From Colwellia sp. Arc7-635 (GTDB taxonomy: Bacteria; Pseudomonadota; Gammaproteobacteria; Enterobacterales; Alteromonadaceae): a stretch of DNA of 64,000 nt. The notes beneath the pieces were generated by a model. The model searched no databases, was not told the DNA's origin, and was given only the letters and a program-made list of their open reading frames with translations. This document shows, piece by piece, positions 1 to 64,000 of this stretch (positions within the stretch are counted from its first letter, which is position 1; every line of letters begins with the position of its first letter). The DNA is taken from assembly GCF_003971255.1 (NCBI RefSeq), contig NZ_CP034660.1:4402001-4466000 (forward strand), given 5' to 3'. Both the position numbers and the translations under genes were made by a program.

Positions 1-832
1 TCTCTTTTTGCTTTTTCATCGCGATGATCATAAATGGCACCATCAAGAAAAATGAACCGATCAGCGTTGGTAGATAAAGCTGCCAATGTTGTTCAAGGGC
101 TAAACCACTGGCAACAAATTGCTTCGGTAAAGTCACAAAGCACGCAGTTAGTGCCATATGAAGAATAAAAACACCACCGTTTAAACGCGATAATTGTCCA
201 TCACGCATTAAGCTACCTAGCTTAGATGGCAATGCAACATTATCACCTTTAGGCGCGGTATTAATGGAGTTAGGCACAATAAATTGAATGGTCAGCATGG
301 CAAAAATGGTCAATATGGCGATAAACCAGAACAAGCCACTTAAGCCAAACGCTTGTGCGACAATCGGACCAATAATCATTGCAATAGTAAATGACACGCC
401 GATAAACATGCCAATAGTTGCCATCACTTTAGGGCGCTGTTCTTCACGACTTAAATCAGCAGCTAAGGCTAAAATTGCGCTAGCTATTGCCCCCATACCT
501 TGCAATGCACGCCCGATAACCACACCGTAAATAGTTTCAGACATTGCGGCGACAACACTACCCAATAAAAATATCAATAAACCAACTAAAATTACCGGTT
601 TACGACCAAATTTATCAGACAAAATGCCCATGGGAATTTGTAAAAGTGCTTGTGTTAAACCATAAGCACCAATGGCCAAGCCTATCCATATAGGGCTGTA
701 ACCAATGAGTTGCTCACCATAAATGGCAAACACAGGTAAGATCATAAACAGGCCTAACATCCGTAGGCCGAACACTGAGGCTAACGAAAATGCAGCCTTC
801 TTTTCAATACTATTTAAACCGGACGCGCTCAT
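1..832 (-). CDS. MFS transporter, YajR-like (3' part cut by window start)
   Basis: The minus-strand frame starts at an ATG at 832 and stays open to base 1, giving about 277 N-terminal residues. The protein is strongly hydrophobic, with repeated membrane segments. It carries the MFS loop 2-3 motif in the form GILSDKFGRKPV, and near residue 105 a GRALQGMGA stretch typical of drug/proton antiporters. It would be an inner-membrane proton-driven exporter of unknown substrate. It is divergent from uvrA. In many Alteromonadales an MFS gene of this kind lies between uvrA and ssb, so ssb may lie just left of the window (inference). The YajR assignment is by resemblance only; the C-terminal domain that would confirm it is outside the window. 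Confidence 0.85.
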   Translation of the reverse strand, partial: MSASGLNSIEKKAAFSLASVFGLRMLGLFMILPVFAIYGEQLIGYSPIWIGLAIGAYGLTQALLQIPMGILSDKFGRKPVILVGLLIFLLGSVVAAMSETIYGVVIGRALQGMGAIASAILALAADLSREEQRPKVMATIGMFIGVSFTIAMIIGPIVAQAFGLSGLFWFIAILTIFAMLTIQFIVPNSINTAPKGDNVALPSKLGSLMRDGQLSRLNGGVFILHMALTACFVTLPKQFVASGLALEQHWQLYLPTLIGSFFLMVPFMIIAMKKQKE

Positions 833-1010
833 GAAGTGTTAACTCTTAATTAAACGATACATTAAACGATAAGTGAAACTCGAAATTTGGCTGTAAAAAC
901 GGGCGTATCTTAACACGGTCACCTAATGAACAAAAATAGAGATTTAAGATGAATAAGCATTAAAAACTATGCGATAATATTTGGTTCTAACGTTATGTTC
1001 AGGTGTAAAT

Positions 1011-1170
1011 AATGCCAATCGCATTAAGTTAGCGATCTATTTTTAGCATAAATAAATTTTCAATAACAAAGCGCCTGATTGAGTCATAGCGGGCTATTGT
1101 GATTGAAAGCAATGCAAATATTGGGCATTTAGGCATTTTAAAATGATCCATTACTTAATATGATTGGTAT
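1011..1170. repeat. Palindromic intergenic repeat, copy 1 (diverged)
   Basis: This 160-bp element lies in the MFS/uvrA intergenic region. It resembles two better-conserved copies at 28358-28566 and 52104-52263. Shared blocks include a start resembling ATACCAAATGTAATAAG, an inner GGGCTATTGTGATTGAAAGC, then TTAAAATGATC, and an end in ATTGGTAT. Its ends are inversely related to each other, so the transcript could fold into a long hairpin. It is the most diverged of the three copies. Confidence 0.7.
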
Positions 1171-1341
1171 AACATCTCGTGTTATTCGCTGTAAAAACCG
1201 CCTTATTCAGATAGCATTCTATCGCTTCTCATTATTTTATATCTTGATATAGCGTAAGGTAACTTACAATCAGTCTAGCAATTTTCATACTGGAAATATC
1301 GTGTAAAAGTTGTCAGGCATTAAACTGGTCACAATGTCATT

Positions 1342-4200
1342 ATGAAGAAAATTGAAGTCAGGGGTGCCCGCACTCATAACTTAAAAAATATTAACGTCGA
1401 TATCCCTCGTGACAAGTTAGTTGTTATCACAGGGCTTTCCGGTTCAGGCAAGTCTTCATTAGCCTTTGATACTTTATATGCCGAAGGGCAAAGACGCTAC
1501 GTAGAATCACTTTCTGCTTATGCACGCCAGTTTTTATCTTTGATGGAAAAACCCGACGTCGACCACATTGAGGGCTTATCTCCAGCTATTTCCATCGAGC
1601 AAAAATCAACATCGCATAATCCCCGCTCTACCGTTGGTACTATCACCGAAATATACGATTACCTACGTCTGCTTTATGCCCGTGTTGGTGAGCCGCGTTG
1701 CCCAGATCATCACCTTCCTTTAACCGCACAAACGATTTCTCAAATGGTTGACCGCGTTTTAGAGCTAGAAGAAGGCACTAAAGTGATGGTATTAGCACCG
1801 GTATTGCAAGAGCGCAAAGGTGAACATACTAAATTATTAGATAACCTCGCCTCTCAAGGCTATATTCGTGCTCGTATTGATGGCGAAGTATGTGACTTAT
1901 CTGATCCACCGACTTTAGAATTACATAAAAAACATACCATTGAAGTGGTTGTTGATCGTCTAAAAGTACGCGAAGACATTCAACTACGTCTTTCTGAGTC
2001 TTTTGAAACCGCACTTTCACTGACATCAGGTACCGTGAAAGTAGCGTTCATGGACGAGCCTAAGAAAGAAGAGTTAATTTTCTCGGCTAATTTTGCCTGT
2101 CCACAATGTGGCTATAGCATGCAAGAATTAGAGCCACGTTTATTCTCATTCAACAATCCTGCTGGCGCATGTCAAACGTGTGATGGCTTAGGCAATCAAC
2201 AGTATTTTGATGAAAGTCGCATTATTGCTGACCCTAAATTAAGTTTAGCTGGCGGCGCTATTCGAGGTTGGGATCAGCGTAATTTTTACTACTTTCAAAT
2301 GCTACAAGCATTAGCTGAACATTATCAATTCGATTTAGATTTACCCTTTAATAAACTGAAAGAAAAAACGCAGCAGCTGATATTAAAAGGCAGTGGCAAA
2401 CAGGAAATCGAATTTAAATACATGAATGATCGTGGCGATATTGTTATTCGCAAGCACCCATTCGAAGGTATTTTAAATAACATGGACCGTCGTTACCGCG
2501 AAACGGAATCGAATGCCGTTCGTGAAGAGCTAGCAAAATACTTGAATAGCCAACATTGTCCAGACTGTAACGGCAGTCGACTTCGCCTAGAAGCGCGTAA
2601 TGTTTTTGTTGGTGATACGCCCTTACCCGAAGTAGCAGAATATGCCATTGCTGATGCCTTAGCTTTTTTCCAAGGTTTAAAGTTAACCGGTCAAAAAGGC
2701 CAAATTGCAGAGAAAATTCTTAAAGAAGTCTGTGACCGTTTAGGCTTTTTGGTTAACGTTGGCTTAAATTATCTCAATTTGTCACGCGCCGCAGGCACAT
2801 TGTCAGGTGGTGAAGCGCAACGTATTCGCTTGGCGAGCCAAATAGGGGCAGGTTTAGTTGGCGTGATGTACGTTTTAGATGAGCCATCAATTGGTTTACA
2901 TCAACGTGATAATGAACGTTTATTAGAAACCCTGATCCATTTACGCGATTTGGGCAATACCGTTATCGTGGTCGAACATGACGAAGACGCTATTCGTGCT
3001 GCCGATTATGTTATTGATATTGGTCCTGGCGCAGGCGTGCATGGCGGTCATATCATTGCCGAAGGTAATGTTGATGACATTTTAGCATGTGAAGACTCAC
3101 TTACCGGCAAGTACCTATCAGGTAGAGAGCGCATCGAAATACCTGACGTTAGAGTCCCTTTTGATAAGAAAAATGTAGTTAAGCTTAAAGGCGCAACAGG
3201 CAATAACTTAAAAAATGTTGATTTAATCATTCCAAATGGCTTGATGACCTGTGTTACCGGTGTTTCCGGCTCAGGTAAATCAACCCTGATTAACGATACC
3301 TTGTATAAACTTGCTCACATAGAATTAAACGGGGCAACCACGCAAGAGCCGGCTCCACATAAAGAAATTGTTGGTTTAGATTTACTCGATAAAGTTATCG
3401 ATATTGACCAAAGCCCCATTGGTAGAACACCACGTTCTAATCCTGCGACTTATACCGGTATTTTTACCGCTATTCGAGACATATTTGCCGCAACGCAAGA
3501 GTCTCGCTCTCGTGGTTATAAACCGGGCCGCTTTAGCTTCAATGTTAAAGGTGGACGTTGTGAAGCGTGTCAGGGTGATGGTCTAATTAAAGTCGAAATG
3601 CACTTTTTACCTGATGTTTACGTCCCTTGTGATGTTTGTAAAAGTAAACGTTATAACCGTGAGACTTTAGAAGTAAAATATAAGGGTAAGAGCATTCATG
3701 AAGTGCTTGATATGACCATCGAAGATGCGGTTGATTTCTTCTCACCAATTCCAGCGATTAAACGTAAATTGCAAACCTTAATGGATGTTGGTTTGAGTTA
3801 TATTAAGCTTGGACAATCGGCAACAACGCTGTCTGGCGGTGAAGCTCAACGGATCAAGCTATCCAAAGAGCTGTCTAAGCGCGATACCGGTAAAACACTT
3901 TATATTTTAGATGAGCCAACCACGGGTTTGCACTTCCACGATATTAAACAGCTATTACAAGTGATCCATCGCTTACGTGATCATGGCAATACCGTCGTGG
4001 TTATTGAGCATAATTTAGATGTGATCAAGACCGCTGATTGGATAGTCGATTTAGGCCCAGAAGGCGGCTCAGGGGGCGGTGAAATACTCGTAACCGGTAC
4101 ACCAGAGCAAGTTGCAAAGCATAAAGATTCGCATACCGCGAGATTCTTAAAACCTTTGTTAGCAAAAGAAAAACTGGCTAAAGCAAAGCGTGCTAAATAA
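1342..4200 (+). CDS. uvrA: Excinuclease ABC subunit A
   Basis: UvrA is the damage-recognition ATPase of nucleotide excision repair and loads UvrB on distorted DNA. The 952-residue product is close to the E. coli length (940). It has two ABC modules. Walker A motifs are GLSGSGKS at residues 31-38 and GVSGSGKS near 640. Signature motifs are [12 protein letters not shown] near 487 and [12 protein letters not shown] near 830. Cys pairs of the zinc modules are visible at CPQC (about 253) with CQTC (about 276), and at CEAC (about 740) with CDVC (about 763). The ATG at 1342 gives the normal [10 protein letters not shown] start, though no strong ribosome site precedes it. No convincing LexA box was found upstream. 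A terminator follows the gene. Confidence 0.97.
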
Positions 4201-4240
4201 TCAACGTTCAGGATAAATAGCTAACACTGTATTGCAATTG

Positions 4241-4270
4241 AAAGGCTTGTTTTTTTAACAAGCCTTTTTT
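4241..4270 (+). terminator. Rho-independent terminator of uvrA
   Basis: An 11-bp perfect stem, AAAGGCTTGTT pairing with AACAAGCCTTT, has a T5 loop and is followed by a T run. It begins 40 bp after the uvrA stop codon. Confidence 0.9.
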
Positions 4271-4395
4271 GTACCTGCTGAATGATAAAATACAGATTAT
4301 CATATGATTTGAGGCAGTGTAGACACTAGCATCTACAAGAAGTTATGTTTAATATGTTTGACTAGTACTCAATTTATAGTGAAGAAATAAGCTAC

Positions 4396-5097
4396 ATGAC
4401 TAATAAAAATAATAACATTCAGCAATGGCAGAACCCTTTAATCTACTTACTCGCCTTTAGTAGTGGCTTTTGTATTATGGGCATTGAACTTTTAGGAGGC
4501 AGAATTTTAGCGCCTTTTTTTGGTAGTAGCGTGCATATTTGGGGCAGTATAATTACCGTATTTATGCTGAGTTTATCTTTTGGTTATCTCGCAGGTGGCA
4601 AATTATCGACCAAAGCCGCTTCTTTAAATCGTTACGGATTAATTTTCATCTTTGCTGGCATTGCCATTTTACCTGTCGCTTTCTCTTCACAATGGCTAAT
4701 GGAAGCTATTTTCCTTGCCGTTGAAGACACACGTTACGGCTCATTATTAGCTTCAATGGCCTTATTCTTCATACCAACGGTGATTCTAGGGATGATTTCA
4801 CCTTATTCCGTGCGCTTGCTCGTTACCGATAAAGATAAAAGTGGTCAAGTGGCAGGGTTCCTCTACTTTGTGTCAACACTAGGCAGTGCTTTGGGTACAA
4901 TCATCACCTCGTTTTACTTGGTATTATTATTCGAAGTTAACGATATTATCCTCGTGTTTAGCGCGACACTAACCCTACTTGGTATCAGTGCTATGCTGTT
5001 CAATCGTATTAATCAGAAAAAAAACACGGCTAATACAACGAATACGGCGAAAAATGAAAACAATCAGCTTGACCATTCTGGAGCAGCGCATGAATAA
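4396..5097 (+). CDS. Membrane subunit of a split spermidine-synthase-like protein
   Basis: This 233-residue protein has about seven predicted membrane segments. It matches the N-terminal membrane half of fused MFS/spermidine-synthase-like proteins, with a motif of the type CIMGIELLGGRILAPFFGSS followed by W and a glycine-rich second helix (SFGYLAGGKL). The C-terminus is a short hydrophilic Asn/Lys tail. The reading frame overlaps the next gene by 8 bp (ATGAATAA), so the two are translationally coupled. Relatives are often one fused chain; here membrane and enzyme parts are separate genes. The substrate is unknown, and polyamine synthesis itself is not proven for this group. Confidence 0.75.
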   Translation: MTNKNNNIQQWQNPLIYLLAFSSGFCIMGIELLGGRILAPFFGSSVHIWGSIITVFMLSLSFGYLAGGKLSTKAASLNRYGLIFIFAGIAILPVAFSSQWLMEAIFLAVEDTRYGSLLASMALFFIPTVILGMISPYSVRLLVTDKDKSGQVAGFLYFVSTLGSALGTIITSFYLVLLFEVNDIILVFSATLTLLGISAMLFNRINQKKNTANTTNTAKNENNQLDHSGAAHE

Positions 5098-6019
5098 AAT
5101 ATTTCTAACGATCTTAATTGCCATACTAAGTAATGCCTTGATTAGTTTGGCATTAGGCACACAAGCAAATGCTAAAACTATCCACAGTGAGCGTTCGCTA
5201 TACCGTAATATATTAGTGGAAGAAAATAACGGTTTACGCTGTTTAAAGTTCAATGTTAAAAGCTCAAAAACCCAACAGAGCTGCATGTTGGTTAAAGACC
5301 CAGAACGCTTAGTTTTTAACTATACAAAAATGTTGTTTTCAAGCTTATTACTTAATCCTAACCCTGAGCGTATTTTAATTATTGGTTTGGGCGGCGGCAC
5401 TATGTCGAATACCTTGCACCAAATTTTCCCTAGTGCGGTCATTACTAATGTTGAGATTGACCCTGCGGTTATTAAAGTTGCGCGCAGCTATTTTGATTTT
5501 TTTGAAAATGAACATGTCACCTCTGTAGCACAAGATGGGCGTATTTTCGTCAAACGTGCGGCTATCAAGCAGCAAAAATACGATTGGATAATTTTTGATG
5601 CTTTTAACGGTGACTACATACCTGAACATTTAATGACGCAGGAATTTTTACAAGAAACGAAACAGTTATTGAGTGAAAATGGTGTATTAGCAGCAAATAC
5701 TTTTTCAGTTAGTGATTTATACCGCTATGAATCTGCAACTTATAAATCAGTGTTTGGTGACTTCTTAAATGTCAGAAATAACAACAATAGTAACCGTATA
5801 ATACTGGCCAGCGTAAAGCCTTTACCGCAAGCAGACGTTATCGCTCGTCGCGCTAAAGCTTTACGTGAAATATTATCACCTTTTAATGTCGATATTACCG
5901 AGATCAGCCGCCAAATGACCTCTACAGCCACAACACAAGACTGGCCAGAAGAGACCAGAATATTAACCGACCAATATTCGCCGGCGAACTTACTTAACCT
6001 AGGTAATGACGAAGAATAA
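5090..6019 (+). CDS. Spermidine synthase-like methyltransferase-fold protein, exported
   Basis: The ATG at 5090 is preferred over an in-frame start at 4979. It follows a GGAG box, overlaps the upstream stop, and begins a signal-peptide-like sequence (MNKIFLTILIAIL... ending ANA). The mature part has the SpeE fold marks: GLGGGTMSN near residue 100, NVEIDPAVIK, the acidic DGR, and IIFDAFNGDYIPEHL around the catalytic-Asp position. The family transfers aminopropyl groups from decarboxylated SAM. The predicted export and the membrane partner make cytoplasmic polyamine synthesis doubtful, so the real reaction is open. The length of 309 residues is normal for an SpeE-like domain. Confidence 0.75.
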   Translation: MNKIFLTILIAILSNALISLALGTQANAKTIHSERSLYRNILVEENNGLRCLKFNVKSSKTQQSCMLVKDPERLVFNYTKMLFSSLLLNPNPERILIIGLGGGTMSNTLHQIFPSAVITNVEIDPAVIKVARSYFDFFENEHVTSVAQDGRIFVKRAAIKQQKYDWIIFDAFNGDYIPEHLMTQEFLQETKQLLSENGVLAANTFSVSDLYRYESATYKSVFGDFLNVRNNNNSNRIILASVKPLPQADVIARRAKALREILSPFNVDITEISRQMTSTATTQDWPEETRILTDQYSPANLLNLGNDEE

Positions 6020-6027
6020 AACGAGGA

Positions 6028-6060
6028 AACTCATGAGTTATGCACTCATGAGTTACTATT
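6028..6060 (+). terminator. Hairpin terminator after the spermidine-synthase-like gene
   Basis: AACTCATGAGT and ACTCATGAGTT form an 11-bp stem with a TATGC loop, followed by ACTATTTTTAG. Each arm is itself nearly palindromic. The U run is short and interrupted. Confidence 0.55.
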
Positions 6061-6192
6061 TTTAGTGAGTTATTTGATAGATATGTTGGTTTTGAACAAT
6101 AGAGATAAGCGTAAATCACTTAATCTATTGTTCAAAAATCGCAGAAACAACTTTTATACTTTTTTGAATATTTCTTGCTAGATAATAATCAG

Positions 6193-6933
6193 CTAAAAGT
6201 AATAGTTAACACCAAACATAAGATCTATGGTGCTAAAGTTGTCAGTTGAAAAATAAGCGTTGCCACTTTGAGGCCCTATATCGATATCTCCCAAATCAAT
6301 ATAATGTAGCGATACCGTAAAGTTAACATCCTTTGTCCAGATCACTTCCGTACCAATACTAAAACCTAAGCTTATTTCACTGCTGTCTGAGCTCTCTTCG
6401 GTATAATTATAAGCATTACGGACTTTAGCTAAAATATTATGCTGTAACGATTCTATACTTACACCTACAAATGGCTTTAGACTTTCAGTTTCTAGAGCTA
6501 ATATACTGTAATACAAGTCAAAACGAACAGATTGTGTATTAACGTCTAAGCGAAAGTGACCTGGGAGGTTATTATGATTATGATATTCATCTAGGTCGAG
6601 CTCTCCTACATCCCCATTTAAATCAAATCTATAACGGTAACTATAAGATAATTCTGCACGCCAATTTTCATTATAATATCCAAGAGATAACAAAGCACCA
6701 CCAACAATATCAGAAGTGTTATTATCGTTTTTATCATGATTTTGATCTGTGTAGAGAATTAATGGCTCTTGATAGCTTCCCTTTACTTTGCCATTCCTGA
6801 TACTAGCATGGCCAACGATCAGCTTAGGTGAAATATAAAAACCGCTATCGCTCTCTTGACTAGCGTAGGTATTTAGTGATGAAACGACGAGCATAGATAC
6901 TAAGAAGTACTTCAAGAAAATTACTTTCAACAT
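6193..6933 (-). CDS. Outer-membrane beta-barrel protein
   Basis: This 246-residue product has a signal peptide (MLKVIFLKYFLVSMLVV..., likely cleaved after YAS). It continues with alternating hydrophobic/polar strands rich in Tyr, Asn and Gly, such as ENWRAELSYSYRYRF and VRFDLYYSIL. The chain ends in YYF, the terminal aromatic expected by the BAM outer-membrane assembly machine. The size fits an eight-stranded OmpA/OmpW-like barrel. No specific ligand or pore function can be read. It is transcribed away from its left neighbour, and the AT-rich region 6934-7145 separates it from rluF, so it is probably a single-gene unit. Confidence 0.7.
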   Translation of the reverse strand: MLKVIFLKYFLVSMLVVSSLNTYASQESDSGFYISPKLIVGHASIRNGKVKGSYQEPLILYTDQNHDKNDNNTSDIVGGALLSLGYYNENWRAELSYSYRYRFDLNGDVGELDLDEYHNHNNLPGHFRLDVNTQSVRFDLYYSILALETESLKPFVGVSIESLQHNILAKVRNAYNYTEESSDSSEISLGFSIGTEVIWTKDVNFTVSLHYIDLGDIDIGPQSGNAYFSTDNFSTIDLMFGVNYYF

Positions 6934-7145
6934 ATTAATTATTTTATTTTTTTTATAAATTGATGTATAGATAATAGTCTATTTTTTACTTCAAATAAAT
7001 AGCGTCATACAGGAGTAAATATGCGTCTTATTTAACCTATATATTCTAGGTTATAAGCCCATTATAAACGCTGTAAAACACTATTTATCTTTAACTCTAA
7101 ATAAGAACGCCGATTAAATGGCACTCGACTTAACGATAATTAAAG

Positions 7146-8105
7146 CTATTTCTTCAGGCTTAAACGCTTCTTTCCTGTTGATGTAGTGGTTGGTTTTTTC
7201 ACATCGATGCGAGTTAATTTTCTTGGTACAGCTGTATTTGCTTTTGACTCAATGGTTTTATTGGCATGTTTAATCGTTGTGATATCGACCTTTTCAGCGG
7301 CAATACTATCTTGAGACTCATCAAAGGTCTCAGTATAGATCCCTCTGTTACTTTCAACAAAGTCATCATCAAGCGCTGTTTTACGAGAACCCGCCACTGC
7401 TGTATTGATCTCAGCCATTTCGTTTGCGGTTAAGTCACGCCATTGTCCTGGGCGTAAGTTACCTAATTCAACATTCATAATGCGTGAGCGCTGAAGTTCA
7501 GTCACTTCATAATCAAGATGTTCACACATACGACGAATTTGACGATTCAAACCTTGAGTTAAGATAATACGAAAAACAAATTTACTTTCAGGTGTAACAA
7601 TACAAGGCTTGGTAATAGTGCCTAAAATAGGCACGCCTTTCGACATACGCTCAACAAAGCGCTCGCTGATCGGCTTATCTACCTTAACGATATATTCTTT
7701 ATCATGAGCATTTTCTGCACGCAGTATTTTATTAACAATATCACCATCACTAGTGAGGAAGATGAGGCCTTCAGATGGTTTATCTAAACGGCCAATCGGA
7801 AATATTCGCTTAGTATGGCCAATAGCATCAATGATATTACCTTTAATGTGTCGTTCAGTAGTACATGTAATACCAATCGGCTTGTTGTAAGCGATATAAA
7901 CTCGATCTGTGCGATTACTGTCACTGGCTTTGATCTCATTACCGTCAACACAAACTTTATCACCTGATAAAACTTTAGTGCCAAGCTCTGGTATTTTGCC
8001 ATTAATCGTTACTCGATTGTTCTCGATTAATTTGTCAGCAAATCGACGCGAGCAATATCCTGAATCACTAATATATTTGTTTAGACGTTTTTCGTAACTT
8101 GACAC
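7146..8105 (-). CDS. rluF: 23S rRNA pseudouridine(2604) synthase RluF
   Basis: RluF isomerises a uridine of 23S rRNA in the peptidyl-transferase region. An N-terminal S4 RNA-binding domain (RLNKYISDSGYCSRRFADK) precedes the RsuA/RluB/E/F catalytic domain with GRLDKPSEGL, whose Asp is the catalytic residue. QGLNRQIRRMCEHLDYEV and LQRSRIMNVELG closely follow E. coli RluF. A GTG start at 8105 (319 residues) is chosen because AGGA precedes it by 6 bases and it matches the family N-terminus; a TTG at 8138 is possible. About 90 C-terminal residues after the catalytic domain are Lys/Thr-rich and end in LSLKK, which is common for this family. Confidence 0.9.
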   Translation of the reverse strand: MSSYEKRLNKYISDSGYCSRRFADKLIENNRVTINGKIPELGTKVLSGDKVCVDGNEIKASDSNRTDRVYIAYNKPIGITCTTERHIKGNIIDAIGHTKRIFPIGRLDKPSEGLIFLTSDGDIVNKILRAENAHDKEYIVKVDKPISERFVERMSKGVPILGTITKPCIVTPESKFVFRIILTQGLNRQIRRMCEHLDYEVTELQRSRIMNVELGNLRPGQWRDLTANEMAEINTAVAGSRKTALDDDFVESNRGIYTETFDESQDSIAAEKVDITTIKHANKTIESKANTAVPRKLTRIDVKKPTTTSTGKKRLSLKK

Positions 8106-8236
8106 GGGCTGTCCTAAATAAAGCAGTGGTAACTGCAAACTTTAAAGTTGATTAATAGTATTTTACCTAAATTTCGTCACACTGTAGAGTAATGTTATTA
8201 AAAGCTGTTAATAATTCAATAAACAAAGGTATAAAA

Positions 8237-8776
8237 ATGAAAATTATCGCATTTGGTGCAAGCTCAAGCCGTAAATCAATTAATAAACAACTTGCTACGT
8301 ATGCTGCTAACTTAGCCGCAGCAACTCAAAAAAATAGTACCGTTGAGGTACTCGATTTAAATGATTTTGAATTACCATTATTTAGCCAAGATAAAGAAGA
8401 GGAGCTTGGTCAACCTGAAGCGGCTAAAGCTTTTTACAAAAAATTAGGTGAAAGTGATGTCATTATTATTTCATTTGCTGAGCATAACGGTAGCTACACT
8501 GCAGCCTATAAAAATTTATTTGATTGGGCGTCACGTATTAATCAAAAAGTTTTTCAAAATAAATCCATGCTATTACTAGCAACATCTCCTGGACCCGGCG
8601 GTGCTGGCAGTGTATTAACAGCGGCGGCAGGCTCTGCATTTTACTTTGCTGGTGATGTAAAGGCGACGCTATCTATACCCAGTTTTTTTGATAACTTTGA
8701 TATGGAAAATGCTAAATTAAACAATGAGGAGTTACAGCTGCAATTACAAGATGCTGTTAATCGTTTACTTAGCTAA
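8237..8776 (+). CDS. NAD(P)H-dependent FMN reductase family protein
   Basis: The 179-residue flavodoxin-like enzyme has the FMN-phosphate loop GASSSRKSINK at its N-terminus, AEHNGSYTAAYKNLFDWASR near the middle, and LLATSPGPGGAGSVL. These are the marks of the FMN_red family (azoreductase/quinone or chromate reductase types), cytoplasmic enzymes that reduce flavins or quinones with NAD(P)H. The ATG at 8237 is preferred over one at 8192 because AAAGGT lies 7 bases upstream and the protein then begins MKIIAFGASS. It is divergent from rluF. The physiological substrate is not deducible. Confidence 0.85.
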   Translation: MKIIAFGASSSRKSINKQLATYAANLAAATQKNSTVEVLDLNDFELPLFSQDKEEELGQPEAAKAFYKKLGESDVIIISFAEHNGSYTAAYKNLFDWASRINQKVFQNKSMLLLATSPGPGGAGSVLTAAAGSAFYFAGDVKATLSIPSFFDNFDMENAKLNNEELQLQLQDAVNRLLS

Positions 8777-8846
8777 ATTTACGAAACAATAAAAATTAAA
8801 ATAAAATCTAAAGAGCGTATTACTAACTTTAGGTTTTATCTTAAAT

Positions 8847-9032
8847 TTAATCCTCGCTAAGATTTTTTTTCACATTTTGATTTACAATAACATTCGGCTG
8901 TTTAGGTTTACTCTCTACGGTAACTTTTGCCCCGCGATTACTAACAGAGAATACGCTACAAGCTGATATAGAAAATATCATCAGTATCAGCAATAACACT
9001 TCCGTCATACTATTTAATTTCATCTTAGTCAC
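8847..9032 (-). CDS. Small putative lipoprotein
   Basis: The 61-residue product starts at GTG 9032, with GAGGG placed about 5 bases upstream. A hydrophobic segment (LLLILMIFSISAC) ends in a lipobox-like ISAC with Cys at about residue 25, suggesting lipidation and envelope location. The short mature part is Lys/Val/Asn-rich without a recognisable domain. It lies 15 bp downstream of the yjdF-like gene on the same strand, so the two are probably co-transcribed. The function is unknown. It could be spurious, but the lipobox and spacing argue for a real gene. Confidence 0.55.
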   Translation of the reverse strand: MTKMKLNSMTEVLLLILMIFSISACSVFSVSNRGAKVTVESKPKQPNVIVNQNVKKNLSED

Positions 9033-9047
9033 ATTGACCCTCGGCTA

Positions 9048-9662
9048 TTAAGTTACGTTTAGTTTAGACAGTTGACGATCATGATATTTAGCCAAAACGA
9101 TAATAGAAACTATCGCACCTATTAAGGCTAAGGCCATATCCGATTGCGTATCCCAAATATAACCTTGGGTACCTAAAAAGGCTTCAGCATCTTCACCTGA
9201 TGCGATAGCAACCCACCATTCTATCAGCTCATAAAAAGCACTAAAGGCTAAGCATATAGCGACAATAATGACATTCAACCAACTTGAGCCATTAACAATA
9301 GATTTACGGATAAGAATTTCTCTGGCCAGTAATGCGGGTACAAAGCCTTGAAAGAAATGCCCTACTTTGTCGTAGTTATTACGCTCTGAACCAAGCCAAT
9401 TTGCAATACTATCAAACAAAGGAACTTCTGCGTAAGTGTAATGACCGCCAACCATCAACACGATACAGTGCAATAAGATAAAGTTATAAAGTAAGCGCGT
9501 GAGTGGAAAACGTTGAAAACTTAGCGCCATGAACACTAAGCCAATGAGTGCAGGTAGCACTTCTAAGAACCAAGTAAATTGATCTTTTGGGCCAACACCT
9601 GACCAGATTAAAACAGTAAAAAAAACTAATAACCAAAGAGTCTTTAACATTTTACACACCAT
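9048..9662 (-). CDS. DUF2238 inner-membrane protein, YjdF-like
   Basis: The 204-residue multi-pass membrane protein has the DUF2238 signatures HYTYAEVPL, NYDKVGHFFQGFVPALLAREI, FYELIEWWVA and FLGTQGYIWDTQSDM. The conserved acidic and aromatic residues lie between predicted helices. E. coli YjdF is the reference member; its role is not established. ATG 9662 is used; ATG 9650 is nearly equivalent. It forms a likely two-gene unit with the small lipoprotein downstream. Confidence 0.8.
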   Translation of the reverse strand: MVCKMLKTLWLLVFFTVLIWSGVGPKDQFTWFLEVLPALIGLVFMALSFQRFPLTRLLYNFILLHCIVLMVGGHYTYAEVPLFDSIANWLGSERNNYDKVGHFFQGFVPALLAREILIRKSIVNGSSWLNVIIVAICLAFSAFYELIEWWVAIASGEDAEAFLGTQGYIWDTQSDMALALIGAIVSIIVLAKYHDRQLSKLNVT

Positions 9663-9713
9663 GTAATAAACGAAATAACGCTAGATGAATAGGTAAGCGC
9701 CTTTAATATCGAT

Positions 9714-10157
9714 TTATTGTTTACCAATATTAAATGGCACTTTAAAAGAAAAAGCATAAGGTGAATCACCATAACGTCTTAAATGTTCCAATCTCACTAT
9801 GGCGTCATTCACCGTTGGTATAACACCCTCTTCTTGCCACCAAAGTACGTAACTTGCTGCTGCAACATCATCAAAATAAGCCTTTATTCGTAGAGAGAAA
9901 TCTCGATAGTGAGTCTGAGATATAAAATTTTTCAAGCTATCAATCGATGACCATACTGACATATTAACGATGATATTCTCATCACAAAAAGCTTGAATAT
10001 CCATAGCGTTATCACCCTCTCCAGTTAAGCGCCATATAAAGCCCTCACTGATATCAACAACAGCATTTATAGCATCGAGATCGCTTATAAAATTTTTTAT
10101 TTCAGGTCTATCAAATGGATACTTCGCTCGAGCGATATTTAGTTGTGCTAGTTGCAT
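9714..10157 (-). CDS. DUF3291 domain protein
   Basis: The 147-residue product has the features of DUF3291: QLAQLNIARAKYP at the start, DAINAVVDISEGFIWRLTGEGDNA, NMSVWSSIDSLKNFI, YVLWWQEEGVIPTVNDAIVRLEHL and a final SPYAFSFKVPF. Proteins of this family have a ferredoxin-like dimeric alpha/beta-barrel fold related to ABM monooxygenases, and no known reaction. It is soluble with no signal peptide. The upstream neighbour is an HxlR regulator on the same strand 122 bp away, so co-regulation is possible but unproven. Confidence 0.8.
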   Translation of the reverse strand: MQLAQLNIARAKYPFDRPEIKNFISDLDAINAVVDISEGFIWRLTGEGDNAMDIQAFCDENIIVNMSVWSSIDSLKNFISQTHYRDFSLRIKAYFDDVAAASYVLWWQEEGVIPTVNDAIVRLEHLRRYGDSPYAFSFKVPFNIGKQ

Positions 10158-10279
10158 TTGTCATCCTTGCCAACGCCGCTTATTATTTTTAAAGGCTAAA
10201 ATAGAGATTTGCCCTCATTCAATTTTATAGCCGACACTGTACACTGATCGTACAATTTCACCACCAACTTTACATTTTT

Positions 10280-10621
10280 TCATTTTACCTGGTCAATTTC
10301 TTGCTGCAATTGCTCTAAAGCTTCCGTAATAGTTAAAAATTTCCGACCAAATTCCGTAACGTGATATTCAACACGTGGCGGTAATTCGTTGAAACTTATT
10401 CGCTCTAAAATGCCAAATTCAATATTCTTTTTCAAACAAACATTAAGCACTTTTGTGGTTAAGCCTTCAACATTACGAACCATTTCACCGGGCCGATTAA
10501 TGCCATCAGACAATAATTGATAAACCGTTAACGACCATTTACAGCCATATATGGTTTCAACCATACGGGCACTGTCCATAGGCGGTGTTTTTCTTGAAAT
10601 TATTTTTTCATTAATATTCAT
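10280..10621 (-). CDS. HxlR-family transcriptional regulator
   Basis: The 113-residue winged-helix protein carries the HxlR pattern: a short N-terminus, [22 protein letters not shown], then a recognition-helix region ([15 protein letters not shown]), and the wing ([15 protein letters not shown]). HxlR proteins such as YodB and HypR often sense electrophiles or redox through an N-terminal Cys. Here a Cys lies in GCKWS at the usual place (about residue 27). It is divergent from a short-chain dehydrogenase with a 114-bp gap, the classic arrangement for a regulator and its target. Confidence 0.85.
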
Positions 10622-10627
10622 AAAGAT

Positions 10628-10642
10628 GTACCAAAAAGTACC
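10628..10642. promoter_or_regulatory. Candidate HxlR operator (GTACC repeat)
   Basis: A direct repeat GTACC-AAAAA-GTACC sits 7 bp from the regulator start in the divergent gap. A second related word, GTGCCTAC, lies about 15 bp further on. HxlR proteins bind short symmetric sites near their own promoters. The assignment rests on position and repetition only. Confidence 0.35.
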
Positions 10643-10735
10643 TACCCCACTAATTTGTGCCTACTTTTAAACGTGCAGAATTACTCGCTAAACTGTGCTT
10701 ACTTTAGCAATTATGCACAACAATTTGGAGAAAAA

Positions 10736-11503
10736 ATGACTATTTCAAACAATACATTAGCGATTATTATCGGCGGTTCAAGCGGCATGGGTTTAGCAAC
10801 AGCAAAACAACTAGCAACCCAAGGGACTCGTCTTATCATCGTCGGTCGTGATACTGATAAGCTAAAAGCGGTTAAAGCAGAACTATCGACCTTAACTCAA
10901 GTAGAAACGTTTTCAGTAGATTTATATAACCAAATACAGGTTGATGAATTAAACCAGTATATTGCACAGCTACCGCAACATATTAATTATTTAGTGAATG
11001 CTGCTGGTTACTTTAAACCAACGGCTTTTATTGAGCATAACAACGCTGTTTATGATCAATACATGGAGCTTAACCGCGCAACATTTTTCATCTCGCAAGC
11101 GGTCGCTAAAAACATGATGCAATATAACGGCGGTGCGATAGTAAATATTGGCTCTATGTGGGCTAAGCAAGCCATAAAAGCAACGCCTTCATCAGCTTAT
11201 TCTATGGCAAAAGCAGGTTTACATTCACTCACGCAACATATGGCAATGGAGTTAGCTGAACATAACATTCGTGTTAACGCTGTAGCACCTGCTGTGGTTA
11301 AAACGCCGATATATCATTCATTTATTGAGCCAAAAGATATCGACACAGCCCTAGCCGGTTTCGATGCTTTTCACCCTATTGGAAGAATTGGTACTGCTGA
11401 CGATATTGCCAACACAGTAAACTTTTTACTGAGTGATAAAGCCAGTTGGGTAACGGGCGCTATTTGGGATCATGACGGCGGCGTTATGGCTGGTAGAAAC
11501 TAA
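10736..11503 (+). CDS. Short-chain dehydrogenase/reductase (SDR)
   Basis: The 255-residue classical SDR has the nucleotide-binding loop [15 protein letters not shown] at the N-terminus, VNAAGYF for the NAG motif, a Ser in NIGSMW, the YSMAKAG active-site Tyr-x-x-x-Lys, and a C-terminal [16 protein letters not shown]. It would be a cytoplasmic NAD(P)-dependent oxidoreductase of unknown substrate. The start at 10736 is chosen because GGAG lies 5 bases upstream; an in-frame start at 10655 would add a Cys-rich, non-conserved leader. It is divergent from the HxlR gene, which probably controls it. Confidence 0.9.
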
Positions 11504-11829
11504 ACGACTGATTGTTAATATAAATAAAATAGTTTTGCGTATAACTAAAACAGCAGAAGTAGCTAACAGCTACTTCTGTGAAAAATCTCTAACAAGTTAA
11601 TTCGAATAGTCCTGATGTAACTATTTACTGCTAGTTTGCTAGTAAAAAACCAATCATTATTTAGCAGAATCGAGGCTTTCAAATAAGCAACTTGTACGCT
11701 AAATTATAAGTTCTTAGACAGTCGAAAGTTATGCAAAATTAGCTAATACATAACAGCTATGCATGACGTATATGGTGGCTATCATTATGTACTGGCTTTT
11801 CTAGCATTATCATTACAAAAGGATTTAAC
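11504..11829. other. Intergenic region with one strong hairpin
   Basis: There is no convincing gene here. At 11553-11579, GCAGAAGTAGCT and AGCTACTTCTGT form a 12-bp stem with an AAC loop, but no T run follows. It may end SDR transcription. The remainder is AT-rich. Confidence 0.5.
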
Positions 11830-12279
11830 ATGATTAAATTACTCTTTCTTTTTTCTACTTTATTTATCTCAAGTGCTTTTGCTAGCGAGCGCTATGATTC
11901 AGATACGGTTAATGACATCCAAGAAATTTACTGGCTTAACGACAAGCAAGATGGCGCTATTCTTTATGCTCGACACGCCGGATTTGTTCAGTTAAAAAAC
12001 GTCATTGATAACATCATTCTCACTAGCCAGCAGATAGAAAACCATCAATTTAAAATAGAGAACGCCGAAAAACTACTTCTAATGCTACCAGCATCGAAAG
12101 AATCACTCGTCGTTTATATGAGGGATAATCAGTTATTTTACGGTGGTCATACTTATATCGCTGATAAAGAAACGATAAAAGAACTCTTACGAATAAATAA
12201 GTATCGCATCGAAAAAGGTGATGAAATTTCTCATCAGTTACTAAAAAAAGCACTACTGAAATACAAAAACATCACCTAA
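11830..12279 (+). CDS. Hypothetical exported protein
   Basis: The 149-residue product has a clear signal peptide (MIKLLFLFSTLFISSAFAS, cleavage after AFA). The mature part is mixed alpha/beta, highly charged, with no Cys. I do not recognise a family. The start has AAGGAT 7 bases upstream, supporting translation. It stands alone, at the left edge of the cassette region, but has no attC next to it. A periplasmic location is inferred from the signal peptide only. Confidence 0.5.
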   Translation: MIKLLFLFSTLFISSAFASERYDSDTVNDIQEIYWLNDKQDGAILYARHAGFVQLKNVIDNIILTSQQIENHQFKIENAEKLLLMLPASKESLVVYMRDNQLFYGGHTYIADKETIKELLRINKYRIEKGDEISHQLLKKALLKYKNIT

Positions 12280-12720
12280 TTTATCTGCTCAGCGCCTAAA
12301 GTGTAGCTCGTCAAAAATAATGAGCATTGCGTCAGTCACCAAAGCCGTCGTTCACATTTGAAATATTAACGATCACTTTGTGCGCTTTGCTGACATTTAA
12401 CTAAAATTTTTAGACTTAGGTTTTCTAATGACATTAATCAACAAAATACAAACTAAGGTTAGTCCATATCGCTATATCAGGAATCAATATTGTTCTTATA
12501 AAAATAATTTTTCCCTGCATGTACATCTATACAGTTGAAGTGAATTCCTTATTTCTCCCTGTAAAAAGGAAAATTTCCTGCTTTCACCTAAAGTCACTTT
12601 AAATATGTCACGCTAATTGATTGAAGTATCTGATGTATTTAAGTATTGTTATGAAAAGATAAAGTTAAAAGAAGGAAATAATCCGTATTTAAACAAGGAT
12701 TATTTCCTCATAATAAGTTG
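12280..12720. other. Intergenic region left of the cassette array
   Basis: No gene and no integron integrase is visible. A 12-bp perfect stem lies near the right end at 12673-12708 (AGGAAATAATCC with GGATTATTTCCT). It sits 12 bp before a GTTAGGGC word that looks like the right core of an attC. It could be the inner stem of a degenerate attC or a terminator. Confidence 0.5.
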
Positions 12721-12739
12721 TTAGGGCCTCAAGGATAGT

Positions 12740-13237
12740 ATGCTGACTCCTGCTCAAAAATTAGAAACAATTAAAGCTTTCGGTTTGATTGCAATGACAG
12801 TCGGTGGTGGTGAACTTAAAGTCAATTGGGCTATGAGTTTACTTGAACAGGGGATCGAAACCGAAAACCTTTGTGTTTTAGCGTCTTTGTTAAACCCACT
12901 AAATGAATTTGAAGTTGATGAGTATTTTAATATTGTAATATCGGAGTTGGATCTAAAAGCTCAAAATTCTGAAGAAGCTGTTGAGGGTTACGCTAAAATT
13001 TTAGCCCATGAAGTTATTAGAGGTATTATTTCTCCAGAAATCGGAGCTTCAAAAATATATGATGCTAATGTGTTTTTAGATTACCCTGAATCATTTGCAG
13101 AATATACTATCTATGAAGATGAATGGTATTGTGAACATATTAATGGTTGGTCTAAAGAAAAAAGGCGGGAAGAGATAATTAAAGCTTGTAAAGTTTCATA
13201 TGGCTTGCTCGAATACCCTACTCTAAATAAGGCCTAA
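12740..13237 (+). CDS. Hypothetical protein of cassette 1
   Basis: The 165-residue, acidic, soluble, mainly helical product has no recognised family. Its stop codon TAA lies inside GCCTAAC (13232-13238), an attC R'' core. The cassette begins at TTAGGGC right of G12720, nearly complementary to that core, as expected for a mobile cassette. The ATG at 12740 is 20 bp into the cassette, after AAGGAT. The middle (AEYTIYEDEWYCEHINGWSKEKRREEI) is Trp/Tyr/Glu-rich and may be a protein-binding surface. The downstream neighbour is an IS110-type element inserted in the cassette's own attC. Confidence 0.6.
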   Translation: MLTPAQKLETIKAFGLIAMTVGGGELKVNWAMSLLEQGIETENLCVLASLLNPLNEFEVDEYFNIVISELDLKAQNSEEAVEGYAKILAHEVIRGIISPEIGASKIYDANVFLDYPESFAEYTIYEDEWYCEHINGWSKEKRREEIIKACKVSYGLLEYPTLNKA

Positions 13238-13238
13238 C
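13232..13238 (+). repeat. attC R'' core of cassette 1 (left part of an interrupted attC)
   Basis: GCCTAAC fits the RYYYAAC consensus and holds the stop codon of cassette 1. The rest of the site is found only after the IS110-type element, at 14779-14862. Confidence 0.55.
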
Positions 13239-13269
13239 AACACGCCCTGAGGTGGACAACAAGTATAAA

Positions 13270-14532
13270 TTAGCTATTTATTGCAAATTTTAACAGTGGC
13301 GAACCTCTTCGTTTCAATGCCTCTAAATATTTAGACTCATCGTATGGTGTATTAGTTTTCCAGCACCTAAATACTATCCTAATCCACTTGAAAGCGAGCG
13401 ACCTTATAATACTGTTATGTGGTTTTCCTTTGCTTTTTTGTTGCTCATAATAAGCCTTTGCCCAAAATGAATAACGTATCGAAAACCCCGCCCATTCAAC
13501 GAAGGTTTGCCTTAAAAAAGTTGGGCAACTGTATCGCCAATGAGTCCACATCTTCTTACCACTACGTTCAATAACCGGCGCAATACCTGCGTATTTTTGC
13601 AACTCAGAGGCATCATTGTAACGGTCTCTTTTGCTGCCAAAGGCGACTAATAATCGTGGTGAGAATTGCTGTCCTGCACCAGGAAGGCTATCAAAAATAA
13701 CGTTGTCATCTTGCGCTTTGTAAGCCTTTTTTATTACTTTATTTAGCGATTGAATTCCCTTTAGCAATACTTTGAATTGCGCAATAAGCACACCAACTAA
13801 AAGTTGATTTGGCTCTATCACTCCGGTGTCTTCGGTTAATTCCATAGCACTCTTAATACCCAAAATACGCGCCTCATTAACGTGTGCGTAGTGTGAATTG
13901 TGGCTATTAAAAAAGTCTAATAGTGTTTGTTTCTTTGCTCTTTTGGCGTGAGCAAGTGATGGCCATTTACTGATGAAATCACAGAAGATAAAGGTATCTT
14001 TTTCTTTAAACCATTCAAGTGCTTGCGGGTAGTAATTCTTGAGTGAAGCCGTTATTTTATTGGATAAATCTACACTGTCTTGCACTAAGTTTCGTCGATA
14101 TTCAACCAACTGAGTTAGGGAGCGCATAGCGGCTGATTCAGGTTCAATGACGCTGAGTTTGTCCATATGTAGGGTGAGTATTTCTACTTGTATCAGCGCA
14201 TCAGACGGGTCATCTTTCGCGCCACTTGGCGTAAACGCTTTACGGTATTTAGCAACGGTTGAAGGATTGATGGTAAATAAAGTGAGGTGACTGTATTTGG
14301 CGAGCGCATAAATAAGAGGCCCTTTTTTGAGTTCGCAAACTACAGCTATTTGTTGGTTTGGGTATCGTTTTTTAAGGTTCATTGCCCATTCGTGTAGTGC
14401 TTCGGCTTTACTCTTAATAATTGAGTAGTGGTACTTTTCTGAATCAACCGGATGCTCACAGATGTCATGTTTTTTATCTGCCCAATCAATGCCGATTAAG
14501 GCAGCGAAATCATTAACGTTATATGCTTTCAT
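13270..14532 (-). CDS. IS110-family transposase (IS110 group)
   Basis: The 420-residue recombinase has an N-terminal DEDD RuvC-like domain: GIDWADKKHD with Asp near residue 16, VCELKKGPL with Glu near 67, and SGAKDDPSDALI with the final Asp pair near 105. A coiled-coil middle follows, then a C-terminal Tnp_20 domain beginning LPGAGQQFSPRLLVAFG and containing the Ser-bearing IAPVIERSGKK. IS110 enzymes pair target and donor DNA with a bridge RNA and need both the DEDD acids and the C-terminal serine; all appear present. The frame is intact, so the element could be active. Confidence 0.9.
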   Translation of the reverse strand: MKAYNVNDFAALIGIDWADKKHDICEHPVDSEKYHYSIIKSKAEALHEWAMNLKKRYPNQQIAVVCELKKGPLIYALAKYSHLTLFTINPSTVAKYRKAFTPSGAKDDPSDALIQVEILTLHMDKLSVIEPESAAMRSLTQLVEYRRNLVQDSVDLSNKITASLKNYYPQALEWFKEKDTFIFCDFISKWPSLAHAKRAKKQTLLDFFNSHNSHYAHVNEARILGIKSAMELTEDTGVIEPNQLLVGVLIAQFKVLLKGIQSLNKVIKKAYKAQDDNVIFDSLPGAGQQFSPRLLVAFGSKRDRYNDASELQKYAGIAPVIERSGKKMWTHWRYSCPTFLRQTFVEWAGFSIRYSFWAKAYYEQQKSKGKPHNSIIRSLAFKWIRIVFRCWKTNTPYDESKYLEALKRRGSPLLKFAINS

Positions 14533-14776
14533 TTTGCAGCTCCTGAGCGTAAAGTTAGAAGTGGAATGTGCTTAAATCTCGTTTCTCGCAGGTCTTATAG
14601 ATAGTCGTGGTCGGCAATCCCTGAGTATGCGTTTTGAAATGAGTTGCTCTGTTGGCTCGAACGTCTTGTTAGAAACATTGAATGTTTGCCGTTCAATATT
14701 CGTAACCAACAGAAGCATGTTCCACTTAATATAAGAGTAAGTTACTTTATTGAATTAAGTGGCTTGGTCGAACTAT
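14533..14776 (-). ncRNA. Probable bridge-RNA region in the left end of the IS110-group element
   Basis: This non-coding part upstream of the transposase start is rich in stems. TCTGTTGG (14648-14655) pairs with CCAACAGA (14706-14713). Inside it are AAACATT-G-AATGTTT (14673-14687) and an alternative ATTGAA/TTCAAT pairing. CCACTTAAT (14722-14730) pairs with ATTAAGTGG (14754-14762). In the IS110 group the bridge RNA is encoded exactly here. The exact RNA ends and binding loops are not determined. Confidence 0.5.
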
Positions 14777-14778
14777 AA

Positions 14779-14862
14779 GGCGTTCAAACGGACAAAAAAC
14801 AGTTGGCTGTTTCACTCCGTTCACAATTTTAGCCAACAATTTTTGCCGCTTAACGTGGCGTT
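14779..14862 (+). repeat. attC body (L'' to R') left between two IS elements
   Basis: L'' GCGTTCAAACGG pairs with L' CCGCTTAACGT, with one extra base in L'' as in real attC sites. The inner arms AGTTGGCT and AGCCAACA pair around a central loop. R' is cut after GGCGTT by the next element. The R'' is missing on the left and is found at 13232. Confidence 0.75.
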
Positions 14863-14878
14863 GGTATGACTCCCCACG

Positions 14879-15224
14879 TCAAGTTAAACCGTAAAATATC
14901 CTGCTTTTTTTCGAGCCATAATTTTTTCTCTTTTCAAGTTGAGTGAGTTAACACATAGAATGAAGCAAGTAATTTCGTCGGTTATCATGCTGATATTCGT
15001 GGATTATTAACTTATTGGTTAACAGTGCCTACCTTACTTGTTCCGTCGTGACACCTAATTTCAGTCTATGCTCGTGGTTCAATAGCCGCTAGGCTATTGC
15101 CATCCTAACGCCCTCGGTGGTTGTGCCACACCCGATGCTTGACTCCATGCGCTAACTCAAAACTTTTTCTCATTTAATCTTTGCTCTTTTTCATGTTGTT
15201 GATTTTTTACCACTCACTTTTTGA
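14879..15224 (-). ncRNA. Probable bridge-RNA region in the right end of the IS1111-group element
   Basis: This is about 350 bp of non-coding DNA between the transposase stop and the inverted repeat. It contains AATAGCC-GCTA-GGCTATT (15085-15102) and a GTGG-TTGTG-CCAC hairpin about 20 bp further on. In the IS1111 group the bridge RNA is encoded downstream of the transposase, which is this position. RNA ends are unknown. Confidence 0.45.
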
Positions 15225-16379
15225 TTATGCGGGTACCCTTGAAATACGTGTACTTGGGTCAACAGGCACTAATATTACTTCTCGTGATATCGCCCAGATA
15301 TAAGCGAGCATTTCACGGGCAATGGCAGCGACAACAATATTACGATGCTTACCGCGTTGCATGAGGCGCTTGTATCGTCGGCAAAGCCTTAATTGGGCTT
15401 TCCAAGCAATATCAATAACGACCTTAGGCAGTGTTTCTTGCCGCTTTTGTAGCTCGGTTGACACGTTTGCGTTGTGCTTATAGGTTTGAGCCCCTTCAAT
15501 GAGTAACCGCCGTGCTCGGCCATTACCACATTTAGTGATTGCACCTTGTTTTCGGTTGTCGCCACTTGAGTTTTCTTTGGGCACTAATCCTAAATAAGCC
15601 ATGAGTTTTCTCGGGTGGTCAAAGCGTCTTAAATCACCTAACTCAGCAATAGTGCCTACAGCGACTAAAAAACGAATACCTCGCATCGCTTGCAATGCTT
15701 GAACAACTGGATAATAGCGCCATAGTTTTGCTTGATGTGCTAATTCATTAACTAATCGTTCAACGCGCTTAATACGTTCGGTAATGGTTTGTATCATCTC
15801 TTGCAGTACAATTTGTTGGCTTGGATGCGGCAAAACTAACTCAGTTAGCCAACGTAAATGTTGATTTGACCAGTTATCTTTTACCTTGGTGCTAATGTTA
15901 TTACGTAAAAACAGACCTTTAAGTTGGTATTTAGCATCCTTTAAATCTTTCATGGCAGTTTCGCGTGCTCGGGACAAGTCACGAATAGCTTCATCTTCAG
16001 GCTCAGGGACATAAATAGGCGTTAAGTCTTCAGATTTAAGCAACTTAGCCAGTTTCATCGCATCACGTTTATCTGTTTTTACTTTATCCCCTGGCTTTTT
16101 AGGGATAAGCGAAGGCGCAACGACATAGCAGCAATGACCTAAGCTCGTCAGTAGTCGATAAATCCAATAGCCACAGGGGCCTGCTTCATAAACAAAATGC
16201 AATGTCGCATTGGGATATTTAGATTGATATTGGCTAGCAAGTTTAGTGATTGCGGCTTTAGTTGTTTTAATTTTTCCTTGATGAACCGTTTTTGCGCCAC
16301 GTTGGTCTTCAATATGTGCAACTTCAGTCGATACTTTATGGGTATCTAATCCAATAAAAACTATGTTATGTTTACTCAT
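15225..16379 (-). CDS. IS110-family transposase (IS1111 group)
   Basis: The 384-residue enzyme has an N-terminal DEDD domain: FIGLDTHKVS with Asp near residue 12, FVYEAGPCGYWIYR with Glu near 65, and VKTDKRDAMKLAKLL with the Asp pair near 103. A C-terminal Tnp_20 domain contains MRGIRFLVAVGTIAELGD and a Ser-rich LGLVPKENSSGDNRKQG. It shares little sequence with the neighbouring IS110-group transposase, so the two elements are not copies of each other. The frame is intact. It reads opposite to the cassettes. Confidence 0.93.
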   Translation of the reverse strand: MSKHNIVFIGLDTHKVSTEVAHIEDQRGAKTVHQGKIKTTKAAITKLASQYQSKYPNATLHFVYEAGPCGYWIYRLLTSLGHCCYVVAPSLIPKKPGDKVKTDKRDAMKLAKLLKSEDLTPIYVPEPEDEAIRDLSRARETAMKDLKDAKYQLKGLFLRNNISTKVKDNWSNQHLRWLTELVLPHPSQQIVLQEMIQTITERIKRVERLVNELAHQAKLWRYYPVVQALQAMRGIRFLVAVGTIAELGDLRRFDHPRKLMAYLGLVPKENSSGDNRKQGAITKCGNGRARRLLIEGAQTYKHNANVSTELQKRQETLPKVVIDIAWKAQLRLCRRYKRLMQRGKHRNIVVAAIAREMLAYIWAISREVILVPVDPSTRISRVPA

Positions 16380-16472
16380 GCTAGCCTCCAGTTTTAGTTG
16401 TTTAACACACTAATTATGGCTCTGGTTTTACTAACCCACGAATTTGGAGGCTAGCACCTCGTGGGGAGTCAT

Positions 16473-16479
16473 TATGTCT
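16473..16479 (+). repeat. Right remainder of the interrupted attC R' / start of cassette 2
   Basis: TATGTCT follows the IS1111 right repeat. Together with GTT on the other side of the element it restores GTTATGT. That is the complement of ACATAAC, the R'' core of the next attC at 17250-17256, as expected for the two ends of one cassette. Confidence 0.6.
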
Positions 16480-16628
16480 ATGTGTTTTAATCATGCCGTC
16501 GTACATATCAATAGTTGATTATCATTTTGATAGTAACTATACTTGCTACATATGTGCGGTATTCGCACACTTTTCATCAAGGTGCTAATTATGTATCAAG
16601 AACATGATAGAGATGGTCTTTAAATTAA

Positions 16629-17255
16629 TTGTTGAATTGCAGCGATAAGGATAGTCTCTGTACTACAATTCTATCTCATATAGACCAAACTCCTGTTTTA
16701 ATTCCTGCCTCGATTACTGCTGTTATAGCAGTGTTCGGTATAATGCTAACTGTAATATCCTTAAGATCTAGTTATAAACTAGCTAGAACTAAAAACTCTT
16801 TAGACTTTGAAAAAGCAATTGAAGACTCAACGCGTTATTCGAAATCTCATATAGAAATAGCCTCGTTCAAAAACCAAACTAACTTAGATGTTTCTGCTCT
16901 TAAAGCAATAGCAAACGATCCCAAATTAGATTATGAAGCTTATAAAGCAGCTACTAATATATTGAATTGGTGGGAAAGAGGAGCAAATGGAATTAAATGT
17001 AAAGCATATCGAGAAGATGTTTTATTTAAGGTTTATTGCTCAGAAGTTTTAAATATTTCTAATTACCTCATGCCTTTTATTGAACAAAGAAGAGATACTC
17101 GAAATAATCCTTATATATTTAAAGAATTTATCTGGCTAAATAAACGATGGAGTCGCAAACGGAGTAGGCAAAAAACCTTCAAACCAAGTAAAATCCTCAC
17201 TGTTTTCATTATTGCTACATTAACATTTACATTTCTGTATATAACAAACACATAA
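16629..17255 (+). CDS. DUF4760-like membrane protein of cassette 2
   Basis: The 208-residue product has an N-terminal membrane segment (ITAVIAVFGIMLTVISL), a soluble middle, and a second membrane segment at the very C-terminus (ILTVFIIATLTFTFLYI). The middle (ILNWWERGANGIKCKAYRED, later FIEQRRDTRNNPYIFKEF) resembles DUF4760 proteins. Their function is unknown; some occur in mobile or defence regions. The start is TTG 16629, the first codon of the open frame. An ATG at 16743 would remove part of the first helix. Its stop TAA lies inside the attC R'' core, the normal cassette arrangement. Confidence 0.6.
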   Translation: MLNCSDKDSLCTTILSHIDQTPVLIPASITAVIAVFGIMLTVISLRSSYKLARTKNSLDFEKAIEDSTRYSKSHIEIASFKNQTNLDVSALKAIANDPKLDYEAYKAATNILNWWERGANGIKCKAYREDVLFKVYCSEVLNISNYLMPFIEQRRDTRNNPYIFKEFIWLNKRWSRKRSRQKTFKPSKILTVFIIATLTFTFLYITNT

Positions 17256-17346
17256 CAAGTTACTCAAACGGACGCTAAACAGTTGGCTAGCACTCGTTCC
17301 TCGTACATTTTAGCCAACAATTTCTCGCCGCTTAGTAAGGCGTTAT
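17252..17346 (+). repeat. attC site of cassette 2 (complete)
   Basis: The order is R'' ATAAC, L'' GTTACTCAAACGG, inner arms AGTTGGCT and AGCCAACA, L' CCGCTTAGTAA, and R' GTTAT. L'' carries one extra base against L', the strand-choice base of attC hairpins. The site is 95 bp. Confidence 0.88.
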
Positions 17347-17351
17347 ATGCA

Positions 17352-17669
17352 ATGGAACTTATGCGTAATATTTTGATTTTTAGTTTTCTTATCAATTTTA
17401 ATTTATTCGCTTTTGAGCTTGTTAAATGCAGTGAGTCAGACATAGAATTCATCTTAAACAAACTGAATACCAGCAAACTAATTAAAGTTAACGAGTCAAA
17501 CGCACAACTAACCTCAAAAAGTCACACTATGTGTAACCTTAATAATCCAATTATTCTGGACGGTTTAGCGTATTCGTTATATAAAAGTAAAAACAATGAG
17601 TTACAGTACATCACTGTTTACAATGGATTAGATGGCTCATCGAAAACATACGGGCCTTTTTTGTGGTAA
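17352..17669 (+). CDS. Hypothetical exported protein of cassette 3
   Basis: The 105-residue product begins with a signal-peptide-like segment (NILIFSFLINFNLFAF). It continues as a small polar domain with two Cys, in VKCSES and TMCNLNN, which could form a disulfide in the periplasm. No family is recognised. The ATG at 17352 is the first inside the cassette; ATG 17361 is also possible. The cassette start GTTATATG is complementary to its own attC core CATATAAC, so the unit is a well-formed cassette. It ends 6 bp before the next attC. Confidence 0.55.
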   Translation: MELMRNILIFSFLINFNLFAFELVKCSESDIEFILNKLNTSKLIKVNESNAQLTSKSHTMCNLNNPIILDGLAYSLYKSKNNELQYITVYNGLDGSSKTYGPFLW

Positions 17670-17675
17670 ATCACA

Positions 17676-17770
17676 TATAACAAGTTGCTCAAACGGACGC
17701 ATAACAGTTGGCTGCGCTTCGTTCCTCGCATTTTAGCCAACTATTTTGCGCCGCTTAGCAAGGCGTTATA
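17676..17770 (+). repeat. attC site of cassette 3 (complete)
   Basis: TATAAC and GTTATA are the outer cores. TTGCTCAAACGG pairs with CCGCTTAGCAA with one extra base. Inner arms are AGTTGGCT and AGCCAACT. At 95 bp it is the best-formed site in the array. Confidence 0.9.
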
Positions 17771-17783
17771 CGTAAAGGAGATT

Positions 17784-18068
17784 ATGCAGATGGAATTGAA
17801 TTCAATAGAAGATGTCAAAGCGCTTACTGAATACCGAAAAATTGAGCAGATTCAAAGTGTCGAGAAAAAAATCCATAAGCTCAGTTTTGTTCCCGCAACT
17901 ATATCTGCAGTATTAATTCTTTGGGCTTTTTGGGCTACTTGGGTTGGTAGTATTTGGTCACCAATGAATATTGTTCTCGTTGCTATAGCAATAGCGAGTG
18001 TTGGTCATGCTAATGTTCAGCGTACTGATTTGTTAAAGCAATTATTTGAGTTAAAGTACGGTAAGTAG
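17784..18068 (+). CDS. Small two-helix membrane protein of cassette 4
   Basis: The 94-residue product has a charged N-terminal helix (EYRKIEQIQSVEKKIHKL), then two adjacent membrane segments (FVPATISAVLILWAFWATWV and MNIVLVAIAIASVGHA) and a short cytoplasmic tail. No family is recognised. AAAGGAG lies 3 bases before the ATG at 17784, a strong ribosome site inside the cassette. Cassette ends are exactly complementary (GTTATACG with CGTATAAC). The small size and membrane hairpin would fit a regulator, holin-like or immunity protein, but nothing in the sequence decides between these. Confidence 0.55.
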   Translation: MQMELNSIEDVKALTEYRKIEQIQSVEKKIHKLSFVPATISAVLILWAFWATWVGSIWSPMNIVLVAIAIASVGHANVQRTDLLKQLFELKYGK

Positions 18069-18074
18069 TTTACG

Positions 18075-18144
18075 TATAACAAGTTGCTCAAACGGACGCT
18101 GATCTTCCTCCGATAAAACAGTTGGCTTTTAATTAGGCGTTATA
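18075..18144 (+). repeat. attC site of cassette 4 (shortened)
   Basis: TATAAC, TTGCTCAAACGG and AGTTGGCT are present, and the site ends in GGCGTTATA. The second inner arm and most of L' are missing, leaving 70 bp instead of 95. Hairpin pairing is poor, so the site is probably weak or inactive. Confidence 0.75.
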
Positions 18145-18149
18145 GTTTT

Positions 18150-18443
18150 CTAGAGTGCGGGGTTAACATCCATACTTTTATGTAATATACGCACTATAAG
18201 GATTTGATTGTCTTTGTGCTCTTTGTAATAAATCACATGACTAGCTTGTGGGTATTTGCTGTAACCTTCTCTAATGTAATCGCAATTCATACCTAACTCG
18301 GGTTCAGAGGCTAACAACTTAAATGTAGTATCTAATACCTTTAGGTAGTCGTTTCGCTGAGATACTCCCCAAGTTATTTGGGTATATTTAGCTATTTTAA
18401 TTAAGTCTGTTTTGGCTTCAGAAGATAATACAAACTTATTCAT
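18150..18443 (-). CDS. parE: ParE/RelE-family toxin of cassette 5
   Basis: The 97-residue product has the ParE fold marks: LSSEAKTDLIKIAKYTQITWG, then LKVLDTTFKLLASEPELGMNCDYIREGY and a final strand VRILHKSMDVNPAL. ParE toxins poison DNA gyrase; related RelE toxins cut mRNA, and the sequence resembles ParE more. It is 3 bp downstream of its antitoxin gene. The pair reads against the cassette direction, as is common for toxin-antitoxin cassettes, which carry their own promoter. Such modules stabilise arrays. Confidence 0.85.
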   Translation of the reverse strand: MNKFVLSSEAKTDLIKIAKYTQITWGVSQRNDYLKVLDTTFKLLASEPELGMNCDYIREGYSKYPQASHVIYYKEHKDNQILIVRILHKSMDVNPAL

Positions 18444-18446
18444 TTC

Positions 18447-18698
18447 TTAACTAGACCTATCATGGTTATCTTTATCTAATTCAGTCAATAAGCTTTCATA
18501 GCTGTATTCGGCAACGCCACTCTGTTCGCCTTGGATTAACATATTACGTAAATTTAAAAGCTTAGCTTCTTGATCTTCCAAGGCTCTTAATCCAGCTCTA
18601 ATAATTTCACTTGCTGAGCCATAGCGACCAGTGCTAAGTTGTTGGTTTATAAACTGATCAAAATGATCGCCTAGTGTTACGCTTGTGTTTTTAGCCAT
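18447..18698 (-). CDS. parD: ParD-family antitoxin of cassette 5
   Basis: The 83-residue ribbon-helix-helix protein starts MAKNTSVTLGDHFDQFINQQ and contains YGSASEIIRAGLRALEDQEAK, the ParD DNA-binding core. A C-terminal acidic tail binds and neutralises the toxin. ATG 18698 is chosen because upstream in-frame starts add a hydrophobic leader that the family lacks. It is first in the operon, before parE, and would repress its own promoter through the palindrome just upstream. Confidence 0.85.
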   Translation of the reverse strand: MAKNTSVTLGDHFDQFINQQLSTGRYGSASEIIRAGLRALEDQEAKLLNLRNMLIQGEQSGVAEYSYESLLTELDKDNHDRSS

Positions 18699-18716
18699 AA
18701 TATAAAACCTCATAAG

Positions 18717-18741
18717 TACCAATATATAATACATTATGGTA
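18717..18741. promoter_or_regulatory. Candidate ParD operator/promoter palindrome
   Basis: A 25-bp imperfect palindrome runs from TACCA to TGGTA with an AT-rich centre, 19 bp upstream of parD. It overlaps the likely -10 region. ParD proteins bind such sites to autoregulate. Confidence 0.5.
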
Positions 18742-18748
18742 TAAAAAA

Positions 18749-18842
18749 TATAACAAGTCACTCCAAAGGACAAATAACAGTTGGTTTTTGCTCCTTCGGC
18801 GCTTATTAGCTAATGTATTCTATGTGGCATTAGTTAGCGTTA
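18749..18842 (+). repeat. attC-like site of cassette 5 (degenerate, array end)
   Basis: It starts TATAACAAGTCACTCCAAAGG, keeps ACAGTTGG, and ends TTAGCGTTA. Pairing between the arms is weak. It is the last cassette-type repeat before normal chromosomal genes resume. Confidence 0.55.
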
Positions 18843-19176
18843 AGATATTAAATTTTAACGACAGCAATGAGCTAAAAACAGCTCCACAAGTGAGCAGAAA
18901 ATTTGGCTAATATTACCCTAAATATGCTCCTGAATTTGCAAAGGCTTAATCTCCGCTTATGCCTATAAGTTGACCTAAAGAATAACCAGTAGCTACCGCC
19001 TAGGAGTCACGATTCAAAAATTCTCATCAGTTGTGAAGCTCCTCAAAAGTGCTAATAACATTAGAGATAGCTACTTTATGGTATGGAGAATTACTTTATA
19101 GATGATTACTTTATAGATTTATAGATGATTACCTTATAAATCATTATCGTACAAATAAAACCCGCGCCATTTTTAT
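18843..19176. other. Intergenic region right of the cassette array
   Basis: No gene is seen. At about 19089-19142 a GATGATTAC(T/C)TTATA word is repeated with an intervening TTATAGAT, a short imperfect tandem repeat. The rest is ordinary AT-rich sequence. Confidence 0.5.
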
Positions 19177-19656
19177 TCAAGCAGAAGCAACTGAACCACG
19201 GCTCAGTTGCTTAACCATATAATATTTACAACCAGTTTTAGGATAGCCTTGCTGTGTCCATTGCACTTGATAACCATGCTTTTCATAGAAAGGCATGGCC
19301 TGAAAATTCAAGGTATCGAGCAAGGCTTTATCACAACCTCGAGCGAGTGCAGCCTGCTCTATTTGGTGTAATATTTTACTGCCTACTTGTTGGCCTCGTA
19401 ACGTTTCGCAGACCCACAAAGTATTAATCATTAGCCAATCACCAAAGGTTCTGCCTGCAGCGCCGGCAATAACAAGCCCATTTTCATCGTTTAACTTCAC
19501 CGCGATAGCTTTACGTTCACTAACTTCCCAGCGCGCCCAATTAAATTCAGCAATTTTTTCATCTAAAAATGCGATCAGCTCGCTATCGGGGTTTTCAATC
19601 ACTTCAATGTTCAACGCTGCATTCCCATCAATTATTTCACCTGTGGTATTGGCCAA
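19177..19656 (-). CDS. GNAT-family N-acetyltransferase
   Basis: The 159-residue product has the GNAT core: LINTLWVCETLRGQQVGSKIL-type motif A (written in the frame as ...WVCETLRGQQVGSKI) binding acetyl-CoA, then LDTLNFQAMPFYEKHGY, the motif B helix. The substrate is unknown. A TTG start at 19656 is used because GGAAGG lies 8 bases upstream; no ATG in frame precedes the conserved part. It lies 23 bp downstream of the TudS/DUF1722 gene on the same strand, so the two are likely one operon. Confidence 0.8.
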   Translation of the reverse strand: MANTTGEIIDGNAALNIEVIENPDSELIAFLDEKIAEFNWARWEVSERKAIAVKLNDENGLVIAGAAGRTFGDWLMINTLWVCETLRGQQVGSKILHQIEQAALARGCDKALLDTLNFQAMPFYEKHGYQVQWTQQGYPKTGCKYYMVKQLSRGSVASA

Positions 19657-19679
19657 TACCCATGCCTTCCGGCATATTG

Positions 19680-20624
19680 CTATAAACTATTTAATAACAT
19701 CAGCTCTTTTGGATGTGGTTTCATATAGTAAGAGTCGGTAATGTACTCGTTCGGGAAACGTCTAAAATGATGACGCAACAAAGTTATTGGTACAATCAAT
19801 GGCAGTAAACCATTACGGTATTGATCAATAATATCAACCAATTCTGCTTTATCATCGGCACTGATATAACTTTTTAAATAGCCTTGAAGATGCTGCAAAG
19901 TATTAACGTGGCCTTTACGACTCGCTCTTAACTTTAATATCACCATCATTTTACTTAAGTATTGCTTCAATACTTCGCCAGGCTCTTGGCCATGTGCTTG
20001 AGCTAACCAGTGACCTAGCTCTTTCGCCAAAGATTGGCTATGGCTCATAAAAATATACTTATGCTGAGCATGAAAACTATTAAGGTTTTTCAATGAAAAT
20101 TCTTCAGCAAACAATGCTTGCCAACGTGCGTAGATGAACACGCGTTGAATGAAGTTTTCTCGTAATATTGCATCACCTAATCGACCTTCTTCTTCAACGG
20201 GTAAATCGGGAAAATTTTCCATTAATTTTTGCGCATAGATGCCAACACCTATACGATCCGGCATATCACCTTTATATAATCGTACACGCTCCATACCGCA
20301 ACTAGGTGAGTCTTTCTTTAATATGTAACCACTGAGGCTTTGTTGCCACGACTGTTGCGCCTGAGCACAATCTTTGAGTCGTTCGGTGACATCTAAATCT
20401 GGATTTTTTGAACCGACACAATGCACTTTTTCATCTAGCAGCACTAATCGAATGGTTTCACGCGGAATACCCAGACCAATATCGACCTCTGGGCAAAAAG
20501 GAATAAAATCAAAATACTCGCTGAGGGTATTACTAATATAAGAATTATTCTTATGCCCAGAGTCGAATCGCACTTTATGACCTAATAAACAGCTACTAAT
20601 GCCTATTGATATCTTGTTATTCAT
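19680..20624 (-). CDS. TudS-like (DUF523) and DUF1722 two-domain protein
   Basis: The 314-residue product has an N-terminal DUF523 domain (GISSCLLGHKVRFDSGHK, FCPEVDIGLGIPRETIRLV, KKDSPSCGMERVRLY), with three conserved Cys expected to hold a [4Fe-4S] cluster as in thiouracil desulfurase TudS. A C-terminal DUF1722 domain (YbgA-like) contains FMSHSQSLAKELG and ends YYMKPHPKEL. In many gammaproteobacteria this protein is encoded beside photolyase or stress genes. Desulfidation of thiolated bases is a reasonable guess for the first domain; the second has no known role. Confidence 0.85.
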   Translation of the reverse strand: MNNKISIGISSCLLGHKVRFDSGHKNNSYISNTLSEYFDFIPFCPEVDIGLGIPRETIRLVLLDEKVHCVGSKNPDLDVTERLKDCAQAQQSWQQSLSGYILKKDSPSCGMERVRLYKGDMPDRIGVGIYAQKLMENFPDLPVEEEGRLGDAILRENFIQRVFIYARWQALFAEEFSLKNLNSFHAQHKYIFMSHSQSLAKELGHWLAQAHGQEPGEVLKQYLSKMMVILKLRASRKGHVNTLQHLQGYLKSYISADDKAELVDIIDQYRNGLLPLIVPITLLRHHFRRFPNEYITDSYYMKPHPKELMLLNSL

Positions 20625-20782
20625 ACTCTTTCCCTAATGACTGATTTTGTTTTATCTCTTGATCTCAGTATAACCAAAAGTGCCATTAAGGTAGTAATTT
20701 AAATAGTATTTTAGAGAAGTTAATCCCTACTTTCATACCTTGCTTTCCACTCAATAAAATTTGAGGTACTCGGTATGAACAT

Positions 20783-20809
20783 AAAAAAACCCGGATAAAT
20801 CCGGGTTTT
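20783..20809 (-). terminator. Terminator of the amidohydrolase gene
   Basis: AAAACCCGGAT and ATCCGGGTTTT form an 11-bp stem with an AA loop. Read on the minus strand it is followed by a T run. It lies 25 bp after the stop at 20834. Confidence 0.88.
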
Positions 20810-20833
20810 GTTTAAATAAACGTTCAATAAAGC

Positions 20834-23800
20834 CTATTTTTCAAAATAGAATTTATCGCGTTTATTATCGTAATTACCGACTTCATTCATGGTTTCGGCG
20901 TTATACAAACGGCCATTAATCATAGTGTAAGTAACTCGGTCAGATAAACGAATATTTTCGCTTACATCACCGTCAATCACTAAAATATCAGCAAGCTTTC
21001 CGACTTTTAATGAACCTAACTGGCTGTCTAGTCCTAAGGTATGCGCAGAAGACATGGTTGCTGTGCGAATAGCTTCCAATGGCGACATGCCACCTTGCGC
21101 CATCATCCACATTTCCCAATGCATCGCTAAACCTTCACGTTGGCCGTGACCACCAGCGTTAACCACAACACCTAAGTCTTGTAGCTCTTTTGCGACTTTA
21201 GCAACATTGAGATGGTTGTAATGATTATGTGGCGCTTTAGTACGACGCATTGAACGCGGGTCTAAAAACTCACTTGGGACATACTTACTCAAACGCGGGT
21301 GCTTCCAAACATCGGTAGTGTCATACCAAAAGTGTTCACCTGAAATACCGCCGTAAGCTACACCCATTGTTGGTGTGTAAGCCATTTCAGATTGTGACCA
21401 TAATTGCTTAATGTCATCATAAATTTTCGCAGTTGAAATGGAATGCTCTAACGTTGTATGACCATCAATAATCATAGATAAGTTATGTTGCAGTAATGAA
21501 CCACCTTCTGGCACCACTAATATTTCGGCTTCGCGCGCAGCTTGTATCATCTGTTGACGTTGATTACGACGCGGTTGGTTATAGCTTTTAACACTAAACA
21601 CGCCGGCTTTTTTCAAACGTTCAATATGGAATTTAGCATCGTCTAAGCTATCGACATGCGAGGTGTAACCCGCAACTGTAGCACCGTATAAAATACTACC
21701 GGTTGAGAATAATCTCGGCGCAACAATATCACCGGCTTTTTGCATTTCGCTAGCAGCAAAAAATTCAGTGGTATCATTCGATGGATCGTGAATAGTGGTT
21801 ACCCCGAGCGATAAGCCAGCATAATTTTTCCAGTTTTGCTGTGGAATAATTTCATTGCTGCCTTGTGGGCCATGAGCATGGGCATCAATTAAGCCCGGCA
21901 TAATTGATTTGCCAGTAACGTCAATCACCTTAGCATTGGACGGAATATCCACTTGTCCTTGCTGACCAACAGCAATAATTTTATTGCCTTCAACCACAAC
22001 TACGCCATTTTCAATGACTTGATCACCTTCCATGGTAATAACTTTACCACCAACAAAAGCAACGCGGCCTGAAGGCTTATCGGTTTTCTCTTTATAGCCT
22101 AAGTAGGTTTGAAGCGGCGCAGATATTGACGCGTCTTTTGCCTGCTCTGCACTGCTATCAGCATCAGCATCAGCTTTAGCAACAACCTTTTTCTCTGTTA
22201 TATCAAATAAACCACTGACACTCGCTTGATAAAGATCAGGGCCTAAACTCCAATACAGTTCATTAGAGTCGCCATTCCAGTTAATACCTTCGCCGGCACG
22301 TACTGATAATTTTTTCACTGGTAGGTTTTTCGCTGAAGGGCCAATATCGATCACATCGCCACGTTCAACAAACGGTGTAACAAAGACTTTAAAGCGCTCT
22401 GCAAACGCTAAATATTTACCATCAGGTGAGACTTTATATTCAGTAGCAAACTTGCCTTGATAAAGCGCTTGTTCTTTATCAGCTATTGATGAGTTATCTA
22501 AACTAATTTTCATTAGTTGTGGCGTTTCACCATTACGTAAAACGTAAATACGATCGTTTTTAGCACCAAAATGCGGTAATTCGCCTGACTCAGTTACCAG
22601 TTTTGCACTACCATTCTTAACCTTAGTGGTATAAATACCAGGATTTAAACCCCACGTTGGATCGGTAATATAGCCGCCTGAAGCTTTACGATATACCACG
22701 GTTTTACCGTCTGGTGAAAAGCTAGGCTCAACATATTTACCGGGTTCGTTGGTCACTACACGACTTTTACCGCCACGAGTAGAAACAATGCGAATTTCGC
22801 CAAGTTTTTGATCATCCCAAGTACTGTAAACTACGTATTTGCCATCACGAGAAAAGCTAGGGTTCAATTCAAAATGAGATTTTTGTTTCGTTAAGCGTTT
22901 AGCTTTACCTTTTACTTTACCGTCAGCAATGGTGCGTACATAAATATGGCCCATTGATTCGTAAACCACTTTTCGACCGTCTGGTGATACTTCGACATCA
23001 CGCAACATTTTCACATCAAAGTTATCTTGGTCTACATCTTGTTGAAAGCGCAACGCGGTTTGGATTTTCTTCTCGGTTTTCACATGAAAAGGGATTATCG
23101 AGGTTTTTTTACTTTCAAGGTCGAGTTTATTGATTTGACCACCCGACCAGAACACCATGCCTTCGCTGTTTGGCAACCAAGCCATATTCGGATAAACACC
23201 ATGAATTGCCCAAGTTTCTTGCATATCTCGGTCTAAGTTTTCAAAAACTAGGGTTTCTTTACCGCTTTTTAGATCATACAAGTATAAATTTGACTGGAAG
23301 TCATCACGACTAATATAGGCTAAGAACTTACCATCTGGCGACGGCACAGGTCGTATAGCACCACCCTTACCTGAAACAACGACTTTAATGTCACCGGTAG
23401 CAAGCTCAAGACGTTTAATTTTATAAATGCCTTTTTCAGAATCTTTACTGTAGTGGAAGGTTTTACCCGGCGTTGCATCTTGTGAGAAATAAACATATTT
23501 TCCGTCATGCGAAAACGCCGGTTCGCCTAAATCTTTTTGCTCATTAGGACGCTTGGTTAACATCACACCATTGCCACCACTTTTGTGGTACATCCATACT
23601 TCGCCAGCACCTAAAGAGCGAGAACCAGTAAAATGCTTACGACCCACAATATAATTACCGTCAGGTGACCATGCTGGGCTATTTAATAAACGAAAAGTTT
23701 CACTACTTACCGCTTTACCTGCACTACCATCCGCTTTCATAATCCATAGGTTATCACCACCATCTTCATCAGACGTAAAAGCAATATACTTACCATCAGG

Positions 23801-24115
23801 GCTAAAGCGTGGTTGCATTTGCCAAGCGATATCAGTCATTAAGGCTTTGGCTTCACCACCTTCAATCGGAAGTGTGTAAATATCTCCCAACAAATCAAAT
23901 ACTAAGGTTTTACCATCAGGGCTAAGATCAACATTCATCCAAGTACCTTGGCGAACATCAATTTTTGCGCTAGTAAATTCGCCTTGCGGATTATTTACCG
24001 ACCATTTTTCAGTTTTGCTTGCCTCTGGTGTTTCAGCAAAGGTAGATTGTGTTGTCCCTAATACGAGTGCAACACTCAAAGCAAGTGAGGAGATTTTAGA
24101 CCTAAGTTTAGACAT
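20834..24115 (-). CDS. TolB-propeller / amidohydrolase fusion protein, exported
   Basis: The 1093-residue protein has a signal peptide (ending STFAE), then about 600 residues of repeated PD40/TolB blades with the phrase SPDGK or SPDGR seen many times. The C-terminal part (from about 680) is an amidohydrolase: VIDVTGKSIMPGLIDAHAHG with the metal-binding HxH, later TLEHSIS, and NAGGHGQREGLAMHWE, then the closing LGSLKVGKLADILVIDGD. It probably acts in the periplasm on a cyclic amide or peptide-like compound; some relatives are called prolidase or imidazolonepropionase-like. The propeller likely binds substrate or partners. It is a known fusion type, common in marine Gammaproteobacteria. Confidence 0.85.
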   Translation of the reverse strand: MSKLRSKISSLALSVALVLGTTQSTFAETPEASKTEKWSVNNPQGEFTSAKIDVRQGTWMNVDLSPDGKTLVFDLLGDIYTLPIEGGEAKALMTDIAWQMQPRFSPDGKYIAFTSDEDGGDNLWIMKADGSAGKAVSSETFRLLNSPAWSPDGNYIVGRKHFTGSRSLGAGEVWMYHKSGGNGVMLTKRPNEQKDLGEPAFSHDGKYVYFSQDATPGKTFHYSKDSEKGIYKIKRLELATGDIKVVVSGKGGAIRPVPSPDGKFLAYISRDDFQSNLYLYDLKSGKETLVFENLDRDMQETWAIHGVYPNMAWLPNSEGMVFWSGGQINKLDLESKKTSIIPFHVKTEKKIQTALRFQQDVDQDNFDVKMLRDVEVSPDGRKVVYESMGHIYVRTIADGKVKGKAKRLTKQKSHFELNPSFSRDGKYVVYSTWDDQKLGEIRIVSTRGGKSRVVTNEPGKYVEPSFSPDGKTVVYRKASGGYITDPTWGLNPGIYTTKVKNGSAKLVTESGELPHFGAKNDRIYVLRNGETPQLMKISLDNSSIADKEQALYQGKFATEYKVSPDGKYLAFAERFKVFVTPFVERGDVIDIGPSAKNLPVKKLSVRAGEGINWNGDSNELYWSLGPDLYQASVSGLFDITEKKVVAKADADADSSAEQAKDASISAPLQTYLGYKEKTDKPSGRVAFVGGKVITMEGDQVIENGVVVVEGNKIIAVGQQGQVDIPSNAKVIDVTGKSIMPGLIDAHAHGPQGSNEIIPQQNWKNYAGLSLGVTTIHDPSNDTTEFFAASEMQKAGDIVAPRLFSTGSILYGATVAGYTSHVDSLDDAKFHIERLKKAGVFSVKSYNQPRRNQRQQMIQAAREAEILVVPEGGSLLQHNLSMIIDGHTTLEHSISTAKIYDDIKQLWSQSEMAYTPTMGVAYGGISGEHFWYDTTDVWKHPRLSKYVPSEFLDPRSMRRTKAPHNHYNHLNVAKVAKELQDLGVVVNAGGHGQREGLAMHWEMWMMAQGGMSPLEAIRTATMSSAHTLGLDSQLGSLKVGKLADILVIDGDVSENIRLSDRVTYTMINGRLYNAETMNEVGNYDNKRDKFYFEK

Positions 24116-24402
24116 TATATTTAACCTAATCAGCTATATAATATCCATTGAATGGATAACGGCTCAGCAAGTATTCCGTTATTTCAACAGATATAAATTA
24201 TTGTTATACCTGCTACTACAACACATCAGCCTGAAAAACTTAAGCCTAATGCGACAAATGGCGACTATTCACCGTTCAGCTTCAATTGTTAATACCTTGT
24301 AAATATTAAAAAATAATACTTAAAAATGAGTTAAAAAATAGACAATCATTTATTTTTCAGTATGGTAGATAACACAAATAACAAAAACAAGGATGAATTT
24401 TT

Positions 24403-24696
24403 ATGGAAAGATTAAAAGAAGCGCAAGCAAATTTAATAACTACCTATTCACTTTACAATGCAGCCAGTGAAAAAAAATTACCCGATATTGATGTAGATGA
24501 TAGCGAGACCTTGAAAAAATTATTAGGCGTCATTCAAAATCGTGAAGCGATTGCTTACGTGCAAAAAATCAAAAAGAGCATTCCTACAGAGGTCACTGAA
24601 CTAAAACGTTTACTTGCCGATGTTCTGTTGTTACTTGACGGCGTTGATATCAAAATTCTCAAGGCAAAAAATAAAGTACCAGCAAACGCTGATTAA
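24403..24696 (+). CDS. Hypothetical protein
   Basis: The 97-residue, helical, charged product (ERLKEAQANLITTYSLYNAA; later EVTELKRLLADVLLLLDGVD) has no signal peptide or Cys. No family is recognised. AAGGATG is placed 8 bases before the ATG, and the gene lies between the divergent amidohydrolase and the convergent ubiX gene. Helical repeats suggest a small coiled-coil protein. It is probably real because of its ribosome site and the normal codon use. Confidence 0.5.
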   Translation: MERLKEAQANLITTYSLYNAASEKKLPDIDVDDSETLKKLLGVIQNREAIAYVQKIKKSIPTEVTELKRLLADVLLLLDGVDIKILKAKNKVPANAD

Positions 24697-24772
24697 AAAA
24701 TGCTCGTCGTTGGCACCTGCTAGATAAAGATTAATAAGTTTTTGATGACTGATTAATCTTTATTTAATACTT

Positions 24773-24804
24773 ATTGATAGGACTTACTAATACGTCCTAT
24801 CAAT
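24773..24804. terminator. Hairpin between convergent genes
   Basis: ATTGATAGGAC and GTCCTATCAAT form an 11-bp perfect stem with a 10-base loop, between the hypothetical gene and ubiX. No clear T run follows on either strand. Confidence 0.45.
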
Positions 24805-24818
24805 CAGCAGTTGCGTCG

Positions 24819-25493
24819 CTAGTTGGTTTTATTTCCCTTATTTGGAAATGCTTGATAACCCCAGCGCGGCATAATGGTTTGCGCGATATTTAAATGATCG
24901 AGTAAACGCCCGACCATAAAATCAATCAGATCATTGATCGACTCAGGTTGATGATAAAAACCCGGTGCTGCCGGCATAATAGTAACGCCAATTTGCGAGA
25001 GCGACAGCATGTTCTGCAAGTGAATAGTTGAAAATGGTGTTTCACGCGGCACTAAAATTAATTGCCCTCGCTCTTTAATCACCACATCAGCCGCACGCTC
25101 AATTAAATTATCACTCATACCCTGGCTAATAGCCGCCAACGTACCGGTAGAACATGGACAAACCACCATAGTTTTTGGCGCTGCTGAGCCTGATGCAACA
25201 GGAGAAAACCACTGTTCTTTACCAAAAACGATAATTTGTTCCGGCTTAGCATTGAAGTGTTCGGTAAAAAATTGACTGGCAGCATCGGGTGAGCTTGGTA
25301 ACTTCAAACCGACTTCAGTATCAAACACCACACGAGCAGCACTCGAGCACAATAAATACACTTGGTAATTGGCAGCCACTAAGCACTCTAATAACCGCAG
25401 CGCGTAAGCCGAGCCAGAAGCACCGGTGATCGCTAAGGTTATTTTTTTCTCAAACTCACTGCTGTTATTAATTTTTGTTGCTTGATTTTGCAC
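24819..25493 (-). CDS. ubiX: Flavin prenyltransferase UbiX
   Basis: UbiX makes prenylated FMN, the cofactor of the decarboxylase UbiD in ubiquinone synthesis. The 224-residue product has [19 protein letters not shown] at the FMN site, [28 protein letters not shown], the [20 protein letters not shown] motif that binds the prenyl phosphate, and [11 protein letters not shown]. The length is slightly above the usual 190-210 because of an N-terminal tail of about 15 residues. It lies 130 bp after mpl on the same strand, an order shared with many gammaproteobacteria. Confidence 0.95.
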
Positions 25494-25623
25494 ACGTACA
25501 CCTTAATGAATGAAGCCAAACTTACTTTTACTGTCTATATTATACTGGTTGCACCAACAAATTGATCACCCGCTTAACGCTTTGGCTAACCCACAAGGCC
25601 TTAAAGCAGATCGCTAGGTAGTT

Positions 25624-26991
25624 TTATTGCGACGACAATGCCGATAATAGCTTTTCATGAATGCCACCAAAGCCACCGTTGCTCATTACCACTAAGGTAT
25701 CGCCCGCTTGAGTTTTAGCAACAATATCATGCACCATGGCTGTAATATCTTGGCCGATAAAGCAAGGTTGCTGACAATCAGCAACTAAAGCATCAACCGA
25801 CCATTGAACTTGTTCACCTTGATAAACAAAAACCATATCTGCGTCAGCTAACGATTTTGCCAAGGTGTCTTTGTGCACACCTGACTTCATGGTATTTGAT
25901 CTAGGCTCAAGGATCGCAATGACTCTTTTATTGCCAACATTTGCTCGTACACCGGCTAATGTTTTGGCAATTGCAGTAGGGTGATGGGCAAAATCATCAA
26001 AAACTCGCACTTGATTGACTTCACCTTTTAGCTCTAGCCGACGTTTAGTATTAATAAACGTTGCTAACGCTTCAATAGCCACTGCTGTTGGCACGCCAGC
26101 ATGACGTGCTGCTGCAATAGCCATTAAGCCGTTATCGATATTAAAGTCACCAATCAAAGCCCAGTTCACCTGCCCTTGCACTTCACCTTGGAAACTGACG
26201 ATAAATTCACTGCCATCGGCAATGCATTTATCGGCATGCCAACCCAACAGCTTGTTTTCGTTGTCGACACTGTATTCGGTTGGAGTCCAACAGCCCATAG
26301 CGAGTGTTTCATTGATGGCCAGCTCATTTTTAGGCGACAGTACTAAACCATTACTTGGCACCATACGAATAAGATGATGAAACTGGCGTTGAATATCACT
26401 CAGATCATGAAAAATATCTGCATGATCAAACTCCATATTGTTGATAACTAAAGTATTAGGACGGTAATGAACAAATTTGGAACGTTTATCGAAAAAAGCC
26501 GTGTCATATTCGTCCGCTTCAATAACAAAAAACGGTGCATTACCTAAGCGGGCTGAACAATCAAAATTTTGCGGTACACCACCGATTAAAAAACCCGGTT
26601 CCATCCCTGCATATTGTAATATCCAGGTTAACATTGAACTGGTGGTGGTTTTTCCGTGTGTACCAGAAACAGCTAGCACCCAACGGTCTTTCAACACATG
26701 TTCTAATAACCACTGCGGCCCTGAGGTGTATGGAATTTTTCGATCTAGAATATATTCTACCATTGGATTACCACGGGTCATGGCGTTACCAACAATAACG
26801 ATATCAGGCTCATCATCCAAATGCTCAACTAAGTAGCCTGATTTTAATTCAATACCTAATTGCTCTAACTGCGTGCTCATAGGAGGATAAACATTGGCGT
26901 CGCAGCCAGAAACACGAAAGCCCATTTGCTTGGCAATAGCGGCAATACCGCCCATAAAAGTGCCACAAATACCTAATATATGAAGATGCAT
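25624..26991 (-). CDS. mpl: UDP-MurNAc:L-Ala-gamma-D-Glu-meso-Dap ligase (murein recycling)
   Basis: Mpl attaches a recovered murein tripeptide to UDP-MurNAc, returning cell-wall fragments to synthesis in the cytoplasm. The 455-residue product shows the Mur-ligase plan: the N-terminal HILGICGTFMGGIAAIAKQMG nucleotide loop, the P-loop SGTHGKTTTSSMLTW near 112, EADEYDTAFFDKRSKFVHY with the metal-binding acids, NNMEFDHADIF, and RRLELKGE with DDFAHHPTA. E. coli Mpl is 457 residues with the same motifs. It starts at ATG 26991. Confidence 0.95.
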   Translation of the reverse strand: MHLHILGICGTFMGGIAAIAKQMGFRVSGCDANVYPPMSTQLEQLGIELKSGYLVEHLDDEPDIVIVGNAMTRGNPMVEYILDRKIPYTSGPQWLLEHVLKDRWVLAVSGTHGKTTTSSMLTWILQYAGMEPGFLIGGVPQNFDCSARLGNAPFFVIEADEYDTAFFDKRSKFVHYRPNTLVINNMEFDHADIFHDLSDIQRQFHHLIRMVPSNGLVLSPKNELAINETLAMGCWTPTEYSVDNENKLLGWHADKCIADGSEFIVSFQGEVQGQVNWALIGDFNIDNGLMAIAAARHAGVPTAVAIEALATFINTKRRLELKGEVNQVRVFDDFAHHPTAIAKTLAGVRANVGNKRVIAILEPRSNTMKSGVHKDTLAKSLADADMVFVYQGEQVQWSVDALVADCQQPCFIGQDITAMVHDIVAKTQAGDTLVVMSNGGFGGIHEKLLSALSSQ

Positions 26992-27155
26992 AAAAACCTA
27001 TTTGAATAGCTCTGATGCGAGGTATGCTAGCTCGAGCTAAAGTTTGAATCAGAATGCGCTCAATATACCTTAATCCAAGAAAAATACATATTGCAAAATC
27101 CCTACATTTTGCCCACTATCAATGCGATTAAGCATTTACCATATTAAGGGAATTC

Positions 27156-28358
27156 ATGAGCCAGGCCATTCTACAAAACATTAACGTCTATCCGATAAAA
27201 TCTAGCGCCGGTATTGAGTTATCAAATAGCTGGGTTGAAGAGCTCGGCTTAGCCTTCGATCGTCGTTTTGTGGTTGCTAGCCCAGAGGGTGATTTTTTTA
27301 CCGCTCGCACGCATCCAACCTTATGTTTAATTCAAGCTAACTTAACGGCAACAGGCATGGTGATCACGGCGCCAAACATGCCATGTTTAACCGTCGATTA
27401 TCATAAAGTCTCTGCAAGTTATGTTGCTGTACGTGTTTGGGATGACACTATTAATGCCCAGCAATGCCAAGAAAATATCAATCAGTGGTTTAGTCGTTAC
27501 CTTGAGCAACCTTGCCAATTATTATTTTTTGGCGCCGACTCACAACGTTTCGTTAAGAATAAGAGCAGCCAAGTGGGTTTTGCTGATGGCTATCCTTTAT
27601 TACTGATTTCACAGGCCTCTCTTGATAACTTAAACAGCCGCTATGCATCGGAAACGACTACGATTTCGATGGCACAATTTCGCCCAAACATTGTTATTAA
27701 TCATTGCGATGCTTTTGCAGAAGATACTTGGCAACATATTCGCATTGGTGAAGTGGAATTTGAAATAACAAAACCCTGCACACGCTGTATTTTTACGACT
27801 ATTAATCCTCAAACCGGTGAGTTAAATCGCCAGCAAGAGCCTTTAAAAACCTTAAAGGACTTCCGACAGCTGGCCAACGGTGACATTTTATTTGGTCAAA
27901 ACTTGATTCCATTGAATCAAGGCCAAATCAAACGTGGTGACAGCCTTGAAGTATTAAAACGCCAAGCAGGACCAATATTCACCTTCCCTAATAAGTCATC
28001 GCAAACCAACGTCGATGATAGCGCCGACAAGCCAAAAGAACAGGCGGTTATCGTTAAGAAAAAAAAACCGGTTATAACGTTTAGTAGCTTCAATAAAACC
28101 GTTACGGGTAACAACAAGCAAACCTTACTTGAGCAAGGCGAAGATGCTGGCTTACTGCTGCCTTATTCGTGTCGCGCAGGCATGTGTGGTCGCTGTAAAG
28201 TAACCTTAGAGCAAGGTGAAGTAGAGCAACACTGCCAAGACGGTCTATCTGATGAAGAACAGCAACAAGGCTATATATTAAGTTGCAGTTGCACACCACT
28301 AACCGATGTTGTTATTAGTCATCCGATAAGAAAACGCCATCAAATAGGCGAAGATTAA
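27156..28358 (+). CDS. MOSC-domain protein with C-terminal 2Fe-2S ferredoxin (YcbX-like)
   Basis: The 400-residue protein has a MOSC_N domain (NINVYPIKSSAGIEL; LAFDRRFVVASPEGDFFTAR), a MOSC domain with the catalytic Cys in ITKPCTRCIFTTINPQTGE near residue 210, and a plant-type ferredoxin domain at the end (SCRAGMCGRCKV, later ILSCSC) for a [2Fe-2S] cluster. It resembles E. coli YcbX, a molybdenum-cofactor enzyme that reduces N-hydroxylated base analogues. A linker of about 40 Lys-rich residues separates MOSC from ferredoxin. AGGG lies before the ATG. A palindromic repeat starts on the last base of its stop codon. Confidence 0.88.
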   Translation: MSQAILQNINVYPIKSSAGIELSNSWVEELGLAFDRRFVVASPEGDFFTARTHPTLCLIQANLTATGMVITAPNMPCLTVDYHKVSASYVAVRVWDDTINAQQCQENINQWFSRYLEQPCQLLFFGADSQRFVKNKSSQVGFADGYPLLLISQASLDNLNSRYASETTTISMAQFRPNIVINHCDAFAEDTWQHIRIGEVEFEITKPCTRCIFTTINPQTGELNRQQEPLKTLKDFRQLANGDILFGQNLIPLNQGQIKRGDSLEVLKRQAGPIFTFPNKSSQTNVDDSADKPKEQAVIVKKKKPVITFSSFNKTVTGNNKQTLLEQGEDAGLLLPYSCRAGMCGRCKVTLEQGEVEQHCQDGLSDEEQQQGYILSCSCTPLTDVVISHPIRKRHQIGED

Positions 28359-28566
28359 TACCAAATGTAATAAGTTATCGATCAATTTTAAGCGAGGGTA
28401 AATTTTCAAGAATAAGGCGCTTGATTGATTCTTACATGGATGTAAGTCATTAGCGCAATGCAGGAGCATATTGCCGAGTAATAGCTAGCTATTGTGATTG
28501 AAAGCAACGCAGTTATTGGAGATTTAAACCGTCTTAAAATGATCGATTGTTTATTTCAATTGGTAT
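28358..28566. repeat. Palindromic intergenic repeat, copy 2 (209 bp)
   Basis: The ends are ATACCAAATGTAATAAG and GTTTATTTCAATTGGTAT, inversely related. Further in, CGATCAATTTTAAG faces CTTAAAATGATCG. It equals copy 3 plus an internal 49-bp block containing CTTACATGGATGTAAG, itself a small palindrome. It fills the gap before pxpA and would form its untranslated leader. Confidence 0.85.
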
Positions 28567-28580
28567 AACTAAGGTTAAGT

Positions 28581-29324
28581 ATGAAATTAAACTGTGATTT
28601 AGGTGAATTCACCGAGAATAACGACGCCGATATTATGCCCTTTATCGATATGGCTAATATCGCCTGTGGCTTTCATGGTTCAGATGCTTTCACCATCAAA
28701 AAAACCATTAAACTTGCGCAGCAACATCATGTAGTTATCGGCGCCCACCCAAGTTATCCCGATGTAGAAAATTTTGGTCGACTGTCGATAAACATAACAC
28801 CAGACGAGCTCATTGCCGATGTGCAATATCAAATAGGGGCACTGCAAGCGTTGTGCACAGCAGAAAATGCCAAGCTTGAATATGTAAAACCCCATGGCGC
28901 GCTTTATAATGACATGATGAAAAACATCACCATCTTCGATAGTATTTGCCAAGCCATTGCGCAATTAAATCAATCGAGTGAAAAGCCTTTATCTTTAATG
29001 ATTCAGGCCTTAACAGACAGCGCTGTATTTGAGAAAATTGCCAGTAAACATCATATTTCACTCTACTTTGAAGCCTTTGCCGACCGAGCCTATTTAGATA
29101 ACGGCTTATTAGTACCTCGTAGCGAAGCCGGTGCGGTATTAACTGATAATCAAGACGTAGTAAGCCGCTGCCAAGCGTTACTCGATCAGCAGCCTTTACT
29201 CAGTATTAATCAACGACCGCTACCTTGTCATATTGATGCTTTATGTGTGCATGGTGACACGCCGAATGCTTTAGCGATGATTAAAGCTTTGCGAGCAACA
29301 ATCACCGCGCAAGAGCAGCATTAA
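28581..29324 (+). CDS. pxpA: 5-oxoprolinase subunit A
   Basis: PxpA is the LamB/YcsF-type subunit of the ATP-dependent 5-oxoprolinase PxpABC, which opens pyroglutamate to glutamate. The 247-residue product begins MKLNCDLGEFTENNDADIMP and has ANIACGFHGSDAFTIKKTIK, VVIGAHPSYPDVENFGR, YVKPHGALYNDMMK and FADRAYLDNGLLVPRSEAGAV, all family hallmarks. AAGG precedes the ATG. pxpB follows after 4 bp and pxpC overlaps pxpB, so the three form an operon. The length matches E. coli PxpA (244). Confidence 0.95.
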   Translation: MKLNCDLGEFTENNDADIMPFIDMANIACGFHGSDAFTIKKTIKLAQQHHVVIGAHPSYPDVENFGRLSINITPDELIADVQYQIGALQALCTAENAKLEYVKPHGALYNDMMKNITIFDSICQAIAQLNQSSEKPLSLMIQALTDSAVFEKIASKHHISLYFEAFADRAYLDNGLLVPRSEAGAVLTDNQDVVSRCQALLDQQPLLSINQRPLPCHIDALCVHGDTPNALAMIKALRATITAQEQH

Positions 29325-29328
29325 CATC

Positions 29329-30063
29329 ATGGCCGACGAGTTAGTGAGTAATAAAAACCGAAAAAACGTTAATATTGAGCTTGTTGCAGAAAACGCTTTG
29401 CTATTGAGTTGGCAAGCCACAATATCACTGACACAACACCATGAAATTATTAGCTTACAAGCGCTGATCACAGAGCAGTTGGATGGGTTAGTTGTAGAGT
29501 CATTGGTCAGCTATCATTGCTTAATGCTTTATTTTCGTCCTCAGTTGATCACTAACACCGAAATAATCGCCAAGATTAATCACCTTATAAAATATTCAGA
29601 AAACAGCCCAAATGCTAAAGTTAATGAAGCCGATTGCATTAAAATACCGGTTTATTATGACACCGAACAACAATGGGATTTAGCCGATGTAGCCACGCGC
29701 TGTAACTTATCAATAGAGCAAGTTATCAATCAGCACAGCGCTAACATTTATCATGGCTTTGCCTTAGGTTTTACGCCCGGTTTTTGTTACTTGGCTAGTT
29801 TGCCTAAAAGTTTACACTTGCCTCGTAAATCATCACCGCGAACAAAAGTCCCCAAAGGCGCAGTAGCTATCGCTGAACAACAAAGCGCTATTTACCCGAT
29901 TGAAAGCCCTGGCGGTTGGCATATTATCGGCCAAACCCCGCTACCAATGTACGAAAGTAGCCATGGTCAATTCAACGCGACTATTAAGGTTGGACAAAAT
30001 GTTCAATTTTATGCGATTTCAAAAGCCGAATTTTTCACGCTACAGCAAGGTTTAAAAAAATGA
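29329..30063 (+). CDS. pxpB: 5-oxoprolinase subunit B
   Basis: The 244-residue product is a carboxyltransferase domain subdomain C/D protein. Motifs visible include YHGFALGFTPGFCYLASLP, PRKSSPRTKVPKGAVAIAEQQ, and SPGGWHIIGQTPL. It pairs with PxpC to form the activating part of 5-oxoprolinase. The N-terminal 30 residues are extra polar residues relative to short homologues; the ATG at 29329 lies 4 bp after pxpA. The stop codon overlaps the pxpC start (ATGA). Confidence 0.93.
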   Translation: MADELVSNKNRKNVNIELVAENALLLSWQATISLTQHHEIISLQALITEQLDGLVVESLVSYHCLMLYFRPQLITNTEIIAKINHLIKYSENSPNAKVNEADCIKIPVYYDTEQQWDLADVATRCNLSIEQVINQHSANIYHGFALGFTPGFCYLASLPKSLHLPRKSSPRTKVPKGAVAIAEQQSAIYPIESPGGWHIIGQTPLPMYESSHGQFNATIKVGQNVQFYAISKAEFFTLQQGLKK

Positions 30064-31172
30064 CTACGCATTATCTGGAAATTATTCATATTAATGGTCA
30101 AGCAAGCATCCAGGATCTTGGTCGTCTCAATGCTCAGCACTTAGGTTTTAGTGCCGGTGGCGCTGCTGATGAGTTTGCTTTTTTGAGTGCTAACAAGCTA
30201 ATTTCAGATTATATGGCAGCTTATAACGTTGACGATAACGATAACAATAGCGACCATCAACATGCGGCATGGGCAGCAATTGAAATCACTCTGGGTCAAA
30301 TAAGCTTTCGAGCAAGTTCACGTTGTATTATTGCGATAACGGGAGCGGACTGCGCAGCTAAAATCAATGATGTTTTAGTAAAAAATTGGCAGTGTCATCC
30401 ATTAAAAGTTGGCGATATAATTGACTTTTCTCTGCCTAAATCAGCTTTGCATAGCTATATTGCGATCTCCGGTGGTTTTACTTGCCAGCCAGATCAATTG
30501 CCGTGGTTAGGCAGTTTTTCCCAAACCAAAAATGAAATGGCCTTGGGTTTTACAGGTGAATCTTTAAAAGCTCACAGTAAATTATATTTTACCGCGGCGC
30601 GAGCACACTTAACTCAAGTTCAAACCGAATACGAGACTGAATGCGAAACTGAATCCAAAACTACATACAGCGCTGAAAACACAGCAACACAAGCAACGCG
30701 CGCGCCAAATCAACCGACAACTATCCCAACATTGTTTTACGCACAAAAAAAACTGACGTTGCGCATCATGGTCAGTAGCTTATTTAACAACATGAGCTCT
30801 GCAGCTCAGCAGCGCTTTTTAGCAACCGAATACATTATTTCGCCTGATAGTAACCGCATGGGTTATCGTCTCAAGACAGAGCATTCAAAATTATTACCCT
30901 CAAATGAAAAAATATTGGCCGACTCATTGCGTCACAGCTGTTTATTATCGATGCCAGTGACTTACGGCATGGTGCAGTTTCCGGCTAACGAACAACCGAT
31001 TGTGCTAATGAAAGAACGACAAACCATGGGCGGTTATCCGGTACTGGGTACGGTAATGCAAACTGATTTATTTCGCTTAAGCCAAATGCGTCCCGGTGAA
31101 AAAGTTAATTTTTCTGTCATCAGCCATCAACAAGCCCAACAGCAATTATTTGCCTTTCAGCAACGATTTTAA
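30060..31172 (+). CDS. pxpC: 5-oxoprolinase subunit C
   Basis: The 370-residue product is a carboxyltransferase subdomain A/B protein: ASIQDLGRLNAQHLGFSAGG at the start, AIEITLGQISFRAS, IAITGADCAAKIND, and the C-terminal SPDSNRMGYRLK and MVQFPANEQPIVLMKERQTMGGYPVLG. It completes the PxpABC complex. Relative to E. coli (310 residues) it has two low-complexity insertions, Asp/Asn-rich near residue 60 and Glu/Thr-rich near residue 200, probably surface loops. It overlaps pxpB by 4 bp. Confidence 0.93.
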   Translation: MTTHYLEIIHINGQASIQDLGRLNAQHLGFSAGGAADEFAFLSANKLISDYMAAYNVDDNDNNSDHQHAAWAAIEITLGQISFRASSRCIIAITGADCAAKINDVLVKNWQCHPLKVGDIIDFSLPKSALHSYIAISGGFTCQPDQLPWLGSFSQTKNEMALGFTGESLKAHSKLYFTAARAHLTQVQTEYETECETESKTTYSAENTATQATRAPNQPTTIPTLFYAQKKLTLRIMVSSLFNNMSSAAQQRFLATEYIISPDSNRMGYRLKTEHSKLLPSNEKILADSLRHSCLLSMPVTYGMVQFPANEQPIVLMKERQTMGGYPVLGTVMQTDLFRLSQMRPGEKVNFSVISHQQAQQQLFAFQQRF

Positions 31173-31633
31173 TATTGCTCTGGCTAACGGTAAGTTAGCG
31201 CTCTACAAGTCACCTTATTAGGCTATCTTGTCAGTTGCCGCGTAAAAAGTCCTGACAAAAACCTTCGTAATTAATTACGCACAGCACGAAAACTCACCTA
31301 TTTATTGTTCCAGATCAGCTTAGCGACATTCTTCAGCCTGTTTTAGCCGTTTGTGTTTCTCATTCACTCAGAGTAGTGCTAATTTTAGCGCATCAAAAAG
31401 TTACTCATTTTTTCAACAGTGTAACCGTAAATAATCTTGCTGCTATGACAGTGAAGAACGTAAGCGTGACGCTAAAATAAAAGTAACCTATTGTAATAAA
31501 ATAGAATTTAGTTTGTTCTGAGAAATAATAATTATTAAAAAATGCTTTAAAACAACCTGAGATCTCAACTAAAACATACAGAATTTGATTAAAAATAAAC
31601 GCTCTCAACGTTTAAAACATTAAGGTTGATATT
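31173..31633. other. Intergenic region before the porin gene
   Basis: 461 bp with no supported gene. A minus-strand frame at 31405-31608 encodes a low-complexity, Phe/Tyr-rich peptide without a ribosome site and is not called. The last 60 bp should hold the promoter and leader of the porin-like gene. Confidence 0.5.
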
Positions 31634-32836
31634 ATGAAAACTAACATTAAATACACTTCTCTAGCTTTACTTTCAGCATCACTTTTAAGCGCACCACTCG
31701 CATTTGCAGAAGAAACATCAGTGGCCTCGGGTGTTAAAAAAGCACTATCCGAAAGCACAGTTAAGGTAAGTTTCCGTGCACGTTACGAAGGAGTCGATCA
31801 AGAAGGTATTGACGACAACGCGAGCGCACTAACATTAAAAAGCCGTATTAGTGTCAGCACTGGTGATTTTAAAGGCCTATCTGCAGGTGTTGAAGTCGAT
31901 AACGTTACTGATATTATAGATAATTACAATAGTACCCGTAATGGTGAAACTGATTACCCTGTTGTTGCGGATCCTACCGGAACAGACGTTAATCAATTAT
32001 TCTTAAAATACAGTACTGAGCAATTTTCAGCGACTGCGGGTCGCCAACGTATTTTACACAATAACCAGCGTTTTGTTGGTGGTGTAGGTTGGAGACAAAA
32101 TGAGCAAACCTACGACGGTTATCGCTTTGAGATGAATGCGGTTGAAGGATTTTCAGCTGACTATAGCTACGTTTACAATATCAATCGTATTTTTGGCCCT
32201 GATGGCGATAAAGCTGATTTGCATGGTCAATTTCACTTACTTAACACCGGTTATAACATCAACAAAGATCATAAAATCAATGTTTATGCTTACTTACTTG
32301 ATTTTGACACCGCCGCATCTTCATCAACAGATACTTATGGCTTGAGCTATAAAGGTAAATTTGGCCCTGTAATGGTTAACGCTGCTTACGCAACACAAAG
32401 TGAAGCAGGAGATAATGCGGCTGATTTTAGCGCTGATTATTACAATATTGAATTAGGCACTAAAGTGAGTTCAGTGACGTTATTAGCTGGTATTGAGTCT
32501 TTAGGTAGTGATAACGGTGTTGGATTTTCAACGCCTTTAGCGACTTTACATAAATTCCAAGGTTTTGCTGACAAGTTCTTAGCAACACCAGGACAAGGTA
32601 TTGAAGATATTTACTTTACCGCAAAAACTCAGGTACAAGGCATTAAACTTGCTGCAACCTACCACGACCTATCTTCAGACGTTGATAGTATCAATTACGG
32701 TTCAGAAATCGATATTTCAGCAGCCTATGCAATTAACAAAAATTATAGTGTTTTAGTTAAATTTGCTAGCTTCAATGCTGACGATCAAGGCGTAGATTCA
32801 GACAAACTTTGGTTACAAGCTGCCGCTAAGTTTTAA
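31634..32836 (+). CDS. Porin-like outer-membrane protein
   Basis: The 400-residue product has a signal peptide (TSLALLSASLLSAPLAFAEE). It continues as a barrel of alternating strands, including SFRARYEGVD, SRISVSTGDFKGLSAGVEV, LFLKYSTEQFSATAGRQRIL, and a final WLQAAAKF with terminal Phe. The pattern LKSRISVSTG...GRQRI.HNNQRFVGGVGWRQNEQTYDG fits the alginate-export/OprD-like group of outer-membrane channels. The substrate is unknown; nearness to pxpABC might suggest small-molecule uptake but is not evidence. The frame is followed by a strong terminator. Confidence 0.8.
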   Translation: MKTNIKYTSLALLSASLLSAPLAFAEETSVASGVKKALSESTVKVSFRARYEGVDQEGIDDNASALTLKSRISVSTGDFKGLSAGVEVDNVTDIIDNYNSTRNGETDYPVVADPTGTDVNQLFLKYSTEQFSATAGRQRILHNNQRFVGGVGWRQNEQTYDGYRFEMNAVEGFSADYSYVYNINRIFGPDGDKADLHGQFHLLNTGYNINKDHKINVYAYLLDFDTAASSSTDTYGLSYKGKFGPVMVNAAYATQSEAGDNAADFSADYYNIELGTKVSSVTLLAGIESLGSDNGVGFSTPLATLHKFQGFADKFLATPGQGIEDIYFTAKTQVQGIKLAATYHDLSSDVDSINYGSEIDISAAYAINKNYSVLVKFASFNADDQGVDSDKLWLQAAAKF

Positions 32837-32874
32837 GCTCACGCTAAGCGCTACTGTGACTTAACAACAAGAAA

Positions 32875-32909
32875 AAAAGAGCTTAAACCTTGGTTTAAGC
32901 TCTTTTTTT
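32875..32909 (+). terminator. Terminator of the porin-like gene
   Basis: AAAGAGCTTAAACC and GGTTTAAGCTCTTT form a 14-bp stem with a TT loop, followed by a T run. Confidence 0.92.
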
Positions 32910-33010
32910 ATGTGCCAATAACTAGCAAAATTCGCTTTAGGCTAGCGTGAATATAGATTAAAGATTAGAATAGCGCCCGCTTTATGATTTAGTCCTATAC
33001 AGGTGCTTCC

Positions 33011-33613
33011 TTGCTATTAATGATCGACAACTACGACTCTTTTACTTTTAATCTTGTGCATTATTTTCAAGCGCTTGGACAAGAAGTTAAAGTATGCAGA
33101 AACGATGAAATCAGCTTAGCTGATATTGAAGCTTTGGCTCCGCAATATATTGTCATATCTCCAGGTCCTTGTGATCCCGACGCTGCCGGTTTATCACTCG
33201 CTATAATAGAAAAATTTAAAGGTCGTATCGCTATATTAGGTGTCTGTCTTGGTCATCAATGCATCGCCCAACATTTTGGTGCCAAAGTGATTAAAGCCAA
33301 ACAGGTTATGCACGGTAAAACCAGCGCTATTAGCCATAACGGGCAAGGATTATTCGCATCATTAAAGCACCCCTTAACAGTGACCCGATATCATTCATTA
33401 ATTGTCGATGAAAATACCTTACCTGATGAATTAACAGTAACGGCTTGGCTGACAAAAAACGGCCAACAAGAGATTATGGCACTGCAACATAAAACCTTAG
33501 CGATCGCGAGTGTACAGTTTCACCCCGAATCTGTTTTAACCGAGCAAGGCCACCAATTACTCGCAAATTTTATTAATCAATATTCAAATCAAATAGGTGA
33601 TAATATTAATTAA
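33011..33613 (+). CDS. pabA: Aminodeoxychorismate/anthranilate synthase glutamine amidotransferase
   Basis: The 200-residue class I amidotransferase starts [19 protein letters not shown], carries [12 protein letters not shown], the nucleophile Cys79 in LGVCLGHQC, and the His-Glu pair in VQFHPESVL. It supplies ammonia for p-aminobenzoate (folate) or anthranilate synthesis. No trpE lies near it, and E. coli PabA is the closest look, so pabA is preferred. A TTG start at 33011 after AGGTG matches E. coli PabA; ATG 33020 would cut the first strand. In related species this gene also precedes the ast genes. Confidence 0.88.
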
Positions 33614-33680
33614 AAGTTCGAATAAGCCGATAGTATAGAGCGCAATGAACTGAAAATTGACACCTAATAATGAAGTCTTG

Positions 33681-34826
33681 ATGCAAATATTTGAAAATAA
33701 TAAATTAGTTTATCCTATCTATAGTCGCGCGCTAAGCCTCGCGATTAGTAAAGACTTTACCGAACAAAAAAATGGTAAAATTAAGGTTGCTCAACACCAG
33801 AATAGTGAACAACTCAATCGCCGACGCGAACTACTGGCTGTAGAAGAAGAAACGAATAAAAACAAAATCATTCAAGCACATGGTCATGAGCATTTTAAAA
33901 CACAGGTGATGAACCAGTTTTTTGCTCGCGTGAAAGCTCAAATCAATAAAGAATTCAGCAATAAAGAAAATCTTTATCTCAATGTCCTAAAAATAGAAGA
34001 TGCTGTGCCTTCTATTATGGAAATACTCGCGGTTAAAGCAGCAAGCATTAATCGTATTGTACCGTTAGCGAAATCATTACCTTGGTTATGCACTGAGTTA
34101 ATCAACTTAGTTAACAAACCGCAGTATCGTAAGCGCTCAGATGTACAGGTCACAGAGCCTAATTTAGCACTGAGTTATGTCGGCCTAGACAACCTAAAAT
34201 TAGTTGTGCCAACTTTTATGCTCAAGCATTGGTTGCCCGTCAGTACCGCTCCTTTTCCACTGATGAAACGCAAACTATGGAATGATAGTTTATCTATAGC
34301 GCTAGCATCTCAGCTCTTAGCAAAAGAGCAAGGCTTAGATGAATTCACAGCGTTTGCTGCTGGTATGTTGAGTAATTTAGGCTTTTTGGCTGTTACCCGC
34401 GGAGCTTTGGATGTTTACAACGAACTCTATAACAAAGAGTTACGTGAATCTTATGAGAATAAGGATAAAAAACTCCATAGTGTCCTGGTAGAATTTGAAA
34501 TGTCACCTGAAGTATTACTTGAGCAATTGCTGCAACATAGCAGCAAGATTGCCGCAGATATGGTGGAATTAATGCGCTTTGACCGCTTACGAATTACGGA
34601 GGCAGTATTCGACATTGCTTATGCCACCGACATAAGTCTTATGTGTCCGATGGCTAAGATAGTCACTAAAGCCAAAGCTTTTGTTGCCTTTAGAAGTTTA
34701 GCAAAAGCTGATCTTATCAACTCAGAAGAAGCAAAAATATTACTCTCAGCCGGCCAATTGAGTACCGCTGACATTGCTTTATTGAGAAAGAATGATATTG
34801 ATCACATAAAATTAATCTTCGGTTAA
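33681..34826 (+). CDS. HDOD-domain protein
   Basis: The 381-residue product has an N-terminal polar, helical part of about 100 residues, then an HDOD domain: IEDAVPSIMEILAVKAASINRIVPLAKSLPWLCTELI, with later WNDSLSIALASQLLAKEQGLDEFTAFAAGMLSNLGFLAV. HDOD proteins are degenerate HD-type domains used in signalling and cell-cycle or motility control, usually without phosphodiesterase activity. The normal HD pair is replaced here (WNDS..., no HD), fitting that view. ATG 33681, after GAAG, is chosen over TTG 33657. Partners are not evident. Confidence 0.75.
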   Translation: MQIFENNKLVYPIYSRALSLAISKDFTEQKNGKIKVAQHQNSEQLNRRRELLAVEEETNKNKIIQAHGHEHFKTQVMNQFFARVKAQINKEFSNKENLYLNVLKIEDAVPSIMEILAVKAASINRIVPLAKSLPWLCTELINLVNKPQYRKRSDVQVTEPNLALSYVGLDNLKLVVPTFMLKHWLPVSTAPFPLMKRKLWNDSLSIALASQLLAKEQGLDEFTAFAAGMLSNLGFLAVTRGALDVYNELYNKELRESYENKDKKLHSVLVEFEMSPEVLLEQLLQHSSKIAADMVELMRFDRLRITEAVFDIAYATDISLMCPMAKIVTKAKAFVAFRSLAKADLINSEEAKILLSAGQLSTADIALLRKNDIDHIKLIFG

Positions 34827-36380
<1,554 letters not shown>

Positions 36381-36450
36381 GTCATCCATTATAAAAACGT
36401 TCAAGTACCTTTGATATGAAGGTGTTTGAGCGTCTCATTGAGAGTTTTCT

Positions 36451-38998
<2,548 letters not shown>

Positions 38999-39032
38999 TT
39001 AATTCATTTTAATGAAACTTTATTGCCCATTA

Positions 39033-39064
39033 AAAAAAGCTGGGATCCGTCCCAGCTTTTTTAA
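39033..39064 (+). terminator. Terminator of the ast genes
   Basis: AAAAAAGCTGGGA and TCCCAGCTTTTTT form a 13-bp stem with a TCCG loop, 35 bp after astD. Confidence 0.9.
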
Positions 39065-39224
39065 AAATATCGATCAAATATAGCCGCCTACTCAGAGTGG
39101 TTATCATGCATGCTGTCCTAAATATTCTTTAATTCCCTATTGAAGAACGAATAAATAGCCTCACATACCACTCAGTCGACTTGAGATATCAACACTATTT
39201 TATTTATGCATTTAGGAATTTAAC

Positions 39225-40022
39225 ATGACTCCGGTTAAAAATTTATTTAACAACATTTGGCAAAACTATTTAGAAGTGACACCTTCAGCTGACAAAGTAC
39301 ACCAGCTTTTAGGGACAGGTAATGACTTGATCAACGATCACGTGGCTTACCGCACTTTTAATATTGCGAAAGTAAATATTGAAAAAATATCAGCACATTT
39401 AATTAACTTAGGTTATAAAGAATGTGGCGAATATCACTTTGAAGCTAAAAAACTCTACGCGAAACACTTTGAACATACCGATACTAACTTACCAAAAGTT
39501 TTTATCAGTGAACTGTTAGTAGAAAAGTTTTCGCCGCGTGTACAAGCCATTATCGAAAAAATGGTCGCAGGTATCGACGAAGCTGATATTAACCTTGAAA
39601 GCTTTTTATATTCAGGTACTCACTGGCAAGTCAGCCATCAAGAATACTTAGATTTACTGGCTGAAAGTGAATATGCCGCTTGGGTTGCTGCATGGGGTTA
39701 CCGTGCTAACCATTTCACCGTTAGCATTAACCACTTAGCAAACTACGATTCAATTGAAGAAGTTAATGAAGCGGTTAAAGCTGGTGGCTTTAAGTTAAAT
39801 ACCACTGGTGGCGAAATCAAAGGTGACGAAGGCGTTAAACTAGAACAGTCTTCAACCATGGCTGATCACGTTTTAGTTGAATTTTCTGATAAAACAGTCG
39901 CTATTCCAAGCTGTTTCTATGAATTTGCCAAACGTTACCCAATGGAAAATGGCGAGCTTTATACAGGTTTTGTTGCGGCATCAGCTGATAAAATTTTCGA
40001 AAGTACTAACGCTGCAGCGTAA
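39225..40022 (+). CDS. DUF1338 family protein (2-oxoadipate dioxygenase-like)
   Basis: The 265-residue product matches DUF1338: DHVAYRTFNIAKVNIEKISAHL with the metal-binding His near residue 38, FISELLVEKFS, and AWVAAWGYRANHFTVSINHL with a second His. Long members (YdcJ/HglS, about 450 residues) are Fe-dependent enzymes that turn 2-oxoadipate into 2-hydroxyglutarate in lysine breakdown. The short form here lacks the second half and has no proven reaction. The position right behind astD recurs in Alteromonadales, suggesting amino-acid catabolism, but an own promoter is likely because of the terminator between them. Confidence 0.8.
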   Translation: MTPVKNLFNNIWQNYLEVTPSADKVHQLLGTGNDLINDHVAYRTFNIAKVNIEKISAHLINLGYKECGEYHFEAKKLYAKHFEHTDTNLPKVFISELLVEKFSPRVQAIIEKMVAGIDEADINLESFLYSGTHWQVSHQEYLDLLAESEYAAWVAAWGYRANHFTVSINHLANYDSIEEVNEAVKAGGFKLNTTGGEIKGDEGVKLEQSSTMADHVLVEFSDKTVAIPSCFYEFAKRYPMENGELYTGFVAASADKIFESTNAAA

Positions 40023-40047
40023 ATAGCTTAACGCGCAAATAATGATG

Positions 40048-40080
40048 ACACCTTAGCCTAGAGCTAAGGTGTTAATATCT
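40048..40080 (+). terminator. Hairpin after the DUF1338 gene
   Basis: ACACCTTAGC and GCTAAGGTGT form a 10-bp stem with a CTAGA loop, followed by a weak TAATATCTTATAA. Confidence 0.6.
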
Positions 40081-40221
40081 TATAATAGCCAACAAATACT
40101 GCAATTAGTCCTAGTTGCACACTACCTTCTTACATTTATCACTCATCATAAAATAGAGCACTTGATCATGACCTTAATTTACGAGTAAAGTAGGGTTACG
40201 ATAAAACTAGATATATAAAAA

Positions 40222-40575
40222 ATGGTTACCAATACTGATGGTTATATTCATATTATTGAATATCTGACCGCTCATTTAAGTTTGTTTGAAAATAGCTCCA
40301 ATACCGATGGTGGCAAAAGCTCGGTTTTAGAGATCATAGAAGAAGAAATGAGTGAACAAATTATTAATTTATGTAATCAAAATGAAGCATTAACGTTTAA
40401 TCAACGTAATACTATTGTGCGCGAAATTGACGCTATTGTTTATGACTTACAAGAAATATTGTCTGGTGTGGTTAACAACACAGTAACTGAAGAACAAATT
40501 ATCTTTATAAAAGAATTTGCCATTTTAATTAAAAATTTATTTGATAGTGAGATTCATAGCCAATTTTTACTATAA
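40222..40575 (+). CDS. DUF3802-like small protein
   Basis: The 117-residue acidic helical product starts MVTNTDGYIHIIEYLTAHLSLF and contains VLEIIEEEMSEQIINLCNQN, then IVREIDAIVYDLQEILSG and EFAILIKNLFDSEI. This fits DUF3802, a small family found in Vibrio, Shewanella and relatives with no known role. It has no signal peptide or membrane segment. No strong ribosome site precedes the ATG. It stands alone, 127 bp before the SSB-like gene. Confidence 0.6.
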   Translation: MVTNTDGYIHIIEYLTAHLSLFENSSNTDGGKSSVLEIIEEEMSEQIINLCNQNEALTFNQRNTIVREIDAIVYDLQEILSGVVNNTVTEEQIIFIKEFAILIKNLFDSEIHSQFLL

Positions 40576-40581
40576 CCATGA

Positions 40582-40623
40582 ATAACGCCTGATTAACGCC
40601 TGACTAACGCCTGACTAACGCTA
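40582..40623. repeat. 11-bp tandem repeat
   Basis: The unit TAACGCCTGAC is repeated about 3.5 times in phase (TAACGCCTGAT, TAACGCCTGAC, TAACGCCTGAC, TAACGC). It lies just after the DUF3802-like stop. Confidence 0.75.
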
Positions 40624-40702
40624 AGCATTTTTCAGCACCTTTAAGCATTCATGCGATACTAGAATCGCTAATATCTTAACCATTCAACTTACAAGCAGAG
40701 CT

Positions 40703-41353
40703 ATGTTACCTGAATTCCCACAAAATCATTTATGCAGCGTTACCCTATTAGGTAATTTGGTTAATAAACCTGACATTCGCTACCAAGCGAATCCAATCAT
40801 CGCATTTGCCGAATTAACCATAGCAACTCATAGCCGTTGGTTTGATAAAACAAGTAATAAATTTAAAGAATGGACCAGTTATCACACCGTAAAAGTTATC
40901 GGTGAAATTGTAGAACGTGCACTTATTCATGCTGATAAAGGCGATATTATTTTAGTGCAAGGTTACCTAATTAATAGTAAGAAAAATAATCGCGAAATTA
41001 TTCACGCTAGCTACGCACAAACTTTTCCTAAAGGTTATGCACAGTCAATTAACCAGATTCATTACAGTGGCAATATCATCTCTGATATTAAACTTATGAC
41101 GACTGAAAATGATAAAGAATTAACAGAAATAATTGTAGAATCTAAGCAACATGTGTTTTCCTCCATTACACTGAAAAGCCATGTTGTGACAATACAACGC
41201 CCGGTACATGTTTGGGGCAAACAAGCACTTTATCTCGCGGAACATGGCAAAATTAATGACCAGATAATAGTTGATGGTAAGTTAAGCTATCTTAATAATA
41301 AAAATAAAAATCAATTCATAGATGCACATCAAGCTGTTTTACTAGCAAAATAG
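40703..41353 (+). CDS. SSB-like protein with two OB domains
   Basis: The 216-residue product has a first OB domain of the bacterial SSB type: VTLLGNLVNKPDIRYQANPI, FAELTIATHSRWFDKTSN, and TVKVIGEIVERALIHADKGDIILVQGYL. A second, more diverged copy (from about 118) repeats the plan: IHYSGNIISDIKLMTTEND, VHVWGKQALYLAEHGKINDQIIVDGKLSY. There is no acidic C-terminal tail like that of E. coli SSB, so it would not recruit the usual partners. It is probably a paralogue, not the main SSB. It lies 42 bp before the large propeller gene, so the two may be co-transcribed. Confidence 0.7.
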   Translation: MLPEFPQNHLCSVTLLGNLVNKPDIRYQANPIIAFAELTIATHSRWFDKTSNKFKEWTSYHTVKVIGEIVERALIHADKGDIILVQGYLINSKKNNREIIHASYAQTFPKGYAQSINQIHYSGNIISDIKLMTTENDKELTEIIVESKQHVFSSITLKSHVVTIQRPVHVWGKQALYLAEHGKINDQIIVDGKLSYLNNKNKNQFIDAHQAVLLAK

Positions 41354-41395
41354 TAAACTGTATCTACCTATTATAATGTTGAGGAACAGCAGCCT

Positions 41396-43540
41396 ATGGA
41401 CAAAAACAAAAGGTTTACTCGCTATAGACTTTATTTTATTTGTACATTAATCGCTGTTTTCAGCCAATTAGCCTATGCAGCAGAACCCGAAGAAAATGAA
41501 CTCGAATTAGCTGTCATCGCTGACCTGACTAACGTAGCGTTTAGCAATGATCAATGGCACACCGTATTACCGGTGCTAGGTGATAAAAATCGATACTTCA
41601 TCGCAACAAATTCGGGAAAAATTTACCAACTAAATAATAACAAAATTGCTCAGTCGCCTTTTTTTGACTTAAAGTCAGCCTTAAGTAAACGAAACATTAC
41701 CTCATTAACAGCAATCACACTAGATCCTAACTTTAACTACCGTGAACGTGATGGTTATCACACTTTTTATACTGCACATACGGAATCAAGTAAAAAAACA
41801 AAGCAAAAATTAGCGCCGGTAAATACTGATATCAAGGCTCCTTACGATAGCGTTGTTATACGTTGGCAGTTAACTTATCAGCCTGATCAGATGCCTAAAT
41901 ACAGCCAACAACGTGAAGTGATCCGTATTGCAATTCAACAGCCCCAAGAGCACATTCAACAGCTCAGTTTTAATCCTTATATTGAGCCTTGGCATGACGA
42001 CTTTGGACTACTTTTCATCGCGCTAAGTCGAAATGAAGCGTTGAAAAATGAACCACTTTACGCGGGAACCATACTACGTATAAAACCGAAAAAAAATGGC
42101 CTGAGCAACTATGCTATTCCAGCCAATAACCCTTTCATAAAAAACACGGATGTAGCCAATGAAATTGTTTTTATAGCCGGACAGAAAATAATCCATTTTG
42201 ATTGGATAAAGAAAAGTACTCATAGCTTGCTTGTTCAGCTAAAACAACAAGAAGGCCATATACTTGTGCAAGCCAAACTAGGCGATGATTGGCGTGAAAC
42301 AATTCCACAAACACAAATAAAAAAACATTTGTCATCGATAAACACACAGCGTAAAACCTTGTTTTATCATGGTCGAAAAATAAAAGCACTGTGGGGTAAA
42401 GTTCTACATTTACAACAATTAGAAAACATTTGGCTACTACAAGCATCAACGCTGACATCTGTCATTGATAACGTAGAAAGTGAGCAAAACACGCATTATA
42501 AACTCATTCACAACGACAGTAGTGAACAAGCACAATTTAGCTTACATCAAACACACAATGGCGAGTTATTGTTACTTGAACAGCAACAACAGCGCTTATA
42601 TACCCTAAAAAAACCAACCACAGTCATCAGCGAAGTAACACATGCTGACGACCAGCTATTAAGCGATTCCAACAGCAACACCTCTATTTTCATTTTGTTC
42701 ACTATTGCACTTGCTGCTAGTTATTTTTGGTACTTGAGACAGATTGGTACTAAGAAACAAAATTTTTTACATGAACAGTGGGCTAATTTTGAGGTGAATG
42801 TAGCATCAAAATCATTGTCTATGTATAAGCGGCACGCTAAAAATGCTGAAAAAACAATGAATATATCATCAATTATCTGTAGTGAATTATTGTTAAACGA
42901 CGAGGTTATTTCAACAATTAACCTTGATTCCACGCCAATATTTTCTAACACATTAGAAGAGCAAATATTGGCTGTGCTCGCCAAAGAAAATCAGCTAAAA
43001 ATGATTGATGACAAACAAAGAAAGATTCAGGTATATCTCACCGATGATCAGCAAGTGCGCTATTTATTCTGCCTGTATTATCGAGTTGGAAACATCCGTC
43101 ATACAAAACTTAAATACCATGAAGTGATCAATAAAGCGCTTGATTGGCAATGGACTTTTGCACAAAATATTGCGCCAGACACCATTGAAAAACGTCAATT
43201 AAAAACTAAACAGGCTCAGCCTTTAATTAAAGCCGCAATACAACGTAAAAGATCAGATGACGTGGTTACTCAGGTTAATGAAATAAGCCTCGTAAAAGTA
43301 CCACAGAGCAGCGATAAAGCAGCGACTAACAATCATGATTTCAATAATAGCGCTGACAATATGTCAGGCCAGAACCCGCTATCAGAAAATAAAGCAACGA
43401 CTGTAACTCATGATAGTTTTGACACGGAATTCGTCGCTGCTTTAGATAGGCTTGTCTCGATGAAAAAGCAAGGCTACTTGGATGAACGTGAGTTTAATAT
43501 TGCTAAAGCTAAAATATTAAAAGACTCAAATAACGCCTGA
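41396..43540 (+). CDS. Membrane-anchored beta-propeller protein with C-terminal SHOCT motif
   Basis: The 714-residue product has a signal peptide (ending AYAAEP) and about 380 residues resembling the glucose/sorbosone dehydrogenase propeller: LTAITLDPNFNYRERDGYHTFY, FGLLFIALSRNEA, AGTILRIKP. A membrane segment (ILFTIALAASYFWYL) near residue 435 divides it from a charged cytoplasmic part of about 270 residues, ending in a SHOCT motif (FVAALDRLVSMKKQGYLDERE). The usual catalytic residues of sugar dehydrogenases are not evident, so it may sense or bind. GAGGAA lies before the ATG. Its cytoplasmic half has no recognised domain. Confidence 0.65.
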   Translation: MDKNKRFTRYRLYFICTLIAVFSQLAYAAEPEENELELAVIADLTNVAFSNDQWHTVLPVLGDKNRYFIATNSGKIYQLNNNKIAQSPFFDLKSALSKRNITSLTAITLDPNFNYRERDGYHTFYTAHTESSKKTKQKLAPVNTDIKAPYDSVVIRWQLTYQPDQMPKYSQQREVIRIAIQQPQEHIQQLSFNPYIEPWHDDFGLLFIALSRNEALKNEPLYAGTILRIKPKKNGLSNYAIPANNPFIKNTDVANEIVFIAGQKIIHFDWIKKSTHSLLVQLKQQEGHILVQAKLGDDWRETIPQTQIKKHLSSINTQRKTLFYHGRKIKALWGKVLHLQQLENIWLLQASTLTSVIDNVESEQNTHYKLIHNDSSEQAQFSLHQTHNGELLLLEQQQQRLYTLKKPTTVISEVTHADDQLLSDSNSNTSIFILFTIALAASYFWYLRQIGTKKQNFLHEQWANFEVNVASKSLSMYKRHAKNAEKTMNISSIICSELLLNDEVISTINLDSTPIFSNTLEEQILAVLAKENQLKMIDDKQRKIQVYLTDDQQVRYLFCLYYRVGNIRHTKLKYHEVINKALDWQWTFAQNIAPDTIEKRQLKTKQAQPLIKAAIQRKRSDDVVTQVNEISLVKVPQSSDKAATNNHDFNNSADNMSGQNPLSENKATTVTHDSFDTEFVAALDRLVSMKKQGYLDEREFNIAKAKILKDSNNA

Positions 43541-43676
43541 TGTTTTCATCCTTGTATAAACATAATAAACAGATATTACCTACGGTAAAAATAGATAACA
43601 CATTCTGAACACTGCGCTTGTAATCAGGGTAAAAGCCACGCAAAATGCTGAAAATTTTTCGTATTAGGCTGACTTT

Positions 43677-44117
43677 ATGCCAATGTTGTCGAAACTACTT
43701 TGTTGTTTCTTAGTATTAATTTCTTTAAAACTTAGCGCCGATGGCTACGGAGATATAATTGTTAGCCGTGTAACGAATGTTTACGACGGTGATACCTTTC
43801 GTGTAGATATTGATCAATGGCCGGCACTTATTGACAAAAATGCTCCGATACGTATTAACAATATTGATACCCCTGAATTAAGAGCAAAGTGTCCAGATGA
43901 AAAACGACTGGCGTTATTAGCAAAAGCGTTTACCAAAACAAAATTGCAACATGCTGAGGTTATCGAGCTAAAAAACTTAAACCGTGGCAAATATTTTCGT
44001 ATTACCGCCGATGTATTTATCGATGGTGAAAGCCTAGCTGACAGTTTACTTGCGGCAGGTTTTGCTAGGATCTACTCAGGTAAAAGTAAAAAACAGAGCT
44101 GGTGCCCTACCCGTTAA
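43677..44117 (+). CDS. Exported thermonuclease-like (SNase) protein
   Basis: The 146-residue product has a signal peptide (SKLLCCFLVLISLKLSADG). Its staphylococcal nuclease fold has VYDGDTFRVDI with the calcium Asp, IRINNIDTPELRAKCPDEK (the Arg35/Asp40-type region), and NRGKYFRITADVFIDG with the second catalytic Arg. A Cys pair (about residues 77 and 144) might form a disulfide. It would cut DNA or RNA outside the cytoplasm. It overlaps the annotated frame of the next gene's upstream alternative start, so coupling is possible. Confidence 0.85.
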   Translation: MPMLSKLLCCFLVLISLKLSADGYGDIIVSRVTNVYDGDTFRVDIDQWPALIDKNAPIRINNIDTPELRAKCPDEKRLALLAKAFTKTKLQHAEVIELKNLNRGKYFRITADVFIDGESLADSLLAAGFARIYSGKSKKQSWCPTR

Positions 44118-44143
44118 ACCTTAAGCAAGTGAAGAGTAATCTT

Positions 44144-44809
44144 GTGTTTAAAAAAAATTCCACAGTAAAGTTAACCATTATCGCTAGTATTTTATCGCTT
44201 TGTTTAGCACTTGCCTTAGCGACAACATTACTTGGCAGTTATAGCCTCGACATTCAAACCTATTTACATAGCTTGATCCCAAATACTGTATTGGGCGCGC
44301 TGTTATTTGCATCATTACTCACAACAGCAATGGCTATCGGTTTACCACGGCAATTTACCGCCCTGAGTGCTGGTTTTTTATTTGGTGCTGGCTACGGTAT
44401 GTTACTCGCAACATTTTCTGCGATTTTCGCTTGCTTACTAACACTCTTACTTGCCCGAAAGCTGTTAGCGAACATAGTGCAACAGTATTACCCACAACCG
44501 TTAGCAAAAGTTAGTAGGTTTTTTAGCCACAATACCTTTTTAAAAGCACTGATCATTCGCTTATTACCTGCAGGTTCAAACTTTCTCACTAATGTACTAG
44601 CAGGTACTGCAAGAACACCTATTAAGCCCTACCTACTAGGTTCATCAATCGGTTTCATCCCACAAATGACTATATTCTCGCTCATGGGTGCAGGATTACA
44701 GGTAGATGGCCAGCAACAGCTCATTATCAGCCTTATATTGCTTGTTATCGCTATAATACTCACTGTTTATCTTTACCAAAAAACCGATAAAAACTTAACT
44801 TTGAATTGA
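44144..44809 (+). CDS. TVP38/TMEM64 (VTT-domain) membrane protein
   Basis: The 221-residue protein has about five membrane segments and the VTT-domain motifs AIGLPRQFTALSAGFLFGAGYGML and IIRLLPAGSNFLTNVLAGTARTPIKPYLLGSSIGFIPQ. TVP38/DedA-related proteins are thought to move or scramble membrane lipids. A GTG at 44144 is preferred, because GAAGAG lies 7 bases before it; a GTG at 44102 would overlap the nuclease gene by 16 bp. A bidirectional terminator separates it from dsbA. Confidence 0.85.
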   Translation: MFKKNSTVKLTIIASILSLCLALALATTLLGSYSLDIQTYLHSLIPNTVLGALLFASLLTTAMAIGLPRQFTALSAGFLFGAGYGMLLATFSAIFACLLTLLLARKLLANIVQQYYPQPLAKVSRFFSHNTFLKALIIRLLPAGSNFLTNVLAGTARTPIKPYLLGSSIGFIPQMTIFSLMGAGLQVDGQQQLIISLILLVIAIILTVYLYQKTDKNLTLN

Positions 44810-44935
44810 TCTTTCATTCACTATCCAACTATTTATAACTAACTTGAACTTTGGATAAGCAGTACTTACGAAATACTCCATTTCACCCATTTTCTCCGTA
44901 TTAAAGCATCGATAAATAGTCATATTTTTCCCAAT

Positions 44936-44963
44936 AAAAAAGAGGCCGCAGCCTCTTTTTTTT
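44936..44963. terminator. Bidirectional terminator between convergent genes
   Basis: AAAAAAGAGGC and GCCTCTTTTTT form an 11-bp stem with a CGCA loop. A and T runs flank it on both strands, fitting both the TVP38-like gene and dsbA. Confidence 0.92.
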
Positions 44964-44979
44964 GTATCACGTTATTAAC

Positions 44980-45612
44980 TTATTTTAAGGTTAATAAATG
45001 ATTAACAAGTTCAATATAATCTTGTTCAAAGTTATTTCGGTCTAAACCTTTCGTGTCTACACGGTATTTACCGTTAATAATCACAGTAGGAACGCCGGTT
45101 AAAGCACCTTTTTTAGCAAAATAGTCTTGTTGCTTCTTCATGACTTTAGCTTTACTAGCAACACCAAAGCTTTTCATTAGCTTATCGAATTTTTCACCGT
45201 CAGCGCCATTAACAACAAAAACGTTACGGATGTCTTTTTCTGAAGTAAACACCGCTTTTTGTATATGGATATAGTTAAATAATGCGCCAATAACTTTTTT
45301 CTCTACGCCCATTTGTTCAGCAACAACAATAGCCTTACTCAACATTGCTTGTACTTTAGGTGAAGCAGCACGTAAAAAATCAACATGATTCATTTCGAAC
45401 TTGGTATCTTCAGGGATAGCCGTTTTCAATTTCGCCATAAAAGGTTCAAATTGAAAACAGTGTGGACAATAAAAAGAGAAAAATTCACGTACTTCAGGCT
45501 TAGCGGTGATTTCCTCACTCACTTTAGTGTAATGCTCGCCTTCAGTATAATTTGCGGCAAAGGCAAATACTGGTAATAACATTAAAGCGAATAAACTCAC
45601 TAATTTTTTCAT
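44980..45612 (-). CDS. dsbA: Thiol:disulfide interchange protein DsbA
   Basis: DsbA introduces disulfides into exported proteins in the periplasm and is reoxidised by DsbB. The 210-residue product has a signal peptide (MKKLVSLFALMLLPVFAFA), the CPHC active site at residues 49-52 (SFYCPHCF), and the cis-Pro loop GVPTVIING near 165. The start is ATG 45612; the longer frame to 45744 lies over the end of srkA and adds no signal peptide. It lies 53 bp downstream of srkA, as in E. coli, where the two share an operon under Cpx control. Confidence 0.95.
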   Translation of the reverse strand: MKKLVSLFALMLLPVFAFAANYTEGEHYTKVSEEITAKPEVREFFSFYCPHCFQFEPFMAKLKTAIPEDTKFEMNHVDFLRAASPKVQAMLSKAIVVAEQMGVEKKVIGALFNYIHIQKAVFTSEKDIRNVFVVNGADGEKFDKLMKSFGVASKAKVMKKQQDYFAKKGALTGVPTVIINGKYRVDTKGLDRNNFEQDYIELVNHLLTLK

Positions 45613-45665
45613 AAAATTACAATTCCTAATCATTAATAAATCAAAATCAATAGCGCCATGCGTGC

Positions 45666-46643
45666 TTAATAAGGCAGTAAACTCAATGGCGGTTGTTGTA
45701 ACGCAGACATTTGCTCTTTGAGCATAAGAATTTGTTGCTCCCAATATTTTTCAGTATTAAACCACGGAAAATTATGAGGAAAAGCAGGATCTTTCCAACG
45801 TTTACATAGCCATGCCATATAGTTAACTACTCGCATAGTACGCAATGATTCAATCAAAGGCAATTGATTGGTCTCAAAGCTATGAAACTCATCGTAGCCC
45901 GTTAATATAGTATCCAGTTGTAATAATTGCTGTTGGCGGTCGCCGCTAAGCATCATCCAAATATCTTGCACCGCAGGTCCCATACGACAATCATCAAGAT
46001 CAACAAAATGCGGTCCTGCGTCGGTCCATAAAATATTACCGGCATGACAATCGCCATGTAAACGAATTTGCGATGTTGGTTGGTATTGTTTACTAGCAAT
46101 AGCAATAACTTGTTCTAAAATAGTGAAAAAAGGCAAGGTTAAGCTGCTAGGAACAAAATTAGATTGTTCAATAATCTGCTGCGCCTGTTGCAACATTTCT
46201 TCACTATTAAAGGTGGGCCGCTCCGTAAAGTCTTTTTTAGCCGCAATAGCGTGAATACGACCTAAAAATCGTCCCATCCATTCCAATTGGTCCAAATTAT
46301 CCACTTCAAAAATACGTCCACCACGACAAGGAAATATCGCAAATTGATAGCCCTTATAAGAAAATAAAGACTCGCCATCAATTTTCATTGGTGCAACTAA
46401 AGGCAATTCACTAGCATCTAGCTCAAATGAAAAGTCGTGCTCTTCTCTGATTTGAGCTTCTGTCCAGCGCTGTGGACGATAAAACTTAGTGACATACTTA
46501 GTTTTATCCATATCATGAAACTGATAAACACGGTTCTCATAACTATTGAGCGCCAGCAAGCCGCTATCAACGGTTAACCCTGTACTTTCTAAGCCATCAA
46601 GGATTAAATCCGGTGATAACGAGGTGAAGTCAAATACTGACAT
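45666..46643 (-). CDS. srkA: Stress response kinase A (YihE)
   Basis: The 325-residue protein of the APH/choline-kinase fold has SYENRVYQFHDMDKTKYVTKFYRP (with the ATP Lys), IRLHGDCHAGNILWTDAGPHFVDLDDCRMGPAVQDIWM (the catalytic Asp and metal Asp), and MAWLCKRWKDPAFPHNFPWF. SrkA is a Ser/Thr kinase that counters stress-induced killing in E. coli. The length matches (328). It overlaps ccoG by 1 bp upstream and leads into dsbA, so ccoG-srkA-dsbA may be transcribed together. Confidence 0.93.
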   Translation of the reverse strand: MSVFDFTSLSPDLILDGLESTGLTVDSGLLALNSYENRVYQFHDMDKTKYVTKFYRPQRWTEAQIREEHDFSFELDASELPLVAPMKIDGESLFSYKGYQFAIFPCRGGRIFEVDNLDQLEWMGRFLGRIHAIAAKKDFTERPTFNSEEMLQQAQQIIEQSNFVPSSLTLPFFTILEQVIAIASKQYQPTSQIRLHGDCHAGNILWTDAGPHFVDLDDCRMGPAVQDIWMMLSGDRQQQLLQLDTILTGYDEFHSFETNQLPLIESLRTMRVVNYMAWLCKRWKDPAFPHNFPWFNTEKYWEQQILMLKEQMSALQQPPLSLLPY

Positions 46644-48076
46644 TAGCGCTTATTAAAGAAGCGACTTTCATGTTCAAGTTTGACCTCATCCGTGTCTGAA
46701 ACCAATTCAATAACGAAACTAATATCTGTCATATAACCTTCTAATTCATAGGGATCAACCGAAATGCTGATAGGCAAAGTATACACTTTTGCCGCTTTAA
46801 CAAGTACCTCTCGTTCACCATGCCATTTAGTATTGTCGATACCTTTAACGGAAAGGCGATAACGATTATCTTTTTGTGACTTATTGAGAATTTTAAGGGT
46901 ATAAACATTTTCAATATCGCCATTAAAATTCTCTTTCGATAACTCATTTCTATCGCGAATAATATCAAGGGACACAGGTGCTCGATTAGCCATTTCTAAA
47001 ATCAGTAAGCTTGTCATCACAATCAAAACTACCGCATAGCCAACAAGTTTTCCGCGCACAAGGTGAACTTTTTTCCCTTCTAGCTCATGCTCAGTGGTAT
47101 AACGAATTAAGCCTCTGCTATATTTCATACGATCCATAACATCGTTACAAGCATCAACGCAGGCACCACAGTTTATACATTCATATTGTAAACCGTTGCG
47201 AATATCAATACCGGTAGGACAAACTTGAACACATAAATTACAATCAATACAGTCGCCTAAACCAACCTCTTTAGGATCTTGCTTTCGAGTACGAGGGCCG
47301 CGATTTTCACCACGCTTAGCATCATAAGAAACCGTTAAAGTGTCCTTATCAAACATAGCAGATTGAAAACGCGCATACGGACACATGTGTAAACACATGA
47401 TTTCACGCATCCAGCCGGCATTACCATAGGTACAAAAAGCGAAAAACCAGATCGTTGCCGCTAACGCAAACGAGGCATTAAAAGTGAAAAAGTCGACAAA
47501 CACTTCGCGCATCGGTGCAAAATAACCAGCAAAGGTCAGCGCCGTTAAAATAGAAAAGAAGCCCCAGCACAAGTGTTTCAGCGCTTTACGCCAAAACTTA
47601 TTAACATTCATTGCTTGGCTATCAAGCTTTTTCCGCTGATTCGCAGTACCTTCTATTTTTTCTTCAAACCAAATAAAGATGAAAGTCCAAACAGTTTGGG
47701 GACAAAGATAGCCACACCAAACGCGACCTAAAAAGGTGGTAATAAAGAAGAGGAGAAAAGCACTAAGAATAAAAAGCCAGGCTAATAAGGTGAGATCTTG
47801 AGGCCAAAGTGTGACACTCCATAAGGTAAAACGTTGTTCACCAATATCAAATAGTATTGCTTGATGACCATCGTACTGCAACCAAGGTAAAACGGCGAAT
47901 AGTCCTAAGAAGAAAAAATTCATCTTTTGACGCAGCCTTTGAAAGACACCTTTTACTTTGCGTACATAAATTTGATCACGAGGTTGATAAGCATCACTTT
48001 TGGCGGGTTGATGAATCTCAACATTTTTAATTGGAATCTGGTGATTGACTTTAGTGTTCTTATCTTCTGATTTCAA
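46643..48076 (-). CDS. ccoG: Cytochrome c oxidase accessory protein CcoG (RdxA/FixG)
   Basis: The 477-residue membrane protein carries two 4Fe-4S motifs in the middle: CIDCNLCVQVCPTGIDIRNG and CINCGACVDACNDVMDRM. Five or so membrane segments include the Cys-bearing WCGYLCPQTVWTFIF loop, and a C-terminal immunoglobulin-like domain follows. CcoG helps copper delivery to cbb3 oxidase by reducing copper. The ccoNOQP genes are not in the window. The frame starts at ATG 48076 and overlaps srkA. Confidence 0.93.
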   Translation of the reverse strand: MKSEDKNTKVNHQIPIKNVEIHQPAKSDAYQPRDQIYVRKVKGVFQRLRQKMNFFFLGLFAVLPWLQYDGHQAILFDIGEQRFTLWSVTLWPQDLTLLAWLFILSAFLLFFITTFLGRVWCGYLCPQTVWTFIFIWFEEKIEGTANQRKKLDSQAMNVNKFWRKALKHLCWGFFSILTALTFAGYFAPMREVFVDFFTFNASFALAATIWFFAFCTYGNAGWMREIMCLHMCPYARFQSAMFDKDTLTVSYDAKRGENRGPRTRKQDPKEVGLGDCIDCNLCVQVCPTGIDIRNGLQYECINCGACVDACNDVMDRMKYSRGLIRYTTEHELEGKKVHLVRGKLVGYAVVLIVMTSLLILEMANRAPVSLDIIRDRNELSKENFNGDIENVYTLKILNKSQKDNRYRLSVKGIDNTKWHGEREVLVKAAKVYTLPISISVDPYELEGYMTDISFVIELVSDTDEVKLEHESRFFNKR

Positions 48077-48300
48077 AGCGGATCCTTTAGTTCGATAATA
48101 CGGGTCAATTATAACGGATTAACCTTAATTACCTATCAAAAAAATAGCAAAATATTGCTTTGTTGATATGAAATTGATTACCCTAGAGCCGTTCTCATTA
48201 CATTTCGAGCAACAAAACAATAAGTATTATATGTGCTCAATTAGACAACAAACGTAATTTTTTGTTATCTATGACGCACATCATAATTATAAGGCAGGGT

Positions 48301-48657
48301 ATGAAAAAATTATTGATCTTAATCGTGGCTGGTGCGTTATATTTTCATTTTTATCCAAATGAAGAATTAAACCACTGGTTAGGTGAACAAAAAGCAGCCG
48401 TGCTTGGTTACTTTTCTGAAGCAACTGATACGCAAGTACGGTTAAATTCAAATAAAGTCTATAAAGACTTATCACGCAACTTCGCTTCATTTAATAGCCA
48501 AGAACAACAATATGTCGCAGAAATAACCGCGAGTCGTGAAACCGTAAAAAGCTTCTATCAGCAACACTGTATAAATAAAAAACAAACGCCAAAATTACAA
48601 CGTGATAATTTAAGCAAAGTTTGCCAAACAATTAATCAGTACAGCAGCTTGTTATAA
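48301..48657 (+). CDS. Small membrane-anchored hypothetical protein
   Basis: The 118-residue product starts with a membrane anchor (KKLLILIVAGALYFHFYP). A soluble, helical, Lys/Gln-rich domain follows, with two Cys (HCIN, VCQT) that could pair outside the cytoplasm. No family is recognised. ATG 48301 is preferred over 48262 because AGGCAGGG lies directly before it. It is divergent from ccoG and convergent with the hut genes. Confidence 0.6.
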   Translation: MKKLLILIVAGALYFHFYPNEELNHWLGEQKAAVLGYFSEATDTQVRLNSNKVYKDLSRNFASFNSQEQQYVAEITASRETVKSFYQQHCINKKQTPKLQRDNLSKVCQTINQYSSLL

Positions 48658-48687
48658 AAGAAGACTAGAACCTATTATGTTCAAGGG

Positions 48688-48724
48688 AAAACATCGATGA
48701 GCAACGGATACGCTATCGATGTTT
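48688..48724. terminator. Hairpin between convergent genes
   Basis: AAAACATCGAT and ATCGATGTTTT form an 11-bp stem with a 15-base loop between the small membrane-protein gene and hutF. A and T runs on the arms would suit both strands. Confidence 0.6.
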
Positions 48725-48782
48725 TAACACTAACAATGGGCTTAGACTGGAAATAAAGGAAGTATTGAGCAAATACTGTTGA

Positions 48783-50146
48783 TCAAGAATTTAAATTAAC
48801 TAGTAATTCAGCAAAGCTATCCGCGCTTGCCGCTTCCAAAGGATGTTGGCCATCACGAATGACCCAAGTACCATTGACCATCACATCAACCACAAGATTA
48901 TGCCGACTAGCAAAAATCACGCTATCAAGTAAATGAGCATCATCATGAGCATATAAGCGCAATTGACTATCGTCTAAGACAAGTAAATCAGCTTGTTTTC
49001 CTATTGCTAAGGAGCCTGTATTGCTATTGGTACTTTGCGCACCACCAGTCGCTGCTTTTTGCCACAAGTTCATTCCAACAGATTTTTGCTCACTTGTCGC
49101 TAGCATAGCTCTTTGCTGCTTGCTTAAGCGCTGCACATATTCAAGCCAACGCAGTTCTTCGATTGGATTAACGGAAATATGACTATCAGAACCAATCGCG
49201 AAAGTACCATTTTCCGCCAAAAATTCATCCGTTGGAAAGATACCATCACCTAAATTTGCTTCCGTTGTCGGACAAATACCGGCGATAGCCTGAGTCGCGA
49301 TAATACCTTTACGCTCATTTTCATCAATATGTGTTGCATGAATTAAACACCAATGCTTGTCTAAATCAGCATTATTGAGCAGCCATTGCACCGGTCGTTG
49401 ACCATAGTGAGCTAAGCAGTCTTGCACTTCTTTTTGCTGCTCAGCAATATGAATATGAATAGGGGCTTGTGGATCAAGCGATCTAACATGAGCAACCGCG
49501 GCTAATAAAGAACTTTTATCTACGGCTCGCAGCGAATGTGGTGCAATACCTATATTGGTATTCGCTTGTCGCTTAGTCATAGCAAAGCATTCGCTCACTA
49601 AGTCATTAAATTGTTCAACTGAGTTAATAAAGCGCTTTTGACCATCGCTAGGGCTTGGCTGTCGAAACCACTAAACCTATACAACACAGGTAAAAGCGTT
49701 AAACCAATACCTGATTGCTGCGCAGCAGCAAAAATAGCTTCCGCCATGGCAGATAATTCAGCATAGTTTTCACCATTAATATCATGATGAAGATAGTGAA
49801 ATTCAGCAACTCGGGTGTAACCCATTTTCAGCATTTCAATATACAGTTGCTTAGCGATCACTTGCGCGTCTTGTGAAGTTAACTGGCCCAAAAACTTGTA
49901 CATAATATTACGCCAAGTCCAAAAGCTGTCTTGTCCTTCACTGCCCTGCTCACTAAAGCCAGCGAAAGCACGTTGAAAAGCATGCGAATGACAATTCACC
50001 ATGCCAGGGATAATGACGCCCTTTGCACGTTCAGCACCTGCAGAATAGCCCTCGCTAATATCAGTAATAACGCCTTGTTCTATGGTCAGGGTTTTATTGT
50101 TTTCCCAACCGGTGGCTAGCAATATTTTTTTAGCAAAAAGTTTCAT
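48783..50146 (-). pseudogene. hutF: Formimidoylglutamate deiminase, interrupted by a frameshift
   Basis: HutF turns formiminoglutamate into formylglutamate in histidine breakdown. Two frames cover it. 50146-49598 encodes the first 182 residues (IIPGMVNCHSHAFQRAFAGF with the metal His pair, TRVAEFHYLHHD). 49598-48783 encodes the remainder (IAPHSLRAVD, CLIHATHIDENE, GSDSHISVNPIEELRWLEY). The break lies at about 49651-49653. There the coding strand reads GCCCTAGCGATGG. One extra C would give A-P-S-D-G-Q-K-R-F-I-N, the family sequence, and restore one chain of about 455 residues. It is a one-base deletion in a C run or a sequencing error. It lies 12 bp downstream of hutG. Confidence 0.85.
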
Positions 50147-50158
50147 GACTACACTCCA

Positions 50159-50956
50159 TCATTTATTAGCATTTTTTAAAGCAAAACTGATTAAGGTGCT
50201 GACTAACGCTGCTAACTTCGGCTGAACTTGCAATGCCAAACTCTCGTTATAGGCCATTGCTTGCTCATTCATATAAGTACGTTGTGATAGCTCAAGCTGA
50301 ACAGCATGAAAACCCTGTTCAGGCTGACCAAATGCTCGCGTAATATATCCGCCTTTAAATCGGCCATTACATACCATAGTGTAAGGTGCGTAATCTAAGT
50401 CTGCCAAAGCTGAAATAAGCTCTGGATCACAGCTTTTTCCGTCAGCAGAGCCAAAGTTAAAGTCTGGCAGTTGGCCTTCAAAGAATCGCGGTACCTCTGA
50501 GCGAATAGAGTGTGCTTCAAGTAATACAGCTTGACCAAACTCAGCTTTTATCGCCTGCATGGTTGATGCTAGAGCCTGATGATAAGGCTGCCAATAGCGT
50601 TCAACACGCTCAGATATTTGCTTTGCACTAGGCACACAACCGGCTTGATATAGTGGTGATAAATCGAATGCCGTGGTAGGGCATAGTTCAGTATTATTTG
50701 CCCCGGGATATAAATCGACACCATCAGGATCACGATTCAAGTCAACCACATAACGACTATATTTTGGAATTAATATATAAGCACCAAGCTCTAAAGCAAA
50801 AGCATATAAACGATTCATATACCAATCAGTATCTGCTACTTCATGTCCTTTAGGAGTCATTATTGCGGCAATATCACTGGGTAATGCTTCACCATTGTGT
50901 GGCATGCTGATCAATAAAGGCACTGTACCTTTAATTAGGGTGTAACTGTTTGACAT
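50159..50956 (-). CDS. hutG: N-formylglutamate deformylase
   Basis: HutG (FGase family) hydrolyses N-formylglutamate to glutamate and formate, the last step of the five-step Hut pathway. The 265-residue product has VPLLISMPHNGEALP, ADTDWYMNRLYAFA, YSRYVVDLNRDPDG, and LLEAHSIRSEVPRFFEGQLPDFNFG, typical for the family. It precedes hutF with 12 bp between them on the same strand, so both would be one transcript. No hutH, hutU or hutI is in the window. Confidence 0.92.
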   Translation of the reverse strand: MSNSYTLIKGTVPLLISMPHNGEALPSDIAAIMTPKGHEVADTDWYMNRLYAFALELGAYILIPKYSRYVVDLNRDPDGVDLYPGANNTELCPTTAFDLSPLYQAGCVPSAKQISERVERYWQPYHQALASTMQAIKAEFGQAVLLEAHSIRSEVPRFFEGQLPDFNFGSADGKSCDPELISALADLDYAPYTMVCNGRFKGGYITRAFGQPEQGFHAVQLELSQRTYMNEQAMAYNESLALQVQPKLAALVSTLISFALKNANK

Positions 50957-51259
50957 TTAACTCTCTCAAATTGTATATACAACTTCATTAAAGCTAATTT
51001 ACCACTTCATCCCTAAAACAGGAAATCATTTCTATTTATCAGGTCACATTCATCTCATTATTTACTGATGACGGAGAATTAAAGTTCTGCTTGTTTTATT
51101 AAACTAAAACACTAAACTCTTAAACGAGTTCAAATCTCATCAATCTATTTTATCAATCATCAAGTTCAATATTAATCACTTTATTAAATGTTATAACTAT
51201 TGAATAATAGCGACATATTCAGCAACAACATTATTCTAGAAACTATCAACGGAGCCATT
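50957..51259. other. Intergenic region between hutG and the peroxiredoxin gene
   Basis: A divergent AT-rich gap with no gene or strong fold. An in-frame ATG at 51200 is not used because the start at 51260 fits the family and has GGAG before it. No OxyR-type site was recognised. Confidence 0.4.
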
Positions 51260-51988
51260 ATGTTAGAAAACAAAGAACAACAAAAAGTCCCTAATGTTAC
51301 TTTTACATTGCGCGCTAATGACGAGTGGACAACACGTAGTAGTGACGAAATTTTCACTAATAAAACTGTTGTTGTCTTTTCACTACCCGGTGCATTTACA
51401 CCAACGTGTTCGTCTTCGCATTTACCACGTTATAACGAATTAGCACCAACACTATTCAAAAATGGCGTTGATGAAATAATTTGTATGTCAGTTAACGATA
51501 CTTTCGTCATGAATGCATGGGCACAAGATCAAGATGCCGATAACATTAGCTTTATTCCAGACGGCAACGGTGAATTTACAGATGCCATGGGTATGTTAGT
51601 AGATAAAGCAGACATTGGTTTCGGCAAACGCAGCTGGCGTTATGCGATGCTAGTTAAAAATGGCATCATTGAAAAAATGTTTATCGAACCAGACGTAGCA
51701 GGCGACCCATTTGAGGTTTCTGATGCCGACACTATGCTGAACCATATTAATCCTTCAGCTTGTCAAACTTCAGCTGTGATGGTTTTTAGCAAGCCTACTT
51801 GCCCATTTTGTAAAAAAGCAAAGGCACTATTAACAGAGAAAGGTTTAACGTTTGAAGAATTGGAAGTTGGCAAAGATGTTAACTTAACCATGTTTAAAGC
51901 GATAACCAATGCCGATACCGTGCCTCAAGTATTTATCGACGGTAAACATATTGGTGGTAGTGAAGCACTAGCAGCACATTTCAGTTAA
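51260..51988 (+). CDS. Hybrid peroxiredoxin-glutaredoxin (Prx5 type)
   Basis: The 242-residue product joins a Prx5-type peroxiredoxin (SLPGAFTPTCSSSHLPRYNE with the peroxidatic Cys near residue 50, then WAQDQDADNISFIPDGNGEFT) to a C-terminal glutaredoxin (FSKPTCPFCKKAKALL, near residue 180, and DTVPQVFIDGKHIGG). It reduces peroxides with glutathione in one chain; the Haemophilus hybrid has 241 residues. ATG 51260 follows GGAG. A terminator lies 40 bp after the stop. Confidence 0.95.
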   Translation: MLENKEQQKVPNVTFTLRANDEWTTRSSDEIFTNKTVVVFSLPGAFTPTCSSSHLPRYNELAPTLFKNGVDEIICMSVNDTFVMNAWAQDQDADNISFIPDGNGEFTDAMGMLVDKADIGFGKRSWRYAMLVKNGIIEKMFIEPDVAGDPFEVSDADTMLNHINPSACQTSAVMVFSKPTCPFCKKAKALLTEKGLTFEELEVGKDVNLTMFKAITNADTVPQVFIDGKHIGGSEALAAHFS

Positions 51989-52029
51989 TATTTTATGACT
52001 GTAATCAGCCGCCTTTGGGCTGAAGCATT

Positions 52030-52058
52030 AAAAAACGACACTTTATGTGTCGTTTTTT
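52030..52058 (+). terminator. Terminator of the peroxiredoxin-glutaredoxin gene
   Basis: AAAAAACGACAC and GTGTCGTTTTTT form a 12-bp stem with a TTTAT loop. Confidence 0.92.
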
Positions 52059-52103
52059 GTTATTAGCTCTCAACTAACGGGTGTAATGAATCCCGTTGGT
52101 ATT

Positions 52104-52263
52104 ATACCAAATGTAATAAGTTATCGATCAATTTTAAGCGAGGGTAAATTTTCAAGAATAAGGCGCTTGATTGAGCAATAGCTAGCTATTGTGATTGAAA
52201 GCAACGCAGTTATTGGAGATTTAAACAGCCTTAAAATGATCAATTGTTTATTTCAATTGGTAT
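52104..52263. repeat. Palindromic intergenic repeat, copy 3 (160 bp)
   Basis: It starts ATACCAAATGTAATAAG and ends TTCAATTGGTAT. Its outer 65 and 90 bases are nearly identical to copy 2 at 28358-28566, which carries 49 extra bases in the middle. Inner arms CGATCAATTTTAAG and CTTAAAATGATCAA face each other. It lies after the peroxiredoxin terminator. Confidence 0.85.
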
Positions 52264-52312
52264 TAGTTAACATCATAATAGAGTGGCAGCTAATATCACT
52301 GAGGCTAAAAAT

Positions 52313-52555
52313 ATGGTTCACCAACCCTACAAGCCATTACACGGGTTAACGTGAAAAGTTATTGTGACACAATTAATGGAGCATTTTGATTTTGACTTGC
52401 TTGGTAAAGAAATAAAAATCCGCTGTTTTACCGATGATCCAAGCATCAACTCCAGCTTAAAATTTCTCAGAAAAACACCATGGGCACGTGAAAAAGTTGA
52501 AGCACTTTATATTCATCACAAAACTAAGTTTAGTAATGACAGCGAGACGGTTTGA
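52313..52555 (+). pseudogene. VF530-family DNA-binding protein with in-frame stop
   Basis: Read from ATG 52313 the frame gives MVHQPYKPLHGLT, then a TGA at 52352-52354, then KVIVTQLMEHFDFDLLGKEI and IRCFTDDPSINSSLKFLRKTPWAREKVEALY. Family members run without a break as NPLHG(V/I)TLE..L..LVEH, so TGA stands where Leu is usual. A GTG at 52364 could restart a 63-residue product holding most of the domain. The family has a compact DNA-binding fold with unknown role. The gene is either broken by a point mutation or translated from the internal start. Confidence 0.75.
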
Positions 52556-52643
52556 AATAGCCTTAACATATAGCACAATAGTCTTTATCAACACGCTAGA
52601 AAATGGCAGACTGCTTGAATACATTCATCAGAATTCCTAGCAC

Positions 52644-53504
52644 ATGAAAAACACCCATCATTATATTCTTACTTGGCAGTGCCCTGATACTTCAGGTGTG
52701 TTGGCAAAAGTCAGCCAAAGCTTATTCGAACATGGCGCATTTATTACTGAAACCAGTCAATACAGTGACCCCTACACAGATACTTTTTTTTCCCGTATTG
52801 CTTTTGATGATCGAGAACTAACCGTTAGTTTTGATGAATTCAGTCAAGCGATTGATTTACTAGCAAAGCCACTGAACATGGACTATCAATTACGAGAAAA
52901 AGAAAACTTTCCAAATATTGTTATTGCTGTTTCTAAAGACGACCATTGCCTAGTATCACTATTAACAAAATGGAAAGCAGGTGTGTTACCGGTTAATATC
53001 GTCGCGATCACTTCAAATCATTTAGACTGCCAAGCGCTTGCTCAATGGCATAATGTGCCTTTTCATCATTTACCCGTTAATAAAGAAAACAAAGCGCAGC
53101 AAGAACAAGCGCTGTTAGATATTTATCAGCAATACAAAGGTGACTTACTGGTACTTGCCCGCTATATGCAAATATTATCGGACGATCTTTGTCATAGTTT
53201 ACGTGGTCAGGCGATTAATATTCACCATTCATTTTTACCTAGTTTTAAAGGCGCGAAGCCTTATCATCAAGCCCATAAACGTGGTGTTAAAATTATTGGC
53301 GCTACAGCGCATTATGTTACCGCTGATCTTGATGAAGGACCTATTATTGTTCAAGAAGTCAAACCGATTAATCACACTTTTACTATCCAACAAATGGTTC
53401 ACCTGGGTCATGATCTAGAAGCAACCGCCTTGTGCCATGCAGTAAAATTACATGCCGAACAGCGTATTTGTATCAACAAAGATAAAACCGTTATTTTAAG
53501 TTAA
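52644..53504 (+). CDS. purU: Formyltetrahydrofolate deformylase
   Basis: PurU hydrolyses 10-formyltetrahydrofolate to formate, which feeds PurT and balances one-carbon pools. The 286-residue product has an N-terminal ACT domain (ILTWQCPDTSGVLAKVSQSL) and a formyltransferase-like domain with NIHHSFLPSFKGAKPYHQA, then GATAHYVTADLDEGPII, which hold the catalytic Asn/His/Asp. The length is near that of E. coli PurU (280). It is the first gene after the VF530 remnant on the same strand. Confidence 0.95.
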   Translation: MKNTHHYILTWQCPDTSGVLAKVSQSLFEHGAFITETSQYSDPYTDTFFSRIAFDDRELTVSFDEFSQAIDLLAKPLNMDYQLREKENFPNIVIAVSKDDHCLVSLLTKWKAGVLPVNIVAITSNHLDCQALAQWHNVPFHHLPVNKENKAQQEQALLDIYQQYKGDLLVLARYMQILSDDLCHSLRGQAINIHHSFLPSFKGAKPYHQAHKRGVKIIGATAHYVTADLDEGPIIVQEVKPINHTFTIQQMVHLGHDLEATALCHAVKLHAEQRICINKDKTVILS

Positions 53505-53607
53505 ATCTTCTTAGAAAATCAGCCGCTAAGGCTTATTTTCAAGCTGTTTTATTAAGTTAACTCTGCTACATTGGAGCACAAATACCTCATCAACATTTGT
53601 GTTCCCT

Positions 53608-55395
53608 ATGATCCAATATCAAATTTCTCCACTTAACCCAAATAGTCACTTATTTGAGGTTATATTGTCATTTAGCAGCGTTGCAGGTGAAAACTACACC
53701 TTATCATTACCCGCTTGGTTACCTGGTAGTTATATGATTCGTGATTTTGCCAAAAACATCACAGAAATCAACGCACTTGATGGTAATAAGCAATCGATTG
53801 AACTCGAAAAAGTTGATAAGCAAACTTGGTCATTGCAAGCAACTGATGCACAAGTAGAAGTACGTTATCAAATTTTTGCCTTTGATCTCTCTGTTCGTAC
53901 CGCTTACCTTGACAGCCAACGTGGTTTTTTCAATGGCAGTTCTACCTTTTTACAGGTGCAAGAATTAAACGACTTACCATGTCAGCTGACTATTCAGCCT
54001 TCAACGCTAGCAGCTCATAGCAAATGGCGAGTAGCGACCGGCTTAACAAGAGCTAAAACAACAGAAAAGTATCAATTTGGCCAATATATTGCTGATAATT
54101 ACCAACACCTAATTGACTGCCCTGTTGCGATCGGTGAATTTGACAGTACTGAATTTACCGTCGAAGGAGTCGTGCATCATTTAGTATTTACCAGTAAACA
54201 CTATGGCGATACCCAACGTTTAGCGGCAGATGTTAGCGCTTTATGCCAACACCACATTAACTTATTTGGTGAAGCTCCTTTCAAAGAATACTGGTTCATC
54301 ACACATTTATTAGCCAATGGCTTTGGCGGTTTAGAGCATAAAAACTCGACCATTTTACAAGCCAGTCGTTTCGACTTACCTAACCCACATCAACCCACAG
54401 CAGAGCGACATGAAAACTATAAAACGTTTTTAAGCTTATGCTCACATGAATATTTTCATGCTTGGAATGTCTGTCGCATCAAGCCAAAAGAATTTGTTCC
54501 TTACAACTTAAAGCAAGAAAGCTATACCAAACAGCTCTGGGCCTTTGAGGGAATTACCTCTTACTACGACGACTTTTCGCTCTATCGTACAGGTTTGATT
54601 AACTTCGAAGAATATCTAGCAATATTAGCGAAAACGGCGACACGAGTATATCGAGGTAAAGGAGAGTTAAAACAAAGTATTACCGCCTCAAGTTTCGATG
54701 CTTGGACCAAGTTCTATCAACAAGGTCCTGATGCCATTAATAACATTGTCAGCTACTACGCCAAAGGCGCTTTAATTGCATTATGGTTAGATTTAACCAT
54801 TCGTAGTAAATCGAACAATCAATACAGCTTAGATACTTTAATGCGAGAATTATGGATCCACTTTGGCCGTACAAGTGTTGGCACCAGTGAAGATGACTTT
54901 ATTAATATTGCTAATATTTTATGCGCTGAAGACATTTCATCAAGCTTTAAACATCATTTGTATAGTAATGAACGTATTGACTTAACCGCTGAATTAGCAA
55001 GCTACGGTGTTGAACTGAACAAACAAAAATTCAAGAAATTAAACAGTTTAGAGACGACATCAGCAACACATTATCACGGGTACTTAGGTGCGCAATATAA
55101 AGCACAGGCCTTAGGCTTGAACATTACCCAAGTACTCGAAGGCTCACCTGCCGCCAAAGCAGGTTTAGCGGTAAATGATACGCTTATTGCTGTCGATAAA
55201 ATGAAAGTAACAGAGCCATCTATACAAGCCCTATTTGATCATCTGACTGTAGGTAGTTCAATAACTTGTGATTTCTTTCGTGATGATCAACTACTCACGA
55301 CAACACTAGACATTATTGACTCGCCACTAACCGGTGTTGCTTTCACTGTGGTCGATAATAATTTAGTGAAAAACTGGCAAGCTATTATTCAGTAA
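53608..55395 (+). CDS. M61-family glycyl aminopeptidase with PDZ domain
   Basis: The 595-residue protein has an N-terminal beta domain (LSLPAWLPGSYMIRDFAKN), the GGLEHKNST loop, and the zinc motif HEYFHAWN near residue 280 with a downstream Glu in WAFEGITSYYDD. A PDZ domain (about 500-580) contains YLGAQYKA and SPAAKAGLAVNDTLIAVD. M61 peptidases remove N-terminal Gly and Ala; no signal peptide is visible, so it is cytoplasmic. ATG 53608 is the first ATG; the GTG at 53599 adds three residues. Confidence 0.92.
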   Translation: MIQYQISPLNPNSHLFEVILSFSSVAGENYTLSLPAWLPGSYMIRDFAKNITEINALDGNKQSIELEKVDKQTWSLQATDAQVEVRYQIFAFDLSVRTAYLDSQRGFFNGSSTFLQVQELNDLPCQLTIQPSTLAAHSKWRVATGLTRAKTTEKYQFGQYIADNYQHLIDCPVAIGEFDSTEFTVEGVVHHLVFTSKHYGDTQRLAADVSALCQHHINLFGEAPFKEYWFITHLLANGFGGLEHKNSTILQASRFDLPNPHQPTAERHENYKTFLSLCSHEYFHAWNVCRIKPKEFVPYNLKQESYTKQLWAFEGITSYYDDFSLYRTGLINFEEYLAILAKTATRVYRGKGELKQSITASSFDAWTKFYQQGPDAINNIVSYYAKGALIALWLDLTIRSKSNNQYSLDTLMRELWIHFGRTSVGTSEDDFINIANILCAEDISSSFKHHLYSNERIDLTAELASYGVELNKQKFKKLNSLETTSATHYHGYLGAQYKAQALGLNITQVLEGSPAAKAGLAVNDTLIAVDKMKVTEPSIQALFDHLTVGSSITCDFFRDDQLLTTTLDIIDSPLTGVAFTVVDNNLVKNWQAIIQ

Positions 55396-55544
55396 TGATT
55401 ATTCGGCTTTGTAAATTAAAGTGTACGTAATTGCTGACAACATTAAGTCATTAAACTAACAGGAAAATTAGGGCGTATTATCGAGTTATGGTAAAAATTA
55501 GCTCATTCGAGATTCGCCCAACTTATAACTTAAGTAATAACATT

Positions 55545-56078
55545 ATGATTAAATTAAAACGCTTCCACCATGTCGCTTATCGATGTAAAGATGCAAAAGA
55601 AACAGTTGATTGGTACAAAAAACATTTAAATATGGAACTCACCGTCGCGATTGCCGAAAACGAAGTACCGTCGACTAAAGCTCCAGATCCTTACATGCAT
55701 ATATTTTTAGATGCGGGTATGGGCAACATTCTGGCCTTTTTTGAGATTCCAAACTCCCCAGACATGGGTCGCGATGAAAACACACCACAATGGGTGCAGC
55801 ACATTGCGTTAGAAGTAGAAGATTTTGATGCTTTAGTGTCAGCAAAAGCTGATTTACAGGCTCATGGCTTAGACGTTTTAGGCCCGGTAAATCATGGCGT
55901 ATTTAAATCTATTTATTTCTTTGATCCTAACGGACATCGTTTAGAGTTAGCAACAAATACCGGTACTGTTGAGCAATATGCAGAACTTAAACGAGTTGCT
56001 CCTTTAATGGTTGAAGAATGGTCAAAAACCAAAAAAGCACCAACACATGCAGCATGGCTGCATCAGCAAGAAGACTAA
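55545..56078 (+). CDS. VOC-superfamily (glyoxalase/dioxygenase-fold) protein
   Basis: The 177-residue product has two VOC half-repeats: RFHHVAYRCKDAKETVDWYKKHLNM and WVQHIALEVEDFDALVSAK, and ends in SIYFFDPNGHRLELATNTG with a metal-binding Glu. His residues near positions 7 and 86 complete the metal site. The specific reaction is unknown; closest look is to extradiol dioxygenase/glyoxalase-type proteins. ATG 55545 gives the family start; ATG 55488 adds 19 unmatched residues. Confidence 0.85.
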   Translation: MIKLKRFHHVAYRCKDAKETVDWYKKHLNMELTVAIAENEVPSTKAPDPYMHIFLDAGMGNILAFFEIPNSPDMGRDENTPQWVQHIALEVEDFDALVSAKADLQAHGLDVLGPVNHGVFKSIYFFDPNGHRLELATNTGTVEQYAELKRVAPLMVEEWSKTKKAPTHAAWLHQQED

Positions 56079-56553
56079 TATCAATTAAGTGTTAGTTAAG
56101 AATAAAATGCTCATTAGAGTAAACAGTATAAGTAGAGATGGTAGATAGAGCATTAGCAATGGTCTGCCATTTCATCACTTATTGTTGAACACTTTCAACC
56201 CCCTTTACTCCCTCCCTATTTTGTTAAATTTCAATTACCGTTCATATTCAGTACCGTATTTAATAGCAAATATGCAAACAATGTGACTAGATATCTACGC
56301 TAAAAAATTAATTTTCATGCTAAAAACAGCATAATGTTACTGGCAAAAAAAAGCTACAGCCCTTACTAACGAAGAGCTTCGTAATTAGAGCAAGATAAAA
56401 CACGGTTATATTTGCCATAAAAATTGTAAGACATTGACCATTACTATTTATGAATAAAAATTAAATTACATTTATTAACAAAAATTTTACATCTAAAAAC
56501 AATGACTTGATGATTATTCTCGATCAGTACAATAATCAAACTAAAAAAATAGC
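56079..56553. other. Intergenic region upstream of the CsrB-like RNA
   Basis: No gene is seen. A TGTAAG half-site at 56425-56430 resembles one arm of the UvrY/GacA site that activates csrB-type genes, about 125 bp before the -35. The other arm is poor. The rest is AT-rich. Confidence 0.45.
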
Positions 56554-56581
56554 TTGATGCTTTATAAAACTCACGTAAAGT
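56554..56581 (+). promoter_or_regulatory. Promoter of the CsrB-like RNA
   Basis: TTGATG (56554-56559) and TAAAGT (56576-56581) are separated by 16 bp. A start near 56588 puts the GCTACTTAAGTAGC hairpin at the 5' end of the RNA. Confidence 0.5.
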
Positions 56582-56583
56582 AT

Positions 56584-56927
56584 GGGTCAGCTACTTAAGT
56601 AGCACTAAACAAAACGGACAATTTTTGCACGGAAAGCAATAAGCGTTTTAAACGCAGGAAACAAATTTAAATAGGGATTGTTTACTAATACTCAGGAAGA
56701 GTACTGAAGAATTTTGCCCAAGCAGGGCATTAAGGATGATCTAAGAAAGTGTCAGGACGACCAATAAAAATAAATTAAGCACGGAAGTGACTATAATAAG
56801 ATTGGAAACTGTCAAATTAACAGGGACTGTAACAAAAGGCTAGGATAGCTATTTAAGAATCGGAACATATATGTTGGCAATTGCCACATTCTTCTCCAAA
56901 AGCGACGTTTTTAACGTCGCTTTTTTT
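56584..56927 (+). ncRNA. csrB: CsrB-like small RNA (CsrA antagonist)
   Basis: About 340 bases without a real reading frame contain some twelve GGA motifs, often as CAGGA, AAGGA, TAGGA or ACGGA. Examples are CAGGAAAC, CAGGAAGAG, AAGGATGA, CAGGACGA, ACGGAAGTG, TTGGAAACTG, TAGGATAGC and CGGAAC. The RNA starts with a perfect GCTACTTAAGTAGC hairpin and ends in AAAGCGACGTT-TTT-AACGTCGCTTT plus a T run (56898-56927). This is the build of CsrB/CsrC RNAs, which bind many CsrA dimers at GGA sites and relieve CsrA repression. The length is near E. coli csrB (369). No homology search was possible, but motif density and ends are convincing. Confidence 0.82.
56898..56927 (+). terminator. Terminator of the CsrB-like RNA
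   Basis: AAAGCGACGTT and AACGTCGCTTT form an 11-bp stem with a TTT loop, followed by a T run. Confidence 0.92.
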
Positions 56928-56996
56928 CTTTCTATCGCTGTTTAGCGTGGAATGTCGTAAAATAGTCTTAATTGTTCATTATTTTAAGTTATTACT

Positions 56997-57569
56997 ATGT
57001 CTCGTTCTAAAAAATCACGTAAACCGGGCACTGGCTCTATTGGCATCCTTAAAGATGACAAAAAAAAATTAGTAGAACCAAAACCTCGTAGAGCCAAGAA
57101 AACAAATGGCAACGAACCAGGAAATCGCCAAAAAGAAGCTACGGCTAAAGTGCTTAACGGCCCTAACTCTGCAAAAAATAAAGATCCTCGCATTGGTAAT
57201 AAAACGCCTATCGATTTAGGTAAACCTGTTGCAACGCCTGCTAAAACTAAGCCCGCTAAAAAAGCTCAGCAAAATTCACCTATCGCAGCTATTCGTGTGG
57301 TTGAAGTGAGTGAGTCATTAGCCGATCAATTAAGTCGTATCGAGCAAGATCCTAGATTGCTTGAAATACTTGAAAAACAAGATATTGATGCAGAATTAAG
57401 CGCTGAAGAAGTAAGCTATTTCAATACGCTGATGGAACAACATGAAAAAATTAGTCAAGAACTTGGCCTTGATGAAGAAGATGAAATAGTAACTCCAGCT
57501 AGCAAATCTGACTCTGAAGACGACTTATGGGACAAGTTTGATAATAGTGATTTATCAAAATTTGAATAG
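56997..57569 (+). CDS. yihI: Der GTPase activator YihI
   Basis: YihI stimulates GTP hydrolysis by the ribosome-assembly GTPase Der. The 190-residue product starts MSRSKKSRKPGTGSIGILKD. A long basic, disordered stretch follows, then a C-terminal acidic helical domain (LADQLSRIEQDPRLLEILEK, YFNTLMEQHEKISQELGLDE), ending in DDLWDKFD. These match the family. It leads the DUF2489 gene by 9 bp, an order common in Gammaproteobacteria with hemN next. Confidence 0.9.
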   Translation: MSRSKKSRKPGTGSIGILKDDKKKLVEPKPRRAKKTNGNEPGNRQKEATAKVLNGPNSAKNKDPRIGNKTPIDLGKPVATPAKTKPAKKAQQNSPIAAIRVVEVSESLADQLSRIEQDPRLLEILEKQDIDAELSAEEVSYFNTLMEQHEKISQELGLDEEDEIVTPASKSDSEDDLWDKFDNSDLSKFE

Positions 57570-57578
57570 GTAGGCCTC

Positions 57579-58070
57579 ATGCTATCAGATTCTTGGGTAT
57601 ACCTTGCTCTATTAGGCATTGTTATCATTGGCGTACTAGCAGTTATAGCAACAAAGCTGCTTCGCCAATTAAAGCAACAAACGCTTGAGCAAGCACAAAA
57701 GCAAGCAGCGCAACAACAAGCGCTGCAGCAGCATGATAAAAAAATTATCGCTAGTGTCATTATCATTGTTCGCGCAATGAAAGAAGAGCAATGCGATATT
57801 GCAGAAGGTTGTTGGCGTTTAAGTGTACTGCTTGATTCGCTAAAGTTAAGCGAAGACCTTAATGTGCAATTTCCAGCTGTATTTAAGCTTTACGAAGCCA
57901 TTAAGCATATGCCGATTCTATCAGCTCGCAAGAAGTTAGATAAACAATCACGTATGAAACTTGACCTAGAACGCATGAAAATTGAAGCAGAATTAGCTGA
58001 AGATATTCGCCGAGATATTAGCCTGCTGCACCAATATGCTAATGAACGTAATAGTATGTTAAGCCAATAG
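57579..58070 (+). CDS. DUF2489 membrane-anchored protein
   Basis: The 163-residue product has an N-terminal membrane segment (VYLALLGIVIIGVLAVIATKLL), a Gln/Ala-rich coiled-coil linker, and a helical domain with IIVRAMKEEQCDIAEGCWRLSVLLD, FPAVFKLYEAIKHMPI and RMKLDLERMKIEAELAEDI. This is the DUF2489 family, always near yihI and hemN in this class. The function is unknown. AGG before the ATG and a 9-bp gap tie it to yihI. Confidence 0.88.
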   Translation: MLSDSWVYLALLGIVIIGVLAVIATKLLRQLKQQTLEQAQKQAAQQQALQQHDKKIIASVIIIVRAMKEEQCDIAEGCWRLSVLLDSLKLSEDLNVQFPAVFKLYEAIKHMPILSARKKLDKQSRMKLDLERMKIEAELAEDIRRDISLLHQYANERNSMLSQ

Positions 58071-58134
58071 CACAATAGTTTCGACTAATGTTCTACGCCA
58101 ACTCATTGTATTAAAAGTACAAATGCATGAAAAA

Positions 58135-58148
58135 TTGACATAAGTCAC
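58135..58148. promoter_or_regulatory. Weak FNR/CRP-like site before hemN
   Basis: TTGACATAAGTCAC is an imperfect palindrome about 85 bp before the hemN start. It shares the TTGA/TCA frame with FNR sites but has three mismatches to TTGATNNNNATCAA. Confidence 0.25.
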
Positions 58149-58233
58149 AATAAAGCCGCCGGCATTGCGCTTGATCAATGTTTGCGCGGCTAGTTTATCT
58201 ATAATAGCGGCAAGTTGATAAACGGGAAGACTC

Positions 58234-59604
58234 ATGCAAGCAACTCAATTTTTCGATAGCGCACTCTTAAAAAAATATAACACTAGCGGCCCACGATATA
58301 CTTCATATCCAACAGCATTAGAGTTTCATGATCAATTCCAGCATGAACACTTAGTGCAAGCTATAGAGGCATCTCCAAATCGTGAACTATCTTTGTATGT
58401 ACACATTCCTTTTTGTCATAGCCTTTGTTATTACTGCGGTTGCAATAAGGTTATTACGCGCCATCGTGATAAAGCCGATACTTACCTTGAGTTTCTTGCG
58501 CAAGAAATTGCCTCACGAGCACCATTATTCAAAGACTATACCGTTAAGCAACTGCATTGGGGCGGCGGTACACCCAGCTTTTTACGCCACGAACAAATCA
58601 CTAAACTTGTTGAGTTATTAAAAGAGAAGTTCACTTTTGCTGATCAAGTAGAAATGAGTATTGAAATAGATCCCCGTGAAATCGAAATGAACTTAGCTGA
58701 ACATCTATATAGCTTAGGTTTTAATCGCTTGAGCATTGGTGTGCAAGATATTGACGAAAAAGTTCAACAAACGATTAACCGCGTGCAATCGACAGAATTT
58801 ATTGAAAACTTTATCGCGCATGCAAAAGAAGTAGGGTTCAAATCGATTAATATCGATTTGATCTATGGCTTACCACATCAAAATATAGAAACCTTTACTC
58901 GCACGCTAAACAAAGCTCATGAAATGGATGTTGACCGTATTTCATTGTTTAGCTATGCCCATATCCCATCACGCTTTGCCGCCCAACGTAAGTTGAGAGA
59001 CGAATGGTTACCTAGCGTAGATGAGAAGTTTGCACTAATGAAACTCGCTATCGAAAAACTCTGTGATTTTGGTTACGACTTTATCGGGATGGATCACTTT
59101 GCCAAACCTGAAGATGAATTATCCATCGCGCAAAAAGCGGGTAATTTACATCGAAACTTTCAAGGTTACACCACAAAAGGCGGTTGCGACCTATTAGGTT
59201 TAGGTGTGTCATCAATCAGTGCCATTGGCAACAGTTTCAGCCAAAACACCAAAGATTTACAAGATTATTATAAAGCGATTGATCTGCAAGCACACGCTCA
59301 TGTCAAAGGCGTAAGCTTGTCAAACGACGACATTATCCGTGCAGAAGTGATACGCGAGCTAATGTGTAATCTTTATCTAGATAAAAACAAAATTAATGAG
59401 AAATTTTCAATTAACTTTGATGACTATTTTGCCGAAGACTTACCTTTACTACAAACCTTCATCAACGATGGTTTATTGAGTAACAGTCCTGACGAAATTA
59501 AAGTAGCGCAAAAAGCACGATTGTTAATTCGCAACATTTGTATGAGCTTTGACGCTTACATGAAACAACACGTGAATAAGCAGCGTTTCTCACGCGTTAT
59601 TTAA
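58234..59604 (+). CDS. hemN: Oxygen-independent coproporphyrinogen III oxidase
   Basis: HemN is a radical-SAM enzyme that decarboxylates coproporphyrinogen III in haem synthesis without oxygen. The 456-residue product has GPRYTSYPTALEFHD, the cluster motif YVHIPFCHSLCYYCGC (Cys at about 60, 64, 67, and 69), HWGGGTPSFL, and NIDLIYGLPHQ. The length matches E. coli HemN (457). Its last 4 bases overlap the convergent DUF1285 gene. Anaerobic control is likely in this family but the site found upstream is weak. Confidence 0.96.
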   Translation: MQATQFFDSALLKKYNTSGPRYTSYPTALEFHDQFQHEHLVQAIEASPNRELSLYVHIPFCHSLCYYCGCNKVITRHRDKADTYLEFLAQEIASRAPLFKDYTVKQLHWGGGTPSFLRHEQITKLVELLKEKFTFADQVEMSIEIDPREIEMNLAEHLYSLGFNRLSIGVQDIDEKVQQTINRVQSTEFIENFIAHAKEVGFKSINIDLIYGLPHQNIETFTRTLNKAHEMDVDRISLFSYAHIPSRFAAQRKLRDEWLPSVDEKFALMKLAIEKLCDFGYDFIGMDHFAKPEDELSIAQKAGNLHRNFQGYTTKGGCDLLGLGVSSISAIGNSFSQNTKDLQDYYKAIDLQAHAHVKGVSLSNDDIIRAEVIRELMCNLYLDKNKINEKFSINFDDYFAEDLPLLQTFINDGLLSNSPDEIKVAQKARLLIRNICMSFDAYMKQHVNKQRFSRVI

Positions 59605-60149
59605 TTATCTAAAGCCCCTAAACTAAATCGATGATCGGCGCTGAGAAACACCAATTCAGCGCCATTACCGTTATTATCCTCATGCGCTAACTCAACCCAC
59701 TGATAATAAACATTACGATGCACTCTAGCCTGTAAATTTCGTCTAACCGTTATATATAAATTGCCAGCGTCACTAATTTCTAATGGATGTTCTGCATCTA
59801 ATATAAAGCTATCGTCTAAATTCGTCGTCACTTGCATCTGTGATTTTTGCTCATCAAGCCATTGCCATTGTGTTATCAAAAAAGGCGCATCTTCAACAGT
59901 AATACCTATTTTCTCAACAGGCGTCACTAAGAAGTACTTTTCATCTTCTTTTTTTAATACCGAAGCAAAGAGCTTAACTAAAGATAAACGCTTAAAGACT
60001 GTGCCATTGTAAAACCAATGACCATCCGACTTTATTTCCAGATCTATATCCCCACAAAAAGGAGGATCCCATAATTCGACCGGCGGCATTTTCTTTGTAT
60101 CACCTTGTTGAGAATCAGAAATTTGTGCAGAAATTTTATTTAATGACAT
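59601..60149 (-). CDS. DUF1285 family protein
   Basis: The 182-residue product has the family core: PPVELWDPPFCGDIDLEIKSDGHWFYNGTVFKR, LVTPVEKIGITVEDAPFLI, DAEHPLEIS, and VRRNLQARVHRNVYYQWVELA. DUF1285 proteins form two small beta domains and are widespread in proteobacteria without an assigned role. It is soluble with no signal peptide. It overlaps the end of hemN on the opposite strand by 4 bp. Confidence 0.88.
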   Translation of the reverse strand: MSLNKISAQISDSQQGDTKKMPPVELWDPPFCGDIDLEIKSDGHWFYNGTVFKRLSLVKLFASVLKKEDEKYFLVTPVEKIGITVEDAPFLITQWQWLDEQKSQMQVTTNLDDSFILDAEHPLEISDAGNLYITVRRNLQARVHRNVYYQWVELAHEDNNGNGAELVFLSADHRFSLGALDN

Positions 60150-60482
60150 AGTATTTTACTTAAGCAATGGCTTTAAAGTAATTGTATTAATGAATGGAAC
60201 ACTTAGCGAGAAGTAAAACTAAATAACACCAGATTATCATTTAAAACAAGTAGTGAATAAATGAATCTATCGAGCGATAAATACATAATAGGCATAAGAA
60301 ACAGAGATTCACCATGCTGACTTTAATTAATTTCAATAAAATTTACGATCGAATAGAGTTTTTACAAATCTCTGCTAACCTCAAAAGAATAAAGGAGATC
60401 TTTAAGTTCCAGGTATGGATACAGCCCTAACTATTAGCTAAAAATCATACTGAAACGCTCAAACTTAAGGTAATCCTCAACG
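60150..60482. other. Intergenic region upstream of the chemoreceptor gene
   Basis: 333 bp of AT-rich sequence with no gene. It should hold promoters for both divergent neighbours. AAGG lies 11 bases before the chemoreceptor ATG. Confidence 0.4.
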
Positions 60483-62507
60483 ATGTATAAGTTTAAAAAA
60501 ATCAATCACAAACTAGTTTTTTCATTTCTTACCCTATCATTACTTCCATTAATTATTTTTGCATTTTTCAGTATTGATATGGCTAAAAATGCCATTCAAC
60601 AGCAAGCGTTCAATCAATTAGAGTCAGTAAGAACGATCAAAAAAGCCCAATTAACCAACTATATTTCCTCGCTTAAATCCAGCTTACTTATATTAGATAA
60701 TGATCCTTATGCCGCAATAGCACTAGAAAAGTTTTCAATAGCAACGATTAATGGCGGCATCAACGGAAGCGAATGGCAACAGCTTGAGCAACAATACGGT
60801 GAACACTTCAAAACGACTAATCAGATTAACGCATGGTACGATTTATTCTTGATCGATCTAAAAGGTAATATTGTTTTCAGTGCTGCTAAGGAATCTGATC
60901 TTGGAATGAACATCAATAATTCGGCACTGGGAAAAAGCAGTTTAAACGATGCTTTTACACAAGCTCAACGCAGTGATAGAGGCACACTTTCCATCAGTGA
61001 TTTTAAACCTTATGCTCCGTCTAACAATGAACCAGCAGCTTTCATTATGGCTAAAAAATATGATGAAAATAGTAATCATATAGGTTATATCGCATTGCAA
61101 TTTCCAATAGGTAAAGTTAACACTATCATGCAGCAACGTGACGGCATGGGAGAGACAGGTGAAACTTATTTAGTTGGGCAAGACAAACGCATGCGCTCTG
61201 ACTCGTTTCTCGACCCTAAAAATCACTCTATTATCGCCTCATTCGCGGGTAACATTGCTGAAAATGGCGTTGATACGGTTGCCGTAGACCGTGCATTTAG
61301 AGGTGAATCAGCCAGTGAAATAATTACTGACTACAATGGTAACTCTGTACTATCTTCCTTTACAATATTCGATCTTGGTACATTTCAATGGGCTTTGATT
61401 GCCGAAATTGACGAATCTGAAGCATTTGCCACCGCAAACACATTAATAAAAATATCGACCATTACCATTATTGTTGCCTCTATTGTGATCACTTTAATTG
61501 GCTTATTAATTGCCAAAAATATTAGCACACCGATCGTATTAGCGGTAACTGCTGCTCAGCATGTTTCATCTGGTGATTTAACCCAAACCATCGAGGTCAA
61601 TCAACATGATGAGCTGGGCTTATTGCAACAAGCGATGCGCGACATGATTGTGCGCTTAAAGAGCATGATTGAGCACATTTCAGCTTCTGCTGAGCAACAA
61701 GCTGCAGCCTCACAAGAACTTTCTAGCATTACAGCTCAAACAGACCGTAATGTTAGCCGACAACAGCAAGCAACGGATCAAGTCGCGACCGCTATCAATG
61801 AAATGAGTACATCGATAGATGAAGTGACCAATAGAACATCGGAAGCATCCGATGTTGCCGATAACTCAAAACGACTTGTTAGTACCAGCTCATCAGCAGT
61901 AAATGAAACCATAGAAGAGATTAGAACTTTATCTGAAAGCATATTAGATTCAAAAAATATGATTGATGAAGTTCAAGAAGGCACTGAAAACATTGTGAAT
62001 ATTCTCGTGGTTATTAAGGGAATTGCCGATCAGACAAACTTGTTAGCGCTGAACGCTGCAATCGAAGCTGCTCGTGCTGGTGAACAAGGTCGAGGTTTTG
62101 CTGTCGTTGCCGACGAAGTGAGAACACTGGCGCAAAATACTCAAAAGTCGACCATTGAGATTGAGAACATGATTCAATCACTAGAAAGCAAAGTAAGTAA
62201 AGCGACGGCATCAATGAATATAGGCAGTGAACAAGCAAAAAGTATTGTCGAAAGAACTCATGAAGTAACTCGCTCATTATCAGAAGTTGAAATTTCAGTG
62301 GCTCAAATTTCAGACATGAACATTCAAATAGCAACTGCCACGCAGCAGCAAAGTGAAGTTGCTCGTGATATTAATCAACAAGCGATTGAAATTAGTGATA
62401 TCTCTGTTGAGACTGGTGATAGTGCGAAAGAAATATCTGCAGCAAGTGACGAACTCGCAAAACTTGCAGCCGATTTAACCGATCAAGTAAGAACATTTAA
62501 AATTTAA
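60483..62507 (+). CDS. Methyl-accepting chemotaxis protein
   Basis: The 674-residue receptor has an N-terminal membrane helix ([19 protein letters not shown]) and a periplasmic sensor of about 290 residues of the dCache type ([35 protein letters not shown]). A second membrane helix ([17 protein letters not shown]) precedes a HAMP domain. The signalling domain has the conserved tip [37 protein letters not shown] (given here only as a position, about residues 510-545). It would send signals to CheA. The ligand is unknown. No CheB/CheR-tethering pentapeptide is seen at the end. Confidence 0.95.
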
Positions 62508-62514
62508 GGCGAAT

Positions 62515-62549
62515 AGGCTAGCCAATGAACTTATATCATTGGCTAGCCT
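62515..62549 (+). terminator. Long hairpin after the chemoreceptor gene
   Basis: AGGCTAGCCAATGA and TCATTGGCTAGCCT form a perfect 14-bp stem with a 7-base loop, 8 bp after the stop. No T run follows, so it may work with Rho or protect the mRNA end. Confidence 0.6.
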
Positions 62550-62664
62550 GACACTAGCGATGGTTCAAAACAGGTGAACGTGACAATTTATAATCATACT
62601 TATCCAGAATGATTAATGAGTAACGTAAATATTAATAAAAATTGCCCGAAAGGTAATATATTTC

Positions 62665-62694
62665 TTGTCAATCAATACAAAAATACAATATACT
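62665..62694 (+). promoter_or_regulatory. Promoter of tRNA-His
   Basis: TTGTCA (62665-62670) and TATACT (62689-62694) are 18 bp apart. A GC-rich CCTCGCGCC follows, a discriminator typical of stringently controlled stable-RNA genes. Confidence 0.7.
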
Positions 62695-62733
62695 CCTCGC
62701 GCCTTACCACAAGGCGTTTCAAGTAAGTTCAGT

Positions 62734-62810
62734 GGTGGCTATAGCTCAGTTGGTAGAGCCCCGGATTGTGATTCCGGTTGTCGAGGGTTCAAGTCCCTTT
62801 AGCCACCCCA
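62734..62810 (+). tRNA. tRNA-His (anticodon GTG)
   Basis: The acceptor GTGGCTA pairs with TAGCCAC. The extra 5' G at position -1 pairs with C73, the special identity mark of tRNA-His. The D arm (AGCTCAGTTGGTAGAGC), the anticodon loop TTGTGAT, the T arm GGGTTCAAGTCCC and an encoded CCA are all present. The sequence is nearly that of E. coli tRNA-His. It stands alone, with no second tRNA beside it. Confidence 0.98.
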
Positions 62811-62992
62811 TTCTTCCTGCATTTTCCTTATCATCTAGTATCAATAAAATAATCATATTTCGAATGTTTTTATACCCCCCACAATAAATATTTATCGCTA
62901 TAAAACCTTCAATTTATTGCATCCTAAATGAACTTAAACGCCACCCTATCGATATATAGAACAAGGATGGTATTTATAAAGTTTTTAATATA

Positions 62993-63018
62993 AAAAACCC
63001 AGCAGAAGCTGGGTTTTT
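62993..63018 (-). terminator. Terminator of the surface-type protein gene
   Basis: AAAAACCCAGC and GCTGGGTTTTT form an 11-bp stem with an AGAA loop. On the minus strand a T run follows. It lies 25 bp after the stop at 63043. Confidence 0.9.
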
Positions 63019-63042
63019 AGTTTTAAAAATAAATGACTATGA

Positions 63043-64000
63043 TTATTTTAGTATTTCATCATCACAACTTTGTGGAGTGAAACCATATTTTTCGGCAATA
63101 AGAGTTTTCATATCCTCACAAGTATTACCTAGTACAGGAGTCTTAATCGCTTGCTCAAGTATAGAGTTTTTCATGATTTTTTCAGTAACAGTAGTAGGGC
63201 TATTGTTAGTACCTAAGCCTGAATTCAAAGATAATTTGTCATTATCATAGTCATGTAAACCACACACGCTAGCCGCGTTACAAGTAATAAATAATATATC
63301 ATTGAATCGTGAAGTACCTATATCGTCAACGCCTGCCTCAGAGCTACTAGAATCAGCTAAAGGAGTAGTCGAATTAAATTGATAATTTCGACGATTTGCC
63401 CCTTCAGTTTCATTCAAAATAACGTCTACTGTATAATTGGTATCACCTGAACCACTGTAATAGTGAACATCAATATCAAACTGCCCGTTACTATAAGATG
63501 AACTTGACTCTGCACGGTAAGAAATAACTTCAGGGCCAAAACCACTCGTATCATCTCGATCCAAATTCCCTAATGTTGCCGTGCGGTCACTAAACCAAAT
63601 AGTTTCATTGAGAGGATCTTTTGAATAAATATCAATATCAGTAGCGGTATCCCAACGCAGTACAAATACAACGCGGGAAGCAATTAAAGCATTGGTGCGA
63701 GTTGAACCTGCAGCAACACCATTCAAAGTAATAATTTCTTCACGCGTTGTTGGTGCATTACCATTAAAGCCTTGTGCATTAACATTATTAACTCCCAAGG
63801 ACATGACAACAGAGCCATCAAAGCTTCCGTTTGAATTCATTGGCACAATAGTAGTAATACCATTTGCGGTAATATGAACGTCATTAGTAAAGTCTCTTCC
63901 TTCCTCTGGGATGCTACCAGATATAGAAACGACACGATCATCTACATCATCACCAGATTCATGACTACTAATAATAGTATCAACATCAAGTTGATCACGA
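63043..64000 (-). CDS. Secreted/surface protein with a YfaP-like domain (5' part outside window)
   Basis: The frame stays open to the right edge of the window, so at least 319 C-terminal residues belong to a longer gene; the GTG at 63846 is not its real start. The sequence is Ser/Thr/Asn/Gly-rich and acidic. A domain with FVLRWDTATDIDIYSKDP, IWFSDRTATLGNLDRDDTSGFGPE, and GQFDIDVHYYSGSGDTNYTV resembles the YfaP/DUF2135-type beta-sandwich of envelope proteins. Four Cys lie toward the end (ITCNAASVCGLHD, NTCEDMK, QSCDDE), likely as disulfides. It probably acts outside the cytoplasm; the full domain plan cannot be seen. Confidence 0.65.
   Translation of the reverse strand, partial: RDQLDVDTIISSHESGDDVDDRVVSISGSIPEEGRDFTNDVHITANGITTIVPMNSNGSFDGSVVMSLGVNNVNAQGFNGNAPTTREEIITLNGVAAGSTRTNALIASRVVFVLRWDTATDIDIYSKDPLNETIWFSDRTATLGNLDRDDTSGFGPEVISYRAESSSSYSNGQFDIDVHYYSGSGDTNYTVDVILNETEGANRRNYQFNSTTPLADSSSSEAGVDDIGTSRFNDILFITCNAASVCGLHDYDNDKLSLNSGLGTNNSPTTVTEKIMKNSILEQAIKTPVLGNTCEDMKTLIAEKYGFTPQSCDDEILK

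Follow-up and report, generated by a model that had tools for sequence, protein, structure and literature searches.

How do two different insertion sequences come to lie within one attC-shaped site, and was that site ever a single attC? The window, by which we mean the whole 64,000-nucleotide stretch of the Colwellia sp. Arc7-635 genome analysed here, contains such a site, interrupted by two elements of the IS110 superfamily (Table 1). The IS110-group element is inserted in the R''/L'' spacer and the IS1111-group element in R'. On the best overall explanation, the former very probably belongs to an IS110-type group that is specialised on integron attC sites and programmed by a predicted bridge RNA.

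Anatomy of the split site

The three pieces of the site (13232-13240, 14779-14862 and 16480-16483) together provide R''/R' complementarity, an L''/L' hairpin and a cassette boundary, and an integrase gene is present elsewhere in the genome. A preliminary description of this DNA had placed the R'' core with the cassette-1 stop codon at 13232 and the attC body downstream of the IS110-group element. Both placements are confirmed, the core overlapping the stop of the cassette-1 ORF and the body scoring 77.1 bits with the attC model. The two distinct IS110-family elements that it saw between the attC pieces are also real, as each carries an open DEDD transposase gene with PF01548 and PF02371 above cut-off. 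The attC model was built from the Colwellia sp. Arc7-635 genome itself and may miss foreign attC sites. Its two weakest hits were excluded, giving a list of 94 from 96; some low-scoring entries are perhaps false, and the total is perhaps a lower bound because 150 of 2876 first-look candidates were scored.

Table 1. Features of the split attC site and its two elements (window coordinates).
Feature	Position	Strand	Basis
Cassette 1 ORF, 165 aa	12740-13237	+	without a Pfam match at E 0.01; second copy, 99% identical, at genome 2310024
R'' core GCCTAAC of attC	13232-13238	+	overlaps cassette-1 stop codon; R'' identical in duplicate cassette
Shared core AA, left copy	13239-13240	+	junctions of three IS110 copies
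IS110-group element, including one AA core copy	13241-14778	-	ends from three identical copies
IS110-group transposase, 420 aa	13270-14532	-	PF01548 88.7 bits and PF02371 50.1 bits, above cut-off; NCBIfam NF033542 138 bits, slightly below cut-off of 140
Region upstream of transposase gene predicted to hold a bridge RNA with target and donor loops	14581-14714	-	fold and consensus
Candidate right donor guide CTATAAG	14594-14600	-	matches the element's own left end (by eye)
Candidate left donor guide CTCAGGG	14619-14625	-	matches the element's own right end (by eye)
Predicted right target guide CTAACAAG	14665-14672	-	loop position
Predicted left target guide TTGAACGGC	14688-14696	-	loop position; tracks own target across relatives
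attC body (spacer remainder, L'', loop, L', first R' bases GTT)	14779-14862	+	attC model 77.1 bits, E 4e-15; alignment with intact attC
IS1111-group element, 1617 bp, with 3-bp (14863-14865) and 7-bp (16473-16479) terminal extensions	14863-16479	-	eight identical copies
Subterminal inverted repeat ATGACTCCCCACG	14866-14878	+	read in sequence and copies
Downstream non-coding region of IS1111-group element, candidate guide GGCGTTA	14866-15224	-	one half of guide pair
IS1111-group transposase, 384 aa	15225-16379	-	PF01548 and PF02371; NF033542 263 bits, over cut-off
Subterminal inverted repeat CGTGGGGAGTCAT	16460-16472	+	read in sequence and copies
Remainder of R' (ATGT)	16480-16483	+	junctions of IS1111 copies; rejoined-site alignment
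Cassette 2 ORF, 208 aa	16629-17255	+	DUF4760
Cassette 2 attC, intact; R'' ACATAAC	17250-17348	+	attC model

The ends of both elements were set from the copies in the genome (three IS110 and eight IS1111, 100% identical over the aligned element), as the preliminary description had proposed, but the right end of the IS1111-group element moves to 16479. R' had been read as cut after GGCGTT and continuing as TATGT at 16473. The cut stands: all eight IS1111 copies lie after GGCGTT of an attC, in R'. The continuation is rejected because TATGTCT directly follows the subterminal repeat in all eight copies and is the 7-bp terminal extension; R' resumes at 16480, and the letters agree with the earlier reading because TATGT is present twice. 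Complementarity between R' and the next R'' holds, not where it was originally located but at the corrected R': a next attC was found by script for four of the eight IS1111 copies, and its R'' is complementary in all four. One of these, at 469102, has the pair GTTATGC / GCATAAC, which agrees with the corrected end but not with R' resuming at 16473.

The IS1111-group element has perfect 13-bp repeats and TATGTCT and GGT extensions in 8/8 copies; the portions of PMC11187229 on terminal extensions give 7 and 3 bp for IS1111 elements, the same lengths. In the downstream region (14866-15224) only GGCGTTA was found, and no second half of the guide pair. It is best explained as an IS1111-attC element, one that occupies R' at the opposite end of the same attC. 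Its earlier assignment to this known kind is upheld, since it behaves like the known group.

The IS110-group element and its predicted bridge RNA

The IS110-group element works like an IS1111-attC element but belongs outside that type. It encodes a DEDD transposase with a Transposase_20 domain, has about 246 bp of non-coding sequence upstream of the gene versus about 30 bp downstream, and has a predicted bridge RNA with target guides that match its target. The 11-13 bp subterminal inverted repeats and the downstream guide region of IS1111-attC elements were not found in it; the longer non-coding region is upstream, and the ends, inspected by eye, bear no repeats. The AA core (attC strand) occurs at 13239-13240 and again at 14777-14778.

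Among the 94 attC model hits, all three genome copies occupy the R''/L'' spacer in the same orientation. That 3/3 IS110 copies share one attC position and 8/8 IS1111 copies another is more than chance would give. The preliminary description called the R''/L'' insertion less expected; given the other genome copies and the relatives, we reject a one-off event, and the spacer is instead where this group of related elements regularly inserts.

The predicted bridge RNA region folds with a z of -3.52 (0/200 shuffles as good), and a 24-sequence consensus has two-sided, compensatory changes in 9 of 30 pairs. The upstream non-coding region is the predicted source of a bridge RNA (seekRNA) with TTGAACGGC and CTAACAAG in its target loop. 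Combined, these read TTGAACGGC-TT-GTTAG in the orientation of the IS, which is CTAACAAGCCGTTCAA in the attC and covers R'', spacer and L''. Transposase and bridge RNA may then direct insertion to the AA that follows R'', in a single orientation, as the anatomy and the covariation of guide and target suggest.

That covariation is seen in a permutation test, in which left guides score 186 against their own targets versus a permuted mean of 139.6 (0/20,000 permutations). The test is inflated by relatedness of the members, yet the result holds inside subgroups, with 0/20,000 in the 15 close and likewise in the 9 distant members. One relative (L055) has a deviant junction and a right guide that deviates the same way. 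For three of 24 (L041, L046 and L058), the own guide has no advantage over the mean of the others. A degenerate guide pattern, TTGAAYGNCTTGTTA, matches the genome at six places, five in listed attC sites and one in a truncated attC, and its backward control at none. With up to two mismatches, 6 of 19 places fall outside attC sites, and with up to three the count is hardly higher than that of the control (91 vs 82).

The left guide is matched imperfectly by the sites, at 8 of 9 positions for the window's own target and at 7 and 6 for the element's two others, as might be expected if the group recognised the folded attC hairpin instead of a linear, guide-matched sequence. The relevant portions of PMC11187229 do describe IS1111-attC targets within a potentially folded structure. 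We nevertheless regard hairpin recognition as very unlikely, given that guide and target covary inside and between subgroups, that the insertion point is in the spacer, and that the predicted guide pair spans R'', spacer and L'' without a gap.

Related elements

From 133 relatives, 80 were retained and the flanks of 39 of these inspected; the 23 with a left end inside the contig were used for guide work, from which L050, L111 and L115 (partial genes) were excluded. The model identifies an attC at the left end of 15 of the 23 (E <= 0.05), with a 16th at E 0.29, and of 0/25 more distant relatives. Seven of the 23 have no model hit there (L051, L052, L053, L054, L055, L056 and L058); the left ends of L051, L052 and L056 are attC-like by eye only, and those of the other four are ambiguous. 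The right junction could be read in 22 relatives and is TTGTTA in 20 of them, the exceptions being L047 (TTATTA) and L055 (TGGTTA). Script-scored R'/R'' complementarity at the relatives is weak, at 4 to 6 of 7 positions where found, and none was found for L041 and L044. In a tree of 47 loci plus the window element (six with internal stops dropped; L081, L112 and L114 absent), the transposases of the attC-targeting group cluster together with support of 100/99, the attC labels being partly assigned by eye (L051, L052).

Origin of the rejoined site

Removal of both elements was expected to restore one attC. The rejoined site is indeed plausible and well formed, about 97 nt from R'' to R', and when its R'' is left aside it shares 95.7% identity with an intact attC found at 1345747 in the genome; attC bodies of the same type stand behind different cassettes in the genome. 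One ancestral attC could have taken both insertions, the body of the cassette-1 duplicate having changed in the other copy or through attC gene conversion, a history that we find quite possible but are inclined to doubt. The difficulty is this 99% duplicate: behind it stands an intact attC that has the R'' of the window site but a different body. The body is kept in 3/3 other full-length duplicate cassettes (pairs whose alignment reaches the attC with at least 99% identity), and the sole mismatched pair is the one in which an IS110 separates R'' from the body. Probably, then, the rejoined site was never a single attC. Because the body differs behind the cassette-1 duplicate and is the same in the three other pairs, we lean modestly towards recombination between two IS110 copies at the window site, by which the two attC halves would come from different cassettes. 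The uninterrupted site that the preliminary description had proposed to seek in related strains was not found: in the 16 other genus genomes searched, cassette 2 was missing apart from matches of 30 nt and 34 nt in two of them, and none of the 16 had the cassettes that precede the remaining two IS110 copies.

The IS110 and IS1111 insertions look independent, without a readable order. Each element targets attC and has several copies in the genome, which would also suit mutual attraction, or one element improving the target for the other, with double occupancy itself being the mechanism. With 3 + 8 copies on 94 sites, the chance of at least one shared site is about 0.24; both elements in one attC is about what chance predicts, so special attraction is unneeded and we reject it as hardly credible. 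Moreover, no end of the window IS1111 was seen by eye at R' in the inspected flanks of relatives. The double insertion should lock cassette 1, because R'' is separated from R'.

Implications for cassette arrays

We tentatively propose, with rather less confidence than we place in the best explanation above, that the IS110 group is programmed to read R''-spacer-L'', that recombination between copies removes or exchanges cassettes, with chimeric attC sites as the result, and that each insertion freezes its own cassette. The copies would act as direct repeats because insertions in the array share orientation. If true, this would be integrase-independent remodelling of cassette arrays and a possible way to freeze or rearrange them at a distance from the integrase gene. 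The two guide-RNA branches of the transposase family, IS1111 and IS110, would each have come to use integron recombination sites, one at either end of the site. With its naturally varied guide-target pairs, the attC-targeting group also makes guide evolution testable, as a fixed R'' and a variable spacer/L'' would be read by separate guides.

Comparison with known systems

IS1111-attC elements are already known, Tetu and Holmes (2008) and Post and Hall (2009) being cited in the literature. We found nothing in the open-access literature searched that describes the R'' side of attC as the target of an IS110-group element. The abstract of PMC11616780 has IS110 disrupting attC sites, and the portion of its text consulted names ISPa21, of the IS1111 group; the part of PMC9229058 consulted reports no insertion sequence within the attC sites of Shewanella integrons. 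The retroelements that insert at attC sites, according to the relevant parts of PMC9229058 and PMC10011109, share the target but have an unrelated mechanism.

The IS1111-attC group (ISKpn4, ISPst6, ISPa25; ISPa21) resembles both window elements in combining a DEDD transposase and a guide RNA, predicted or candidate in the window, with a fixed attC position and orientation. The second window element fits this group: it has subterminal repeats with 3- and 7-bp extensions, its longer non-coding region lies downstream, and it is inserted in R'. In the group, the guide region is downstream and one attC end is used (R' here), whereas in the first window element the guide region is upstream and the insertion lies in the R''/L'' spacer. 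The nearest named element among the best 30 of 538 records is ISEsa2 (IS110 family), which shares about 48% identity with the transposase of the first window element; enterobacterial relatives near that level (e.g. L070, L084) have a different target, with no attC by the model. IS621 and ISEc21, as portrayed in the sections seen of PMC11208160 and PMC11187229, share with the first window element an upstream non-coding region, a left guide that precedes the right, and a two-base core within the guide pairing. In these sections, their targets are other than attC, ISEc21 inserting into a conserved stretch of IS3 transposase genes, and the core of IS621 is CT, as opposed to TT (AA on the attC strand) in the window element.

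Insertions and the rejoined attC site

The genome (4.74 Mb, one contig, with the window at 4402001-4466000) encodes one full-length integron integrase (448 bits), distant from the window. An attC covariance model trained on 22 sites of this same genome gave at least 96 matches at E ≤ 0.01 (150 of 2876 candidates scored); 94 of the 96 were used here, and in 74 of these the first three bases are followed by TAACAAG.

The attC between cassettes 1 and 2 is split by both elements. Ends were set by comparing junctions across all genome copies of each IS, which are 100% identical over the aligned element within each set (three IS110-group, eight IS1111-group). All three IS110 copies lie in the R''/L'' spacer of an attC, with a left junction of (C/A)TAACAA|CACGCCC and a right junction of ACTATAAG followed by the remaining spacer; AA (TT in IS orientation) is common to both sides. 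The eight IS1111 copies all interrupt R' after GGCGTT and carry the terminal extensions GGT and TATGTCT, as already described for this family (PMC11187229). Since TATGTCT is an extension in every copy, position 16473, where the preliminary description had R' continue as TATGT, falls inside the element; R' resumes at 16480. Apart from this boundary, the anatomy proposed there is correct. Its argument that the restored R' complements the next R'' holds for the corrected R' in all four IS1111 copies, of eight, for which a script found the next attC; one of the four discriminates, fitting the corrected R' against the original version.

Without both elements the site measures 97 nt, and its body is 95.7% identical to that of an intact attC elsewhere in the genome. 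From copy and site counts, the chance of finding both elements in one attC is about 0.24, and no special cause is needed. Behind a second copy of cassette 1 (99% over 504 nt) lies an intact attC that shares R'' with the split site and differs from it in the body; the attC body is unchanged in all three other full-length duplicate cassettes found. IS110 insertion is orientation-specific, and copies within one array are therefore direct repeats. Recombination between two of them would place a different attC body behind cassette 1 while keeping R'', and the balance tips somewhat towards such an event having shaped the window's site.

Features of the window and related genome positions
Feature	Window	Genome	Strand	Loci
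Possibly attI-like stretch	~12360-12725			L153, L154, L155 (two places), L156, L157, L162, L167 (similar stretches)
Cassette 1 ORF	12740-13237
IS110-group element	13241-14778		-
Predicted bridge RNA region	14581-14714		-
IS1111-group element	14863-16479		-
Cassette 2 ORF	16629-17255
attC altered after L''	~18075-18145	1020459 (second case)		L155 (second case)
ParE-like/ParD-like pair	18150-18773		-
Intact attC, similar body		1345747
Cassette 1 copy		2310024
Integron integrase		2853155
attC with TAAG		473274, 2384141, 2386263, 2384625, 3365512, 3367740		L153, L161, L166 (with next row)
attC with AGCTAACTATAAG		2383664

Predicted bridge RNA and guides

The region upstream of the IS110 transposase gene has a predicted fold with a z of -3.52, equalled in none of 200 shuffles. 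The consensus of 24 such regions has two-sided changes at 9 of its 30 predicted pairs and contains a stem-closed target loop. Within the loop a left guide, a small hairpin and a right guide are predicted to follow one another, as in published IS110-type elements (PMC11208160, PMC11187229). Predicted guides of the window element are TTGAACGGC (left) and CTAACAAG (right); candidates for the donor guides are CTCAGGG and CTATAAG, which by eye match the ends of the element itself.

When members are compared, the left guide tracks the target of its own element, scoring 186 where permutation gives a mean of 139.6 (sd 5.25; 0/20,000 permutations). The same is seen for the window element with 14 closer relatives (74-90% identity; 116 against 96.6, 0/20,000) and for nine distant relatives (61-73%; 70 against 47.7, 0/20,000), and a local-match version gave 0/5,000. 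In 21 of 24 members the element's own guide outscores the average of the others; the relative at L041 equals that average, and those at L046 and L058 are lower.

The pattern TTGAAYGNCTTGTTA has six genome matches, five in listed attC and one in a truncated attC, against none for the control. Allowing two mismatches, the guide-spelled 16-mer occurs at 19 places: nine listed attC, one truncated attC, three in the element's own guide region and six elsewhere. With three mismatches allowed there are 91, against 82 for the control.

Relatives of the IS110 element

Among 23 relatives from a species-representative collection with the left end in the contig, the model places an attC at that end in 15 (E ≤ 0.05) and in a 16th at E 0.29. 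Left ends at L051, L052 and L056 are attC-like by eye; those at L053, L054, L055 and L058 are neither attC by model nor clearly attC-like. Of the 22 relatives whose right junction can be read, 20 have TTGTTA there. Members with a model match come from hosts that include Colwellia, Cognaticolwellia, Glaciecola, Paraglaciecola, Pseudoalteromonas, Psychromonas and Psychrobium. A tree of 42 transposases places the 14 attC-labelled and two unclear rows together (support 100/99). None of 25 more distant relatives has a left-end attC by model, and two match it at another place in their locus (L098, E 1.5e-10; L069, E 0.72). More distant IS110 relatives (L059-L110) have another junction pattern in common, e.g. 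CAGGGCGTGAAGCGGAC at the right end, and their target appears to differ.

Other features of the cassette arrays

Just upstream of cassette 1 lies a stretch with the inverted repeat GGAAATAATCC...GGATTATTTCC and TCATAATAAG(C/T)TGTTA. Similar stretches head other arrays of this genome (96% to 78% identity, the last ~56 nt best kept), and 33-38-nt matches occur in seven other genomes of the genus and in one from a different family. By eye it resembles the sequence that separates the integrase gene from its first cassette, so it is possibly attI-like and may be a dispersed leader without an integrase gene.

Six attC have TAAG where most have TAACAAG, and one reads AGCTAACTATAAG; imprecise loss of IS110, or slippage alone, may have produced these. 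CTATAAG is also an IS110 end. In two attC the sequence directly behind L'' is altered by TGATCTTCC(C/T)CCGATAAAAC, apparently one end of a further insertion sequence. The window's array also holds a ParE-like toxin with a ParD-like antitoxin.

Comparison with known systems

A search of the open-access literature found no report of an R''-side-targeting IS110-type element with an upstream guide region, which is weak evidence of absence because only that literature was covered. IS1111-type elements are already known to insert at one end of attC (PMC11187229). Members of the IS110 group described here appear to reach attC from its R'' side under RNA guidance, and this group of attC-targeting elements is of more interest than the split site itself.
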